DNA from: Vallitalea sp.
Lineage (GTDB): Bacteria; Bacillota; Clostridia; Lachnospirales; Vallitaleaceae
Length of the DNA stretch: 64,000 nucleotides
Assembly (NCBI GenBank): GCA_025210235.1
Contig: JAOASG010000056.1
Location: 1-64,000 of the forward strand
Direction of reading: 5' to 3'
Below are positions 1-64,000 of this stretch, in pieces. The notes beneath the pieces are model-generated. The model saw only the letters and a program-made list of their open reading frames with translations. It made no database searches and was not told where the DNA came from. Position numbers and translations under genes: made by a program. The number at the start of each line of letters is the position of its first letter. Position 1 is the stretch's first letter.

Positions 1-361
1 CTACACAACATTCATACCAGGGCTATCGCATGAAAAATATTCCATAATATAATAAAATAATGTATACTGTACAAGACGGTCGTAGGTCAATGGATATTAA
101 AAAGTAGTGACTTTTAAATTATCCTTAGAAAATCTTAGTGAATGGAAGAACAGTTTCCGTTAAGAAAATTAAATGTTTGACTGCAAGGAGTTTTTAATTT
201 TTAGGAAACTATTCTGGAATGAACTTAGTTTTTCTTAGGATAATTTAACCTGAACGGATTTTTAATATCCATTGACCTACGACCGTCTTGTACAGTATAC
301 ATTATTTTATTATATTATGGAATATTTTTCATGCGATAGCCCTGGTATGAATGTTGTGTAG
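1..361. repeat. Long near-palindromic hairpin element (MITE-like), cut by the left window edge
   Basis: Bases 1-103 are the exact reverse complement of 259-361, without a mismatch. Pairing continues inward imperfectly: 116-132 matches 230-246 with one mismatch, and about 134-158 matches 204-228 loosely, leaving a small central loop near 170-190. The whole unit can fold as one hairpin of about 360 nt. No open frame lies in the centre, so it looks non-autonomous. Fragments of the same sequence recur at 17447-17487 (arm part, with 'ccgtcttgtacagt') and 40660-40717 (inner part, with 'ggaatgaactta'). The true left boundary is outside the window. Confidence 0.8.
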
Positions 362-550
362 CACAAGGATATCCTTTTGTATAAGAAGTATTTACATCTC
401 CAATATTACTTTTGTGGTAAAAATTAGTCCTATTAAAGTAATACTGTCTGACATTGTAAATGCTTGAAATATGGGCTACAAAAAATATCATAGGTGTGGA
501 ACTATCGTATATAACTGTTAGTTGAGACATTGAAAGTGCTTTTCTTGCAG

Positions 551-583
551 TTAAAAACAGATAGATTTGTCTATCTGTTTTTA
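551..583. terminator. Bidirectional intrinsic terminator
   Basis: A perfect stem, AAAAACAGATAGA/TCTATCTGTTTTT with a TTTG loop, is flanked by T-runs in both directions. It sits 3 bases beyond the stop of the DUF2971 gene at 586 and should end that transcript. Confidence 0.85.
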
Positions 584-585
584 AT

Positions 586-1476
586 TTACCATCTATACTT
601 TATTCTAGAATAGTCTATGTTTATGTCTTCAACATTAAGCTTATACATCTTTTCATTTTTCTCATTAAGTTCATGTTTTAAATAAAGTTTTAATGATTCT
701 TTTGTAAATCTTTTTTCTAAAGGACCTATTATAATTTCTCTATAACAATCACTAAAATCTCCATCAACTATGATGTAAGGTATTGTTATATTTTGCTTGT
801 TTTTGAAGTAAACAGGAATATTATCTGACGTATGGATAACAAATCTATATTCATCTTCTTCTACCAATGCTTCACATTTCATAAAATAGCTAAGGAAATA
901 AATAGCTACAACAAAATCTCCAATTATTTCTGTAGATTTTGGATGTCTTTTACCTTTTACTTCTTCACTTAATTTCTTAATAACTAGTTTTAATATCTTT
1001 TTTTGTTCCTTAGGATCATAAATAACATTTCCACATAACCAAGCTATCATTTTATTATCTTCACAAAAATTCTCAATTTGTTTATTTATCTTATCGAAAT
1101 TAATACCTATACAATAACCAAGTTTATTCGTATACTCTGACCAACATGTTAATGAGTCACTTTTATTGGATACTGAAAATGTGTAAACTCTTGATTTTCT
1201 CTCCAGATACCTTTTATAGTTTTTTATTTCAGTATTAAAATCTTTTAGTATTACATCATCATTTATGATATTACTAATATCATCCTTCATTTCTTCTAAT
1301 AATGATATTGTATGTTTAATTTCTAATAAATCATTTTGCAAAGATATCAAAGACATATGTATACTATTACCTTTAAGTATATTTAACATTGCTTCTGAAC
1401 CAGAATAATGATAAACATTCTCTAACTTAGGCTCTTTATTTATATGTTTACATAATATTTCATTTATGTTATACAT
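586..1476 (-). CDS. DUF2971 family protein
   Basis: A 296-residue soluble protein of unknown function. The N-terminus (VYHYSGSEAMLNIL, then a segment like 'I.LNDLLE') has the usual DUF2971 opening, followed by the central CWSEYTNKLGYCIGI stretch and the C-terminal EDEYRFVIH ... REIIIGP segment that typify the family. There is no signal peptide or membrane segment. The ATG at 1476 has a strong upstream AAGGAGG. It is monocistronic, with a terminator directly downstream, and lies between a repeat element and a region of mobile-element remnants. DUF2971 genes are common in accessory and defence-rich DNA, but nothing here shows a role. Confidence 0.75.
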   Translation of the reverse strand: MYNINEILCKHINKEPKLENVYHYSGSEAMLNILKGNSIHMSLISLQNDLLEIKHTISLLEEMKDDISNIINDDVILKDFNTEIKNYKRYLERKSRVYTFSVSNKSDSLTCWSEYTNKLGYCIGINFDKINKQIENFCEDNKMIAWLCGNVIYDPKEQKKILKLVIKKLSEEVKGKRHPKSTEIIGDFVVAIYFLSYFMKCEALVEEDEYRFVIHTSDNIPVYFKNKQNITIPYIIVDGDFSDCYREIIIGPLEKRFTKESLKLYLKHELNEKNEKMYKLNVEDINIDYSRIKYRW

Positions 1477-1690
1477 AATTCATACCTCCTTTTATAATAA
1501 TAATATTCCAATATTATTATTAAGTCAATTAAATTTGTAATGTTTATATCCCAATACCAACTTGACACCAAAACAATTATATTCAAGATGCATTTAATCA
1601 CTATACGACACATTTACTTTCATTTAATAAAATATTAAACCAGTTATACTCAAGAATTATTTAAAATATAAGTTTCTTATAAGCTATACA
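1477..1690. other. AT-rich intergenic stretch
   Basis: It must hold the promoter of the DUF2971 gene, whose Shine-Dalgarno is at 1483-1490. I see no convincing hexamer pair, repeat or RNA in the rest of it. Confidence 0.4.
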
Positions 1691-1752
1691 GCCTAAACTA
1701 AGGATCTAGTGTCCATTGTGGACTTGGGGGGGTTCGAGTCCCCCCAACTGCA
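1691..1752 (+). ncRNA. tRNA/tmRNA 3'-end-like fragment (possible attachment-site scar)
   Basis: A GC-rich block in very AT-rich DNA. It starts with GCCTAAACTAAG, which resembles the segment before the tRNA-like domain of Firmicute tmRNA. A small GTCC/GGAC hairpin (1711-1723) follows, then a perfect T-arm: five or six G, TTCGAGT (1733-1739), and matching C's to 1745. The sequence then reads CAACTGCA without CCA. No matching 5' acceptor strand (GCAGTTG) lies upstream and there is no room for a full tmRNA. It is therefore a fragment. Integrative elements often use tRNA or tmRNA 3' ends, and tnpB and excisionase-like remnants follow within 1 kb, so an att scar is a reasonable inference. Confidence 0.4.
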
Positions 1753-1771
1753 TTACATATTTGACATAATT

Positions 1772-1805
1772 AAAGGCTATATCGTTATGATATTAGCCTT
1801 TTTTG
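1772..1805 (+). terminator. Intrinsic terminator after the tRNA/tmRNA-like fragment
   Basis: The stem AAAGGCT-ATATC / GATAT-(T)-AGCCTTT is followed by TTTTTTGTT. Its orientation suits a + strand RNA such as the one ending at about 1752. The same AAAGGCTATATCGTT half-stem occurs in the terminator at 7215. Confidence 0.7.
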
Positions 1806-2047
1806 TTATGTTTTTTATCTACTTGCGTTTTGGTCTTGTGACGTTAAGACTTTAATTGACGGCTTGTTTTTTTAGTTTGTCTATTAATTAAAATCAGTTA
1901 TTATTATGTACTAATCCGTCCTTTAATCTAGCTTTTTGATAGAGTTAAAATCCTCATATCTTTCTATTTATTCGTATTGAAGTTTCAGCATTAATATTAT
2001 AGTTTAAACTTTTTAATTCTATTACTTTCATATATATTAAAACATTT

Positions 2048-2425
2048 TTATCTATGGTTATTAATATTAAAACTTTGTTCGTTAGCTTTTTCTATTAACC
2101 ATTTACTAAAAGCTGTCCGACTAAAAATTAGTTTACCATTAATTATGATATAAGGGAAATCTTCTAATTTATTTGTACGTACATCATACGAAAAATCATA
2201 TATGTCATTATAGCCAAGTAGTCGAGAAATTTCGCCTATAGCCATATATTCACCTTCAATAACAGGTTCCATCGTAGGTTGAGTGACGTGAAGTGCCCCA
2301 TTTATACTATTTCTAAGATCAATATCGCTTAATTCTTTCAAACCATTACTTATAATTATTGAACTAACTATTATACATATACCTAATATTGACAAACCAT
2401 AGAATACTCCTTTATAGTCCTTCAA
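2048..2425 (-). CDS. Membrane-anchored excisionase/MerR-like DNA-binding protein, hypothetical
   Basis: About 125 residues. The chosen start is the TTG at 2425, six bases after GAGGTG; that Shine-Dalgarno lies inside the stop region of the upstream tnpB remnant. One hydrophobic helix (about residues 7-27) anchors the N-terminus. The C-terminal half (YMAIGEISRLLGYND ... INGKLIFSRTAFSKWLIEKA) has the spacing of the excisionase/HTH_17 winged-helix fold, in which a tyrosine-helix is followed by a wing and a 'F.R..F..WL' helix. The union of a membrane helix with an excisionase-like domain is unusual. Function is unknown; it may come from an integrative element. A small membrane protein precedes it in the same unit. 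Confidence 0.5.
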   Translation of the reverse strand: MKDYKGVFYGLSILGICIIVSSIIISNGLKELSDIDLRNSINGALHVTQPTMEPVIEGEYMAIGEISRLLGYNDIYDFSYDVRTNKLEDFPYIIINGKLIFSRTAFSKWLIEKANEQSFNINNHR

Positions 2426-2430
2426 ACTTA

Positions 2431-2709
2431 TCACCTCAATTCTATTAGAACATTCCTAAAACATATTTTTTCATGAATTTTAACTAATTTTATCCTAACT
2501 TTTTTTTCTATTGTTACTACTTTTTTCTTTCTTAATAAATCTTTTTGTATTTTTTTAAGCCTTTTTTCTGATTTTAACCATTTAGGATTACAAAGAAATT
2601 CTCCATCACATGTTATTGAAAATTCTTTTAATCCTACATCAATACCAACTTTCTTATCTGTTTTATGTAATTGTTTTCTTTCAGCCCCACTAAAATTGTT
2701 AAAAAACAT
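2431..2709 (-). pseudogene. tnpB: TnpB (IS200/IS605 OrfB) internal fragment
   Basis: The segment KKVGIDVGLKEFSI ... NPKWLKSEKRLKKIQKDL is the RuvC-I region of TnpB, carrying the first catalytic Asp in GIDVG. It is followed by the expected basic stretch and RIKLVKIHEKI. The N-terminal DNA-binding third, the RuvC-II Glu, the zinc ribbon and the RuvC-III Asp are all missing, so no RNA-guided nuclease activity is possible. The fragment begins with a foreign MFFNNFSGAERKQL leader behind a good AGGAG site and ends in a TGA that overlaps the Shine-Dalgarno of the next gene. It is thus an insertion scar still read within a small operon. No IS ends or omega RNA are evident. Confidence 0.8.
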
Positions 2710-2719
2710 CTTTACTCTC

Positions 2720-2911
2720 CTATAACTTATCTTGATTTTTGGCTATGTATATATCTAGAGCTTTAACCCCTTTTTTTGCAAGCTTAATAATTATAATCAA
2801 TACATATATTGCGAGTGCTGTTAATCCAATATATACTAACAAATAAAATGTTGAAATAAAATTTACCATTGGGTTGTCTATTTTCCAATTTAATCTTGAC
2901 GTTATATTCAC
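2720..2911 (-). CDS. Small single-pass membrane protein
   Basis: 63 residues starting at a GTG (2911) eight bases after GAGAGGTGA. One long hydrophobic helix (about residues 18-44) is followed by a basic tail, KLAKKGVKALDIYIAKNQ. No family is recognised. It lies 10 bases upstream of the tnpB remnant with its own Shine-Dalgarno and is probably first in a three-gene unit with it and the excisionase-like gene. Small hydrophobic proteins of this sort are common in mobile elements, but there is no direct evidence of function. Confidence 0.45.
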   Translation of the reverse strand: MNITSRLNWKIDNPMVNFISTFYLLVYIGLTALAIYVLIIIIKLAKKGVKALDIYIAKNQDKL

Positions 2912-2985
2912 AAAATCACCTCTCCATCTGTATAGTAATTAATTTAAATTTTTCTACTATTTTCAGTATTACACTAGCGACCACC

Positions 2986-3140
2986 TATTAACTTAATTTT
3001 ACTTATGGCTACACCTTCTTGACGTCTAAATGAATTATATGTATCCATATTTTAAATCACAAATTGTTCCTTATTTACTAATACCTCTTTTTATGGTCAA
3101 CTGATGTCGGTTTTTACATTATTTTTAACAAGTCTATCAA
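2986..3140 (-). pseudogene. Decayed fragment related to the RNase H-like gene at 5399-5848
   Basis: The DNA at 3098-3137 closely matches 5572-5615 (shared 'caactgatgtcggttttt' and 'attatttntaac.agtctat'). On the minus strand it encodes DLLKIM-stop-KPTSVD, against DSLQIMKKPTSVD in the intact gene. Downstream, another frame gives RQEGVAISKIKLIGGR followed by a stop, which can be aligned loosely to the intact C-terminus. Stops and frameshifts show that it is dead. It directly abuts the HAD gene stop at 3142. Confidence 0.6.
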
Positions 3141-3141
3141 A

Positions 3142-3840
3142 TCATAAAATTTGTAGTAAATCAGAAATGTTGTTTATTCTAAAATCTTCTTTATAAGGAA
3201 TAATTTTTGGTAATTTACACTCATCTGTTGTAATCCACGCACAATCCATTCCTATCTGCTTGGAACACAAGACATCTATTGGTTGATCTCCTACATATAA
3301 ACACTTCTCTGCTTTTAAATCAAGCTGATTAAGGATAATTTGCATTATACTTATATTTGGCTTTGCAACCCCAACAATATCTGAAATAATTATAGCCTCA
3401 AAATATTTAGAAATACCTAAGTCATCTAAATAATCCATAAGCCAACAATAATGGTTTGAGACTATACCTAAACGATACTTATTTTTTAGTGTCCCTAAAA
3501 CATCTACCACACCAGGTATTAATGTAATTTTCTGTTTGGGTATTGGTAATTTTTTAAGCTCTAACAAATATTTATCAATATCTTGATCAATTACACATGA
3601 TAATGCTACTTTATCTAGTAAAATATTCAATTCTTCATTAAACATATGCGGTTCCCCACATTGCTCTCTCTGAGTTTGCTCTCCTATTGACCAATTTATC
3701 ATTCTTGAAATTTCTTTAGCTTTTTCTTCACAGACTTCAAAACCTAATCCCCTTAATCTATCTCCATATATTTGAGCATAATTTGGGCTATACTTAACTA
3801 GAGTATCACTAACATCAAAGATAATTGCTTCATATTTCAA
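3142..3840 (-). CDS. HAD-family hydrolase (haloacid dehalogenase/phosphatase type)
   Basis: 232 residues. HAD motif I is IIFDVSDTLV near residues 7-16, motif II is GIVSNH, motif III is the K of GVAKPN, and motif IV is YVGDQPIDV. A helical cap lies between motifs I and II, as in C1-type phosphatases. Motif I reads D-V-S-D-T: the nucleophile Asp is present but the acid/base Asp two residues later is Ser, as in some dehalogenase-like or specialised members, so ordinary phosphatase activity is uncertain. The start is TTG at 3840 preceded by AAGGGATG. It is monocistronic. The substrate cannot be predicted. Confidence 0.8.
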   Translation of the reverse strand: MKYEAIIFDVSDTLVKYSPNYAQIYGDRLRGLGFEVCEEKAKEISRMINWSIGEQTQREQCGEPHMFNEELNILLDKVALSCVIDQDIDKYLLELKKLPIPKQKITLIPGVVDVLGTLKNKYRLGIVSNHYCWLMDYLDDLGISKYFEAIIISDIVGVAKPNISIMQIILNQLDLKAEKCLYVGDQPIDVLCSKQIGMDCAWITTDECKLPKIIPYKEDFRINNISDLLQIL

Positions 3841-4204
3841 ATCTATTACATCCCTTCTATTTGGTTTATATCTACTCTAAACTATGGAATACTATAAATT
3901 TGTTTATTACATTTCTAGTTTGCTATATCATTCTAATACTAACCAACATTTGAGAGCGCTTTTCTAATAACCTCATCCTTTCTAACAATATTCATTCATT
4001 ACAAATAAATTCATCATATTTTTTATTTACTTACAATTGACACTATAATATTACATATTTAATTTTGTACTGTCAAATATATTTCATAACATATTAACTA
4101 TATAATTTTCTTGTCACATTTCATTGCAATAAAATTAATTATGTTTACAAATCACTTTAATGCCATTTAAGAACTTTATGCATTATTTAAAGTTACATTC
4201 CCTC
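3841..4204. other. Intergenic region with no feature seen beyond start signals
   Basis: 364 bases of very AT-rich DNA between the HAD gene and the end of the lipoprotein gene. It must hold the HAD promoter, but I see no convincing hexamer pair. No terminator-like stem is obvious after the lipoprotein stop at 4205. Confidence 0.35.
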
Positions 4205-5353
4205 TTATGAGTTAGAACAAATTGATTTTAATACTACTTTATAATTATCGTTTAATATTGAATATACTTCTAAGTTATAAATGAATGCTTCATATGATTC
4301 CGTAAGAAACTCATACTTATTATCTCCATTAATATCTGCAATAAGTAATTTATTTAAAATAGAATAATTAGATTCACCCCAATAATAATATGAATAATAT
4401 TTGTCATTTCCTTTTAAAGTAGGTTCCGTCTCCGGAGTTGTATTCCACATATTTTTGAGAACTTTAACATTTGTTCCATCTTGATAAATTATAATATTAT
4501 AAAACGCAGTTTCTTGGGTAGATATGTCTGACGAAACAATAATCTCGTTATTTTCTCCCAACTTATTATTTATAACCGTTAAATATTCAAAATCATTATC
4601 ACCATCAAAATCTCCGTGATAACAACACTTATAATAAGGAATTATATTGTTAACTTTATATGCATCAAACAAACTCTTTACTTTTCTAATTGTTTCCTGC
4701 GGTATTTTATCCGAAAGAGAATACTCTCTGGGATAAATATTAATATCTTCTGATAGTATGAGCGTTTCTGCACTAAATTTAGGATCATTTATTTCTTTCT
4801 TATCAACTTCAAATGATATTAATAAATCCTCAGAGGAATATGACATATTATAAATTGTATCATTCATTGATACTGGTAAATTAAATACATGTCCTTCTTC
4901 CTTAGATTCACCTAGATTAATTAACAAATTTGCATTTTCCATATCTTCAAGTGTATATTTATTACTCGATGGAAATATAACTTTATTTGATTTACCTATG
5001 AGTTTATTTTCATGAAATACATAGTAAACTGATTTCGTAAGTACATCTCCCATTATTATTGAAGAAGTTATTGAGTCTTCATTTAGCTCAGAACAAGATG
5101 TCCAAGTTTTTTCATTTTTATTATAATTACCCAAAAGAAGATTTTCCCAAGCAATAATAATATTTGAATCTTTTGCTTCTGCTAATTTTGGGCTAAATTT
5201 ATTTTCTATATCATCAGTCTCCGAATTATAATCATCATATTTATTTGTTATCTCCTTTTCATTTAATGCATTAGTTTTATTAGTTTTGATTCCACAAGAA
5301 CATAACAATACGGTAAATAATATGATTAAAATTAATATTCTGAAATATTTCAT
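4205..5353 (-). CDS. Lipoprotein with FG-GAP/VCBS-like calcium-binding repeats
   Basis: 382 residues. A type II signal peptide (hydrophobic residues 5-18, lipobox LLCSC with Cys at about 20) predicts a membrane-anchored extracellular protein. Two Asp-rich loops in the C-terminal third, GDFDGDNDFEY and ADINGDNKYEF, follow the D-x-D-G-D/N-x-D/E pattern of FG-GAP/VCBS beta-propeller repeats, which commonly bind calcium. The N-terminal half is not recognised. The ATG at 5353 follows AAGGAG closely. It is downstream of the RNase H-like gene by 45 bases and may share its transcript. Adhesion or ligand sensing is possible but unproven. Confidence 0.6.
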   Translation of the reverse strand: MKYFRILILIILFTVLLCSCGIKTNKTNALNEKEITNKYDDYNSETDDIENKFSPKLAEAKDSNIIIAWENLLLGNYNKNEKTWTSCSELNEDSITSSIIMGDVLTKSVYYVFHENKLIGKSNKVIFPSSNKYTLEDMENANLLINLGESKEEGHVFNLPVSMNDTIYNMSYSSEDLLISFEVDKKEINDPKFSAETLILSEDINIYPREYSLSDKIPQETIRKVKSLFDAYKVNNIIPYYKCCYHGDFDGDNDFEYLTVINNKLGENNEIIVSSDISTQETAFYNIIIYQDGTNVKVLKNMWNTTPETEPTLKGNDKYYSYYYWGESNYSILNKLLIADINGDNKYEFLTESYEAFIYNLEVYSILNDNYKVVLKSICSNS

Positions 5354-5398
5354 TATATATGCTCCTTCATAATGCTTAATATAAATCTTTTTATTTAA

Positions 5399-5848
5399 TT
5401 ATTTTCTTGATTTGACAAGGTTTTTAAGAGAATTCCCCTCACCCTCACATGAGTAAAAAGTTACAATTAATTTTTTTTCAGTTATTTTATCAAATATTAT
5501 TTTTATTAAATCAAAGTTTGTCCCTGATCCTCGCAAACCTTTTTTTATTCCTACTGGCGTACTTGTAATTACATCAACTGATGTCGGTTTTTTCATTATT
5601 TGTAACGAGTCTATTATACCTTGAAGAATACACCTATTAGCTGTAGTATCATCATTTTCACCTTGTATCTTTTTATATATATTACCGTATTGAAGAATGG
5701 CGATATAACTACCTTTTCTAGTTTTATAATCACAACTACCATGAACTATTATTTTAGTATTCTTAATGTTATTAGTTAGCGCATTTTGAAGACTTACATC
5801 ACGAATAGTTTTTATATTCAATTTTGTTTCTAAGTCAATGGCTTCCAT
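5399..5848 (-). CDS. RNase H-fold protein lacking the catalytic acids
   Basis: 149 residues. The central part follows the RNase HI pattern: IIVHGSCDYKTRKGSYIAIL (compare 'YTDGSC..NPG.GG.A..L'), TTANRCILQGIIDSL (compare 'TTNNRMEL.A...AL') and VDVITSTPVGIKKGL (compare 'V.I.TDS.YV..G'). The first Asp is His, the Glu is Ile and the DS Asp is Ser, so metal-dependent cleavage is not expected. It may have been repurposed for nucleic-acid or protein binding. The ATG at 5848 overlaps the tail of the upstream gene, whose last codons supply the GGAGAG ribosome site. A decayed second copy lies at 2986-3140. Confidence 0.55.
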   Translation of the reverse strand: MEAIDLETKLNIKTIRDVSLQNALTNNIKNTKIIVHGSCDYKTRKGSYIAILQYGNIYKKIQGENDDTTANRCILQGIIDSLQIMKKPTSVDVITSTPVGIKKGLRGSGTNFDLIKIIFDKITEKKLIVTFYSCEGEGNSLKNLVKSRK

Positions 5849-5853
5849 ATAAT

Positions 5854-6129
5854 CTACTCTCCTTCAGTTGTTTTATCCTTATCATCAAGTAATTTAATTA
5901 TAGTCTCAGAATTTTCCTTTATATCTTTTGATAATTTAAGACTCTCAGCCTTTGCATAAAAACTAACTACTAAAACACATCCTACAACAAAATCTGAAAT
6001 TATAGTATAGTTTCCGTTATATGCATTATCTAAGTAAACTCCTATCGTTATAGAAATTATTGCAGCAACCCAACTACATATTTTAAGTAATATTATTATT
6101 ATTTGTGTACTATCATAGTTCTTTTCCAT
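5854..6129 (-). CDS. Small two-helix membrane protein
   Basis: 91 residues from the ATG at 6129, chosen because GAGGGGAAAAG lies just upstream; an upstream in-frame ATG at 6195 has no such site. Two hydrophobic helices (about residues 11-28 and 37-53) are followed by a charged tail, KLSKDIKENSETIIKLLDDKD, likely helical and cytoplasmic. It overlaps the start region of the RNase H-like gene and is presumably translationally coupled to it. No family is recognised. Confidence 0.5.
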   Translation of the reverse strand: MEKNYDSTQIIIILLKICSWVAAIISITIGVYLDNAYNGNYTIISDFVVGCVLVVSFYAKAESLKLSKDIKENSETIIKLLDDKDKTTEGE

Positions 6130-6300
6130 CTTTCTTTTCCCCTCTTTAAATATGTGAAATACTTTTTGTAAAACAAATCTTTTCACTATTAACAAGCTTT
6201 ATTCCCGATAAATTTAGTCTTATAATTAAAACACTTATTTGTTATAATAAATATAATATAACAAAATATTAAATTAATTATATCATAATTAGGGGATGTT

Positions 6301-6684
6301 GTGCGAATGAAAAGCAAACTAATAGATATTATTATCAGTTTAATACTCAATACATTTTCATTACTAATATGGGTTTATGAAATGATTATTGCAAGTGATA
6401 TACCTGTTAAAATATCTTATTCAGACTGTATATTATTAATATCCTTACTAGTTTTATTCTTAATAATTTATTACTTTTATTCGATAAGAACTAAGTATAA
6501 ACTAATGAATATTTTACTATTATTACCATCATTATATCTTTGGTATATGACTATGAAACAAGGATTAATACATCATTTTCACAAATATGATACACTAATT
6601 AGCATTGCAGGTTTTATTGTTATTTTAATATTAATTATACACTTAATTTTTAGAATAAAAAAATCAAAAAACCAAGTTATTTAG
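6301..6684 (+). CDS. Polytopic membrane protein, hypothetical
   Basis: 127 residues with four predicted membrane helices (about 8-29, 43-61, 68-86, 99-120) and a short basic C-terminus, FRIKKSKNQ. Either the GTG at 6301 or the ATG at 6307 may be the start; AGGGGA at 6291-6296 serves both. It stands alone, divergent from the 5.85 kb operon. There is no recognisable motif, and the function is unknown. Confidence 0.5.
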   Translation: MRMKSKLIDIIISLILNTFSLLIWVYEMIIASDIPVKISYSDCILLISLLVLFLIIYYFYSIRTKYKLMNILLLLPSLYLWYMTMKQGLIHHFHKYDTLISIAGFIVILILIIHLIFRIKKSKNQVI

Positions 6685-6730
6685 CAAAAAGAAAAATATA
6701 TATTTAAATCCATAATTCTGCAATTACCTA

Positions 6731-6846
6731 AGTAATTGCGAAACTACATTAAGTTGATTCTTTAATGCAATATGTTGGGTTCCCACTTATAATAAAAACT
6801 ACATATTGTATGTAAAGAATTAAAATCCTTAGTTCGCAATTACCAT
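6731..6846. repeat. Small hairpin repeat, family 2
   Basis: GTAATTGCGAA(A)CTA at 6732 pairs with TTAGTTCGCAATTAC near 6831-6845, and inner segments (GATTCTTTAATGCAATATGT against ACATATTG..AAAGAATTAAAATC) also pair, giving an imperfect hairpin of about 115 bp. The first 38 bases recur with three mismatches at 18710-18747. No coding potential is seen. It is a small MITE-like or REP-like unit. Confidence 0.6.
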
Positions 6847-6877
6847 TACCTAATACAAATTGAAAGGATTGAATTCA

Positions 6878-7162
6878 TTGAAACGAGCTAAAACCGTTAC
6901 TATAAAAATAATTTCTATTATAATACTTCTATGGTCAATATTAGTGATCTCAGATTACTTTAAAACAACTCATAGTTTTAAAAAACCTACTTTTACTAAA
7001 CTTTATAATGCTTGTGAAGATGGAGGTTCAGGAACATATATAGAACTTGGATATTCTATCGAAATAGAAGGTAATTTTATGCCCGAAGATAAATTTCCTG
7101 GCGTTACATATGCTAAATTTAATTTATTTAAAATTCCAATAAAGGAAGTTAGAAGAGATTAA
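6878..7162 (+). CDS. Small single-pass exported protein, hypothetical
   Basis: 94 residues from the TTG at 6878, which sits nine bases after AAAGGA; an upstream TTG at 6860 lacks a site. An N-terminal signal anchor (about residues 6-25) is followed by a small extracytoplasmic domain with CEDGGSGTYIELGYSIEIEG and KFNLFKIPIKEV. The single Cys is not in a good lipobox. Similar short proteins occur in Bacillota, but I know no function. It is followed by a terminator shared with the convergent pepF gene. Confidence 0.55.
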   Translation: MKRAKTVTIKIISIIILLWSILVISDYFKTTHSFKKPTFTKLYNACEDGGSGTYIELGYSIEIEGNFMPEDKFPGVTYAKFNLFKIPIKEVRRD

Positions 7163-7214
7163 TAAATTAAACTCTTTATTATATATTTAGAAAAAGAGAA
7201 AGATTTATAATATT

Positions 7215-7254
7215 AAAAGGCTATATCGTTTAAATTTGACGATTAGCCTTTTTC
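7215..7254. terminator. Intrinsic terminator between convergent genes
   Basis: AAAAGGCTA-T-ATCGT pairs with ACGAT-TAGCCTTTTT around a nine-base loop, with T's after it on the + strand and A's (T's on the minus strand) before it. It ends the small exported-protein gene and probably pepF. The half-stem matches the terminator at 1772. Confidence 0.75.
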
Positions 7255-7274
7255 ATAAATTTTCATTGTATTTA

Positions 7275-9062
7275 TTATTTACTTTGATTAATTAAATCTA
7301 TTAACATATCAATATCTTCTTCAATCATTCTTAGACCGCCTCTATAAAACTCAATGTCAGTTAAATCTATTCCAACGCTTTGACCGATTCCTAAGATTGA
7401 GTTCTTACCAGTCTCTCGAAGTAATGTATCATATTTAGGTAAGAAACTATCTCCTTCTTTTTCGTACATAGAATATAAACCTTTTGCAAATAATAGTCCA
7501 AATGCATAAGGAAAGTTGTAATAATTTCTATCTACATAATAATAATGGACTTTATTTACCCACATATATGGGTGATTAAACCTATGATCTAAAGCCTTTC
7601 CATATGCTTTTTGTTGAGCATCAGCCATAATGTTACATAATTGTTCTACAGATACTGTAGTGTCTTCACGTTTTTCAAATAATGTTTTTTCAAATAAGTA
7701 CCTGCTATATATATCCATAATAATACTTACATATCTTATTACCTGATCATTAAGTATTTCAAAGCGTTTTTTATCATCCCAATTAGCTAATGCAGACTTA
7801 ATAATAATTGTTTCACAGAAAGTAGAGGCTGTTTCTGCTATTGGCATAGAATAACTTCTATTTAATAACTCTTCATCTTTTAGGCAATATCCATGATAAC
7901 CATGACCAAGTTCATGAGCAAGCGTAATAACGTTAGTAAGAACACCATCAAAGTTTAATAATACTCTACTCTCACCTATTGGAATACTAGAACAAAATGC
8001 TCCCCCTCTTTTCCCAGCTCTTGGTTCCACATCAACCCAGTTTTTATCAAAAGCCATCTTAGCAAAATTTGCTAGCCTTGGATTATATGATTTAAAATTA
8101 TCATAGACAATTTGTTTTGCTTCATCATAAGTTACTTTTGAGATTTCTTCTCCTAATGGTGCATATAGCTCATACCATGGAAGTCCATTATCATATCCTA
8201 AAACCTCGGCTTTATTCATTAGATATTTACTAACAAGAGGTAACCCTTCCTCTATTGCATTTATTAAGGCATCAAGTATTTTACTATCCATTCTTGAATA
8301 GTAAAGTGTCATATCTAATGGTGATGAAAAACCTCTTAACTCTGTCTGTGTGATAGCCTCACCTTTGATACCATTAAGACACGCTGACATAGGTAGAGTT
8401 ATCTTATTATAAGCTTCTAATTCGCTTTCGTATGCACGTTTACGTACATCTTTTTCATTTGAAAAAGCCATATTTCTTACAGTACTAATAGGTTTTATTT
8501 CTTCTTCTAATCCATATTTAGCTGGAAGTTCAACTTGCAATGTAGACAAAAGTTGTTGATGTAATTTAGTCCAGGCTGATGAACCTGTATTCTTCATTCT
8601 AGCTATAATACTTTCTGTATCACTATCTAAGCTATGTTTATTATTTTCTACCATTTCTTTTAATATGTAACTATGTACTTCAAGGTATGGTGAAGAAGAT
8701 ATTATCTTATCTAATTCATTAACTCCACTTATATAATCACCAAACATAACCTCTAATTGTTTAACATCTGGAAATAAAGCTTCTATTATATTGAGTTTCT
8801 CTAATGCTGTTTGATTAGTTGTATCTGTAGCAGATTGCAAACGACAATAAGCCCCATATTTGCCCATTTTATAATGTATAGATGTCATCTGTTTTAGTAT
8901 AAATGTTATTTTATCAGTATCATTTATTTTATTATCAGTTAATTTTTCTTCAAACCATTTTTTTAATGTTTTTATCTCATCTTTTACATCTTGTAAATCC
9001 TTATCCATCATAGGATCCTCAAAAGATGTATATAGTGATGTTAAATCCCAATGTTTTCCCAT
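7275..9062 (-). CDS. pepF: Oligoendopeptidase F, M3B family
   Basis: 595 residues, the normal length for PepF. The zinc motif HELGH is at 383-387 (in LAHELGHGYHG), with the third ligand Glu in the following MPIAETASTFCE segment. The C-terminus has FPYAFGLLFAKGLY and the YxxxLRETG.. substrate-binding region typical of M3B. It is a cytoplasmic metallopeptidase that trims short peptides taken up by oligopeptide transporters. The ATG at 9062 has an upstream AAGGAC-type site. Monocistronic, with no unusual features. Confidence 0.95.
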   Translation of the reverse strand: MGKHWDLTSLYTSFEDPMMDKDLQDVKDEIKTLKKWFEEKLTDNKINDTDKITFILKQMTSIHYKMGKYGAYCRLQSATDTTNQTALEKLNIIEALFPDVKQLEVMFGDYISGVNELDKIISSSPYLEVHSYILKEMVENNKHSLDSDTESIIARMKNTGSSAWTKLHQQLLSTLQVELPAKYGLEEEIKPISTVRNMAFSNEKDVRKRAYESELEAYNKITLPMSACLNGIKGEAITQTELRGFSSPLDMTLYYSRMDSKILDALINAIEEGLPLVSKYLMNKAEVLGYDNGLPWYELYAPLGEEISKVTYDEAKQIVYDNFKSYNPRLANFAKMAFDKNWVDVEPRAGKRGGAFCSSIPIGESRVLLNFDGVLTNVITLAHELGHGYHGYCLKDEELLNRSYSMPIAETASTFCETIIIKSALANWDDKKRFEILNDQVIRYVSIIMDIYSRYLFEKTLFEKREDTTVSVEQLCNIMADAQQKAYGKALDHRFNHPYMWVNKVHYYYVDRNYYNFPYAFGLLFAKGLYSMYEKEGDSFLPKYDTLLRETGKNSILGIGQSVGIDLTDIEFYRGGLRMIEEDIDMLIDLINQSK

Positions 9063-9164
9063 AATCTAAGTCCTTTCAAGTTTTTATTTCATATTTAATA
9101 TACCTCTTATTATAAATTAAATAAAGAATTTTTGCTATATCAAATGTAATGTTTCATAAAATAC

Positions 9165-9206
9165 AAAAAAAGAACAGATCTTCTCCAATGTTAAGAAAAT
9201 CTGTTC
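9165..9206 (-). terminator. Intrinsic terminator of the eda-kdgK operon
   Basis: On the minus strand, GAACAGATTTTCTTAAC pairs with an imperfect GAGAAGATCTGTTC and is followed by seven T's. It is about 60 bases past the kdgK stop. Confidence 0.85.
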
Positions 9207-9267
9207 AATATATATATATATAGTCTTATACTAATGAGCAAGAAGTATATAAACTTATATAGCTAAT

Positions 9268-10290
9268 TTATCTTTGAACCCTACCAGAAGCATCTCCATT
9301 AATTAATGTTTCTACTTCTTCTACTGTTACTAAATTAAAGTCTCCAGGTATAGTATGTTTCATAGCTGAAGCTCCTACTGCAAATTCTAGAGCATATTTA
9401 AAATCATCACTATTAAGAAGACCATAAATTAATCCTCCTGCAAATGAATCTCCGCCACCAACTCTATCTACTATCCTTACATTATATTTTTTAGAATGAT
9501 AAAATTCATTTCCATCATATATGAACGCTGACCATCCATTATCTGATGCAGAATGACTTTCACGAAGTGTTGTTACAACATATTTAAATGAGAATTTTTC
9601 TTGCATTTGTTTGAAAATATCTTTGTATCCTTCGAGTTCTAATTCACCTTTTGTAACATCAGTTTTACCAGGTTTAAAACCTAATACTTTTTCTGCATCT
9701 TCTTCATTACCAATGCAAACATCAACATATTGCATTAAGTTAGTCATTACTTCTTTTGCTTCTTCTGGTGTCCATAATTTTTTTCTATAATTAAGATCTA
9801 CACTAACTGTAACATTATTTCTTTTAGCAGCTTTAAGTGCTTCTTCTGTTAAGTAAGCTGATTCTTTACTTAAAGCTGGTGTAATACCAGAAAAATGGAA
9901 CCAATCAGCATCTTTAAAAATAGCATCAAAATCAAAATCTTCTACTGTTGCTTCTGATATAGATGAATGAGCTCTATCATAAACTACTTTTGAAGGACGC
10001 ATAGATGCTCCAGTTTCTAAATAGTATATTCCAACTCTTTCTCCACCTCTTGCAACATAATCAGTGTTAACTCCATATCTTCTTAAATGATTGATTGCAC
10101 TTTGTCCAATTGGGTTGTTAGGTAATTTTGAAACAAAATGTGCATCAAAACCGTAATTAGCTAATGAAACTGCAACATTTGCTTCTCCACCACCATATAC
10201 AACATCAAATGATTTTGCTTGATTAAATCTCTCATATCCTGGAGTAGATAATCTAAGCATTATTTCTCCCATAGTCACTACTTTTTTCAT
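9268..10290 (-). CDS. kdgK: 2-dehydro-3-deoxygluconokinase (PfkB family)
   Basis: 340 residues. It phosphorylates 2-keto-3-deoxygluconate to KDPG with ATP. The PfkB signatures are present: GGGEANVAVSLANYG near residues 33-47, and the C-terminal DRVGGGDSFAGGLIYG with the catalytic Asp in GGGDSF. VGIYYLETGASMRPSKVVYDR is the sugar-contact region characteristic of KDG kinases. It lies 22 bases downstream of the KDPG aldolase gene, so the two form one Entner-Doudoroff-type tail pathway for uronates (galacturonate, glucuronate or alginate products). Regulation is presumably by the GntR-type gene at 11119. Confidence 0.95.
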   Translation of the reverse strand: MKKVVTMGEIMLRLSTPGYERFNQAKSFDVVYGGGEANVAVSLANYGFDAHFVSKLPNNPIGQSAINHLRRYGVNTDYVARGGERVGIYYLETGASMRPSKVVYDRAHSSISEATVEDFDFDAIFKDADWFHFSGITPALSKESAYLTEEALKAAKRNNVTVSVDLNYRKKLWTPEEAKEVMTNLMQYVDVCIGNEEDAEKVLGFKPGKTDVTKGELELEGYKDIFKQMQEKFSFKYVVTTLRESHSASDNGWSAFIYDGNEFYHSKKYNVRIVDRVGGGDSFAGGLIYGLLNSDDFKYALEFAVGASAMKHTIPGDFNLVTVEEVETLINGDASGRVQR

Positions 10291-10312
10291 AGTATTATTC
10301 CTACCTTCCTAA

Positions 10313-10960
10313 TTAGTTATTACTTCTAGCTTTTTTAACTTCTTCAACAAATTTCTTAGCTGTTTCTGTAACTAAATCATAATCTCCTGTTTTAGCTCCA
10401 TTAGTTAATACACTACCTGTACCAACTGCAATCGCTCCTGCAGCAATCCAATCTTTTACATTTTCTAAACTTACTCCACCTGTTGGCATAAAGTTACCTT
10501 GTGGAATAGGTCCTTTAAATGCTTTAATTATACTTGGTCCAAATGCATTACCTGGGAATACTTTTAAGATATCTACTCCTGATTCTAATGCTTCAACAGC
10601 TTCTCTTGGAGTCATAACTCCTGGCATTACTGGTAGACCATATCTATTACATAATTTTACTGTATCAAGATTAAAACTTGGACTTACAATATATTCTGCT
10701 CCTGCTAAAATACAAGCTCTAGCTGTTTCAGGATCAAGAACTGTTCCTGCTCCAATTATTAAATCTTCATCTTTATATACTTCAACTAATTCTTTGATAA
10801 TATCAACCGCTCCTGGAACTGTCATTGTTATCTCAAGAGCTTTTACCCCTCCATTTTTAACTGCTTCAATTATTTTCATTCCTTGGTCTTTTGATTCAGC
10901 TCTAATTACTGCAACTACACCACTTTCAACAATTCTTTGTAAAGTTTCTATTTTTTTCAT
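10313..10960 (-). CDS. eda: KHG/KDPG aldolase
   Basis: 215 residues. It cleaves KDPG to pyruvate and glyceraldehyde 3-phosphate through a Schiff base. The active-site Lys is K133 in DILKVFPG, the general-base Glu is in ALEITM (about E43), and phosphate-binding GG and GTGS loops (PTGGVS, VGTGSVL) are present. Class I trimeric aldolase, full length. AAGGAGATG precedes the ATG at 10960. It is first in the operon with kdgK and sits behind a promoter with an operator-like palindrome. Confidence 0.95.
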   Translation of the reverse strand: MKKIETLQRIVESGVVAVIRAESKDQGMKIIEAVKNGGVKALEITMTVPGAVDIIKELVEVYKDEDLIIGAGTVLDPETARACILAGAEYIVSPSFNLDTVKLCNRYGLPVMPGVMTPREAVEALESGVDILKVFPGNAFGPSIIKAFKGPIPQGNFMPTGGVSLENVKDWIAAGAIAVGTGSVLTNGAKTGDYDLVTETAKKFVEEVKKARSNN

Positions 10961-11002
10961 CGTCGCATCTCCTTATTCGTACTAGATTTATATACAAGGT
11001 AT

Positions 11003-11022
11003 GATGTCTGTTGTCAGACATC
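11003..11022. promoter_or_regulatory. Palindromic operator for the KDG operon
   Basis: GATGTCTGTTGTCAGACATC has perfect 8-bp arms around TTGT. The core resembles the TNGTC-GACNA sites of FadR-subfamily regulators. It lies just downstream of the predicted -10 of eda, where a bound repressor would block transcription, and 100 bases from the end of the GntR-type regulator gene. Confidence 0.65.
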
Positions 11023-11032
11023 TGTTATTATT

Positions 11033-11061
11033 ATATTAATATATTTTTTGTTATTTATCAA
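11033..11061 (-). promoter_or_regulatory. Promoter of eda-kdgK
   Basis: On the minus strand: TTGATA (11056-11061), a 17-base spacer, TAATAT (11033-11038). The expected start is near 11026, immediately before the palindromic operator. Confidence 0.6.
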
Positions 11062-11118
11062 GTATTTTTTGTTATTTCTTCCTTAAATTATTATATACTT
11101 AATTCTATCAGTATAATT

Positions 11119-11802
11119 TTATAATTTAATGCATTTTTTTGTTTGTTCAAAACCATATAAAATATGCTCTTTCATTGAATCTTTAGCTACAATATCATTT
11201 TTATCTTTTATTGCTTCAAATATTTTTTTATGATGAATTAATACAACTTCGCCACTTTCAGGAATATCTTTCGTTTTTGCATATCCCCCTTTAATACCAT
11301 CATTAATAATCGGAACAATCCTATCAATAATGGGATTATGTGTGCTTTTGGCAATAGCGTTATGAAATTCAATATCACTTAATGTATGATCAGTATTGTT
11401 TTTAATATCTAACTTTACTTGTTCATATGCTTTTTTTATTTTTTTAATATCTTCTTCAGTAGCTCTAATAGCTGCTAATTGTGCTATTTGTGGCTCAATA
11501 ATTAATCTCATCTCAAAAAAATGTATTAATAAATTCGTTTCTTGCATAAATGTAACACCTAATGGATCTTTTAATACTCCTGGATTTTTAGAAACAAAAG
11601 TTCCTCTTCCTCTTTTAACTTCTAATACATTGGTTGAAACTAATATTTTTATAGCTTCTCTTAAAGTAGATCTCCCAACATTTAAAATATCTGTCATTTC
11701 AATCTCATTAGGTAATTTATCGCCAGGTTCTAATTCTTTTTCTAATATCATTTTCCTAATATCATCTGCCACTTTTTCTGATAATATACCTTTATCGTAC
11801 AT
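11119..11802 (-). CDS. FadR-subfamily GntR transcriptional regulator of KDG/uronate use
   Basis: 227 residues. The N-terminal winged helix (LEPGDKLPNEIEMTDILNVGRSTLREAIKIL, then VKRGRGTFV) is classic GntR, and the C-terminal all-helical FCD domain carries the metal/ligand residues (EMRLIIEPQIA, DIEFHNAIAKSTHN, HHKKIFEAI). It most likely represses the adjacent eda-kdgK operon and is released by KDG, KDPG or a uronate; this is inferred from its position. It resembles KdgR/UxuR-type regulators but I would not assign the symbol. It has its own transcription unit upstream. Confidence 0.85.
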   Translation of the reverse strand: MYDKGILSEKVADDIRKMILEKELEPGDKLPNEIEMTDILNVGRSTLREAIKILVSTNVLEVKRGRGTFVSKNPGVLKDPLGVTFMQETNLLIHFFEMRLIIEPQIAQLAAIRATEEDIKKIKKAYEQVKLDIKNNTDHTLSDIEFHNAIAKSTHNPIIDRIVPIINDGIKGGYAKTKDIPESGEVVLIHHKKIFEAIKDKNDIVAKDSMKEHILYGFEQTKKCIKL

Positions 11803-11890
11803 AAAGAAATTCCTCCATCAATAAAACTTTTCATTACTAATAAAGTATTTTATCATATATTTATGGAATTTACAAAATCCTCACTTAGCC

Positions 11891-11925
11891 CAGCCAATGG
11901 GTATTTATCTATACCCCATTAGCTG
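11891..11925. terminator. Stem-loop without a clear T-tract
   Basis: CAGCCAATGGGTAT pairs with ATACCCCATTAGCTG (few mismatches) around TTATCT. It is the only strong hairpin between the GNAT gene stop (11945) and the GntR start. It may end the symporter-GNAT transcript, but the T-run is missing. Confidence 0.4.
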
Positions 11926-11944
11926 AAACTTCAATCAAACACTT

Positions 11945-12397
11945 CTATAACTTCAAACTATAAAGCAATTCATCATCAATAACTTTACCCGTATCTTTAA
12001 AATCCAAACTTTCATATAAACTTTTAGCTTTGAAATTATCCATATCAAATGATAAAAATATTTCATCACAATCTTCAATGTTTTTCATTTCTTCAATAAC
12101 CTTAACAAGTGCTGCCTTACCATATCCTTTTCCTTGATACTTGTGGTCTATCATCATTCTACATAATTCATAGTATTTGTCTTCATAACAATAACCATAC
12201 ATTGTAAATCCAACAATTGCATCTTCAGCATAAATAGCCTTAATAATCCAACCCTGTTCTATCTTTGACTGAGCAATAGAGTACGCGTTAGAAGCAACAA
12301 ATTCCTCACCTATAAAATGTTTATTTTCTTTATTAGTAGTTAATAAAACACATTCTTCAAAGTTTAATTCATCTATTTCTTTTAAATATATATTCAT
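11945..12397 (-). CDS. GNAT-family N-acetyltransferase, PaiA/BltD-like
   Basis: About 150 residues. The acetyl-CoA loop is YQGKGYGKAAL (R/Q-x-x-G-x-G/A) in motif A; LCRMMIDHKYQGKGYG and NFKAKSLYESLDFKDTG are typical of polyamine-type acetyltransferases. The start is the ATG at 12397, directly after the symporter stop at 12399, with GGAGGA inside the symporter's last codons. That implies tight coupling to the glycine-riboswitch-controlled operon. The substrate is unknown; polyamines or amino compounds are possible. Confidence 0.8.
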   Translation of the reverse strand: MNIYLKEIDELNFEECVLLTTNKENKHFIGEEFVASNAYSIAQSKIEQGWIIKAIYAEDAIVGFTMYGYCYEDKYYELCRMMIDHKYQGKGYGKAALVKVIEEMKNIEDCDEIFLSFDMDNFKAKSLYESLDFKDTGKVIDDELLYSLKL

Positions 12398-12398
12398 T

Positions 12399-13769
12399 TT
12401 ACTTATGTTCCTCCATTTTTCTAAAATATTCCTTAGTTTCATATACTACAACGCTACTTAATCCAATTATCCCTATAAGGTTAGGAATTGCCATTAATCC
12501 ATTTACAATATCTGCTATTACCCATATTAATTCTAACTTTAAAAAAGCGCCTACTGCAACTAATGCAATAAATATTACTTTATATGGTATTATTCCTTTT
12601 ACTCCAAACAAGTACTCTGTACATCTTTCTCCATAATAATTCCATCCAAGAATAGTTGTAAATGCGAAGAAAATAAGTCCTATAGTTAAAATAAATTCTC
12701 CACCAGCTATAGGTAATCCCTGTTTGAAAGCTAAATTAGTCATCTCAGCTCCAGCAAACTCAGATTTAAAAGCACCTGTCATAACTAAAGTTATACCTGT
12801 CATTGTACAAATTATTATAGTATCAAAAAAAGTACCTGTCATAGATATTAAACCTTGTTTAACACATGAGTCAGTCTTTGCTGCAGCCGCTGCAATTGGA
12901 GCGGAACCAAGTCCTGATTCATTAGAAAACACCCCTCTTGATATACCATTTTGAATAGCTTTCATAACTGTTGCTCCAAGAAATCCACCAGCTGCTGCCA
13001 TAGGAGTAAAAGCACTATTAATAATTAATGAAACTGCACTTGGTACAGATTCAATGTTAAATATAATAATGCTAAGAGAAGCAATAATATACAAAACAGC
13101 CATAAAAGGTACTATAAACTCACACACATTTGAAATACTTTTTATTCCTCCTAATGTTACAAAAGTAACTAGCAAAGTTAAAATAATAGCTGTTACAAAT
13201 ATTGGAACATTAAACGTTAGTTTTACAGCAGTTGTAATAGAATTTATTTGAGTAAACGTACCTATACCAAAAAATGCAACTCCAATTCCAAATATAGCAA
13301 AAAGTTTAGCTAGAAATTTATTACCTAATCCTTTTTCGATATAATACATTGGTCCACCTGACATCTGACCATTTTCATCTACTACTCTATATTTTACAGC
13401 TAACAATGATTCAGCATACTTAGTAGCCATTCCAAAAAAGGCTGCAATCCACATCCAAAATAACGCCCCAGGTCCTCCTGCCTTAATAGCTGTAGCAACT
13501 CCAACTATATTACCAGTACCTATTGTTGCAGCTAATGCTGTACATAACGCTGCAAAACTTGAAACATCTCCATCAGCTTTATTATTTTTATCCTTTTTAA
13601 ATAAATATTTAAGTGCTAAAGGTAGTTTAAAAATCTGTATAAGCCTAAGTCTTATAGTTAAATATAATCCTGTTCCAACTAACAATATAAGTAATGGTGG
13701 TCCCCATACCAGATTATCAATTCTTTTAACCAGTTCAATTATTGTATTCATTATTATTATGTCCTCCAT
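12399..13769 (-). CDS. AGCS-family sodium:alanine/glycine symporter
   Basis: 456 residues with about ten membrane helices. Family signatures include ALAATIGTGNIVGVATAI, GPGALFWMWIAAFFGMATKYAES, QMSGGPMYYIEKG and the later GISRGVFSNESGLGSAPIAAAAAKT. It imports alanine or glycine with Na+. A glycine riboswitch sits directly upstream, arguing for glycine as the substrate. The GNAT gene follows without a gap. In Streptococcus, a glycine riboswitch in front of an AGCS gene lowers expression when glycine is abundant, and the terminator geometry here suits an OFF switch. Confidence 0.92.
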   Translation of the reverse strand: MEDIIIMNTIIELVKRIDNLVWGPPLLILLVGTGLYLTIRLRLIQIFKLPLALKYLFKKDKNNKADGDVSSFAALCTALAATIGTGNIVGVATAIKAGGPGALFWMWIAAFFGMATKYAESLLAVKYRVVDENGQMSGGPMYYIEKGLGNKFLAKLFAIFGIGVAFFGIGTFTQINSITTAVKLTFNVPIFVTAIILTLLVTFVTLGGIKSISNVCEFIVPFMAVLYIIASLSIIIFNIESVPSAVSLIINSAFTPMAAAGGFLGATVMKAIQNGISRGVFSNESGLGSAPIAAAAAKTDSCVKQGLISMTGTFFDTIIICTMTGITLVMTGAFKSEFAGAEMTNLAFKQGLPIAGGEFILTIGLIFFAFTTILGWNYYGERCTEYLFGVKGIIPYKVIFIALVAVGAFLKLELIWVIADIVNGLMAIPNLIGIIGLSSVVVYETKEYFRKMEEHK

Positions 13770-13804
13770 CTTATTTATAAATATATGTCTAAATAAAGTA
13801 TAAT

Positions 13805-13832
13805 AAAAAAAGCCAAATCATGTGATTTGCCC
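13805..13832 (-). terminator. Riboswitch terminator
   Basis: On the minus strand, CAAATCA-CA-TGATTTG is followed by GCTTTTTT. It lies between the aptamer and the symporter ATG, and just upstream CCAGAGG can pair with the aptamer's first strand, CCTCTGG, forming the switch. Confidence 0.8.
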
Positions 13833-13865
13833 CTCTGGTTAAAAATATATTCCAAATGAATATAT

Positions 13866-13944
13866 CCTCTGTCCTTTTACCTGAGAGTTTCACTAATTTA
13901 AATTAGTTTTCCCCTTCGGTGCTCATTAAGAGTCTCTCCAGAGG
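13866..13944 (-). ncRNA. Glycine riboswitch aptamer
   Basis: Read on the minus strand: CCTCTGGAGAGACTC, then GAGCACCGAAGGGG, a hairpin, then GTGAAACTCTCAGGTAAAAGGACAGAGG. These are the conserved glycine-aptamer blocks, closed by the P1 stem CCTCTG/CAGAGG. Only one aptamer is apparent; the upstream DNA does not repeat the motif. It controls the AGCS symporter. Confidence 0.92.
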
Positions 13945-14017
13945 TTTGTCCAATAACGGTTGATTATCTAATTATCTTCCGCAATCTTCATCCAAACATA
14001 TTTAATTGTACATACAT

Positions 14018-14045
14018 ATTATAACAGCATTTATCATATTGTAAA
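14018..14045 (-). promoter_or_regulatory. Promoter of the glycine-riboswitch leader
   Basis: On the minus strand: TTTACA (14040-14045), 16-base spacer, TATAAT (14018-14023). It lies about 75 bases upstream of the aptamer. Confidence 0.6.
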
Positions 14046-14200
14046 TATAAATATCTATATTTTCCATATTGATCTTTTCTGATTATGCTCATTTTACATA
14101 TTCTTAAAACTTTTTTAGCTTCTTTTGAGCCTTAATACATAAAAAAGATAGTATTTAAGTAATTACTCAACTTTCCCACCTTTAATTTAATGCAGATAAA

Positions 14201-14890
14201 TTAACTTAAAATAATATTTTTCAACTCAATAAACTCTTTGTCTTCAGTATTCCTTTCTTCTCTAGGAATATCAATTTTAAGCCTATTTTTCACTTTTACA
14301 GGTCGTCCATCTAAAATATATATTATATCTGAAATAAGAATAGCCTCATCAATATCATGTGTTACAAAAAGAACCGTTCTATTATCATATTTCCATAAAG
14401 ATAAAAAAGCATTTATAAGTTTTTTCTTTAATTCATAATCCAATCCTTTAAATGGTTCATCCATTAATAAAATATCCGACTCATAAGCGAAAGCCCTTGC
14501 AATAGAAACTCTTTGTTTCATTCCTCCACTTAATTGACTTGGATAATAATTCTTATATTCACTTAGTTGAACTACATCTAAATATCTATTAACTATATCT
14601 GTTATCTCTAGATTATTATTACTTTTTAAGACAAACTTAATATTATCTTCTATAGTTAACCAAGGTAGTAGTCTAGTTTCTTGAAATATATACGAAAAAC
14701 TATCACTTATTCCTGTAATATTACCTTTATCATAATTTTCTATACCTGATAAAATATTTAGTAATGTAGTTTTTCCACAACCTGATGGCCCCAATAAGCA
14801 AATGATTTGCCCATTATCTATTTTTAGATTAAAATCCTCAAATATTTTTAGATTATCATAACTTTTATATAGGTTATTAATTTGTATCAT
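14201..14890 (-). CDS. ABC transporter ATPase (SsuB/TauB/ThiZ type)
   Basis: 229 residues. Walker A is GPSGCGKTT (about 34-42), the Q-loop is IFQETRLLPW, the signature is LSGGMKQR, Walker B is ILLMDEPFKGLD, and the H-loop is FVTHDIDEA. 'QETRLLPW' and 'HDIDEA' are typical of the nitrate/sulfonate/taurine/thiamine-precursor importer group. It is the last gene of a four-gene unit: TM1266-like, binding protein, permease, ATPase. Confidence 0.88.
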   Translation of the reverse strand: MIQINNLYKSYDNLKIFEDFNLKIDNGQIICLLGPSGCGKTTLLNILSGIENYDKGNITGISDSFSYIFQETRLLPWLTIEDNIKFVLKSNNNLEITDIVNRYLDVVQLSEYKNYYPSQLSGGMKQRVSIARAFAYESDILLMDEPFKGLDYELKKKLINAFLSLWKYDNRTVLFVTHDIDEAILISDIIYILDGRPVKVKNRLKIDIPREERNTEDKEFIELKNIILS

Positions 14891-14941
14891 TTTCTACACC
14901 TACTTTATATATTTTATGTTTTCTAGTAACATTAATCCATC

Positions 14942-15706
14942 TTAGTCATTCCAACTTTTGTGAAATAATCTAATAATATATTTAAATACATATTCAAACA
15001 TTAAACTGAGTATTATTACTACAATTGTCCATGCAAATAATTGAGGAGATTCTAAGTATACCTTTGAGTCTTTTAACTTAGTACCAATTGACAGTTTAGG
15101 TCTACTTAAAACTTCAGCTGCAACTGTTACTTTCCATCCTAATCCTACTGAAGTAATCATTGCTGTTGTTAAATAAGGCATTATAGATGGAATATAGATA
15201 TCTTTTATTATATATCTTTTTTTAACTCTAAATAAATAAGCCATTTCTAGTATTTTTTTATCAACTTGCTTAATTCCTTCAACTACTGCAGTCCATATAA
15301 TTGGTAAACACATTAAAAAACATATAAAGATTGGTACATTACCTGATTTAAACCATAATAAAGTAATTATAATAAATGACATAACTGGAGTTGATTTAAC
15401 AGTTACGATTAGAGGATTAAATAATTCATACATATATGTATTTATACCACATATAATGCCTAAGACAGTCCCTATAACGCAAGATATAATAAAACCTATT
15501 AAAACTCTTAAAATAGTTATTAATACAATTTCCCAAAATTCTTTTACTTGTATCATATTAAATAAAGCATTAAAAGTAGTAAATGGAGAAGGAAGGTATA
15601 GCTCCCTATCAATAATTAGAGCTACTACCTCCCATACTAAAATCCAAAACATTACTGAAAAAACTTTTATTGATTTAGGTCTATTTTTTGTAATAGAAGT
15701 TTTCAT
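14942..15706 (-). CDS. ABC transporter permease (SsuC/ThiX type)
   Basis: 254 residues with about six membrane helices. The cytoplasmic coupling loop EMAYLFRVKKRYIIKDIYIPSIMPYLTTA fits the binding-protein-dependent permease EAA pattern. VGLGWKVTVAAEVLSRPK..IGTKL is a common feature of the SsuC/TauC/ThiX family. It overlaps the end of the binding-protein gene by 26 bases, so the two are coupled. It forms the membrane channel for the adjacent ATPase and lipoprotein. Confidence 0.88.
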   Translation of the reverse strand: MKTSITKNRPKSIKVFSVMFWILVWEVVALIIDRELYLPSPFTTFNALFNMIQVKEFWEIVLITILRVLIGFIISCVIGTVLGIICGINTYMYELFNPLIVTVKSTPVMSFIIITLLWFKSGNVPIFICFLMCLPIIWTAVVEGIKQVDKKILEMAYLFRVKKRYIIKDIYIPSIMPYLTTAMITSVGLGWKVTVAAEVLSRPKLSIGTKLKDSKVYLESPQLFAWTIVVIILSLMFEYVFKYIIRLFHKSWND

Positions 15707-16853
15707 CAGGTAATTTTCCTCCTAATGATTTTGGGTTATATTTAAATAAAACTTTGTAAAAACCTTCTAATGTAGTTTTTGCTTCATCTGAATCCACATA
15801 TACTATATTACAATTTGGAAGAGCAACCTCAGCAATTTTTGCTTTTGGTAATATATTGAATTTCTCAATCAATTTACTAGCCTCTACATGATTAGCATTT
15901 ACCCATTCTATAGATGATTTATATTCCGCTAAAAACTTATCTACAATTTCTTTATTGTCTTGTGCAAATTTTTTATTTACAATAATACAACCCATAGCTA
16001 ATTTACTATCATTACTTTCTAATTGTTCCCATTCCTTTGTTAGATTTAAAGCTATTCTAGCATCTTTATTTTTCATTAGTACAGTTGTTACATGTGGTTG
16101 AGGTAATAAAGCTATTGGCACATCGCCTGCTGCAACAGCCGCTGCTAATTCAGAATGTTGTAATTTATAATCTACTTCTACATCTTGTTTAGGATCAATT
16201 TTATTTTGTTCTAATAAATAATTCAGAACATATTCTGGTGTTGCATTTTGTCCACTAGCAAATATCTTTTTCCCTTTTAAATCTTTAATACTATTTACTG
16301 TATCACCAGTCTCTACTATGTATAATACACCAAGAGTATTTACTGCCGCAAGTTGAACTTCTCCTTTAGTCTTATTATAAAGTATAGATGCTAAATTTGT
16401 TGGAACACAAGCAAATTGGACTTCTCCACTTATTACTTTCCCCATTATTTCTTCAGGACTACCCATAATCATAAATTCAGGTTTTAATTCAGATTCTTTG
16501 TTCTCTACTTGTTCCATTAATTTTGCCATGCCCATTCCTGTTGGTCCTTTTAGAGTTGCTACTTTGAATACTTCATTTTGTTTTACTTCACCTTTAGATT
16601 CTTTATCTTCATCTTTGCCTTGATCTTTGCCTTGATCTTTATCTTGCTCTTTGTCTTCATCTGTTCCTTTTTGTGCATCTTTAATAGTATCTTTTCCGTC
16701 TTTAATCATATCTTTTTGTTGCTCTTTTACATCCTCTAGTTGTTGTTTATAAACATCTTCTTCCACCTTGTCCTTTTTTCCACATGCTGTAAAAGATACG
16801 CATAATAAACAAATAGTTAATATTAGTCCTATTCTTTTTGATAAATTCTTCAT
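15681..16853 (-). CDS. NMT1/SsuA-like substrate-binding lipoprotein with a charged linker
   Basis: 390 residues. The signal peptide ends in a lipobox, CVSFTAC (Cys about 24). Residues about 30-92 form an unusually long linker of Lys, Asp, Gln and Glu with tandem KDQG repeats that will space the domain from the membrane. A type 2 periplasmic-binding fold then follows (FKVATLKGPTGMGMAKLME, LKGKKIFASGQNATPEYVLNYLLE, AAVAAGDVPIALLPQPHVT). GPTGMG resembles ligand loops of thiamine-pyrimidine (NMT1/Thi5-like) and sulfonate binders. The ligand is not settled by sequence. Confidence 0.85.
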   Translation of the reverse strand: MKNLSKRIGLILTICLLCVSFTACGKKDKVEEDVYKQQLEDVKEQQKDMIKDGKDTIKDAQKGTDEDKEQDKDQGKDQGKDEDKESKGEVKQNEVFKVATLKGPTGMGMAKLMEQVENKESELKPEFMIMGSPEEIMGKVISGEVQFACVPTNLASILYNKTKGEVQLAAVNTLGVLYIVETGDTVNSIKDLKGKKIFASGQNATPEYVLNYLLEQNKIDPKQDVEVDYKLQHSELAAAVAAGDVPIALLPQPHVTTVLMKNKDARIALNLTKEWEQLESNDSKLAMGCIIVNKKFAQDNKEIVDKFLAEYKSSIEWVNANHVEASKLIEKFNILPKAKIAEVALPNCNIVYVDSDEAKTTLEGFYKVLFKYNPKSLGGKLPDENFYYKK

Positions 16854-16922
16854 AGTTATCCTCCTTTTTTCTTGGATAATTACTAGGTAATTTCCAAACT
16901 CAATACTATTATTGTTAATTAC

Positions 16923-17174
16923 TTAAAATTCTCTTTTTGAAATAGAAGTTTTTACTTGAATATTACTTATTTTTCCTAACTTACCGGTAAGACTATTAAT
17001 ATCATTTATCTCACCTACAACTGTAATACAAATAATAGTAACTTCTTCTTCTGTTAAAGGTAGTCCCATTCTCCCTTTAATAAGATGTTTGTAATTTGCT
17101 ACTACCCTATTAAATTCATTCTGATTTTTTTGTGGTTCTTCTAGTATTGCACTTATAACAGCTACTCTTTTCAA
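16923..17174 (-). CDS. TM1266-family putative iron-only hydrogenase system regulator
   Basis: About 83 residues; the start chosen is the TTG at 17174, eight bases after AGGTG, since the ATG at 17195 has no ribosome site. The sequence RVAVISAILEEPQ ... FNRVVANYKHLIKGRMGLPL ... ITVVGEINDINSLTGKLGKI..VQVKTSISK matches the TM1266 family, a small ferredoxin-like/NikR C-terminal-like fold. The family is usually found next to hydrogenase maturation genes, but its function is unproven. Here it leads an ABC importer operon and sits behind a structured leader. It could sense a cofactor or its precursor; that is inference. Confidence 0.8.
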   Translation of the reverse strand: MKRVAVISAILEEPQKNQNEFNRVVANYKHLIKGRMGLPLTEEEVTIICITVVGEINDINSLTGKLGKISNIQVKTSISKREF

Positions 17175-17214
17175 GTTAATCACACCTTTTTTCATTAAAT
17201 TAATCTTAAAACAT

Positions 17215-17239
17215 AAAAACTTCCCTAAAAAGGGAAGTT
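17215..17239 (-). terminator. Leader terminator upstream of the TM1266-ABC operon
   Basis: On the minus strand AACTTCCCT-TTT-AGGGAAGTT is followed by TTTTT, 41 bases before the TTG start. A strong terminator in front of an operon is a hallmark of attenuation. Confidence 0.85.
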
Positions 17240-17340
17240 AAATTCTTAGCTAAAAGGATATTTATCCTTTAATATCAGTATTTATAACTTCCTTTCAGAT
17301 AAGAAATTAATGAATTATTCTTTTCCGTTAGGGTTTAATT
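17215..17340 (-). ncRNA. Structured leader with terminator/antiterminator, TPP-riboswitch-like architecture
   Basis: Read on the minus strand. P1 is UUAAA (17338-17334)/UUUAA (17242-17238). P2 is UAAC (17330-17327)/GUUA (17288-17285). A P3 arm follows, and a junction, CUGAAA (17298-17293), stands where TPP aptamers have CUGAGA. Then UACUGAU is followed by a hairpin AAAGGAU/AUCCUUU (17270-17253) and UAGCUAAGAA, in the places of CCUGAU, P5 and CAGCGUAGGGA. The GGAAGUUA strand (17292-17285) is perfectly complementary to UAACUUCC (17240-17233), the 5' half of a terminator AACUUCCCU/AGGGAAGUU plus T's. Ligand-stabilised P2 would release the terminator, as in TPP OFF switches. Key TPP bases differ, so it is either a variant or a convergent leader. 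Confidence 0.5.
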
Positions 17341-17446
17341 ATTAATTATATGACTGATAAAAGATCATTTCTAATATCAATCATTAATATTTTACCACTA
17401 ATATTATATTTTTTCAATATTATTATATGGAATATTCAGGGTATCA

Positions 17447-17487
17447 TTTAATATCCATTCGTCTAGGACCGTCTTGTACAGTGTTAT
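17447..17487. repeat. Partial copy of the 1-361 hairpin element (arm)
   Basis: The sequence ATTTAATATCCATTcGtCTA-GACCGTCTTGTACAGT closely matches 261-296 in the right arm of the element at 1-361. Only the arm is present, between the TM1266 leader and the patB-like stop. Confidence 0.7.
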
Positions 17488-17497
17488 TGTTTAATAT

Positions 17498-18679
17498 CTA
17501 AATTAAAGAATAAGCATCTTTCATTCTCTTTAGTACTTTTTCCAATAATAATCTTGAAGTAGCAATATTAACTCTTATAAAACCTTTACCATCTTCACCA
17601 AATGAAGAACCCATATTAACTTGTACATTTGCTTCTTCAAGAAACCATTTTTCAAGTTCCTTTTCAGAAATATTTAGCTTTTCATAATTAATCCATAAAA
17701 GGTAAGTACCTTCCCTTGGCATTACTTCAAATTTAGGCATATATTTTAATATATAATCGCGAACCATTTTATCATTATTATCAATATAGGCACAAACATC
17801 TTTTAACCAATCATCACAATAATTATATCCTGCTTCAATTGCTGCAAGTGAAAAAATATTAGGATTATGTATTCCAATACGGTCAATATCATTAGCCACT
17901 TTCGTACGAATTTCATTATTTGGAATAATCATATATGAAACAATTATTCCTGGCACATTAAATGTTTTTGTTATAGAATTAGCACATATAAGATAATCTT
18001 GTATATCACCTTCGATTTGTAGTATACTAGTGTGAGTTAAATTTTTAGCTAAAAAATTAGCATGTATTTCATCAACAAATAAATAAATCTTATGTTTAAT
18101 ACAAAATGTAGCTAGTTGTTCAATTTCATCTCTTGTCCAAACTCTTCCTGTTGGATTATGAGGATTACATAAAATAAACATTTTTGTGTTTTCATCGACA
18201 ATAGATTCCAATTGTTCAAAATCAATACAAAAATGATCCTCTTTAAACGTCAATGGACTTTCAATAATAACGCGGTTATTTTTAATAATAGCATCACATA
18301 AAGGTGAATATGCAGGTGTATTAATAATTACTTTATCATTAGTTTCTGTAAGGCTATTTATACAGATTCCCGCGGCAATATTAATTCTAGAACAAAAAAC
18401 AATCCACTCTTCTGGTATAGTAACACCATTATATTTTTTTATCCAACGTTGAATACTAGTATAAAAAGCGTCATTTAAATCAGTATATCCAAATATTCCA
18501 TTCTCTATTACTTGCGAAAATGCGTCAATAATTGGCTTAGGGGACCTAAAGTCCATATCGGCTACCCCTAAATGAATTAAATCATTTCTACCATATTTTT
18601 TTGCCATTGTATCCCACTTTGCACAATTAGTATTCCTTCTATCGATAATTTCATCAAAATCTGTTAAAAATGTAGACAT
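17498..18679 (-). CDS. patB: MalY/PatB-type PLP aminotransferase (probable cystathionine beta-lyase)
   Basis: 393 residues, fold-type I PLP enzyme. The PLP Lys is K238 in SITKTFNVPG; D203 (VDEIHANF) contacts the pyridine N; NPHNPTGRVWT is the substrate region. The N-terminus NCAKWDTMAKKYG..DLIHLGVADMDF is diagnostic of the PatB/MalY group, C-S lyases releasing homocysteine or H2S, pyruvate and ammonia. It is downstream of an M20 amidohydrolase gene in the same direction with a 77-base gap that carries a family-2 repeat. Together they may remove acyl groups and cleave C-S bonds of cysteine conjugates; this pairing is inference. Confidence 0.88.
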   Translation of the reverse strand: MSTFLTDFDEIIDRRNTNCAKWDTMAKKYGRNDLIHLGVADMDFRSPKPIIDAFSQVIENGIFGYTDLNDAFYTSIQRWIKKYNGVTIPEEWIVFCSRINIAAGICINSLTETNDKVIINTPAYSPLCDAIIKNNRVIIESPLTFKEDHFCIDFEQLESIVDENTKMFILCNPHNPTGRVWTRDEIEQLATFCIKHKIYLFVDEIHANFLAKNLTHTSILQIEGDIQDYLICANSITKTFNVPGIIVSYMIIPNNEIRTKVANDIDRIGIHNPNIFSLAAIEAGYNYCDDWLKDVCAYIDNNDKMVRDYILKYMPKFEVMPREGTYLLWINYEKLNISEKELEKWFLEEANVQVNMGSSFGEDGKGFIRVNIATSRLLLEKVLKRMKDAYSLI

Positions 18680-18709
18680 ATTATTTATTCCTTTCTTTGT
18701 ATTTATAAA

Positions 18710-18747
18710 GTAATTGCAAAACTACATTCAGTTGATTCTTTAATACA
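18710..18747. repeat. Half copy of repeat family 2
   Basis: 38 bases, beginning GTAATTGC-AAACTACATT, match 6732-6769 with three mismatches. It occupies the intergenic gap of the M20-patB unit. The second, complementary half of the hairpin is missing. Confidence 0.6.
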
Positions 18748-18756
18748 CTCAATTAA

Positions 18757-19911
18757 CTAATTAGATAATGCCTCTAATGCATATTGTGCATATAGCTTAC
18801 TACCAAGTTCTAATGCCTTTTCATCTATTTGAAAACATTCATGATGAAGAGGATAATATGTATCTGGCGTTCCGTCCCATACGCCCAAAAAAGCAAGAAC
18901 CCCTGGAACTTTTTCTAAGTAACGTGAAAAATCTTCTGAAGTTGTGATTTGAGGCTTAGTACAAAGAGCTTGTTCATCTGCGATTTTGATAACTGCATTT
19001 TTAGCAATTTCGCTACAACATTCATCGTTAATTACAGGCAGAAGAGACTTTTTATAGTCAAGTTCTGCTGTTGTATTATACATCTGCGCAGTATTCGTAG
19101 AAATTCTAAGCAACGCTTCCTTAAAATAATCCTTTAAATCAGAATTAAAATATCTTAGATTACCAGATAAAACTGCTTCTGACGCTAAAATATTTCTCTT
19201 AACTCCAGAGTTAAATTCACCTACAGTTATAACTACAGCGTCCAAAGGATTAATTTCACGAGATACAATCTCTTGTAAATTAACTACAAGGTTAGCTCCT
19301 ACCAAAAGAGCATCTGTGCCTAAGTGAGGCATAGCTCCATGTCCTCCACTTCCTGTTATTGTTATAGTAAAATCATCAACACCCGCCATTCGTGGACCAC
19401 TTTCAACAGATATTTTTCCTGTTGGAAGATCAGTCATTACATGAATAGCAAAAATAGAATCTACATTATCTAAAAATCCACTTGCAATTATTTCTTTAGT
19501 AGCTTCACTAGTTTCTTCAGCAGGCTGAAAAATTACTTTTATACATCCATTAATATCTTCTTTATTTTCATTAAGAATTTTAACTGCCCCAAGTAACATA
19601 GCAGTATGAGCATCGTGTCCACATGCATGCATTACACCACTATTTTTAGATTTATAACTAACTTCATTTTTTTCTTTTATAGGAAGTGCGTCAATATCAG
19701 CTCGTAAAGCAACAGTCTTTCCTTTTTTACCTTGAATTGTTGCAACAACTCCTGTTTCACAAATAGTATAGTAAGGAACACCAATAGCTTCTAATTCTTT
19801 AATAATCCTTTTACTAGTATTAAACTCTTTTAAGCTTAACTCTGGATTTTGGTGAAAATAACGTCTAAGATTTGTTACATATTCTCCGAGTTCAAAAGAT
19901 AAATCTTTCAA
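18757..19911 (-). CDS. M20-family amidohydrolase (hippurate hydrolase/N-acyl amino acid type)
   Basis: 384 residues. Metal ligands are in HACGHDAHTAMLLGA (about residues 95-109), VIFQPAEETSEA (Glu pair) and HHECFQIDE near the C-terminus; GSGGHGAMPHLGTDAL marks the dimerisation/lid domain. It hydrolyses N-acyl amino acids or related amides in the cytoplasm. The start is TTG at 19911, preceded by AAAGGAGATG. It precedes the patB-like gene, suggesting use of S-conjugates or N-acetylated substrates. NAC-diaminopimelate deacetylase is an alternative within the family. Confidence 0.88.
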   Translation of the reverse strand: MKDLSFELGEYVTNLRRYFHQNPELSLKEFNTSKRIIKELEAIGVPYYTICETGVVATIQGKKGKTVALRADIDALPIKEKNEVSYKSKNSGVMHACGHDAHTAMLLGAVKILNENKEDINGCIKVIFQPAEETSEATKEIIASGFLDNVDSIFAIHVMTDLPTGKISVESGPRMAGVDDFTITITGSGGHGAMPHLGTDALLVGANLVVNLQEIVSREINPLDAVVITVGEFNSGVKRNILASEAVLSGNLRYFNSDLKDYFKEALLRISTNTAQMYNTTAELDYKKSLLPVINDECCSEIAKNAVIKIADEQALCTKPQITTSEDFSRYLEKVPGVLAFLGVWDGTPDTYYPLHHECFQIDEKALELGSKLYAQYALEALSN

Positions 19912-19995
19912 TATTACATCTCCTTTAATCTGTTAATAATCGTATAATTAAGCTTGCGTTGACTTTTATTAGTATAATTATACATTAAAAATGAT

Positions 19996-23148
<3,153 letters not shown>

Positions 23149-23161
23149 CTAAACTCCTATC

Positions 23162-23190
23162 AATATAAATATTTTAATTCTGAATATCAA
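23162..23190 (-). promoter_or_regulatory. Predicted lacZ promoter
   Basis: On the minus strand: TTGATA (23185-23190), 17-base spacer, TATATT (23162-23167), about 70 bases from the ATG. Confidence 0.5.
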
Positions 23191-23282
23191 AATATTAAAC
23201 TTGATCAATTAAATCATGTCTTTTCATGTATTTACTCTTAACTTTAATTATAAAAATACCTTTAATTTTGATTATAAAAATC

Positions 23283-23311
23283 TTGACAATAAAGCAAAAT
23301 ATTTTTATAAT
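23283..23311 (+). promoter_or_regulatory. fucI operon promoter
   Basis: A near-consensus sigma-A promoter: TTGACA (23283-23288), 17-base spacer, TATAAT (23306-23311). A LacI-type operator begins one base after the -10. Confidence 0.85.
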
Positions 23312-23329
23312 ATAGTAAACGATTACTAT
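23312..23329. promoter_or_regulatory. LacI-family operator O1
   Basis: ATAGTAAACGATTACTAT, an 18-mer palindrome with one mismatched pair, starts directly after the fucI -10. The CG centre is typical of LacI-family sites. The likely ligand is the regulator encoded at 26810. Confidence 0.8.
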
Positions 23330-23403
23330 GTTGGGGCTACTTGGGGTAGTAATAATTATTAAATATTTGTTATATTTATTTATTGTAGTAATTATATAAG
23401 CCT

Positions 23404-23421
23404 ATAGTAAACGTTTACTAT
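23404..23421. promoter_or_regulatory. LacI-family operator O2
   Basis: ATAGTAAACGTTTACTAT is a perfect 18-bp palindrome, 92 bp centre to centre from O1 and 20 bases upstream of the fucI Shine-Dalgarno. Two sites at this distance allow repression by looping. Confidence 0.85.
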
Positions 23422-23454
23422 TATTATAGTAAAACAAAATAGGAGGAATAAACT

Positions 23455-25248
23455 ATGAAAAAAGGATTTAGGCTTAATGGTAATTTACCAAAAGTAGGTA
23501 TTAGACCAATAATTGATGGAAGAAGAAAAGGTGTCCGTGAATCTCTTGAAGATCAAACAATGGATATGGCAAAAAAAGCAGCTAAATTTATTGAAGAAAA
23601 TATTCATCATCCTAGTGGTGAACCTGTAGAATGTGTTATCGCAGATACAACTATTGGTGGTGTTGCTGAGGCTACTAGATGTGAAGAAAAATTCCAAAGA
23701 GAAGGTGTTGGAGTTTCTCTTTCTGTAACTCCTTGCTGGTGTTATGGTACAGAAACAATAGATATGAATGGTATAAGACCAAAAGCAATTTGGGGATTTA
23801 ATGGAACAGAAAGACCAGGTGCTGTATATCTTGCAGCTGCAGTTGCAGGACATGATCAAATGGGATTACCTGTATTTAGTATTTATGGAAAAGATGTACA
23901 AGATGCTGGTGATAAAACAATTCCTGAAGACGTTAAAGACAAAATATTATTATTCGTTAGAGCTGGTATTGCTGTAGCAAGTTTACAAGGACAATCATAT
24001 TTATCTGTAGGTTCTGTTTCAATGGGAATCGCAGGTTCTGTAGTAGATCCTAATTTCTTTAATGATTATCTAGGAATGCGTAATGAATATGTAGATATGT
24101 GTGAAATTTCAAGACGTATAGAAGAAGGTATTTATGACCACGAAGAATATGAAAAAGCTTTAGCTTGGGTAAAAGCAAACTGTACTGAAGGTCCTGATTA
24201 CAATGATGATGATAATAAATGGTCAAGAGATAGATTAGATTCAGATTGGGAATTTGTTGTTAAAATGACATTAATCTTTAGAGATTTAATGGTTGGAAAT
24301 GAACGTTTAAAAGAACTTGGATTTGGTGAAGAAGCTGAAGGTCATAATGCAATTGCTGCTGGTTTCCAAGGTCAAAGACAATGGACTGATTATAGACCAA
24401 ATGGTGATTTTACAGAAACTGTACTAAATACATCTTTTGACTGGAATGGTATTAGAGAGCCATTTGTAGTGGCAACAGAAAATGACAGTCTTAATGGTGT
24501 TGCAATGTTATTTGGTCATATGTTAACAGGAACTGCTCAAATATTCTCAGATGTAAGAACTTACTGGAGTCCTGAATCAGTTGAGCGTGTAACAGGTTAT
24601 AAATTAGAAGGAATGGCAGAAAATGGTATTATTCACTTAATTAATAGTGGTTCTACAACTCTTGATGGAACTGGTCAACATACAGATAAAAACGGTCAAC
24701 CAGTTATGAAACAATTCTGGGATATTACTGAAGAAGAAACTTCAAAATGCCTTGAAGCAACTGAATTTTGTCCAGCAAATGCAGGTTATTTTAGAGGTGG
24801 CGGATTCTCATCAAGATTTGTAACAAAAGGTGGTATGCCTGTTACAATGTCAAGAGTAAATATTATTAAAGGCTTAGGTCCTGTACTTCAAATCGCAGAA
24901 GGATATACTGTTGATTTACCAAAAGAAGCACATGATATTTTAGATAATAGAACTGACCCATCATGGCCAACAACTTGGTTTGCACCTAAGTTAACTGGAG
25001 AAGGAGCATTCAAAGATGTTTATTCTGTTATGAATACTTGGGGAGCTAATCATGGAGCAATTAGTTACGGTCATATTGGCGATCAATTAATTACATTAGC
25101 ATCTATGTTACGTATACCTGTAGCAATGCATAATGTTGAAGATGAAAGAATATTTAGACCAAAAGCTTGGAGTTCATATGGAACTAATGATCTTGAAGGT
25201 GCTGATTATAGAGCATGTACAACATTTGGTCCATTATATAAAAAATAA
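23455..25248 (+). CDS. fucI: L-fucose isomerase
   Basis: 597 residues, the normal FucI length. It converts L-fucose to L-fuculose (also D-arabinose to D-ribulose), Mn2+ dependent and cytoplasmic. Recognisable segments are [18 protein letters not shown] at the N-terminus, [66 protein letters not shown] with the catalytic Glu/Asp and metal ligands, and a C-terminal [20 protein letters not shown] is nine bases before the ATG. First gene of an operon with the FGGY kinase, under the double LacI-type operator. Confidence 0.96.
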
Positions 25249-25317
25249 AATTTAAAATAATCAAGGTAATTACAAAAGAAATTACCTAAATAACCATTAA
25301 GAAAGGTGTTGTGTAAT

Positions 25318-26700
25318 ATGTCAAGTACACAAGTTTTAGCCTTTGACCTTGGAGCAAGTAATGGCAGAGCCATTGTTGGTGACTATTCTGAAGGCAAAAT
25401 AAAATTACATGAAGTGCATAGATTCAGTAACGATCCTGTAAAATTAAATAATTACATCTATTGGGATTTTCCTAGATTATTCCACGAACTTAAAACCTCT
25501 CTAGTAAAAGCCAAAAATCAAGGATTTAATATTCAAAGTGTTGGAATTGATACTTGGGGAGTTGATTACGGCTTAATTGATGAAGATGGAGAACTTATTG
25601 GAAACCCTGTTCATTATAGAGACGAACGAGCAATAAAAGGTATGAATAAATTACTAGCTACATATGATAAACAAGATTTAAAGAAAAGAACAGGTATGGA
25701 TTGCGTTAGTTATAATACTGTAAATCAATTAATTAATGACAAACAATTAAAAAAGGCTAAAGTACAATCAATGCTTAATATGCCAGATCTTTTTAACTAT
25801 TTCTTAACTGGTAAAATGGCTTCTGAATTTAGTATGGTGACAACTACACAACTTTATAACTATGAGACTAATGATTGGAATAAGGAATTCATTTCTGAGC
25901 TTAGTCTAGATAATTCAATTTTTAATACAATAATTCCATCAGGTACTATTGTCGGAAATGTAAAAGAAGATATTCTTAATGAATTAAAAATTAATCCTTT
26001 AAAAGTTGTTTCAGTCACAAGCCATGACACAGCTTCAGCAGTAAGAGCTATTCCTACTGATGAAGAAGATATTTTATTTATTGCTACAGGAACTTGGATA
26101 ATTGTTGGTTCAAAACAAAAAACTATGACTATGAATCAAAAAGTTATGGACTATGATTTGACTAATGAAGGTGGAAAATATCCAAACGTTAATTTACTTA
26201 AAAATCATGTAGGTTTATGGATGTTACAAGAATCTAAAAGATATTGGGAAAAAGAAGGAATTGAAATAGGCTTCGGCGATATGGTAGAACAAGGTAAAAA
26301 AGCAATAATTGATTCTTATATTAATATAAGTGATCCAAGATTTTTTGAACCTGGTAATATGCCAAAGAAAGTGTTTGATTACTGCAAGGAAACCTCACAA
26401 AAAACACCAACAACAATTGGTGAGACAGTTCGAATAATTGAACAAAGCTTAGCAAAACAGATTGCGCAAACTTTATTCGAAATAGAACAAGCTGTTGATA
26501 AAAAATATGATGCTGTTCATATTTTCGGTGGTGGTGTACAGGACAGCTTATTATGTGAACTAATAGAATTTTATTCTAAAAAGAAAGTAATTATTGGTGC
26601 AAAAGAAGCAACTACCTTTGGTAATGTTATTGATCAATTTATTGCCCTTAGTACTTTTAAAGAATCCGATCGTATTAATGTATTAAAAGCATCATTATAA
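25318..26700 (+). CDS. FGGY carbohydrate kinase, rhamnulokinase/fuculokinase type
   Basis: 461 residues from the ATG at 25318 (GAAAGG at 25301). The N-terminal FDLGASNGRAIVGD phosphate loop, SVGIDTWGVDYGLID with the catalytic Asp, NPVHYRDERA and C-terminal IFGGGVQDSLLCELI are typical of RhaB-like kinases. It follows fucI by 70 bases, so it probably phosphorylates L-fuculose even though its sequence type is closer to rhamnulokinase; no rhaA or rhaD is nearby. The fuculose-1-phosphate aldolase needed next is not in the window. Confidence 0.88.
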   Translation: MSSTQVLAFDLGASNGRAIVGDYSEGKIKLHEVHRFSNDPVKLNNYIYWDFPRLFHELKTSLVKAKNQGFNIQSVGIDTWGVDYGLIDEDGELIGNPVHYRDERAIKGMNKLLATYDKQDLKKRTGMDCVSYNTVNQLINDKQLKKAKVQSMLNMPDLFNYFLTGKMASEFSMVTTTQLYNYETNDWNKEFISELSLDNSIFNTIIPSGTIVGNVKEDILNELKINPLKVVSVTSHDTASAVRAIPTDEEDILFIATGTWIIVGSKQKTMTMNQKVMDYDLTNEGGKYPNVNLLKNHVGLWMLQESKRYWEKEGIEIGFGDMVEQGKKAIIDSYINISDPRFFEPGNMPKKVFDYCKETSQKTPTTIGETVRIIEQSLAKQIAQTLFEIEQAVDKKYDAVHIFGGGVQDSLLCELIEFYSKKKVIIGAKEATTFGNVIDQFIALSTFKESDRINVLKASL

Positions 26701-26708
26701 TAATTTAG

Positions 26709-26741
26709 GCCACTGAAAAAATTTTTCAGTGGCTTAAATTT
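26709..26741 (+). terminator. Terminator of the fucI operon
   Basis: GCCACTGAAAAA/TTTTTCAGTGGC is a perfect 12-bp stem followed by TTAAATTTAA, nine bases after the kinase stop. Confidence 0.85.
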
Positions 26742-26809
26742 AATATTTCACTACATAAAATCTACTTTTTATGCTATAATTTAACAAACAATTACCATGG
26801 AGGATTATC

Positions 26810-27820
26810 ATGTCAACAATTAAAGAAGTGGCTGAACAAGCACAAGTATCAACAGCTACAGTATCCCGTGTATTAAATGGCAATTACCCAGTTAGTAAGC
26901 AAACTTATGCTAAAGTAATGGATGCCATAAAAGCAGTTAACTACAGACCTAATGCTCTTGCAAAAAGTTTAAAAACAAATAAAACATTTATGATAGGTTT
27001 TGTTGTTCCAGATATTTCAAATCCATACTTTACAGAAATCGCAAAAGGTGTTGAAACTATCATAAGCAATTATGGATATACTCTTACTTTTTGTAGTTCA
27101 GATGAAGACCCCAAAAAAGAAATTAAATTATTAAAAGCCTTAAATGAAAAACGTGTTGATTTTGTTATATTAGCCTCCAGTTTAAAAAATGAAAAACCAC
27201 TTCTAGAAATAATGAAACAAGGTCTAAAAATAATTATGGTGGATACAATACTACCTAATCTAAATGTAGATTTCGTGGTTGAGGATAATGAAAAGGCTTC
27301 TTATAAATTAGTTGATTATGCTCTGCAGCTTGGACATAAAAAAATAGGTATAGTAAATGGAATCATGGACATTAGTACTGCTAGAGAACGTTATGAAGGT
27401 TATAAAAAAGCCTTAAAAGATCATAAAATAAAATATAACCCATCCTATACAGTTGATGGTGGGTATTATAGAGATATTGCATATCATGGAGTCAAAAAAA
27501 TGTTACAACAAAATATTCATAATCTACCTACTTTAATTTTTGCAACTAACAATCAGATGACAGAAGGTGCAATGATAGCTATTCGGGAAATGGGTCTTAA
27601 GATTCCTGATGATATTTCTATCGTTTCATTTGGAGATATCACACTTCCACAACTTGTAGAGCCAAGACTAACTGTAATACTGCATAATTCAAGAGCTATT
27701 GGAGAACGTGCTGGCGAAATATTAATGCAACGTATGGAAAATCCAAACTACAGCGAAAACTATAAAACCAATGTTATTCCATCTGAATTTGTAGTTCGAG
27801 ATTCTGTTAAAAGGTTATAA
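26810..27820 (+). CDS. LacI-family transcriptional repressor, likely of the fuc operon
   Basis: 336 residues. The N-terminal helix-turn-helix and hinge helix (STIKEVAEQAQVSTATVSRV, then NYRPNALAKSLKT) lead into a periplasmic-binding-like sugar domain (GFVVPDISNPYFTEIAKGVE, GHKKIGIVNG, IVSFGDITLPQLVEPRLTV). It lies downstream of the fucI operon after a terminator, with TATAAT at 26775-26780 giving its own promoter. The two palindromic sites before fucI are the natural targets. The effector is probably fuculose or a phosphorylated derivative; this is inferred from context. Confidence 0.92.
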   Translation: MSTIKEVAEQAQVSTATVSRVLNGNYPVSKQTYAKVMDAIKAVNYRPNALAKSLKTNKTFMIGFVVPDISNPYFTEIAKGVETIISNYGYTLTFCSSDEDPKKEIKLLKALNEKRVDFVILASSLKNEKPLLEIMKQGLKIIMVDTILPNLNVDFVVEDNEKASYKLVDYALQLGHKKIGIVNGIMDISTARERYEGYKKALKDHKIKYNPSYTVDGGYYRDIAYHGVKKMLQQNIHNLPTLIFATNNQMTEGAMIAIREMGLKIPDDISIVSFGDITLPQLVEPRLTVILHNSRAIGERAGEILMQRMENPNYSENYKTNVIPSEFVVRDSVKRL

Positions 27821-27866
27821 AAATAATTAAAAAATACTATTTTTTAGTAGAAAGGATGTTGTGCAT

Positions 27867-29531
27867 ATGACTAAAAAAAAAGAAAATCAAAATTATGACA
27901 AAATAATAAATAAGCACGACTATCCATCGTTTAATTCTTTGCATCTATTTAGACATTTTATTGCTCATGTTCCCTTTGCAACATTAATGTTAAATGAAGC
28001 TCTAGAATGTATTGATGTTAATAATGAAGCAATTTCTTTTTTTAATAAATCAAAAAAATCTATTCTTGGTAAATATATAAATGAGTTATGTACAGGATAT
28101 AACCCTAATACTTCTGGTGAACAAAAAGTATTAATTAAAGATAGTAATTTTTCACCCTCTAGTGTTTTATTAAAAACTTATTCCTATACTATCGATAACA
28201 AAACAGTTTCATTAGTTCAGATAACTAACAAATACTTACCTTTTGAAGCTGGTATTGATACTCTTTTAAAACTTTCTGAATCTAATGCATTGTTTAATAA
28301 CCCTCTTTTTGGGATCGTAATTCTTGGAAAAGATCGTAGAATTCGTCGTGCAAATAAACGATGTGCTGATATAATGGGTTATGCTTCTACAGAAGAACTT
28401 ATTAATAAAAGTATGCGTGAATTTTATATATCAGATGAGGACTATAACCGATTTGATAACTTATATGTAAAAGATTTTGTTAACCATAAATTAATACAGA
28501 TGGATTATCAATTTAGACAGCGTTCTGGTAAGTTAATATGGACAACTGTCTCTGGAACTGCTATTGATCCATGCATCCCTCCTGACATAGATAAAGGAGT
28601 CATATGGATTATAGAAGATATTACAAAACGTATCAATACACTTCAACAGCTAGAAATTGCTCATTCTGAATTAGAAGTAATTTTTTCAAATAGCATGGTC
28701 GGCATAATTTTTTTAAAAGGAGGGAGAAAAATATATCGTGCAAACCAATGTTTTGCAGATATAATGGGTTATGAAACTGCTGAAGAGCTAATCGGCAAAT
28801 CTGTCATTAACTTTCATTTATCCAGAAAAAATTTCAAAGAATTTGGACTTAGATATTATAATAATCTTATTAACAATAAAATGGTTTCTGTGGACTATCA
28901 GTTTAGAAAAAAAGATGGTTCACCTATTTGGATTGCTATTTCTGGGAAAGCTATTGATAACAATATCCCTCCCAATTTGGACAAAGGTGTAATCTGGACT
29001 ATAAAAGATATTTCCGAAAGAAAGCAGATTGAACAAAAACTTTTACAATTAGCAACCATTGATCCACTTACAGGTCTGTACAATCGACATAAATTTATGG
29101 AATTAGGACAACAAGAATTTGATAAATATAATAAAAATAAAAATCACTCATTATGTTTGCTAATGTTAGATATTGACCATTTTAAAGTTGTCAACGATAC
29201 ATATGGTCATCAATGCGGAGATAAGACTCTCTCTCATTTTGCATCTACTTGTAAATCATGCTTACGTCCTAATGATTATATTGGAAGGATAGGTGGCGAG
29301 GAATTTGCAGTTTTATTACCAAATACTAATCTAGATGAGAGTATTATTATAGGAGAACGCATTAGAAGTAAAGTAGAATCGTCAAAAGCTGATAATATTC
29401 CTTCAATTACAGTTAGCATTGGAATATCTTCAACAGATTCAGCTAATTCTTTAAGTGAACTTTTACACATTGCAGATACAAGATTATATTCTGCTAAGGA
29501 CCAGGGAAGAAATCGTGTAATTGCACAATAA
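27867..29531 (+). CDS. Diguanylate cyclase with PAS sensor domains
   Basis: About 554 residues from the ATG at 27867 (AAAGGATG upstream). Two clear, mutually similar PAS domains (RRIRRANKRCADIMGYAS.., then RKIYRANQCFADIMGYET.., each ending in a PAC-like '.GVIW.I.DI..R') follow a weaker N-terminal PAS. The C-terminal GGDEF domain has DPLTGLYNRHKF, FKVVNDTYGH and an active GRIGGEEFAV. An inhibitory RxxD site (RPND) lies five residues before GGEEF, so product feedback is expected. No membrane helices, so it senses a cytoplasmic cue. It starts 47 bases after the LacI gene and may be cotranscribed. Confidence 0.92.
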   Translation: MTKKKENQNYDKIINKHDYPSFNSLHLFRHFIAHVPFATLMLNEALECIDVNNEAISFFNKSKKSILGKYINELCTGYNPNTSGEQKVLIKDSNFSPSSVLLKTYSYTIDNKTVSLVQITNKYLPFEAGIDTLLKLSESNALFNNPLFGIVILGKDRRIRRANKRCADIMGYASTEELINKSMREFYISDEDYNRFDNLYVKDFVNHKLIQMDYQFRQRSGKLIWTTVSGTAIDPCIPPDIDKGVIWIIEDITKRINTLQQLEIAHSELEVIFSNSMVGIIFLKGGRKIYRANQCFADIMGYETAEELIGKSVINFHLSRKNFKEFGLRYYNNLINNKMVSVDYQFRKKDGSPIWIAISGKAIDNNIPPNLDKGVIWTIKDISERKQIEQKLLQLATIDPLTGLYNRHKFMELGQQEFDKYNKNKNHSLCLLMLDIDHFKVVNDTYGHQCGDKTLSHFASTCKSCLRPNDYIGRIGGEEFAVLLPNTNLDESIIIGERIRSKVESSKADNIPSITVSIGISSTDSANSLSELLHIADTRLYSAKDQGRNRVIAQ

Positions 29532-29610
29532 CCACAGATATATATAAATAATTATACGAAATTTTTAAAATATTCATGTTTTGCAATACTGTATTTGAAA
29601 GAGGATAATC

Positions 29611-30441
29611 ATGCAAGAAACTTATTTTCCGATAATTACAAAAGAAAATTTAAAATTACCCATCTATCTTCACTCAATTGGTAAATATTTTGAGGAGACT
29701 GATATTAAACGCCCAAACGGTTTCCCCGCTTATCAATGGATTCAATGTTATCAAGGAGAAGGTTTATTTGTTTATGATAAAGAAGAATATATAATAAAAG
29801 AAGGTCAAGGTATTTTCATTTACCCTACTACGCCCCACTATTACTACGCAACGAAAAAACCTTGGAAAACTCATTGGATTGCTTTTGATGGTTATAGTAT
29901 ACATTCTCTTTTAAATATAATTGGTATAACTAAAACAGATATTTATAATATTTTAGATCCAAATATCTTAAAAAACAAAATAATTACATGTTTTCAATTA
30001 AGTACTTCAAATAATCTATATACAAGTATTGAAACTTCAGCTTATTTATATCAATTTTTTATTGATTTAGTAAAGAATACTAAACCAATATATAATAATT
30101 CACTATACCAACATTATTCTAAATTACAACCTGTTATTGATTATATTGATACTTATTATAGCCAACCCTTAAGTATTGATCTTTTAGCCAAACAAATAAA
30201 TGTAACTCCTCAATATTTATGTATACTCTTTCAAAAAATTATGCAAAAGCGTCCGTTTGAATATATTAATGAGGTAAGAATTAAAAAAAGCAAAGAATTA
30301 ATACTAAATAATTATAACTATCCTATTACAACTATTAGCACTAAAGTTGGCTTTGAAAGTCCTAGTTATTTTGGTTCACAATTCAAAAAAATTGAAGGAA
30401 TTACACCTGGTCAATTTAAACAATTATATATTTCTAGTTAA
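29611..30441 (+). CDS. AraC-family transcriptional regulator
   Basis: 276 residues. The N-terminal cupin (AYQWIQCYQGEGLFVYDKEEYIIKEGQGIFIYPTTPHYYY) would bind a sugar; the C-terminal double helix-turn-helix runs from about residue 178 (PLSIDLLAKQINVTPQYLCILFQK ... GFESPSYFGSQFKKIEGITPGQFK). It lies at the end of the fucose region, 79 bases after the cyclase gene. Target genes cannot be told from the window, though lacZ or the fuc genes are natural candidates. Confidence 0.88.
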   Translation: MQETYFPIITKENLKLPIYLHSIGKYFEETDIKRPNGFPAYQWIQCYQGEGLFVYDKEEYIIKEGQGIFIYPTTPHYYYATKKPWKTHWIAFDGYSIHSLLNIIGITKTDIYNILDPNILKNKIITCFQLSTSNNLYTSIETSAYLYQFFIDLVKNTKPIYNNSLYQHYSKLQPVIDYIDTYYSQPLSIDLLAKQINVTPQYLCILFQKIMQKRPFEYINEVRIKKSKELILNNYNYPITTISTKVGFESPSYFGSQFKKIEGITPGQFKQLYISS

Positions 30442-30530
30442 TAATGGGTTACTTACTTCAATTTCAAGATTAAACTGCTTAAAAGCATTATTCTTGAGTT
30501 CTGCTATTACTTGTTATTTATTTAACATTT

Positions 30531-30580
30531 AATAAAGCTGAAAAACCAGGTATTACTCTCCTACTTCTTCAGCTTTATTT
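30531..30580. terminator. Terminator between convergent transcripts
   Basis: AATAAAGCTGAA pairs with TTCAGCTTTATT around a loop of about 25 bases. It lies between the AraC gene and the end of the glycerol operon and can serve both. The stem is good but the loop is long. Confidence 0.65.
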
Positions 30581-30625
30581 CAGACTGATTATAGCAATCT
30601 ACAACCAAACTTTATTTAAAGCATA

Positions 30626-30994
30626 TTATCTTTTTTCCATTGTTCTTGATGCAATTACATCAATTCCAGTATTTAATATATTAGCTACTACTACATCACC
30701 CATTTTAATAGGAGCTTCTACTTCTACTTTATTAATAATATCCATTGCTTCAAATATCTTACCTTTAGGGATTGCTCCATTTGTTCTAACTGGCAATCTT
30801 CTTAAAGGACCGTTTTTTATTTTGACTGTAGTTGGTAATACTCTTGTTGGATTAGTGAGTTCTTTTTGAGCATATATAATTCCTCTTTTACATTGGTTTC
30901 CTGTTATTTTATACTCACCATTGTCTAATTCTTCTATTTCTAAATGACATCCCATAGGACAGCTAATACAAATGAGTTCCCTCTTCTCTTTCAT
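30626..30994 (-). CDS. DUF1667 protein, accessory to anaerobic glycerol-3-phosphate oxidation
   Basis: 122 residues. Conserved Cys residues in ICISCPMGCHL and GNQCKRG could hold a metal or iron-sulfur cluster; RVLPTTVKIKNGPLRRLPVRT is the family's signature region. In many Clostridia this gene follows glpA-like and FAD/NAD oxidoreductase genes exactly as here, suggesting an electron-transfer subunit. The ATG is directly after the upstream stop, so translation is coupled. It is the last gene of the glycerol operon. Confidence 0.88.
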   Translation of the reverse strand: MKEKRELICISCPMGCHLEIEELDNGEYKITGNQCKRGIIYAQKELTNPTRVLPTTVKIKNGPLRRLPVRTNGAIPKGKIFEAMDIINKVEVEAPIKMGDVVVANILNTGIDVIASRTMEKR

Positions 30995-32269
30995 TTATAC
31001 TCTCTCCCCCTTCTGATTTTGCAATTCTACCGTTAAAGTAGATATGTTTTTTTCTTTAATAAGATTTACATCTAATTTTAGATGCTCCATTTCTCCCGGA
31101 GCAACATGTTTTTTCTTAAGTGATTTAATAGGTTCTCCATCTGCTTTAACAACCATATTTACATTTTTATATACATTTCTCACTCTCATAAATAAATCTA
31201 ATTTATCATCTATATTTTCTACTCGAACTGTATGAGGTACTATATAAGTAATACCCTCACCTGGTTTTGTTTCAAATGTATCCCCATCACTTATTAACTC
31301 ATTTTTGACAAATCTAGCAGCATTCTTACCAGCTCTTCTACTTTCTTCTGTAACAAAATCGACTAAATCATGAACATGTACTACATTTCCACAAGCAAAA
31401 ATACCTTCTACACTTGTTTCCATTGCTTCATTTACTATTGGTCCACTTGTAACAGGGTCTAACTTAATACCTGCACTTTTAGAAATTTCATTTTCTGGAA
31501 TTAGTCCTACTGATAATAGTAAAGTATCACATTCATAATATTTCTCAGTTCCTTCTATTGGTCTTCTATTTTCATCCACTTTAGCTATTACAACACCCTC
31601 TACACGATCACGACCAATTATATCAACAACAGTATGGCTAAGTAATAATGGAATGTTATAATCATCTAGACACTGAACAATATTTCTCGTTAAGCCACCT
31701 GAGAATGGTAATAATTCTGCCACTACCTCTACTTTTGCTCCTTCTAATGTTAATCTTCTTGCCATTATCAATCCTATATCTCCAGACCCAAGAATAACAA
31801 CTTTTTTACCGACCATATACCCTTCCATATTGATATATCTTTGAGCTGTTCCAGCAGTAAATACACCTGCTGGTCTTTTTCCTGGAATACTAAGAGCACC
31901 TCTCGTTCTTTCTCTACACCCCATTGACAATATAATAGCTTTCGCTTTTATTGTTTTATAACCTTCTTTTCTATTAATTGCATGTATTTCCCGATTTTCT
32001 GTAATATCTAAAACCATTGTATCCAATTGATAAGATATTCCTAAATCTCTTAATTCATTAACAAAACGCTCTGCATATTCAGGTCCTGATAATTCTTCTT
32101 TAAATATATGTAATCCAAATCCATTATGAATGCATTGCTGTAAAATACCTCCTAGTTCACGATCTCTTTCTATAACTAGAATATTATCTACTCCATTTTT
32201 ATGTGCTTCAATAGCAGCTGCTAAGCCAGCAGGACCACCACCTATTACAACGACATCATAGTTTGTCAT
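30995..32269 (-). CDS. FAD/NAD(P)-dependent oxidoreductase of the glycerol operon
   Basis: 424 residues of the pyridine nucleotide-disulfide oxidoreductase class 2 type. An FAD-binding VVIGGGPAGLAAAIEAHKNG opens the protein, a second Rossmann motif VVILGSGDIGLIMARRL binds NAD(P), and VEGIFACGNVVHVHDLVDFVTEE is the C-terminal FAD motif. No redox-active CxxC disulfide is visible. In combination with the GlpA-like and DUF1667 proteins it probably forms an electron-transfer complex passing glycerol-3-phosphate electrons to NAD or another acceptor. Confidence 0.88.
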   Translation of the reverse strand: MTNYDVVVIGGGPAGLAAAIEAHKNGVDNILVIERDRELGGILQQCIHNGFGLHIFKEELSGPEYAERFVNELRDLGISYQLDTMVLDITENREIHAINRKEGYKTIKAKAIILSMGCRERTRGALSIPGKRPAGVFTAGTAQRYINMEGYMVGKKVVILGSGDIGLIMARRLTLEGAKVEVVAELLPFSGGLTRNIVQCLDDYNIPLLLSHTVVDIIGRDRVEGVVIAKVDENRRPIEGTEKYYECDTLLLSVGLIPENEISKSAGIKLDPVTSGPIVNEAMETSVEGIFACGNVVHVHDLVDFVTEESRRAGKNAARFVKNELISDGDTFETKPGEGITYIVPHTVRVENIDDKLDLFMRVRNVYKNVNMVVKADGEPIKSLKKKHVAPGEMEHLKLDVNLIKEKNISTLTVELQNQKGERV

Positions 32270-32292
32270 GATTTCACCTCCCTTTTACCTTA

Positions 32293-33756
32293 TTAATTAT
32301 TTTCCCCTTTATGAGTTTTTTCAGTTAATATATAAGAACCTTGATTACCTAATAAAATTTCATTCATATCTTTATTTAATTCTCTTGATAAAATTTCAAC
32401 TACTCTTGGACCACAAAAGCCTCCTTGGCATCTACCCATACCTGCTCTTGTACGTTTTTTGACTCCTTTTACAGTTGTTGCACCAGCTTTTCTATTTATT
32501 ACATCAACTATTTCACCTTCAGTAATAGACTCACATCTACAAATAATTTGTCCATATCTTGGATCTTTTTTTATCATTTCTTCTTTTTGCTCTTCATTTA
32601 ATTCAGCAAAACGAATAAATTTTCTCCTTGTAGAAATAAAATTTTCTTTTAATTTCATATTTCCAATGATATTAGGCATAATTTCTTCTACAACATACTT
32701 TGCTATGGCTGGTGCTGAAGAAAGCCCAGGCGACTCAATTCCTGCTACATTAACAAATCCTTTTGCTTCTTTTGATTCTTCTATAATAAAATCTCCATTA
32801 TCCGGAGTTGCTCGCAATCCCGAAAATGTTCTTATTACTTTTTTAAATTGAATCTTGTCCGTAGTTAAGATTGAAGTCTCTCTAATATATTGTAGTGCAT
32901 GAGCAGTTGTTTCAACTCCTTCTTTATCATCAATATATACAGAATCCGGACCCACTAAAAGATTACCGTGTACTGTTGGTGAAACTAAAATTCCCTTTCC
33001 TTTTTCAGTTGGACATGGGAATATAACTTTATTAACTAAATCCCCTACTTCTTTATCTAAAATATAATATTGTCCTCTTCTAGGATTAATCTTAAAATAT
33101 GGAGAAGCAACCATATTATTTATTTTATCTGAATATAAGCCAGCACAATTAATCACATATTTTGTATCTAGTTCTTTTGATTTGTTTTCCCTGCGATCAT
33201 TTAAGTGTAACGTATATCCTTTATCAGTTTTACTAATATCAGTCACTTCATTATTAAGAAGTAGCTCTGTACCATTTTCCATTGCATTTTCTACTAAAGC
33301 AATAGCCATTTCCCATGGAGAAATAATTCCTGCTGTTGGAGCATATAAAGCACCAAATGTTTTATTTAAATTAGGTTCCATTTCAGCTACTTCCTCAGAA
33401 GTAAGAATTTTCATATCAGGAACACCATTTTTTATTCCATTATCATATAGATGTTCCAGTGTCTTTATATCTTCTTCATATCTTGCAATAACTAAAGAAC
33501 CTACTCTTTCAAAAGGTACATCTAGCTCTTCACATACTTTACCGTACATTGCATTACCAATAGCATTAAATTTTCCTTTATTTTTTCCCGCTTTAGCATC
33601 ATATCCTGCATGTATAATTGCACTATTGGCCATTGTTGTTCCATCTGCAACATCATTATTTCTTTCAATAATAATAGTTTTCAAATTATACCTAGATAAT
33701 TCTCGTCCAATAAAAGAACCAATAATTCCTGCTCCAATTATCGCTACGTCATACAT
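32293..33756 (-). CDS. glpA: Glycerol-3-phosphate dehydrogenase, GlpA-like with BFD iron-sulfur domain
   Basis: 487 residues. An N-terminal DAO-type FAD domain (VAIIGAGIIGSFIGRELSRY, then ADGTTMANSAIIHAGYD) catalyses oxidation of glycerol 3-phosphate to DHAP. The C-terminal 90 residues form a [2Fe-2S] BFD-like domain with CRCE and RCQGGFCGP Cys motifs. This is the short GlpA-like version frequent in Clostridia, working with an FAD/NAD protein and DUF1667. It reads from the same operon as glpK. Hydroxyglutarate-type oxidation is a family alternative, made unlikely by context. Confidence 0.88.
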   Translation of the reverse strand: MYDVAIIGAGIIGSFIGRELSRYNLKTIIIERNNDVADGTTMANSAIIHAGYDAKAGKNKGKFNAIGNAMYGKVCEELDVPFERVGSLVIARYEEDIKTLEHLYDNGIKNGVPDMKILTSEEVAEMEPNLNKTFGALYAPTAGIISPWEMAIALVENAMENGTELLLNNEVTDISKTDKGYTLHLNDRRENKSKELDTKYVINCAGLYSDKINNMVASPYFKINPRRGQYYILDKEVGDLVNKVIFPCPTEKGKGILVSPTVHGNLLVGPDSVYIDDKEGVETTAHALQYIRETSILTTDKIQFKKVIRTFSGLRATPDNGDFIIEESKEAKGFVNVAGIESPGLSSAPAIAKYVVEEIMPNIIGNMKLKENFISTRRKFIRFAELNEEQKEEMIKKDPRYGQIICRCESITEGEIVDVINRKAGATTVKGVKKRTRAGMGRCQGGFCGPRVVEILSRELNKDMNEILLGNQGSYILTEKTHKGENN

Positions 33757-33882
33757 TGTTATACCTCCCTTTCAATTTAATAAATACACTTTTCTTGAGT
33801 AAATCTAACATATTATATTAAAGAACAGTTTTACAATTACCCAAACGCCCACAAAACGTCATTTTTTTTATAATTTAGCAAT

Positions 33883-33920
33883 ATAAAAGCCGCACATAAT
33901 AAGTTTTGCGCGGCTTTATA
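33883..33920 (-). terminator. Hairpin after glpK
   Basis: On the minus strand AAAGCCGCGC pairs with GTGCGGCTTT, followed by TATATT. It lies 14 bases after the glpK stop and could reduce read-through into the dehydrogenase genes, 130 bases on. Confidence 0.65.
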
Positions 33921-33933
33921 ATTGCAGTTATTT

Positions 33934-35457
<1,524 letters not shown>

Positions 35458-35509
35458 TTAACTAAAGTTCTTTATATTTATATTTATATTTTTATTTTAT
35501 TACTTCTTA

Positions 35510-35854
35510 TTATTGCAAAAACATAGGCATATTTGAAAGAATAAATCCTCCTAAAGTACCACCAAGAATTGCGAAAAGAACTGTTGGTAATGCTTTACTT
35601 ATACTTGCTTTATCATAAACCGCTGATGAAAAGAACATTCCTGCAGCTACTGCCCATGCCATATCAACCCAAGCAGTACCACTTTGTTGAATTAATCCAC
35701 ATCCATGATTCATCGTCCAACATAACGCCACTATAAATGCTGCTGCAAAATTTCCTCCAGCTGCTCCAAAATTATCAACATACTTACCCCACATAATTCT
35801 AACCATGAATGCAAAGACAAAACCTCCAGCAAGTGTTGTTATATAGAATCCCAT
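35510..35854 (-). CDS. Lin0368-type putative glycerol transporter subunit
   Basis: 114 residues with three to four membrane helices and a conserved-looking centre, AAFIVALCWTMNHGCGLIQQ, then WVDMAWAVAAGMF. It pairs with the next gene upstream (35906-36274), which has the related 'WF.NH.IG.I', 'VDMALGIG' pattern, so the two are probably paralogous halves of one channel or carrier. Small pairs like this sit beside glpK in Listeria and Clostridia and are annotated as putative glycerol transporters. The window has no glpF, which supports that role. No biochemical proof is known to me. Confidence 0.7.
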   Translation of the reverse strand: MGFYITTLAGGFVFAFMVRIMWGKYVDNFGAAGGNFAAAFIVALCWTMNHGCGLIQQSGTAWVDMAWAVAAGMFFSSAVYDKASISKALPTVLFAILGGTLGGFILSNMPMFLQ

Positions 35855-35905
35855 AATCTATTCCTCCTTCCATTTATTATATTTTTATCTCCTTAAAAAT
35901 TAAGC

Positions 35906-36274
35906 TTAAGCTTGTGATTCATCTCTTTTAGCTACATATTTTTGTACTGCACCACCACAAAGACCACCTAAAATACCTCCAATTATTACAGTAATCAATG
36001 TTTTTGCTGAACTAGAAGCAGCAGAACCTCCATGTAAAAATGTGTCTCTCATATACGCACAAGTTCCTATACCTAGCGCCATATCTACTACTGCTGAGTT
36101 TCCAATATTATCAATAATACCAATGTAATGATTTAAAAACCACATTGAACTAATGATTATAAATCCAGCGAACCAACCTCCAGCAATACCATATGCACCG
36201 TCAAAAGCTCCCCATACAGAAAAAACAAACATACCTGCAATACATGCGCCTACAAATGTTGATAAATGTTTCAT
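35906..36274 (-). CDS. Lin0367-type putative glycerol transporter subunit
   Basis: 122 residues, three to four membrane helices: TFVGACIAGMFVFSVWG, WFAGFIIISSMWFLNHYIG, AVVDMALGIGTCAYM and TLITVIIGGILGGLCGGAV. It shares with its neighbour the aromatic 'NH', the 'VDMA' helix and the Gly-rich final helix. It is first in the glycerol operon, with AGGAGG directly upstream of the ATG. A two-protein small transporter for glycerol is inferred from the position before glpK. Confidence 0.7.
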   Translation of the reverse strand: MKHLSTFVGACIAGMFVFSVWGAFDGAYGIAGGWFAGFIIISSMWFLNHYIGIIDNIGNSAVVDMALGIGTCAYMRDTFLHGGSAASSSAKTLITVIIGGILGGLCGGAVQKYVAKRDESQA

Positions 36275-36902
36275 GCTAACACCTCCTAAAATTTAAATTA
36301 AATTTTATTTATGTATAAACCTTTTTCTACTATATCAATTATTGGTATAGTTAGAAGAAAGCCTTTACAACGTATGTTGATCAATTAACATTTTATAATT
36401 TATGTAGCTTTCTATTCTGATTGTCCTTTACTCTATTATTATTCCTAAGGTTGTACTTATATTACTTTTTCTGTAAATATTTTATTGTGATTGTCCTCTT
36501 CTTTCACGCTATTTTATGTAATCTATCTAACTTTGTTACATATTTGAAACCCCATTTTTTCAATATGTATTTGTATTATTATTATTTAATAAATCTATAA
36601 TTTAACTTATAAAATAGTTATTATCAATTATTTGTTAACTGTATTATTTATTTGTCTCTCTTAGTATATTAAAACAAGACTATTTTGTCAAATAAGCAAA
36701 AACCTTGTAATATCAACGTTTATCCACTTTCTATTTTAAGTTTAGTTTACACATAACAAAAACTGTGAACACTTATTAAATTACCTAGTATAATGATTAT
36801 TTCGTTGCATAAGTGTAAAGTATACTTGAAAGCAAAAAAAAGCTTAAATGAATTATTATCATTTAAGCTCTAATTATATTAATATTACTGTAAAATACTA
36901 TT
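36275..36902. other. Long leader/intergenic region upstream of the glycerol operon
   Basis: 628 bases without a gene. It includes a Rex-like imperfect palindrome ATGTTGATCAATTAACAT (36374-36391), two direct copies of TGATTGTCC exactly 70 bp apart (36418-36426 and 36488-36496), and the terminator of the flavoprotein gene (36833-36869). I could not fix a promoter with confidence. The rest is AT-rich and featureless. Confidence 0.5.
36833..36869 (-). terminator. Terminator of the integrase-like/flavoprotein operon
   Basis: On the minus strand AGCTTAAATGA pairs perfectly with TCATTTAAGCT and is followed by eight T's, about 30 bases after the flavoprotein stop. Confidence 0.9.
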
Positions 36903-38156
36903 TTAAAAATATGTATCAACTAAATACTTTGAGTATTTAATACAATTTTCCATAGATATAGTACTCATAATTTCTCCTGCGAGAAATAAATTATTCTTCC
37001 CTTGTATTTTAGTCATTTTATCATAAAATCCTTTTTGCAAAGTACTAGTATCTACATATGGGGAATGTTTCCATTGCTTAGTTTGATAAAGTCTTGGATT
37101 ATAAAAACCTAATTTTAATAAATCTTGTTTCACAGTCTTTAATAATATTTGTTTGGATTTTTCAGTATGGTTATACGCATAAACCATAACCAACTCTTCG
37201 CCCTCACATGTATGCCATCTAGAATTCCATAATATAATATGTCCCCTCTTATTACTAGATAAATTATCTAATACAAATCCGCATTTTTTGGGAACCTTCT
37301 CAACTATAAATGCATAAACATTAAAATCTTGATACTTAATAGATCTTAAAAAATCTTGCATCTCAAGATCTTCATTATAAAAATCATAAAATTGATTTAA
37401 AGGAGTTGTTAAAACTACTTTATCAAATTCAGCCACTTCGAAATCAGTATGTACAAATACTTTGTTATCCTTTGATGAAGCAATTTTTATTACATTCTGT
37501 GTTAATCTTATATCTTTAATTTGTTGTTCTAACGCATTTATTAATTTAGAAACCCCCTCTTTCCATGTATAAAGATGAGGCAATTCCATAAAACTCATTA
37601 AGTTATCATAGCTCATTACCTTAAGAACATAAATAGCTGGAACAACATTAATATCTCCTAACCCATAACTTGTAAAATAATTAGTATAAATAGTTTTTAA
37701 AATATCAAAGTTATTTACGTCACACCATTTAGCAAAAGGTAACATTAAACATTCATCTAAATTATAAATATTAGCGTCCTCAATATTATTATAGTGAGCT
37801 AAAACATCTGGTAACCTATTAAGCTCTTCAACAAAATTCTCCACTGATTCCTTTGGTATTTGCATAATTCTCTTACCATTAGCATCATAGTTTACACGAT
37901 ATAATTTAGGTCCATCAACTTTTATATTATGACTTTTTATAAAATCTGTTAAAAACTTTTGATTAGGTAATCCAAAAAGTGCTCCAAATTCATAAGCTTT
38001 TCCATTATACCAAATTGTATGTAATTTACCACCTAGCCTATTTTCTTTTTCAAAAACAGTAACATTTTTATATCCTTTTTTTTGTAAAAATTCTGCTATA
38101 AGTAGCCCTGAAAATCCTCCACCAATAATCGCAACCTTACATTCCTTTTTATTCAT
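36903..38156 (-). CDS. Flavin amine-oxidase-like NAD(P)/FAD-binding protein
   Basis: 417 residues. The N-terminal dinucleotide motif is AIIGGGFSGLLIAEFLQKKG, followed by a glutamate (VFEKENRLGGKLHT) that binds the FAD ribose and the GG doublet typical of amine oxidases, desaturases and protoporphyrinogen oxidases. The C-terminal FAD motif (NLFLAGEIMSTISMENCIKYSKYL) is present. There is no signal peptide. The ATG at 38156 overlaps the last codons of the integrase-like gene, so the two are translationally coupled. The substrate is unknown. The coupling to a DNA-binding/integrase-like protein is very unusual. Confidence 0.75.
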   Translation of the reverse strand: MNKKECKVAIIGGGFSGLLIAEFLQKKGYKNVTVFEKENRLGGKLHTIWYNGKAYEFGALFGLPNQKFLTDFIKSHNIKVDGPKLYRVNYDANGKRIMQIPKESVENFVEELNRLPDVLAHYNNIEDANIYNLDECLMLPFAKWCDVNNFDILKTIYTNYFTSYGLGDINVVPAIYVLKVMSYDNLMSFMELPHLYTWKEGVSKLINALEQQIKDIRLTQNVIKIASSKDNKVFVHTDFEVAEFDKVVLTTPLNQFYDFYNEDLEMQDFLRSIKYQDFNVYAFIVEKVPKKCGFVLDNLSSNKRGHIILWNSRWHTCEGEELVMVYAYNHTEKSKQILLKTVKQDLLKLGFYNPRLYQTKQWKHSPYVDTSTLQKGFYDKMTKIQGKNNLFLAGEIMSTISMENCIKYSKYLVDTYF

Positions 38157-39210
38157 TCTTATCTCTCCGTTTAATTGAACTAAATAATGTCAAAATCCAT
38201 AGTGGTAATGCATCTATATCAACATTATTATTAGAAATTGATTCTAAGATAACTTTTGCAGGTACTTCCCCTTTATTACATCCACTTGTAATCTTTCTAG
38301 AAAAATTATAATTTCTTATAAATTTATGAAGTGAACATTCCACTTTTATAAAAGAATCAATATTCTTTTCTTTAGGAATTTTACTATAAAATTCATTTAC
38401 TAATATTTTATTAAAATCATTGATTTCATCTATAATTGTACTTTTATCTGATTCAATAAACATATGATTAAAATTAAAATTATTAATAATTTCTTTATAC
38501 TTATTATTTTTTACGAAATATGGGATAAATTCTCTGTTTTTTTCAGTATAAAGATTCTCTATAGATAGACCAATAGTATTCATTAAATAACCTAGTTTAA
38601 GTTCAAAAAAATTCCATATATCAATATCTTGTTTTTTATTATATATTTTAACAGCACACCATTTTGAATAAGTATCATAAATACTATATTGATAAATTTT
38701 TCCTATACCTTCATATGTACCTATGTAGTCTATTCTTTGAATTACTATATTTCCAGGATAATTTTTATCAATGTTTTCATGAAGTTTAGGATTATTATTC
38801 TTTTTGTTAACATAAAAACGAACATCTTTGTTTCTAGAATATTCTACTCTTTGATTTTTTTTTGTCAAGTTATGTCTTTTTAAAACATTATAAATTCCCG
38901 ATACGCCAATATTAGTCCCTTCTGTTTTGAGTTCATAATAAATTCTCTTAGGCCCATCTTCTGGAAATCTTTCTACATATGATAAAATTTCATGCTCAAT
39001 TTTTTTATTAACTTTATTTGGCATATTAGGTTTTGTAGGTTCTTTTACTTCTAGACCAATCATACCATGTTTTTGATAAGCTTTTTTCCAATTATAGTAT
39101 GTAGTTCTTGATATTCCAAACAACTTACATGTTTGTGAAACATTATTTTCTTTTAAAGCATGTTTTAATATCATATATTTATTATGAGAATTAAAACCCT
39201 CTACTTTCAT
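38149..39210 (-). CDS. Domesticated DDE-integrase-like protein (IS481/IS3-type), catalytic triad altered
   Basis: 353 residues. An N-terminal helix-turn-helix (ENNVSQTCKLFGISRTTYYNWKKAYQKHG) and second HTH (FPEDGPKRIYYELKTEG.NIGVSGIYNVLKRHNL) match IS3/IS481 transposases. The integrase core keeps D161 (RIDYIGTYEG) and E262, but the central 'TDNG.EF' reads TEKNREF, with E223 in place of Asp and Gly lost. It is full length, has a good Shine-Dalgarno and ends inside the flavoprotein start. There are no terminal inverted repeats nearby. It looks like an exapted regulator or DNA-binding partner rather than a mobile transposase; residual activity is not excluded. Confidence 0.7.
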   Translation of the reverse strand: MKVEGFNSHNKYMILKHALKENNVSQTCKLFGISRTTYYNWKKAYQKHGMIGLEVKEPTKPNMPNKVNKKIEHEILSYVERFPEDGPKRIYYELKTEGTNIGVSGIYNVLKRHNLTKKNQRVEYSRNKDVRFYVNKKNNNPKLHENIDKNYPGNIVIQRIDYIGTYEGIGKIYQYSIYDTYSKWCAVKIYNKKQDIDIWNFFELKLGYLMNTIGLSIENLYTEKNREFIPYFVKNNKYKEIINNFNFNHMFIESDKSTIIDEINDFNKILVNEFYSKIPKEKNIDSFIKVECSLHKFIRNYNFSRKITSGCNKGEVPAKVILESISNNNVDIDALPLWILTLFSSIKRRDKNE

Positions 39211-39410
39211 AATAGCCCCTCTCTTTTCTTAAGTAATAATAAAAAATAATAAAGATTGTTAAAAAATTGTTTTTTATATTTATGTAAAATCAAACACAAA
39301 AAGCAATTAGTATAGTAATTATTTTATTAGAAATAACTATTAAAATCAATATTAATTTACTATAAAATTCCTATTTTATTTACCTAATTAAGAGATCTTT
39401 ACTAAAGGCA

Positions 39411-39440
39411 AAAAATAGGGTATACTTATACCCTATTTTT
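39411..39440. terminator. Bidirectional terminator of the DUF5692-like gene
   Basis: AAAAATAGGGTATA-CT-TATACCCTATTTTT is a perfect palindrome with A/T tracts on both sides, 50 bases past the stop at 39491. The remaining 200 bases up to 39210 carry no recognised feature beyond the start signals of the integrase-like gene. Confidence 0.85.
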
Positions 39441-39490
39441 ATTTATACTATGTATTATATTTCAAACTTAAATTATTGATATTACTTAAT

Positions 39491-40426
39491 CTAACTATTT
39501 TCTTCAATAACTTTCTTATAAGCCTTTGTATCTGTATAAATTTCATCTTTAAAAGCATTAAGTTTATTCTTACGAATTTTGTGAATCTGATATACTACTA
39601 GTGTAGCATTTGCAATTAATGCTATTAAGCTTACCACAAAAAATGCAGTTGGATTATGAGTAGTAGATACAGGAGCAATACGATCTGCGAAGGAAGGTAC
39701 TGTCATAACAAACATAATCCATAGAGCAAGAGTTTGTGCACGATGCTGTAACCATGCTCCTCTTTTAATAAAGAAAGCAGGTATAGTACATGAACATAAT
39801 AAAGCTACTCCACAATAAATTGAGTGATCAGCTATGCAATTATATGTATATGCAAAATTCCATAAATCATATGCAATTATCCATGCCCAAATCATATCAG
39901 GCCAAATCATATCTTTTGATTTGTTTTTAGAAACAAATATACCAACCCATCCACAAATTGCGACGATATTTAATAATCCAGCTATACCATTCATTATATT
40001 CCATGATCCTGACATTACCCAAAGATTATCAATGTATTCTCCATTCCATGCTCCATATGAATAACATTGAAAATCACGAATTGATGCTTCAAAAATATTA
40101 ACTGCTAAAATAAGTGGCGGAAACCATAATATCCATTTCTTTTTAGCAAGTGATGGTCTATAGCGAATAGCCATAAATCCAAGACATCCTGCAAGAGCAG
40201 AATATGTTTTTACCCAGTTAAACCAAGTACCTGTTCCATATTCATTTCCTGGTGCTGCAGTTTTTGGCCAAACAAAAATAGTTAGTACAATTGGAACAAC
40301 TAAAAAAAGAAATAATCCTCCCCATTTTGTATAACGACCTAGTTCATTAAGCACAATTAAACCAATAATAACTAAAAACACAATTGCCCATCCAGATAAA
40401 GATGTTGTTTCATATAAAATACCCAT
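39491..40426 (-). CDS. Polytopic membrane protein, DUF5692-like
   Basis: 311 residues with about eight membrane helices. Rich in Trp (for example MIWPDMIWAWIIAYDLWNFAYTYNC) with WILWFPPLILAVNIFEASIRD and HRAQTLALWIMFVMTVP. I believe it falls in the DUF5692 group of Clostridial membrane proteins; the function is unknown. It is monocistronic, with AGGAGGG before the ATG, and has a striking 26-bp palindrome (40476-40501) between its promoter and start codon. That suggests tight control by a redox or CRP/FNR-type regulator. Confidence 0.6.
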   Translation of the reverse strand: MGILYETTSLSGWAIVFLVIIGLIVLNELGRYTKWGGLFLFLVVPIVLTIFVWPKTAAPGNEYGTGTWFNWVKTYSALAGCLGFMAIRYRPSLAKKKWILWFPPLILAVNIFEASIRDFQCYSYGAWNGEYIDNLWVMSGSWNIMNGIAGLLNIVAICGWVGIFVSKNKSKDMIWPDMIWAWIIAYDLWNFAYTYNCIADHSIYCGVALLCSCTIPAFFIKRGAWLQHRAQTLALWIMFVMTVPSFADRIAPVSTTHNPTAFFVVSLIALIANATLVVYQIHKIRKNKLNAFKDEIYTDTKAYKKVIEENS

Positions 40427-40475
40427 AACATTTTCCCTCCTGAAATTTAAATTAAAATATTAGCAGATAAAATCA

Positions 40476-40501
40476 CTATTTGTGAATTTAATCACAAATA
40501 G
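40476..40501. promoter_or_regulatory. TGTGA-N6-TCACA palindrome, Rex- or CRP/FNR-type operator
   Basis: CTATTTGTGA and TCACAAATAG are exact reverse complements around ATTTAA. The inner TTGTGAATTTAATCACAA (40480-40497) fits the Rex consensus at 13 of 14 fixed positions and the CRP consensus at all ten. It lies about 10-35 bases downstream of the predicted start of transcription (TATAAT at 40518-40523 on the minus strand), a repressor position. Confidence 0.75.
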
Positions 40502-40560
40502 CCGCTAATTTTAAGTCATTATATTTTACTAAAGTACAAAGTTTCAGATATTATTACAAT

Positions 40561-40578
40561 TCGTTTATAAATTAACAA
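40561..40578. promoter_or_regulatory. Second, weaker Rex-like site
   Basis: TCGTTTATAAATTAACAA has one perfect TTAACAA half and a degenerate second half. It lies upstream of the -35 region of the DUF5692-like gene. By itself it is weak; its nearness to the strong palindrome gives it some weight. Confidence 0.3.
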
Positions 40579-40659
40579 TCTAGCTTCCAAACATATTAAA
40601 TATTACTATATAATATTTAATATGTCAAATAATTAACTATCTTTAATTAAAAAGTTATT

Positions 40660-40717
40660 TGGGAATGAACTTAATTTTTATTAGGATATTTTAACCTAAC
40701 GGATTTTTAGTATTATC
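40660..40717. repeat. Partial copy of the 1-361 hairpin element (inner part)
   Basis: GGGAATGAACTTAATTTTTA-TTAGGAT.TTTTAACCT-AACGGATTTTTA matches 215-263 of the first element at about 85% identity by eye, including TTAGGATAATTTAACCT and ACGGATTTTTA. The arms are mostly missing. It lies directly downstream of the chemoreceptor gene. Confidence 0.7.
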
Positions 40718-40728
40718 AATTAACGTTT

Positions 40729-42723
40729 TTATTTATACTTAAATTTTCTTATACTATCATCCATTACAGTAGCTATTAAAGCTAATTCTTCACTGGATTT
40801 TGCCATATTTTCCATAGATATAGTTTGCTCTTCAACAGAAGCATTAACCTCTTTTGTAGAAGCTGCTGATTGTTGTGATAAATCTAAAATACTTTCTATT
40901 GATGCAAATGTCTTTATTTTATTTTTAGAAATAATATCAAATGCATACATTAGTTTTTCAAGTTCTTCTGTTACCTCTTTTGTAGAGCTTTGAATAACAT
41001 CGTAGGAATTTATAGTTTTATTTAAATATTTATTTACATTGTTAATAACAACTGAAGACCGATTCATACTGTCGTCAGTAATATTAATCTTATTTGTCAT
41101 TGTTCCAAGAATATTTGATATGTTTTTTGTTGCCTTTTCTGTTTCTTCTGCTAATATTTTTATTTCCTCTGCAACAACTGCAAATCCTCTACCAGATTCA
41201 CCAGCTCTAGCTGCTTCAATAGATGCATTTAAAGCTAATAAATTAGTTTGACTAGCGATGCTTGAAATTGTATTTAATATATCAACTATTGATTTTGATT
41301 GCTCTGCTAATTCTTGTGTATTATGCTTTACCTTTCCTGCTATTTCAACATTCAAATCAAATTCTTCTTTCAGTCTTTCTACTGTATCTTTACCATTTTG
41401 TGTTACTTCTTGAACTTTACTTGAACTCTCATTTACTTCTTTACCTGTTTTTTGTAAATCAACAATTAACTCCCCTAACTGTGATAATTCTTTAACTGCA
41501 CTTTTAGATTCACCAGCTTGTTCGTTAGCTCCAGTAGCAATCATTTCTATTTCTTTTGCAATTTCATCAGCAGTAATAGTATTTTCATTAATTATGTCAA
41601 AGAGTTTTTTTGAAGAGATACTTAATTTATTGGAAGCACTATGTATTTCTGTAATTACTTTTTTTGTGTTTTCTGATATAGTGTAAAAAGCTCTTGCCAA
41701 ATCACCAATCTCATCTTTAGCTCTCAGATATTTATCAGGTACTTTAGTAGTTAAATCTAATTCAGACATTATTTTAGCATGTTTAGTTACTAAAATTATT
41801 GGTTTAATCAATACACTACCTACAAAATATATAATACCTATAGCAATAATATTTACTATAACAAAGAATATGATTGCATTTTTTCTAAATCTAAGTATTT
41901 CTTCAATTAGTTCTTTTTCTGGTACTTTTATAGCAATACTCCATCCTGTGTCTCCAACTGGATGATATCCACATTGGTATTTATTTCCTTCATATACATA
42001 TTCATTTACCCCTGATTTTCCTTTTATCATATTCTCTACTATTTTTGCTAATTGAATAAATTGGCTATCTGTTTTAGCTTTTTCTATTATATTTTCTTGT
42101 CTTATAACAACTTGAATATCAGGATGAGCTATTACTGTCCCTTTACTATTAATGATAAACGCTTTCCCATTTTCTTTGATTTTTATGTTATTTATTTTAT
42201 TCCTTAGTACTATTCCATCAGGAATACCAACAATAACTCCATCAATTGAACCATTTTTAATTGGTGCTGACGTAAAGAGATTTAATGTTTTATTTTTAAT
42301 ATCAGTAATAAGATCACTAAAATATACATTTCCATTTATCGCTTCTTTAAAATACTTATTATCAGCAATGTTAATTCTTGTTCCATCTAAAAATTTTGCA
42401 TTACCATTCTTATCCACAATAAATATATCTTTAAACTTTTCATTATTTTCAATCTCATTTTTTAATATTACTTTTTGAGTTTCCCAGTCCATAGAACGAA
42501 TTCCATTCATATATGATAATCTTTCAATAAATTCCTTTCTCTCTATAATTAATTCATTTATATTATCACTATAGGCTTTTGTTAACTCATTTAACTCTTC
42601 ATCAACAGTATTGTGTATTACTTTTATTGAATAATTAAAACCCATGATCCCAAAAACAGTGCTGATTAATATCATAATTATTGAAAAATACGCTATTAAT
42701 TTAATTCTTATACTTTTGAACAT
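40729..42723 (-). CDS. Methyl-accepting chemotaxis protein with dCache-type sensor
   Basis: About 664 residues from the ATG at 42723 (GGAGA upstream). The first membrane helix is at about 9-30, an extracellular double-Cache domain follows ([26 protein letters not shown] ... [20 protein letters not shown]), then a second membrane helix ([19 protein letters not shown]), a HAMP, and the signalling tip [39 protein letters not shown]. The sensor type often binds amino acids or small organic acids. No chemotaxis genes are adjacent. Confidence 0.93.
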
Positions 42724-43044
42724 TAGTATTCTCCTATCTTTTAATATTATTTCATACAATGTTTTATTATAGCAACTATCTTAATTATTTACTTTGTCAA
42801 ATGCTAGGTTTTATTAAGATATTTATTTACTTAATTATATATTATATCTAAAATTTTGTAATTAATTATATATATATTTGTATATTAGTAAAATTAAATA
42901 TAAATTTAATTATATCTTATATTATATTTATTATTATTTTCAATAATATAAATAATAAAAAAATAAGCAATAAAAAAGATTAACTTTTAAATTACTTATT
43001 TTTACACATATTCTATAGACAATAAACTTTAATAATTGCTTGTA
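42724..43044. other. Very AT-rich intergenic region
   Basis: About 320 bases, close to 90% A+T. AAAAATAAG (42959) and CTTATTTTT (42995) could form a weak terminator for the AraC gene at 43045. Nothing else is recognisable. Confidence 0.4.
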
Positions 43045-43896
43045 CTAACATTCACCAATTTTAAATATATTAACTCTATCTACTGGTAAATTCTCAATAC
43101 TACATTCTCCAATATAATTATCTTTATATAACTTCCTAAACTCTGAGGGAGTACAATTAAAGAATTTTTTAAAGTATTTAATCATATATTTAGGATCAGA
43201 AAAACCACAATATTCCCCAATATAAGTTATTCCAATATTAGTTGATAAAATCATCTTAGTGGCATTTTCAACCATTATAATATGTTTAAGCCACTTATAC
43301 CCATGTCCATATCTTTCTACAATATCTTGTCTTAAATAACTATAATTTACTCCAATATAACTTGCAACTTCTTTTAAAGAATATTCCTTATATTCTCCAT
43401 CTGATAACATAACTGATTTATATAATTGTGTATTTCTTTGACATATTTTTTTGCTAAATTTCTTTAGCTCAATACCACAAGTTATATAATCAAAATTTTC
43501 AGTAAGGTAGCTAAGGAGTTCATATGCATTATTGTCTGTATTTTGATTTATAATAAGTTTATCAATATATTCTCTAAGCTTATTATATTTACACTCATGC
43601 AGTTCTCCATTTTTTGATGAATTACAATAAAATACTATTTGATCAAAATTATCAATAACTTTTTCACAATATAAAGCATCTATATATGTAAGTGATACTA
43701 TGTTTTCTTCGGTGATACTTTCGATTTGATGAATCTCACCAACGTTAAATATTATTATATCATCCTTTTTTAAGTAACTATCCTCAGCCCTTACCCTTAC
43801 TTTTATAACTCCTTTTATAACCCTAAATAATACAATTCCATTATGCCAATGGTATGAATGTTTCTTAGTAGTACAAAAAATTGATTTTATAAACAT
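43045..43896 (-). CDS. AraC-family transcriptional regulator
   Basis: 283 residues. An N-terminal cupin-like domain (KKHSYHWHNGIVLFRVIKG ... YLKKDDIIIFNVGEIHQIES) and C-terminal AraC helices (YSLKEVASYIGVNYSYLRQDIVERYG ... ITYIGEYCGFSDPKYMIKYFKKFFNCTPSEFRKLYK). It starts 31 bases after the nfnB-like stop and may be read from the same transcript. Its target is unknown. Confidence 0.82.
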   Translation of the reverse strand: MFIKSIFCTTKKHSYHWHNGIVLFRVIKGVIKVRVRAEDSYLKKDDIIIFNVGEIHQIESITEENIVSLTYIDALYCEKVIDNFDQIVFYCNSSKNGELHECKYNKLREYIDKLIINQNTDNNAYELLSYLTENFDYITCGIELKKFSKKICQRNTQLYKSVMLSDGEYKEYSLKEVASYIGVNYSYLRQDIVERYGHGYKWLKHIIMVENATKMILSTNIGITYIGEYCGFSDPKYMIKYFKKFFNCTPSEFRKLYKDNYIGECSIENLPVDRVNIFKIGEC

Positions 43897-43927
43897 TTCT
43901 TCTTTTTTGACCTTTCTTACACATTAC

Positions 43928-45313
43928 CTATTTACTAAGTTCTATGTCTATAGCTTTAGCAGCCTTTTTACCAGCTCCCATAGCAAGAATTACTGTTGCT
44001 GCACCAGTTACTGCATCTCCACCAGCATATACTCTATCTTTAGATGTCTTCATTGTTTCTTCTTCTACTACTATACCTCCCCATTTTTGAATATCTAAAT
44101 TACTAGTAGTTTGCCTTATTAATGGGTTAGGTGTCTGACCTATAGCAATAATTACAGTATCAACATCTATATTAAAATTGCTATCTTCAATTGGGATAGG
44201 TCGTCTTCTACCAGAAGCATCTGCCTCTCCTAGTTCCATTTTAATACAATTTAACCCAGTAACCTTCCCATCATTACCTAAGATTTCTTCTGGATTTGTT
44301 AAAGTTTTAAATATTATTTCTTCTTCTTTTGCATGATGAACCTCTTCTAATCTTGCTGGAAGTTCGTTTTCACCTCTTCTATATACTATATATACATTCT
44401 CAGCCCCAAGTCTTTTGGCTGTTCTTGCTGCATCCATTGCAACATTTCCACCACCAACTACGGCAACATTTTTCCCAACTTTTACTGGTGTTGCTGAATC
44501 TTTTTGATATGCCTTCATAAGATTTACTCTTGTTAAAAATTCATTAGCAGAATATACTCCATTTAGATTTTCACCTTTAATATTCATAAACCTAGGAAGT
44601 CCTGCTCCACTACCAATAAATACTGATTTGAAACCTTCCTCTATTAATTCATCCACTGTAATTGATCTACCAACTAAGACGTTTTTCTTAATTTTTACAC
44701 CTAATTTTTTAACATTCTCTACTTCTTCTTGTACTAATTTTTTAGGAAGTCTAAATTCTGGTATTCCGTAAGATAAAACTCCACCTGTTTTATGTAATGC
44801 TTCAAAAATAGTAACATCATAACCTTTTTTAGCAAGCTCTGATGCACATGAAAGCCCTGCTGGTCCTGAGCCTACAACCGCAACCTTTATGTTGTTATCA
44901 GACTCAATTATACTTTCACTTTCATTTCCATTTTTCATATGATAATCTGCTACAAATCTTTCCAATCTTCCTATTCCAACAGGCTCACCTTTAATTCCTC
45001 TAATACACTTACCCTCACACTGATTTTCTTGTGGACAGACTCTTCCACATATAGCTGGTAAAGAGTTTTCCCTTGTTATAATTTGATATGCTTGTTCAAA
45101 TTCTCCTTGGGCAATCGCACTCATAAACTCTGGTATTGGTACATTAACTGGACATCCTGATACACAGGGTTTGTTTTTACATTGAAAACATCTTTTTGCT
45201 TCTTCAATCGCTTCTTCTTCTGTGTAACCAAGTACTACCTCTTTGAAGTTTTTATTTCTAACAAGTGGATCTTGCTCTTTTATTTTTGTTTTTGTTAAAG
45301 CAGTATTTCGCAT
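43928..45313 (-). CDS. nfnB: NfnB/SudA-type NADPH-dependent flavoprotein (glutamate synthase small-subunit-like)
   Basis: 461 residues. The N-terminal cluster region CFQCKNKPCVSGCPVNVPIPEF and CGRVCPQENQCEGKC binds [4Fe-4S] centres. Two Rossmann motifs follow: VAVVGSGPAGLSCASELAKKG for FAD and VAVVGGGNVAMDAARTAKRLG for NADPH. Adjacent to the NfnA-like gene with a 3-base gap, it forms the bifurcating NADH-dependent ferredoxin:NADP+ oxidoreductase (or sulfide dehydrogenase SudAB), linking ferredoxin to NADPH. The glutamate synthase large subunit is not here, which supports Nfn over Glt. Confidence 0.9.
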   Translation of the reverse strand: MRNTALTKTKIKEQDPLVRNKNFKEVVLGYTEEEAIEEAKRCFQCKNKPCVSGCPVNVPIPEFMSAIAQGEFEQAYQIITRENSLPAICGRVCPQENQCEGKCIRGIKGEPVGIGRLERFVADYHMKNGNESESIIESDNNIKVAVVGSGPAGLSCASELAKKGYDVTIFEALHKTGGVLSYGIPEFRLPKKLVQEEVENVKKLGVKIKKNVLVGRSITVDELIEEGFKSVFIGSGAGLPRFMNIKGENLNGVYSANEFLTRVNLMKAYQKDSATPVKVGKNVAVVGGGNVAMDAARTAKRLGAENVYIVYRRGENELPARLEEVHHAKEEEIIFKTLTNPEEILGNDGKVTGLNCIKMELGEADASGRRRPIPIEDSNFNIDVDTVIIAIGQTPNPLIRQTTSNLDIQKWGGIVVEEETMKTSKDRVYAGGDAVTGAATVILAMGAGKKAAKAIDIELSK

Positions 45314-45316
45314 TAT

Positions 45317-46144
45317 CTATCCCTCCAATCCTAATCTACAATTATGATCATGTTCTTCTTCTTTGTACATACCTTGTCGTCTGATAGCTTCATCAAAATC
45401 AACCTTGTGACCATTAAAATCAGGTCCGTCTACACAAGCAAATTTCACTTCGCCACCAACAGTTACTCTACATCCTCCACACATTCCTGTTCCATCTATC
45501 ATGATTGGATTTAATGATACATTTGTCTTAATATCATGTTCTTTTGTAATTTGACATACTGCTTTCATCATAACTAACGGTCCTATAGCTATAACTAAAT
45601 CATATTTATTGCCTTCATCTATTAATTTATTAAGATAATCTGTTACAAAACCTTTAATTCCTTTAGATCCATCATTAGTTGCAAAATAAGTATTATCACA
45701 AACATTTTCTACTTCATCTTTTAAAATAATAAGTTCATCATTTCTTCCACCAAGTATTGTATCTACTTCAGCACCAAGTTCTTTTAATTTTTTAAGTTGT
45801 GGGTATAATGGAGCAATTCCAACCCCTCCACCTATACCAAGTACTTTTTTAACAGGTTTTAGGGGGGCTTCTTTTCCAAGTGGTCCTACAAAATCTTCTA
45901 CACTATCTCCCACTTGTTTTTGACTTAATTTTCTTGTTGAATACCCAACTACTTGATATATTATTGTTACTGTTTCTTCTTCCCTATTATAGTCTGCTAT
46001 AGTTAATGGAATTCTTTCCCCTTCCTCATCAACTCTAAGTATAATAAACTGTCCTGGTTCACATTTCTTTGATACAAAAGGAGCTTTAATCACCATTTTT
46101 TCTACTACATCATTTAATCTCTTTTTTTCTACTATTGTATACAT
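45317..46144 (-). CDS. nfnA: NfnA/SudB-type ferredoxin-NADP reductase subunit
   Basis: 275 residues. FAD-binding barrel (GQFILRVDEEGERIPLTI), NAD-binding domain (VLGIGGGVGIAPLYPQLKKLKELG) and a C-terminal [2Fe-2S] motif DGTGMCGGCRVTVGGEVKFACVDGPDF, with four Cys as in dihydroorotate dehydrogenase electron-transfer subunits. It carries the NADH-facing half of NfnAB. First gene of the operon, with a Rex-like operator between its promoter and ATG. Confidence 0.9.
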   Translation of the reverse strand: MYTIVEKKRLNDVVEKMVIKAPFVSKKCEPGQFIILRVDEEGERIPLTIADYNREEETVTIIYQVVGYSTRKLSQKQVGDSVEDFVGPLGKEAPLKPVKKVLGIGGGVGIAPLYPQLKKLKELGAEVDTILGGRNDELIILKDEVENVCDNTYFATNDGSKGIKGFVTDYLNKLIDEGNKYDLVIAIGPLVMMKAVCQITKEHDIKTNVSLNPIMIDGTGMCGGCRVTVGGEVKFACVDGPDFNGHKVDFDEAIRRQGMYKEEEHDHNCRLGLEG

Positions 46145-46171
46145 TTATACCTCCATGCTTTTATGCTTATA

Positions 46172-46189
46172 TTGTTTATTAATTAACAA
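46172..46189. promoter_or_regulatory. Rex operator upstream of nfnA
   Basis: TTGTTTATTAATTAACAA matches the Clostridial Rex consensus TTGTTAA-N4-TTAACAA at 13 of 14 fixed positions. It lies 28 bases before the ATG and downstream of the predicted promoter, fitting NADH-responsive repression of a redox-balancing enzyme. Confidence 0.7.
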
Positions 46190-46203
46190 TCATAACTATA
46201 TTT

Positions 46204-46215
46204 GATTACATGTAA
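46204..46215. promoter_or_regulatory. Short perfect palindrome near the nfnA promoter
   Basis: ATTACATGTAAT is a 12-bp perfect palindrome at about +10 to +20 of the predicted nfnA transcript. It could be a second operator or chance in AT-rich DNA. Confidence 0.3.
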
Positions 46216-46231
46216 TATTTATTATCATTTC

Positions 46232-46259
46232 ATTATAATTTCAAACAATTATTACTCAA
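46232..46259 (-). promoter_or_regulatory. Promoter of the nfnAB operon
   Basis: On the minus strand: TTGAGT (46254-46259), 16-base spacer, TATAAT (46232-46237). Confidence 0.6.
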
Positions 46260-46278
46260 CCCCTATTATATCAAGGGC

Positions 46279-46307
46279 TTGACAAATTATTACTTTTTAG
46301 TTATTAT
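46279..46307 (+). promoter_or_regulatory. Promoter of the divergent AraC gene
   Basis: TTGACA (46279-46284), 17-base spacer, TATTAT (46302-46307). It overlaps the upstream edge of the divergent nfnA promoter, so the two units may be co-regulated. Confidence 0.6.
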
Positions 46308-46417
46308 CTTTTTACGAGTTAATTATATATCATTTTTTTTAAAAAAACTAACTCAATCTTTTAAATCGTAACTTGCTTTTAAAAATTTGGTATTATTTTA
46401 ACAATAGGTGGTAATAT

Positions 46418-47266
46418 ATGACAGATAATTTTAACTCACAACTTGAAAAATATCACGGTTTTGAAACAGACTTTGTAAAATTATTTTATTACGATTTACC
46501 TCACAAATCTTCTGGTAGCTACAAAACTTTTAACTACCCAAGATTTTGTGCAATTTTAAACGGGAAAAAAGAAGTAATATTAGATAATAAGAATAAATTT
46601 TCTTATAAAAAAGATAGCTATTTACTTTTACCTTCTAATTCAGACGTTTACATGAATATAAGTTCGCAAACATCTGCTTTAGCTTTTGAACTTAATGATG
46701 AATTGATTAAATCCGTCATAAAAAAAATTGATATACCTGATGATATTAAAGAAAATATAGATTATACTAAAAACTATTTTTTAGGGAAAAATAATAATAA
46801 TATATCTGATGATGTTAATAATTTACTCCTTGCTTCTAAAGTAAAAGGTATTAACAGCGAATTTTTATTAGATTTATATTCTCAAAAATTAGTTTATGAT
46901 TTAATCAGAAATAAGACTACATATAGTATTTTGAATACAGAAAATAATCATCCTATACGGATTGCAGTCAAATATATTAATGAAAATCTTGAATATAATA
47001 TTAATATAGGAAAACTTGCCAAAGATTTAAATATGTCAGAATCGAATTTTACAAATCAATTCAAAAAAATCATAGGAATAAAACCTACTGAATATATAAA
47101 GAACCAAAAATTGGAATTAGCCCTAAAACTACTCGAAACTGAAAGTGTTACAGATGTTGCATTTAATCTTGGTTATTCTAACATTTCATATTTTATAAAG
47201 CTATTTAAACTAAAATATAATGTTACTCCTAAACAATATAAATTAAACATTTTATTTAATAACTAA
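46418..47266 (+). CDS. AraC-family transcriptional regulator
   Basis: 282 residues. The N-terminal domain (RFCAILNGKKEVILDNKNKFSYKKDSYLLLPSNSDVYMNI) resembles the AraC_N type, and the C-terminal HTH pair is INIGKLAKDLNMSESNFTNQFKK and VTDVAFNLGYSNISYFIKLFKLKYNVTPKQYK. It is divergent from nfnAB, with a ribosome site AGGTGG. The effector is unknown; its position suggests a link to redox or nitrogen metabolism, without proof. Confidence 0.85.
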   Translation: MTDNFNSQLEKYHGFETDFVKLFYYDLPHKSSGSYKTFNYPRFCAILNGKKEVILDNKNKFSYKKDSYLLLPSNSDVYMNISSQTSALAFELNDELIKSVIKKIDIPDDIKENIDYTKNYFLGKNNNNISDDVNNLLLASKVKGINSEFLLDLYSQKLVYDLIRNKTTYSILNTENNHPIRIAVKYINENLEYNINIGKLAKDLNMSESNFTNQFKKIIGIKPTEYIKNQKLELALKLLETESVTDVAFNLGYSNISYFIKLFKLKYNVTPKQYKLNILFNN

Positions 47267-47332
47267 ATAGATCTTATAATCGATGATAATCTACCAAATT
47301 GTAATTAATCTATAACCTTAGTCTAATTAAAT

Positions 47333-47380
47333 AAGGATCAAATAATGTATAATTTAAAATATACATTACTTGATCCTTTT
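47333..47380 (+). terminator. Terminator after the AraC gene
   Basis: AAGGATCA..TAATGTATA pairs with TATACATTA..TGATCCTTTT, an imperfect stem ending in TTTT. It lies 67 bases past the stop. Confidence 0.7.
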
Positions 47381-47470
47381 AATTTGATATTAAATCTTTT
47401 GATTTTACGTTAAATCAAACTTCTTCAAACGATGAATTCAATAGATTTAACTTTTTATAACTTAACATCA

Positions 47471-49213
47471 CTACACAATATTTACCTTCCATTTAGCCGC
47501 TGTTTCTCTGCTTGTAACAAATGTTTTGTAAATGCCTTCAGTAGCCATCAACTTATTATGATTTCCGTTCTGAACAATACTTCCCTTATCAATCACAAAA
47601 ATTTGCTTTGCTGAACGAACAGTTTTTAATCTATGGGCAATCATAATAATTGTTTTATTGTGGGTTAATGCCTCAATTGCCTTTTGCAGTTTATCCTCGT
47701 TTTCTGGATCAACATTGGCTGTGGCTTCATCTAAAATTACAATAGGAGCATCTTTTAAAAGGGCACGAGCAATAGATAATCTTTGCTTTTCACCGCCCGA
47801 GAGAGTATCTCCACCTTCACCAATTACAGTATCGTAGCCATCAGGAAGTTCCATAATAAAATCATGACAACAAGCCTTTTTAGCCGCTGTTATTACGTCT
47901 TTTCGGCTTGCATCGGGTTTGCCAAATCTAATGTTATTTTCAATAGTATCTGCAAATAGGTAAACATTTTGGAATACCATACTAATTTGTTCCATAAGTG
48001 ATTCCAAGCTGTAATCCTTTATATTCTTTCCTCCAATGGTTATACTACCACTATCTACATCCCAAAATCTTGCGATCAAATTGCAGAGAGTTGTTTTACC
48101 CGAACCGCTTGGACCTACAATAGCTGTGGTGGTTTTTTCAGGTATTTTAATATTAATATTATTTAGTATTTTTCTTTCTTCATAGGAGAAATCAACATTT
48201 TTAAATTCAATATTATGATTCTTAGGTTGAATGTTTGTTCCCTTTTCATCTATTTCAGGAATAGTATCTAATTTATTAGCCTGATCCATTGAACTACTTA
48301 CAATTCTTAGTAGAGAAATACTGCTACCAGCAGACTGAATATGTGAAAATATCAAGAAAGACATAATCACCATCATCAACACGTTTACCAAAGTCATCGT
48401 ATCATTTAGGTAGAAATTAACACTTAAAAGTATTATTGCAACGCTAGAAATTTGTAAAACAAGTCCCTGAATCATAACATAGGGGGTGAAAAGCTTTTCC
48501 ATATTTAAATTGCTTTCACAGTTGTCTTTCAAAGCATAACGCAATGTTTTATCCCCTTTTCCTATAAGGTTGAAGGATTTAACAATACTCATCCCTTGAA
48601 TATACTCAAGCACCGCCGAGACCATAACAGCTTGGGATTTTTGTCTTTTTGGCGCAAGCTTAGCTGATTTTTTCTGCATTAAAGAAGAAATAATAAGATA
48701 AATAATAGTTCCTGTTACTACAAGTATTCCGATTCTCCAATCAAAAGCAAGAATCATTACAGCAAAAATTAAAGAATTAATTAATCCACTTAGAACATTT
48801 ACCAAAATCATAGGTGCAACCATTTCCACAGTTTCTAAAACGGTAGTAGAAACACCTGTAATTTCTCCCAAACTATTTTCGTTAAAATACCCCATTGGTA
48901 CACGCTTTAGTTTGTCAGCAATTTGAATTCTCTTATTTGCTACCATAAAATATCCCGCGTGAGTTTGCTGTAACTGAGAATAATATTTCATTGTTGCTTT
49001 GCCTAGTATGCTTACTACAAGCAAAATAAAGACAAGTAAAGATGTATTAAAATTTTGATTATTCCCCTCTAACATTGCAGACAAAACCAAATATATTGAG
49101 ATAATTTCCAACATGGAAAATATTGCATAAATAAAGCTTATAATAACCGACTTATTAATGTTCCCTTTTTCTTCTCCTGCAAAGCTCCATATTTTCTTAA
49201 ATGTTTTAATCAC
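47471..49213 (-). CDS. Fused ABC exporter-type permease/ATPase, second subunit
   Basis: About 580 residues from the GTG at 49213, chosen because GAGGAGG precedes it and the GTG overlaps the TGA of the upstream gene. Six membrane helices (residues about 20-300) precede an ATPase with Walker A GPSGSGKTTLC, signature LSGGEKQRLSIARALL, Walker B PIVILDEATANVD and the H-loop IAHRL. With the upstream partner it forms a heterodimer. Similar TetR-linked pairs (YbtPQ/IrtAB-like or multidrug exporters) are common in Clostridia; the substrate is undefined. Confidence 0.88.
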   Translation of the reverse strand: MIKTFKKIWSFAGEEKGNINKSVIISFIYAIFSMLEIISIYLVLSAMLEGNNQNFNTSLLVFILLVVSILGKATMKYYSQLQQTHAGYFMVANKRIQIADKLKRVPMGYFNENSLGEITGVSTTVLETVEMVAPMILVNVLSGLINSLIFAVMILAFDWRIGILVVTGTIIYLIISSLMQKKSAKLAPKRQKSQAVMVSAVLEYIQGMSIVKSFNLIGKGDKTLRYALKDNCESNLNMEKLFTPYVMIQGLVLQISSVAIILLSVNFYLNDTMTLVNVLMMVIMSFLIFSHIQSAGSSISLLRIVSSSMDQANKLDTIPEIDEKGTNIQPKNHNIEFKNVDFSYEERKILNNINIKIPEKTTTAIVGPSGSGKTTLCNLIARFWDVDSGSITIGGKNIKDYSLESLMEQISMVFQNVYLFADTIENNIRFGKPDASRKDVITAAKKACCHDFIMELPDGYDTVIGEGGDTLSGGEKQRLSIARALLKDAPIVILDEATANVDPENEDKLQKAIEALTHNKTIIMIAHRLKTVRSAKQIFVIDKGSIVQNGNHNKLMATEGIYKTFVTSRETAAKWKVNIV

Positions 49214-50949
49214 GCTATTTCCTCCTCTCTCATGCCGATATGTGCCGCCCACATATCATGATAGAGTTTGTTCTTTAATAATTCATTATGAGTACCTTCA
49301 GCTTCTATAGTTCCGTTTTTTACCACGACAATCTTATCTGAACTTGTAATTGTAGATAGGCGATGAGCGATCAAAATAAGGCTTTTTCCTTTTACAAGTT
49401 GTGCAACAGCCTTTTGAATAACCGCTTCATTTTCAGGGTCAATATATGCAGTTGCTTCATCCAATACAACAATAGGAGAATCTTTAATCATTGCTCTTGC
49501 AATGGAAATTCTTTGTTTCTCTCCTCCTGAAAGGTGTGCCCCTCCACTTCCAACTTTTGTGTAATAACCATGCTCTAATTCTTTAATAAATTCATCACAA
49601 CCAGCCTGTGTTGCCGCTGCAATAACTTGTTCATCTGTTGCCTTGGTGTTACCCATACGAATATTATTCATTACAGTATCATCAAATAAAAAATTATCTT
49701 GTGAAACAAATGCTACTTCATCATAAAGCTGTGTAAGAGGAATATCTTTCACATCAACTCCACCAATAGTTATTTTTCCCTGTGAAACATCCCAAAATCC
49801 TGCTATTAACTTTGCGATTGTAGATTTGCCACTACCAGAAGGGCCTACCAACGCTGTTACAGAACCAGTTGGAATAGACAAATCTAAATTATGTAAAATC
49901 TCTTTATCTTCACTGTAGCCGAAAGAAACATTAGTTAGCTCGATATCTCTATTTTGGAGAACAACTTTAGTTATTCCATGATTTTGTTCCTTGGCATTTA
50001 ACAGTTCATCCACAGAGGCAACCGTTGTCCCTACCTTTGCCAAATTATCAATAAAATTCATTGCTGCAATCAAAGGACCTACAATACTCATTGCCAAAAT
50101 AATAATGGTAATAAAATTATCTAAGGATAAACTTCCTTTTGAATAAAAAATAAATCCCACTGGAAGAACTGTAATTAAAGTAGTAGGAGCAATAGATAAG
50201 GCAAGCGCCATACCAAACTGGCAACGCTTCATCCAGTTATAATAATAGGATGCATTCGCTTTTACTCTGTCTGCAAATTTTGCATAGGAGTTTTTACCTT
50301 GATTATATGCTTTTATTACTTCGATACCACCGATATATTCCACGATGGTTTCATTCATATCTTGTGTAACTTTTACAGATTTTTCATAGTCCGTTGAATA
50401 ATTTCTCATGATCATCATCATGAAAAACATACCAATAGGAATAGATACCAAAGATAAAAGTGCCATACGCCAATCTAAAATAAATAGATAGATAATAACC
50501 AAAATTGGTGCCATTAGATTAGATGTCATTTCCGGAAAAAGATGTGCAAGAGTAGTTTCCATACTCTCAACTTGATCCACAATAACTTGTTTTAGCTTAC
50601 CACTTGATATGTCCATTACTGAACCTAATGGTAGCTTTGGTAATTTTTCCAGAACCATCTGACGAATGTTTTTCAAAATCCTAAAAGTTCCTTTGTGAGA
50701 AATAGCAAGTGCTAAGTTATAAAGCATGGTACGCAAAAAATATCCTGCCATCGCTATGCCACACCAAAAAAGATAAAAGTTGAAAGCTTTTTCATCATTT
50801 AGCAAACTTACAACAATTTTCGCAGCACAAAAATATGGTACTATGCCAAAAATCACGCCAAAAAGTGCTAATACGATGGCGCTTTTTAACTTACCTCGTT
50901 CACTTTCTCCAAGTTCCCATATACGAAACAAGGGATTTTTCTTTTGCAT
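49210..50949 (-). CDS. Fused ABC exporter-type permease/ATPase, first subunit
   Basis: 579 residues: six membrane helices, then Walker A GPSGSGKSTIAKL, Q-loop FVSQDNFLFDD, signature LSGGEKQRISIARAM, Walker B PIVVLDEATAYIDPENE and H-loop IAHRLSTI. Both subunits keep the catalytic Glu after Walker B (LDEA), so both ATP sites should work. The ATG at 50949 follows GGAGG. Downstream of the TetR gene and in the same direction, with about 90 bases between. Confidence 0.88.
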   Translation of the reverse strand: MQKKNPLFRIWELGESERGKLKSAIVLALFGVIFGIVPYFCAAKIVVSLLNDEKAFNFYLFWCGIAMAGYFLRTMLYNLALAISHKGTFRILKNIRQMVLEKLPKLPLGSVMDISSGKLKQVIVDQVESMETTLAHLFPEMTSNLMAPILVIIYLFILDWRMALLSLVSIPIGMFFMMMIMRNYSTDYEKSVKVTQDMNETIVEYIGGIEVIKAYNQGKNSYAKFADRVKANASYYYNWMKRCQFGMALALSIAPTTLITVLPVGFIFYSKGSLSLDNFITIIILAMSIVGPLIAAMNFIDNLAKVGTTVASVDELLNAKEQNHGITKVVLQNRDIELTNVSFGYSEDKEILHNLDLSIPTGSVTALVGPSGSGKSTIAKLIAGFWDVSQGKITIGGVDVKDIPLTQLYDEVAFVSQDNFLFDDTVMNNIRMGNTKATDEQVIAAATQAGCDEFIKELEHGYYTKVGSGGAHLSGGEKQRISIARAMIKDSPIVVLDEATAYIDPENEAVIQKAVAQLVKGKSLILIAHRLSTITSSDKIVVVKNGTIEAEGTHNELLKNKLYHDMWAAHIGMREEEIA

Positions 50950-50969
50950 ATTATTTCCTCCTTCAAGAG

Positions 50970-50982
50970 TTAGTTTTACTAA
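50970..50982. promoter_or_regulatory. Small palindrome upstream of the ABC pair
   Basis: TTAGTTTTACTAA (5-bp arms TTAGT/ACTAA around TTT) lies between the TetR stop and the ABC start. It is short, and it is a candidate TetR-type operator only. Confidence 0.3.
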
Positions 50983-51037
50983 CTTATTTTTTTATTTGAA
51001 AGCTGAAATCCCAATAAGAATAACAGTCCATATAAAC

Positions 51038-51658
51038 TTATTTATTATCAAAAATAGCTTTAAAACCTTCCATATGATATTTACCTAATACTCTAATGTA
51101 TTTTTTAGCTTCTTCCTTTTCCATATTATGACGAATTACCTCAAAAAAACTTTCAAAATAGGCTGTAGTAATCATATGAACGATATCTTTTGAAAATTTA
51201 GGGTTTCCAAATATTTCACAACCCATTGTTTCAATATATTTATTTGTATACTCTTCCTCAATACAAACAAAATCATCAGTAAAATTCTCAAACTTTGTAC
51301 CTTGGGATGACTGTAATAGTAACTTACACTCTGAAAAATTTTCATACATAAAATCAATGATATTATTTACACTATTTGAAGTATATTCTCCCATCTGTTC
51401 TTTTTGTTCTTTTTTACTAAAATTATGGAAATTTTCTTGTATTTCTGTAAACATATTAAGAAGTTTCGTTGCAAAAGGCTCTACAATTGCTATAAATAGT
51501 CCTTCTTTATCTCTAAATCTAGTATAAATTGAGCCGGTTGTGGTGCCTCCCTTTGTTGCAATAGTACGTAAAGAAGCCTTTTGAAAACCATTTTCTAAAA
51601 ATTCTTTTTTTGCAACTGTGATTATTTCTTCGTAGACACCTTGAACTTTTTTTGCCAT
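51038..51658 (-). CDS. TetR-family transcriptional regulator of the ABC pair
   Basis: 206 residues from the ATG at 51658 (GGAGGA seven bases upstream); an earlier ATG at 51673 overlaps that site. The N-terminal HTH is IITVAKKEFLENGFQKASLRTIATKGGTTTGSIYTRF, with the family-typical 'F..KG...T...IA..AG...G..Y..F' pattern. The C-terminal domain is helical and unlike others. It is probably a repressor of the two ABC genes and of itself. TTAGTTTTACTAA at 50970-50982, between this gene and the ABC pair, is a candidate operator. Confidence 0.85.
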   Translation of the reverse strand: MAKKVQGVYEEIITVAKKEFLENGFQKASLRTIATKGGTTTGSIYTRFRDKEGLFIAIVEPFATKLLNMFTEIQENFHNFSKKEQKEQMGEYTSNSVNNIIDFMYENFSECKLLLQSSQGTKFENFTDDFVCIEEEYTNKYIETMGCEIFGNPKFSKDIVHMITTAYFESFFEVIRHNMEKEEAKKYIRVLGKYHMEGFKAIFDNK

Positions 51659-51753
51659 TATTGGATCCTCCATTCATAACACTGTTATTAATCTATCATA
51701 ATTTATTTTTGATGTCAAGGAAAGTTATTGACTTACTATTGTCTATCTGTGTG

Positions 51754-51798
51754 AAAAAAAAAGCTACCAAAATGCCACTTTACAGCAATTTGATAGCT
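51754..51798 (-). terminator. Terminator, distal, after the chemoreceptor gene
   Basis: On the minus strand AGCTATCAAA pairs with TTTGGTAGCT (one G-T pair) and is followed by nine T's. It can end transcripts coming from 52009 before they enter the TetR gene. Confidence 0.8.
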
Positions 51799-51943
51799 TA
51801 CTAATTAAGATATCTTTATGCAATTTTATACTTAGCTCAACTTACTAATGCTCGTCTTGAACAGGTTGACCTGTATGAATCTCTAAACCACCTGAAAATT
51901 AGTAGTAATATTTCTGAACTACTATAGTATCAGTAGTCTTTAG

Positions 51944-51981
51944 AAAAGCTGATGCCTGTACAGTACAGTAATCAGCTTTTT
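51944..51981. terminator. Terminator, proximal, after the chemoreceptor gene
   Basis: AAAAGCTGAT and ATCAGCTTTT form a 10-bp stem around 18 bases that include GTACAGTAC. T's flank both sides. It lies 30 bases past the chemoreceptor stop and forms a tandem pair with the stem at 51754. Confidence 0.7.
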
Positions 51982-52008
51982 GATACTACTTATTCGCTAT
52001 CTTCTTTA

Positions 52009-53718
52009 CTACAATTTAAACTTAGAAATAATACCTTTCAATCTATCTGTAGTCTCAACAGTTAATTGCATTTGATTTTGAACTTCTTCTACATTATCAG
52101 CAATATTTATAGACATTTCATTAATATTTTGCGTACTACTTGCACCTTCGTTTACCGTGACTGTCACCTCTTGAATTGATTTGATAATTTCCTGTAGCGA
52201 ACTATTTAATTCTTCAGCCGTTCCGCTGAAATTACTAACCATTTTATCTACATCTACAGCATCTTGTCTGTATTGCTCTGCAGAATCCACAAGTTTTTGA
52301 TAGTCTGTTCTAATATTTGTATCAACAAAGTCTACAACTTTTTTCGAACTATCAGAAAGGTTTGATACTGCCTCAATAACCTCTGAAGTTACCTTTTGAA
52401 TTTCTACAACTGTATTTTTAGAACCTTCTGCAAGCTTTCTTATTTCATCAGCAACAACGGCAAAACCTTTTCCAGCTTCTCCTGCTCTAGCCGCTTCAAT
52501 AGCAGCATTAAGCGCTAACAAGTTAGTCTGTTCTGATATCTGCAAAATCCCTTCAGAAAGTATACTAATCTTTTCGGTAGCTTTGGCTTGTTCTAATGTT
52601 ACTTGAAGTTCACTTTTAGTTTCATCTAATATATCTCTTGCTTTTGATTGGGCTTTTATACCATCACTTTTAATTTTTTCAGCCCGTTTACTAATCTCTC
52701 CAGCTATCTCAGCACCTTGCGATGCCTTATCAGACATATCACCTACTGCATGTTCAATACCTTCTGCTGTCGCATATATTTCTTGAGCTGAACCTGCTGT
52801 TTCTTGCATCCCTGCCGATAACTGTTCAATATCAATTGCTGATGTTTCTACATTTTTGTTCAATTCAACAAGGCTGTCTGAAACAACTGTTGCAGCATTT
52901 TCAACCTCAATAGAACAATTATTAACTTCTTTCATTATAATCCATAAATTTTCAATAAACGTATTAACACTTAATGCTAATTCACCAATTTCATCATGAG
53001 ATTTAATCTTGATTTTTTGAGTTAAATCACCGCCTTGCTCTGCTAACCCTTTCAGCTTTCTATTTAGAGTATTTAACGGTTTGATAATCGTTAATACTGT
53101 AATCACTACCCCAATTATTGCAATGATGATTGCGACAATAACAATTAAAATTAAAATATTAACAGATCTTTGGTATAGAACATCTCCTTCTAAACTTGCT
53201 GTATTTGCACCTATTGCATTAAAATCAACTAGCTTAAGGCATTCTGCTGAAGCAATGTCAAATGCCGTCTTTCCTTTTCCTAGCATCATAATCATTGCTT
53301 TTTCAGTCTGAAGTTCCCTGCTTAATGTGATAAACTCTTCATGAACTTGAAGATACATATTCCATTGTTCAACAAACTCTGCAATTATGGCTGCATCTTC
53401 TTCATTTGTTTCTAATTCGTTATATCTTGCTACCATATCAGCAATTTCACTTTTCTTGGCTTCCATTTCAACTTCAAGTTGTTCCATTTCTGCTTCAGTA
53501 GTAGAAACTACATGATTATATTCTAAAATTCTATAATCCGAAGTCATTGTATTGATGGTATGAGCTACATCAACGCTTGGAATCCAATTTTCAGCAATAA
53601 TTGTTGATTGATTATTAATAATTTTTAATGAATGATTTGAGAATACACTTACCACCAATATTAGAATTGTCATAAGTGTAAAAATACCGATAAGCCTAGC
53701 TTTAATAGTTATCTTCAT
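52009..53718 (-). CDS. Methyl-accepting chemotaxis protein with four-helix-bundle sensor
   Basis: 569 residues. Membrane helix 1 at 11-31, a helical extracellular 4HB_MCP domain (residues about 33-185, [32 protein letters not shown]), membrane helix 2 at about 190-212, a HAMP ([27 protein letters not shown]), then the signalling domain with tip [38 protein letters not shown]. Sensor ligands for this class vary. It is monocistronic with two terminators downstream. Confidence 0.94.
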
Positions 53719-54187
53719 GTTTATAAATTATCCTTTCTTAGTAAAAATATTAGTCGACTAGATAGTATCCATTTAGTTATGATATAACGTGTCACCAATG
53801 ACTGATATATCTTTATAACGTCTACAGTTATTTTGTTATCACGAATACTTTTTTAATCACTTAGCAAATTACCGTGATACCATTATTATATTCTAATATT
53901 TTCTTGATTTATTACCAATTCATATATATGTTATTATATTCTAGCATAACTATGTAACTATGACAATATCAACTACATAGATATTATTTTTTAATGACTA
54001 TTGGTTTAGTAAGATGTTATTTTTTACTATAATATCATAATACCATATAATTCTATAATTTACGCATAAATAATTATATCATATTATTCTAAACAAATTC
54101 TCAACATTTATAGCAAAAAATGTCACTGATACAATATATCAATCACATTTAATTTACTACAATTTTTATTTTTCTAATTTAATTTTT
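53719..54187. other. AT-rich intergenic region upstream of the chemoreceptor
   Basis: About 470 bases. It must hold the chemoreceptor promoter. No convincing RNA or repeat is seen, and a broken ferredoxin gene follows at 54188. Confidence 0.4.
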
Positions 54188-54363
54188 TTAACTATAGTCT
54201 ATTACTTTTGCAGGACATTTATCTATTACATATCTAATTTCTTTATCTTCTTGTATTCTAAATTTTTTTTATTTTCTTTTACTTTTTTATCTTCCATATA
54301 AAATGATATGGTGATATCTTTATACATAAACCACATCCAATACAAAACCTATTATTAACATAT
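54188..54363 (-). pseudogene. Broken single [4Fe-4S] ferredoxin gene
   Basis: On the minus strand one frame reads VNNRFCIGCGLCIKISPYHF, the CxxCxxC cluster region. After stops and frame changes, another frame ends VIDKCPAKVIDYS followed by TAA, the usual fourth Cys and C-terminus of small monocluster ferredoxins. The middle (about 54240-54300) is A-rich and out of frame, and no intact start is visible. The gene is dead. Confidence 0.7.
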
Positions 54364-54437
54364 GGTTAAAATGGTTTGACATAATCAAATCTAGGATAGT
54401 ATTTTTCATTTTTGAAAGATGAAGAGGAAAAGTAATA

Positions 54438-54461
54438 CACCCTCTCCATTAGGAAAGGGTG
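54438..54461 (-). terminator. Terminator of the BNR_4 gene
   Basis: CACCCT/AGGGTG stem with a 12-base centre, followed on the minus strand by TATTACTTTT, 27 bases after the stop. The T-tract is imperfect. Confidence 0.6.
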
Positions 54462-54487
54462 ATTTTGGAGTAACAATTATCATTCTT

Positions 54488-55807
54488 CTAGTCAATAGTA
54501 GATGTATAAACTGACCAGATACCTCTGGTATAGTTATTTGGATCAGTAGGACCACATTCAGCCCAGATCACTTCAACATCGCTCGAAGGAGAAGCATCGT
54601 CAATAAATGTGATGTAATTTGCTCTAGTAGCGCCATTATCCAGAGGCAGTATAAATGAATCATCTAAAGCGAATGATCCCCCACCATTGTTGGTTTTAAA
54701 AACATCAATACCATTCTCGACTGTACTACTAGCAATTAAAAATCTAAAATCATCCCAATAATTGCCTAGTCTATCCATATCAAGTACCTTTGAACTAATT
54801 GAAGATATAGTACTTACATTCCACTGTGTCCCTGTCCACTTATAAAAATATGTTTTCGAACTGTCATCTCCCATAACATTATCATAACCAATCGCAATAA
54901 CAGGTTTATTTCCAATCCATGAGAAAACACCGCCATTTAAATTATGAGCAGGACCATACCCCATATTCGGTGTACCTGGCTCTGAGTCAAACACAATGGT
55001 ATTAGCAAAATCAGAATAGTTAACTATGTTGCCACAGCCTATATCACCAATTCCATACATCTTATTATTATTGAGATTTAGGTATGCCATATGAAGATCC
55101 TTTGATTGTTTATTGTGACCATACTCGCCGCCGGCCATCTGCCAAGTCATATACAATCGGTTATTTACTGCATCGTATTTGACTTGTTTTGCATAAACTT
55201 CGTCAAACTTATTTGAGTCATTTTTTCCTGAGTCAATGACTGTTACAGGATTACTCCACGTAACACCGTTATCTGTTGACTTAATGTAACGAAATGTTCT
55301 ATACGGATAACTAACCTTATTATTCTTGGAATAGAAGAAATAGATGTCGTCATCTGCAACAACAGGCATCGGATAGCAATTCAAATCATTACTTATTTCC
55401 TTAAGGGACCACTGTCCATCAATAGAATGCGTATTTGGTGCTTCAAGCATAAATGCTTTTTTTGAGTGTCTATTATAGTAGACCTGAAGCTTTCCATTCG
55501 GTGCAAGAATCATAGCTGGGTAATTATGATAATCCCACTTACCTATCATATCTAAATCAGCTATCTTAGCTTCTCCCCCCCACGTAGAAGTGCTGTGATC
55601 ATATGTTCTAACATATATATCCATTTCTGGTCCATTCCATACAATGAATGTCTTATCAGATACCTCATCATAAAGACCTGTTGCCATTGGTCGCTGACAT
55701 CCCCAACTATGATTTTCAGCTACTTTGGTCATTGTTGCAGCATTGACAACATTACCCATAATTAGGACTGCTACTAATCCAATAACTATAACAAAGTTTT
55801 TTTTCAT
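54488..55807 (-). CDS. Secreted BNR-4 repeat protein, possible polysaccharide lyase
   Basis: 439 residues. Signal peptide at 1-23 (VIVIGLVAVLIMGNVVNAA). The body is beta-rich with repeats typical of BNR_4 seven-bladed propellers: WGCQRPMATGLYDEVSDKTFIVWNG, DYHNYPAMILAPNGKLQVYYNRHSKK, YPYRTFRYIKSTDNGVTWSNP, WDDFRFLIASS. H-N-x-P followed by R-H resembles active-site regions of BNR_4 ulvan-type lyases, but I cannot assign a PL family. It is last in the operon after an oligosaccharide importer, consistent with extracellular cleavage feeding that importer. Confidence 0.7.
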   Translation of the reverse strand: MKKNFVIVIGLVAVLIMGNVVNAATMTKVAENHSWGCQRPMATGLYDEVSDKTFIVWNGPEMDIYVRTYDHSTSTWGGEAKIADLDMIGKWDYHNYPAMILAPNGKLQVYYNRHSKKAFMLEAPNTHSIDGQWSLKEISNDLNCYPMPVVADDDIYFFYSKNNKVSYPYRTFRYIKSTDNGVTWSNPVTVIDSGKNDSNKFDEVYAKQVKYDAVNNRLYMTWQMAGGEYGHNKQSKDLHMAYLNLNNNKMYGIGDIGCGNIVNYSDFANTIVFDSEPGTPNMGYGPAHNLNGGVFSWIGNKPVIAIGYDNVMGDDSSKTYFYKWTGTQWNVSTISSISSKVLDMDRLGNYWDDFRFLIASSTVENGIDVFKTNNGGGSFALDDSFILPLDNGATRANYITFIDDASPSSDVEVIWAECGPTDPNNYTRGIWSVYTSTID

Positions 55808-55826
55808 AATTCTTCTCCTTTTGAAT

Positions 55827-57455
55827 TTATCTATTTAAGGCAGTTGTATTAATTTCCAGAACTTCTTCAATGCCCATTGCTTTAACTTCAGCTACAAAAT
55901 CCTCAAATTCATCATCGATATTGTTTACACCTAACAACCATTGTTGAACTTTTTCATCTACATAAGTGTTGATAGCAGACATAAGTTTTGCTTTTTTCTC
56001 ATTCTCTTCATCTGTGTAATTAACTAGTGGGAATGGAGAGATAATGCAATCTGCATTAATGTATAGTTCCATACCTTTTAATGCAATTTCATTTGCCCAT
56101 TGTTTTTCATATTCAAAATCTTGGTGGAATGCCATTTCTAATTGGGCTCCTCGTTTACGTAGGGCCCCTAAAGCACCATTTTCAGCTTTAAGAATGCTGT
56201 CGTTAAAAATTTCTTTTCCATCAACCAAATTGTAATCTTCACCTTCGATACCAAAATTTAATAAGGATCTACCAGCTTGACTAAAACAGAAATCTAAGAA
56301 TTTGATAGCTTCTACTGTGTTTTTACTTTGAGATGATATAGCACTACCAGCATGAAGCCCTCGACTTCTTGAAGTTCCTTCAATAATTTTACCACTAAGT
56401 GTTGCAGGTGGTAACATTGGTTGCCATGAAAATCCTTCTATAGAATCTTTTAAACGATCGTTATAAGAAGCTGTACTTCCAAACCAGTCATGAGTCATAC
56501 CACCTAAGTTGTCATTTAACATAATGTCTCTAGAAGATCCACCTCGAGTAAAGACTTCTTGGTCAATTAACCCTTCATCATACCATTTGCTTAGATTAGA
56601 TATTGCTGTTTTAAAGTTTTCTTCGATTGGACCATATTTATATTGATTTCCATCAAGATAAATATCTGGATATGCATCAAATAAACGAACTAAATCAGTT
56701 CTCATAGTTTTTGTGTTTCTTGAGAAATATGGAACTTCATCTGATGAATTACCATTACCATTGGCATCATTGTCTCTAAAGGCAACTAATACCTTATAAA
56801 GTTCATCCACAGTAGTAGGAACTTCCAGTCCTAAATTTTTCAGCCAATCCTCTCTAATGTAATAGCCTTGAGCGGTGATTCCATCACGGATTTGAGGTAC
56901 ATAATATATATTTCCTTCCATGTCAGAGATGGCTTTTCTAATTTCAGGATCTTCATCGATGTATTTTTGAATATTAGGAGCATGCTTTTTGATTAAATCA
57001 TTTAAAACTAAAAATGCTCCTTCTGCACCGTGTTTAAATAGTTCGTCACGATTACTATAATGTACAATATCTGGTATTTGACCAGATGCAATCATTAAAC
57101 TATAGGCCTGCTTTTCATCTGTTTGACTTTGGCTGATGCTGCCTTTAAGCATAACATTTGTCATTTCAGTAATTTTCTTTGCTACAGGTGTATCATCTTT
57201 CCAAGGTGATGCAGACATTTCAAAATAGGAAAGGGTTACCAACTTGTCGGATACCCAGTAAGGATGATCTCCCTTGGATGATATTTCATCCTTAGAATCA
57301 GTTTGACTGCTTTTTTTACTTGAATCTTTCTTAGTTACAGATTCTGTTCCACCTGTTTCTGTAGTTTTTGTAGCTTCTTCTTTTGCACAGCCTGCGATGC
57401 TTATCACTAGACATAGTGTTAATAAAATGGACAGTACTTTTTTTATTGCTTTCAT
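55827..57455 (-). CDS. LplA-type oligosaccharide-binding lipoprotein
   Basis: 542 residues, long as usual for this group. Lipobox SIAGC (Cys about 23), a Ser/Lys/Thr-rich linker to about residue 65, then an SBP type 1 fold (KAYSLMIASGQIPDIVHYSN, EGNIYYVPQIRDGITAQGYYIREDWLKNLG, DEVPYFSRN). It matches the LplA/YtcQ class that works with YteP/YtcP permeases. It delivers an oligosaccharide, perhaps an unsaturated disaccharide from the BNR_4 enzyme. Confidence 0.88.
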   Translation of the reverse strand: MKAIKKVLSILLTLCLVISIAGCAKEEATKTTETGGTESVTKKDSSKKSSQTDSKDEISSKGDHPYWVSDKLVTLSYFEMSASPWKDDTPVAKKITEMTNVMLKGSISQSQTDEKQAYSLMIASGQIPDIVHYSNRDELFKHGAEGAFLVLNDLIKKHAPNIQKYIDEDPEIRKAISDMEGNIYYVPQIRDGITAQGYYIREDWLKNLGLEVPTTVDELYKVLVAFRDNDANGNGNSSDEVPYFSRNTKTMRTDLVRLFDAYPDIYLDGNQYKYGPIEENFKTAISNLSKWYDEGLIDQEVFTRGGSSRDIMLNDNLGGMTHDWFGSTASYNDRLKDSIEGFSWQPMLPPATLSGKIIEGTSRSRGLHAGSAISSQSKNTVEAIKFLDFCFSQAGRSLLNFGIEGEDYNLVDGKEIFNDSILKAENGALGALRKRGAQLEMAFHQDFEYEKQWANEIALKGMELYINADCIISPFPLVNYTDEENEKKAKLMSAINTYVDEKVQQWLLGVNNIDDEFEDFVAEVKAMGIEEVLEINTTALNR

Positions 57456-57506
57456 AGATTCCTCCTTATGTAAATAGAATATCTATAATAACATTATAAC
57501 ATGTTA

Positions 57507-58370
57507 TTATCCTTTAATTGCTCCAACCATAATACCTTTTGCAAAATACTTTTGAATAAACGGGTAAAGAATAAACATAGGTATTGTTGATATCATTATG
57601 GTTGCGTAAATAAATGTTTGAATGTTAACGTTAGTAGGTAAATCAATGTTTTCTGATGCAAAGTTCATTTCAACAATCATTCTTTTTAAAACAACTTGTA
57701 ATGGAACTTTTTTATCATCACTTAGTAATATCATAGACCAGAAGTAACCATTCCATCGACTGACAGCATAAAACAAGCCAACAGTGGCAAGGGCTGGTTT
57801 TGATAAATACCAGTATATCTTTATAAGTACTTGAAAATCTGAAGCACCATCTATTTTGGCAGATTCTTCTAAAGAGCTTGGGACTGATTCAAAGAAGTTC
57901 TTAAGTAGAATCATATTAAATGTGGAACAGGCGAATCCGATAATGATTGCTGTTCTGGTGTTTGTCAAACCTAAAGATTTGAAGTTTAGATAGGTTGGAA
58001 TGATTCCGGCATTGACCCACATGGTAATAACAGCAAATAGCATGAAAAATTTCCTACCAGGTAAATCTTTTTTAGACAAGGGATAAGCACCACATATAGT
58101 GACAATCATGCTGACAAATGTTCCAACAAGTGTATAAAAAAATGTATTTAAATAACCAATCCAAATATAAGGGTCTTGAGTAACTTGTTTATAAGCATCA
58201 AAAGTTATATTTATTGGTAGAAGTATTACTTTCCCTGTTGCAACCGCATCACCAGAACTTATTGAAGCAGAAAACACATAAATTACTGGGTAGAGACAAG
58301 TTAACCCGATTAAAATAAGTAATATTGTATTAAGTTTTAAAACTATTTTTTCAGTTAAATTAGTTTTCAT
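57507..58370 (-). CDS. ABC oligosaccharide permease, LplC/YtcP type
   Basis: 287 residues with six membrane helices. The coupling segment LEESAKIDGASDFQVLIKIYWYLSKPALAT carries the EAA motif. It ends FAKGIMVGAIKG, a typical C-terminus of this subfamily. It partners the upstream YteP-like permease. No ATPase is encoded here, as usual, and a shared MsmX-type ATPase elsewhere is likely. Confidence 0.9.
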   Translation of the reverse strand: MKTNLTEKIVLKLNTILLILIGLTCLYPVIYVFSASISSGDAVATGKVILLPINITFDAYKQVTQDPYIWIGYLNTFFYTLVGTFVSMIVTICGAYPLSKKDLPGRKFFMLFAVITMWVNAGIIPTYLNFKSLGLTNTRTAIIIGFACSTFNMILLKNFFESVPSSLEESAKIDGASDFQVLIKIYWYLSKPALATVGLFYAVSRWNGYFWSMILLSDDKKVPLQVVLKRMIVEMNFASENIDLPTNVNIQTFIYATIMISTIPMFILYPFIQKYFAKGIMVGAIKG

Positions 58371-58379
58371 AAGTACCCC

Positions 58380-59291
58380 CTACCACAATGATGTTTCTGA
58401 AAAACGTCTACTGAACATATTTGATAACCATATTAAAATCAATGAAACTATGGAATTGAATATGCCAATAGCAGTGGCAAAATCATATCTAGAATCAGTT
58501 AGACCAACTCTATAAACATAGGAACTGATAACATCTGCTGTTTTATAAGTTGATGGCTGATATAAGAGTATAATACTTTCAAAACCAACAGATAACATTG
58601 CACCAAGTCTTAGTATTAACATAATAATAATAGTTGGCATTATTGCAGGTATTGTTACGTTAATCAATTGCTTCCATTTACTAGCCCCATCAATTCTAGC
58701 TGCTTCATATAAGTTAACATCTACACCTGATAAAGCTGCCAGATAGACAATAGCACCATATCCGGAGCTTTTCCATATATTCATACCCGTAAAAATACCT
58801 CTAAAATATTCCGGCTTGGTTAGAAAATAGATTTTCTCTCCACCTAGTTTTTCAATGATAACATTGAATAAACCACTTCCCGGTGCTAAAAGATTAGTTA
58901 CTATACCTGCCACAACTACAGCGGAAATAAAATGAGGTAGATATGTTGCTGTTTGAACAAATTTTTTTAGTTTTAGATTTTTTAACTCATTAAGCATCAA
59001 AGCAAGAATAATTGGTATAGGAAATCCAATAACTAGTCCGTATAGATTTATTAAGAAAGTGTTTTTTAGTAATCTAAAGAAATATGGACCTGAAAAGAAT
59101 TCAATAAAATGATCAAAGCCTATCCACTCGCTTTCTGCCATGCCTTTAAATAAGCTATAATCTTTAAAAGCAATTTGTAGTCCAATTAATGGCCGATATA
59201 AAAAAAAGATATAATATAGTAGAAAAGGAATGAGCATCATGTAAAGTTGCTTACGTTTAAGTATGTGTTCCATTTTTTTATTAGTTTTCAT
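58380..59291 (-). CDS. ABC oligosaccharide permease, LplB/YteP type
   Basis: 303 residues, six membrane helices. The N-terminus LMLIPF-like stretch, then YRPLIGLQIAFKDYSLFKG, and the coupling loop NLYEAARIDGASKWKQLINVTIPAIMPT are typical. First in the operon, 9 bases upstream of its partner. GAAAGG precedes the ATG. An upstream promoter is not clear. Confidence 0.9.
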   Translation of the reverse strand: MKTNKKMEHILKRKQLYMMLIPFLLYYIFFLYRPLIGLQIAFKDYSLFKGMAESEWIGFDHFIEFFSGPYFFRLLKNTFLINLYGLVIGFPIPIILALMLNELKNLKLKKFVQTATYLPHFISAVVVAGIVTNLLAPGSGLFNVIIEKLGGEKIYFLTKPEYFRGIFTGMNIWKSSGYGAIVYLAALSGVDVNLYEAARIDGASKWKQLINVTIPAIMPTIIIMLILRLGAMLSVGFESIILLYQPSTYKTADVISSYVYRVGLTDSRYDFATAIGIFNSIVSLILIWLSNMFSRRFSETSLW

Positions 59292-59490
59292 AAGAAATAC
59301 CTTTCAATGTATTTGATCATCAAAATGTATGCGATCAGTGTAATTTAATTCTAAAGTCAGGTATTAGAAAGCGCAATTGTCAAAAGCAAACATTGTATTT
59401 TGTCTACTACAAAGCCTTGTAAATAAAGGGTTAATAGAGAAAGACACTTTCCAATCTAGATTTTGTCTTATTAAAAATCAAAACTATTAT

Positions 59491-59533
59491 AAAAAAACAG
59501 CTTATCAATGTACAAATTTGTATATTGATAACT
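59491..59533 (-). terminator. Terminator of the YesN-like regulator gene
   Basis: On the minus strand CAGTTATCAAT.TACAAATTTGTA.ATTGATAAGCTG is an almost perfect palindrome followed by seven T's, about 38 bases past the stop. The rest of the 59292-59570 gap holds no recognised feature apart from the start signals of the permease gene. Confidence 0.8.
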
Positions 59534-59570
59534 GCCTTTTCGTTAATTTTGCCATATTGTAAATCTTTAT

Positions 59571-61814
59571 TTAGTTATATTTACCAGGTGTAATCCCAAC
59601 ATGCTTTTTGAAATTTCTTGTGAAGGTTCGAGCATTACTATATCCTACTTTATATGCAACTTCTTCAATAGAATATGTTTTAAGTAATTGTTTACTGGAT
59701 TCAATTCTGACTCTATTGAGTGTGTCCATAATACTTTCACCAAATTCGTCTTTGTAAATTTTGGATATATAGTATGGATGAAGGTTAAAGTGTTCAGCAA
59801 TAGCAGAAATATTAATAGATTTATTTGTATAGTTATGATTGATAAAATCTCTAATTAAGGAGCAATCAAATGAATTGTTTTGCTCTTCTTGTTGGCTATT
59901 TATACTTATGCAATATGCGTTGATTAATGAGAGCAATCCATCTTTAACTGCCGATAAGTGGTTAATTCTTTGAGAAGTTTGTAAATCATGCATTTTGTTT
60001 AGTATATTTTCGTCTATATAATTATTTTCTTTAAAAATACGTATGATTGTACTGGTTACATCATAAACAAATAATTTAGCAGCCGATGGAGTTAAGTTTC
60101 TTCCAATTTCATTTCTGGAAAAAATATCTTCTATAATGGTACTTGCCGTTGAAGAGTCTCCATTTTTTAGAGAATTGTATAAGGCTTGATCAGTTATGCA
60201 TGGATAATAATAATCAATTGTATTCTCTTTAATTATATCTCTATAGATGATGATATTTTCGTTTATTACATACTTATATTCAATTAATTCAAGAGCTTCA
60301 TTATAAGCTAATGGAATATTTGTTGTTAGCTTGTGCCAGTTACTTAATGCAAATGTAAGAGTAATTCCAAGATCTGATTGAAGATATGACTGAATATCTT
60401 CAAGTAAGTGATTGATATTCTCTTCAAAGTTCGGCTTTTTATTCAGTAAACAAAACATAAGATTTCCAGTTGACATTATGTTTGTAGCGTAAGTTTTTTC
60501 TAGTTTCTCGCAGATAACATTTTCTATAACTAATTTTACTATATAATGGTCATTTTCTCCGTGGTAAATCTCCTTCTTATAATTATCGATAAGGATGACA
60601 AATATAGCAAAATCATCAGAATAGAATTCAATATCTAACTGGTCTTTCATATTATCCTTGTCTATAATCACTGAGTCACCTTGAATTAAGCGTCTTAAAA
60701 ATTCATTTTTCAGACCTTTTTTTTGTTTATTTAAAAAGGTTTGAATTCTGGTTTTTTCCTCAATAAGTGAATGAATCGAAGACTCAATAAGTCTATATTC
60801 ATTACCTTCATTTATTATGGATTCGTGGGTAATGCCGATAGCATCCATTAATTTGTAAATTGGTTTATAATTACGCTTTGAAAAATAGTATGCTAGTACT
60901 GTACCAAAGATTGTACCGATGATAATGATAATTAGGATTGTGGTAATTAGGGATCTAGTTTTTGATTGATACTCTTCAATAGGTAATACATATAGATATT
61001 TCCAGTCTTCATTTTCAGAGGTTTCGTAGGATAATGTAATATTGTTTTTACTATCTTCAAGACTACCTTGCTTCATGTCCAAAGATTCATATCGAATAGT
61101 TTCAGGCAAATGTATGTCTTTAGTTGAGAGTATTACTTCATTGTCTTTGTCTAGAATAACTATGGTTCCATTAGGATTGATTTGAGTCATTTGAGTAAAC
61201 ATAGAAGTTATATCAACCCTTAGACAAATAAATGTATTCTGATTTTCATCAAGCCACGGTACCTTTCTTGATACCATTATGTATTTTTTTGTTACATTAT
61301 CTGACTCAATACTTGTATAGGTAAGTTGTTGATGGCTAATTGCATTTAACCAAGTCTCTTTATCAATATATTTACTATCAATATACTGGTGATAATAGTC
61401 TTTATTTAATGCTTGATGGCTGTCAATAATAAAATCTAATTCATTGAATGACACAAAAAAGCTTTCAACATCGTTGCCAAGTTCGTAATCTTTCATTGTA
61501 TCCATGAATTTGTTAATATGATATACTGTAGTTCTGGATTTGTATCCATCTGAATTAATGATTTCATACAAATGTTTATCCGCAGCGACCTTAATTCCTA
61601 TATTTTCAATTGATTCTAATTTATAATCAAATACTTGTTTAAATCGATTGATGAAAAGTGAATTTGTATTCTCAACTTCATTGATGATTAAAGAATTTAG
61701 ATTATAACCAATAATACTCATGCCTATTAGTGGAACAATTAATACAATAATATAAGTTAAAAGCCATCTGCTTAGAATAGAATTTATCATGTTCGAGATT
61801 GAACGTTTATTCAC
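59571..61814 (-). CDS. Membrane-bound AraC-type regulator (YesN/YtdP-like)
   Basis: About 747 residues from the GTG at 61814, preceded by AAGGGGA. Membrane helix 1 (about 13-35), a large extracytoplasmic Cache-like sensor, membrane helix 2 (IITTILIIIIIGTIFGTVLAYYF), a HAMP-like region, a middle GGDEF-like/PucR-like segment, and a C-terminal AraC domain (SINISAIAEHFNLHPYYISKIYKDEFGE ... SIEEVAYKVGYSNARTFTRNFKKHVGITPGKYN). Such regulators sense extracellular oligosaccharide and activate the adjacent LplABC-type operon. The two are divergent-free, both on the minus strand. Confidence 0.9.
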   Translation of the reverse strand: MNKRSISNMINSILSRWLLTYIIVLIVPLIGMSIIGYNLNSLIINEVENTNSLFINRFKQVFDYKLESIENIGIKVAADKHLYEIINSDGYKSRTTVYHINKFMDTMKDYELGNDVESFFVSFNELDFIIDSHQALNKDYYHQYIDSKYIDKETWLNAISHQQLTYTSIESDNVTKKYIMVSRKVPWLDENQNTFICLRVDITSMFTQMTQINPNGTIVILDKDNEVILSTKDIHLPETIRYESLDMKQGSLEDSKNNITLSYETSENEDWKYLYVLPIEEYQSKTRSLITTILIIIIIGTIFGTVLAYYFSKRNYKPIYKLMDAIGITHESIINEGNEYRLIESSIHSLIEEKTRIQTFLNKQKKGLKNEFLRRLIQGDSVIIDKDNMKDQLDIEFYSDDFAIFVILIDNYKKEIYHGENDHYIVKLVIENVICEKLEKTYATNIMSTGNLMFCLLNKKPNFEENINHLLEDIQSYLQSDLGITLTFALSNWHKLTTNIPLAYNEALELIEYKYVINENIIIYRDIIKENTIDYYYPCITDQALYNSLKNGDSSTASTIIEDIFSRNEIGRNLTPSAAKLFVYDVTSTIIRIFKENNYIDENILNKMHDLQTSQRINHLSAVKDGLLSLINAYCISINSQQEEQNNSFDCSLIRDFINHNYTNKSINISAIAEHFNLHPYYISKIYKDEFGESIMDTLNRVRIESSKQLLKTYSIEEVAYKVGYSNARTFTRNFKKHVGITPGKYN

Positions 61815-61839
61815 AAGGTTATCCCCTTCCCACATACTA

Positions 61840-62170
61840 CTCTTGATCTTTTCAATATCTTTTTATCTTCTTCAGGTCTAAATATAATCTTATCCAATTC
61901 ACAGAAGTAAAGACTTCTCTTCAACTGAATAAAGTCTTCTCTATATTTATCTATATGAAACTTATTAATATTGTCTCAGCTTTTTTCTTAATTCTAACCA
62001 ATTTATCCTTAGACATTTTTTGAATAAAGTTTGTCATTTCAGGTGAATTTTTTAGCATTTCTAAAGACTGTTCATTCCAATGTTTACTCTTGACTTTTAA
62101 TGTTAGTCTATTAGATTTTTTTTATATTTTCTTTATTTATGTACTCATCTTAAATAACAATGCTCTTTAA
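61840..62170 (-). pseudogene. Degenerate coding remnant
   Basis: Two minus-strand frames have coding-like text without an intact gene: KSKHWNEQSLEMLKNSPEMT ... KLVRIKKKAETILISFI then a stop, and, one frame over, KFHIDKYREDFIQLKRSLYFCELDKIIFRPEEDKK running into the leader of the YesN-like gene. A frameshift near 61965 separates them. No family is recognised. Confidence 0.45.
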
Positions 62171-62434
62171 TTATACACCTTCCAATTTATTCCTGTCCAC
62201 TACATCAACTAAAACAACTCCCCTATACTCACCACAATCTGAGTCACATTTAATAGCTTTTTGTGTAGCTTCTGTTTGTTTTGGTCTACCAATTTTACTT
62301 TTTTCTTTCGCCCTGTTATATACAAGAATTACATCTTTGGGTGCTCTAACTATTAGTTTGAAGTCCTTGTATGAAGCCTCTACTACTGTCTTATCAAGTA
62401 GTTCGATTACCAAAGTGAACCTTTTCAATAGCAC
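62171..62434 (-). CDS. Hypothetical protein, possibly a gene remnant
   Basis: 87 residues from a GTG at 62434 with GAGGAGG nine bases upstream. The N-terminal half (LVIELLDKTVVEASYKDFKLIVRA) is beta-rich, then a basic stretch and a possible CDSDCGEY. No family is recognised. It overlaps the end of the upstream gene (62425), so the two may be a coupled pair or the halves of a broken gene. Confidence 0.35.
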   Translation of the reverse strand: MLLKRFTLVIELLDKTVVEASYKDFKLIVRAPKDVILVYNRAKEKSKIGRPKQTEATQKAIKCDSDCGEYRGVVLVDVVDRNKLEGV

Positions 62435-62694
62435 TCGCTTGAACCTCCTCTAGTGAAATAGTGATGCTGCCAAATCTGTTTTGGAACATACACTTCTAAA
62501 TCATCAATAAGATTAATATCGTAGAGCCACACATTTTCATTAATTACGGCTTCCCACTCATCAAAAAATGTACCCATTTTGTCCTTAAGAAACTTTTCAA
62601 CATCAATATTTTTACCCATGTTCACAATCATAATAGTTATAATACTACATAATTCATTGTCTATTCCTTCATATAAAAATTCACGATATTGCAC
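62425..62694 (-). CDS. Hypothetical protein, probably N-terminally incomplete
   Basis: 89 residues from a GTG at 62694 without a ribosome site; the frame stays open upstream for at least 12 codons without a good start. Acidic C-terminal half (FFDEWEAVINENVWLYDINLIDDLEVYVPKQIW). No family recognised. It lies among broken genes, so it is probably a remnant. Confidence 0.3.
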   Translation of the reverse strand: MQYREFLYEGIDNELCSIITIMIVNMGKNIDVEKFLKDKMGTFFDEWEAVINENVWLYDINLIDDLEVYVPKQIWQHHYFTRGGSSECY

Positions 62695-62767
62695 TAGGTT
62701 TATGGATATTTTAAGTGTAATTAAATAAAATATTGTTAATGAAATAATTTATAAGCTTAACTTTTTT

Positions 62768-63119
62768 CTATAAATGCCGATGTATTTAATAAGAGCTTAG
62801 ATATTAGAGTTACTTATGATGATGCGAACCTAATGGTAGTGCATATAAAGCATATAGTATTATAGAAGGAAATCTTTCAGGAGCATCTCTATATGTGAGA
62901 AATGACCAAGATTGATATGTATGGAATACAACATCTGAGTTCAAAAGCGCTAAAATATCTGCTACTGCTGATGGAAATAGAATTATGTTAACTAATCAAA
63001 ATTCAAATGGTTCGTTTCCAATTGCTAATGGTGTGAATTATATTAGAGTATTTGCTGATGGAGCAACATTTACACCTTCATATACTCATTTTAGCTATTC
63101 GGTATATGAAGGTAACTAA
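62768..63119 (+). pseudogene. Broken secreted-type beta-sandwich gene
   Basis: A first frame reads SINADVFNKSLDIRVTYDDAN, then a shift near 62825, then PNGSAYKAYSIIEGNLSGAS ... RNDQD, a TGA (62913-62915), then YVWNTTSEFKSAKISATADG ... SYTHFSYSVYEGN and TAA. The TGA sits exactly where Trp would be expected (DQD-W-YVWN). Composition is like extracellular carbohydrate- or peptidase-associated beta domains. It has one frameshift, one nonsense codon and no start. Confidence 0.6.
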
Positions 63120-63154
63120 TAAAAGAAAAAATATATGATAAGGTGGGTATAAAA

Positions 63155-63646
63155 ATGATAAATTCAATAGGTACTGCTAGTAACAGCCTGATACAGAACT
63201 ATACGGTTTTTAAAGGCAAAAATTTGTCTGAAGGTAAAAGTTTACAAACTGAAGGGCAAGAAAAACAATCTGTAAAATTAGAATTAACTGAAGCTGCAAA
63301 TTCAAAAAATCTAAATGTCTCTAAAAATATAATAAATAAAGTCCCAAGAGAATACACAATCGCAATTGAAACATTGGAGAGTTGTATAAATCATATTAAT
63401 GACAGTTTAGAAAAAGCTGATAGTATGAATTTATCTTATGAAGAAGGACTTAAATTTTTGAAAGCTGAAGGGGAAAAATGGGTTGAAAATATTCGTGAAA
63501 ACGACCCCGAAATGTTTGTTCAATGGCTTAAGTCTAATAAAGAGAAAATAATGATGGGGCATAGTGATTTAGCAAATTTATCCCCTGATTTTACAATGAA
63601 AGATTACTATTCCTATGTTAAAGAACCTTTTTCTATTTTAGTATAG
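63155..63646 (+). CDS. Hypothetical soluble protein, possibly frameshifted at its end
   Basis: 163 residues from the ATG at 63155 (AAGGTGG upstream). The first 60 residues are polar and low in structure, the rest helical (YTIAIETLESCINHINDSLEKADSMNLSYEEGLKFLKAEGEKWVENIREND). No family is recognised. After its stop a second frame continues with coding-like sequence (VYHISEYGDVTFTYKGYETKVIASGYNPF then TAA at 63736). A run of five T's precedes the stop, so the ORF could be a slightly damaged longer gene. Confidence 0.5.
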   Translation: MINSIGTASNSLIQNYTVFKGKNLSEGKSLQTEGQEKQSVKLELTEAANSKNLNVSKNIINKVPREYTIAIETLESCINHINDSLEKADSMNLSYEEGLKFLKAEGEKWVENIRENDPEMFVQWLKSNKEKIMMGHSDLANLSPDFTMKDYYSYVKEPFSILV

Positions 63647-63738
63647 TAGTCTATCATATTAGTGAGTATGGTGATGTTACATTTACTTATAAAGGTTATG
63701 AAACAAAAGTAATAGCTAGTGGTTATAATCCGTTCTAA

Positions 63739-64000
63739 ATTACTATTTGAATCTTATTAGATAACTATCTATTCGCTATTTTATTATACTTATTATACGT
63801 TTTACTCTATTAATAAATTAAAAGGGTTTGCTTCAATAATAATAAACATAAAAAAATGACAGAAACACCATAATAGTTCTGTCATTTTTTTATATCTACT
63901 ATTCTATTTTTAGGCTTTATTTCGTAGTGTTTAACATCATTTTATTGACGTCTTTCCACATACCATATCATATAGCAATTGTTATTTCTATACTCCTTTT
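63739..64000. other. Intergenic end of the window
   Basis: No gene is seen. The only feature is the terminator at 63850-63891. Confidence 0.4.
63850..63891. terminator. Bidirectional intrinsic terminator
   Basis: AAAAAATGACAGAA pairs perfectly with TTCTGTCATTTTTT around a 12-base loop, with T's on both strands. It would end the hypothetical gene at 63155 or a convergent gene beyond the window. Confidence 0.85.

Follow-up and report, generated by a model that had tools for sequence, protein, structure and literature searches.

What kind of RNA precedes the TM1266 and ABC importer genes of this locus, and which genes does it serve elsewhere? The window, i.e. the whole 64,000-nucleotide stretch of Vallitalea sp. 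DNA that was analysed, had been described in a first-pass annotation as carrying an orphan leader with a TPP-riboswitch-like three-way junction at positions 17215-17340. A structured orphan leader with an intrinsic terminator before a TM1266-ABC importer operon was found on the minus strand; the TPP-like three-way junction was not, and the leader is longer than that annotation had it, reaching from about 17383 to 17208 between a PatB-like C-S lyase gene on one side and the TM1266 gene on the other. With a probability of roughly 0.6, this leader is an orphan riboswitch-like attenuator of a regulon for the maturation of the [FeFe]-hydrogenase H-cluster. The regulon and the architecture of the element are well supported; conservation, covariation, genomic context and the overlap of three helices were established computationally.

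Relatives were collected with the TM1266 protein as query, and the upstream regions of the TM1266 genes were compared within the genus, with a further genus of the same family and with two more families of the order. These regions share a block in which a hairpin is followed by a linker (about 20 nt) and then, in L012, by CGCCCUAACAGACGAGAGAUGUCUUAUCUGAAAGGAAGUUAU and a terminator. A covariance model built from five leaders (R1) was searched over 392 genomes of the order, a second covariance model (R2) over 391 genomes of the class and a model of the second hairpin only (R3) over 398 genomes of the phylum. Additionally, an exact sequence pattern, in which some bases of the second hairpin were fixed and pairing was not demanded, was run over about 85,000 genomes. 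R1 gave matches in 13 genomes, all located before hydrogenase maturation genes except one weak match inside a coding gene, and it recovered L011, which had been left out of its construction. A 14-base pattern with 2 mismatches was dropped as too unspecific. L068, L102, L114 and L122 were rejected as chance matches (inside a coding gene or in foreign context, with no or a weak model score), and L080, L081 and weak R3 matches in the phylum above E 0.003 were treated as chance, except those before hyd genes. After removal of duplicates and chance matches, 73 distinct sites in Bacillota were retained, nearly all of them from the gene-blind RNA models or the pattern. R1 was seeded with sequence from upstream of TM1266 genes, but no gene information entered the models or the pattern, and the context of the later matches (hydE, hydF, hydG, aspA, importers) is therefore independent evidence.

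Directly downstream of 62 of the 73 sites lie H-cluster maturation genes (hydE, hydF, hydG, TM1266 or aspA-hydF). The arrangements are TM1266-hydE (20 sites), TM1266-hydG (15), hydG first (10, counting hydG operons in which TM1266 comes later), hydE first (8), aspA-hydF (5), TM1266-hydF (2), TM1266-aspA-hydF-hydE (1) and hydF first (1). The gene that most often comes first behind the leader is TM1266. The identity of HydE, HydF and HydG was checked at equivalog level on representatives, and the others were named by similarity to these. In the phylum sample, all 14 other genomes with an R3 match at E<=0.0025 carry hyd genes next to it. The genome of the window itself has two strong copies only, the leader described here (39.3 bits) and one before hydE-hydG-hydF (38.2 bits), the next match scoring 15.6 bits. 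Aspartate ammonia-lyase stands between leader and hydF in L113, L117, L119, L120 and L121 (Acetobacterium) and in L093, which suggests that the metabolism of ammonia or aspartate is part of H-cluster maturation.

Six sites precede SsuABC/NMT1-type importers (the window, L085, L083, L089, L097 and L109). L085 shows the exact gene order of the window, TM1266, substrate-binding protein (SBP), permease and ATPase, in a different family, and the two SBPs are 47% identical. Another importer of the SsuABC type, with an SBP (SBP2) that is 60-64% identical between lineages, stands under the leader in L089/L161, L097 and L109, and directly behind hydE with the same leader type in L086/L163. Moreover, the leader precedes genes for a NifH-like protein, two nitrogenase component 1-like proteins, a periplasmic binding protein, a FecCD permease, an ATPase and HydE in L074/L159 (G458:C59), an unusual operon which may make or use an H-cluster-like cofactor, and genes for TM1266, a membrane protein and NADH-linked hydrogenase-type subunits in L076/L160. 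At three sites the available sequence ends before the downstream genes. Descent of the leader with the ABC operon was considered and rejected: orthologous SBP operons at 29 other loci are without TM1266, and no such leader was seen there by eye. The leader thus goes with the hyd/TM1266 genes rather than with the ABC operon. Among 295 genomes the SBP family of the window was not associated with hydG (odds ratio 0.78, p 0.29), and the importer therefore need not carry an H-cluster precursor.

The conserved RNA revealed by the gene-anchored comparison and the covariance models consists of two hairpins, P1 and P2, joined by a linker of about 13-64 nt across sites. The features of the window leader and the genes behind it are listed in the table. 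The leader folds more stably than shuffled sequence (z -3.4), and its terminator is the only terminator-like site in it, 0.1 being expected by shuffling.

Table. Features of the leader and of the downstream genes in the window
Feature	Position	Strand	Basis
Promoter-like site TTGAAA-17-TAAAAT, extended TG	17389..17417	-	Consensus scan; count not above chance
P1 hairpin GAUUGAUA-UUAGA-AAUGA-UCUUU-UAUCAGUC	17352..17382	-	Full-length R1 match (window leader is one of the five sequences from which R1 was built)
P2 conserved core	17291..17332	-	R3 39.3 bits, E 2.1e-9; covariation
P2 strands CCU, AA, CGGA ... UCUG, AA, AGG	CCU 17332-17330; CGGA 17327-17324; UCUG 17299-17296; AGG 17293-17291	-	
Antiterminator 5' strand GGAAGUUAUAAAU, overlapping the P2 3' end	17280..17292	-	Sequence; fold of transcript truncated at 17229; duplex test, 54 loci
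Variable hairpin AAAGGAUAAAUAUCCUUU, inside antiterminator	17253..17270	-	Fold; sequence not conserved
Antiterminator 3' strand AUUUAACUUCC = terminator 5' arm	17233..17243	-	Sequence; fold
Intrinsic terminator AACUUCCCUUUUUAGGGAAGUU, then UUUAUGUUUU	17218..17239	-	Terminator scan
TM1266-family protein	16923..17195	-	PF21699 80 bits; TIGR03959 87 bits over cut-off
ABC substrate-binding lipoprotein (SBP), NMT1/SsuA-like	15681..16853	-	Family profile matches; homologues
ABC permease	14942..15706	-	PF00528
ABC ATPase	14201..14890	-	PF00005

The tip of P1, a hairpin of about 14 pairs, is conserved as GAGA...UCUU, and the hairpin is located just 3' of a promoter-like element; a similar TAAAATATTAAC is found directly 5' of P1 in relatives, and the consensus promoter scan puts the predicted transcription start of the window at about 17382, at the foot of P1. 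The flanks of P1 vary while pairing is kept. In the family 90.7% of cells are paired, a percentage biased by the fact that P1 sequences were picked for hairpin formation, and 104 double-change cells were counted vs 31.7 in shuffled alignments, the compensatory changes and the constant tip being less affected by that bias. P1-type hairpins with the conserved tip occur in 28 of 56 upstream regions vs 0.05 expected, and P1 was not found at all sites.

The consensus of P2 reads CCU, two A-rich bases, CNNA, AA, AGA, a variable loop, UCU, RA, UNNG, RA and AGG, i.e. short helices with A-rich 2x2 internal loops between them. Conservation extends to these loops and hence to unpaired positions, and the tip loops vary in length and sequence. 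In an alignment of 48 distinct P2 cores made by MAFFT without structure information, 97.3% of cells are paired, slid structures pairing at most 52.8%, and 27 double-change cells were found vs 6.2 in shuffled alignments, a number reached by none of 500 shuffles. One alignment (A4) held antisense matches and was left out of covariation. The second pair of P2c occurs as A-U, G-C, C-G and G-U, and pairs 7-36, 8-35 and 14-29 gave E values of 0, 0.017 and 0.033 under a home-made tree-based null. Pairing in the outer helix P2a is poor in the window, though good in many relatives. As separate observations, two P2 motifs stand in tandem 456 nt apart at G1118:C1:2738112 and 2738568, followed by TM1266 and hydG, and in the window the P1 3' arm UCUUU (P1 17382-17352) is complementary to AAAGA on the 5' side of P2 (17324-17319), a possible alternative pairing between the hairpins.

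The CUGAAA string and the preceding UUCUUA, read before as core and P1, belong to another covarying hairpin, in which they make up the 3' strand and CCUAACGGA (17332-17324) the 5' strand. Neither the claimed P1 (UUCUUA/UAAGAA) nor the UAGCUAAGAA segment is conserved among homologues, and the segments likened to CUGAGA and CAGCGUAGGGA in a three-way junction proved to be parts of P2 or unconserved. Covarying homologues, whose absence the first-pass annotation had named as a refutation of its reading, are numerous.

The switching proposal of that annotation has fared better. The 3' strand of P2 with its extension, GGAAGUUA (17292-17285), is the exact complement of UAACUUCC (17240-17233) in the terminator 5' arm, and aptamer-like folding and antitermination were correctly described as mutually exclusive, the conserved 3' strand competing with the terminator for that arm. 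Almost every attenuator-type site is followed by a terminator. In most sites its 5' arm is of the AACUUUCC type, the distance is 20-150 nt, and the P2 3' strand is able to pair with that arm. In a duplex test of 54 loci, the P2 3' strand and terminator arm of the same locus paired with -9.8 kcal/mol vs -7.2 kcal/mol for swapped strands. For the window transcript before the terminator closes, the antiterminator is favoured by 2.8 kcal/mol over the fold with the lower P2 helix, and for the full-length transcript P2 plus terminator is favoured by 2.1 kcal/mol; such close calculated energies of the alternative states would be as expected of a switch. The overlap of P2 and antiterminator in the window comprises two G-C pairs and an AU-rich extension only. 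In L101, L108, L140, L142, L143 and L149 the P2 strand (GAAAGGA-type) lies 4-17 nt before a start codon and is likely the Shine-Dalgarno sequence. We infer the direction of the switch from this double use: because the 3' strand of P2 doubles as antiterminator strand, or as Shine-Dalgarno sequence in some relatives, formation of P2 likely means gene OFF, and both platforms lead to the same prediction.

In the proposed mechanism, transcription would start at the foot of P1 and P2 would fold next. If P2 were stabilised by a putative ligand, its 3' strand GGAAGUU would be held, the terminator would form and the operon would be OFF; if P2 were not stabilised, GGAAGUUAUAAAU would pair with AUUUAACUUCC, the terminator would be blocked, and TM1266 and the ABC importer would be transcribed. 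The role of P1 is putative. The ligand is most likely a small molecule, as suggested by the several transporter types in the regulon, and the best candidate would be one tied to H-cluster assembly or brought in by the importers. The narrower proposal of a new riboswitch class, with a metabolite of H-cluster biosynthesis or a nutrient feeding it as ligand, is put forward tentatively, at slightly less than even odds.

Alternatively, the leader could be bound by a regulatory protein. The likeliest is TM1266, whose stabilisation of P2 (or of the antiterminator) would amount to autoregulation of the maturation regulon. TM1266, annotated as a putative regulator of the hydrogenase system, is the commonest first gene behind the leader, and 19 of the 20 leader genomes have the protein; a dimeric protein would fit a pair of hairpins that have similar GAGA/UCUU tips and are joined by a linker of variable length. 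However, in one leader genome, G1022 (94% complete), no TM1266 was found, the homologues of L004, L005 and L006, about 70% identical to that of the window and encoded behind membrane-protein genes, have no recognisable leader, and several unrelated transporter types fit a nutrient-like ligand better. To our knowledge no RNA-binding activity is known for the TM1266 fold, of which 2nzc is the nearest solved relative, and this also counts against a TM1266 target, which we regard as less likely than a small-molecule ligand but as a serious rival to it.

A reading without any ligand-sensing RNA, in which P1 serves as a DNA operator at the promoter and what follows is an ordinary constitutive attenuator, would agree with the palindromic nature of P1 and its place at the predicted transcription start. 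This is improbable given that the sequence of P1 varies widely with pairing kept, and that a constitutive element would have no need of the conservation seen in P2, which includes unpaired positions and holds for attenuator and Shine-Dalgarno platforms alike.

Target RNAs of ANTAR-domain antiterminators (EutV type) consist of two consecutive hairpins before a terminator, the second overlapping the expression platform, and the element resembles them in these two hairpins, their variable linker and that overlap. The genome of the window encodes one ANTAR protein. In contrast to ANTAR targets, hexaloops with conserved A1 and G4 on both hairpins are absent, the loops differing in length and sequence, and conservation sits in internal loops. 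No ANTAR protein was found in 9 of 20 leader genomes, several of them single-contig or nearly complete, which rules out ANTAR proteins as the general partner and makes such a target very improbable in any case. A degenerate TPP riboswitch, or one with an altered pyrimidine pocket for HMP and similar ligands, shares with the leader a superficial CUGAAA/CUGAU string likeness, the position before an NMT1-type importer and OFF logic via terminator release, but is ruled out by sequence and structure: RF00059 (Rfam 15) gave no match at gathering or at E<=10 in the window leader and none at E<=1 in seven homologous loci, three-way junction and TPP core bases are missing, the P2 fold is different, and the gene partners are those of H-cluster maturation, not thiamine genes.

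BglG/LicT-type RAT hairpins are short, with conserved internal loops, and lie near a terminator. The element is likewise a short hairpin with conserved internal loops and a nearby terminator, but its P2 competes with an antiterminator, not with the terminator, and its genes are not PTS sugar operons. The NMT1 motif is a xanthine/uric acid riboswitch (PMC7373994) and the thiS motif an HMP-PP riboswitch (PMC6478431). Both are small leader RNAs from comparative genomics, some before NMT1-type proteins; the element differs from them in consensus and genes. At gathering, no Rfam 15 family matches the element in the window or in 11 homologous loci, and at E 1 none matches it in seven member loci. 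No description was found in the openly readable full-text literature on hydrogenase maturation, genome-scale ncRNA discovery, orphan riboswitches (review) and the Acetobacterium bakii leaders. The element is thus apparently previously undescribed; a prior description is possible.

The neighbourhood offers some further observations. Homologues suggest UUG at 17174 as the true start of TM1266. Directly downstream of the ABC operon, a glycine riboswitch (RF00504, 69.6 bits, 13951-13859, minus strand) precedes an AgcS-type amino acid carrier gene. Upstream of the leader, on the same strand, a PatB-family C-S lyase and an M20-type amidohydrolase are encoded (17498-19911), which together with the SsuA-like importer could form a cluster for the salvage of sulfur compounds.

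Assembling the H-cluster of [FeFe]-hydrogenases is costly, yet its control in bacteria is poorly understood, and no RNA regulator of this assembly was found described. A compact conserved RNA before hydE, hydF, hydG and TM1266 in many Bacillota makes that control testable, and it provides a handle on the role of TM1266 and on the substrate of the importers that share the leader. If the ligand is a small molecule, it would name a metabolite of the H-cluster pathway which cells actually monitor. Should the element represent a new riboswitch class with such a ligand, an RNA sensor for the assembly of an organometallic hydrogenase cofactor would be known for the first time, and the H-cluster pathway would gain links to two unrelated SsuABC-type importers, a small membrane protein and a nitrogenase-like/HydE operon.
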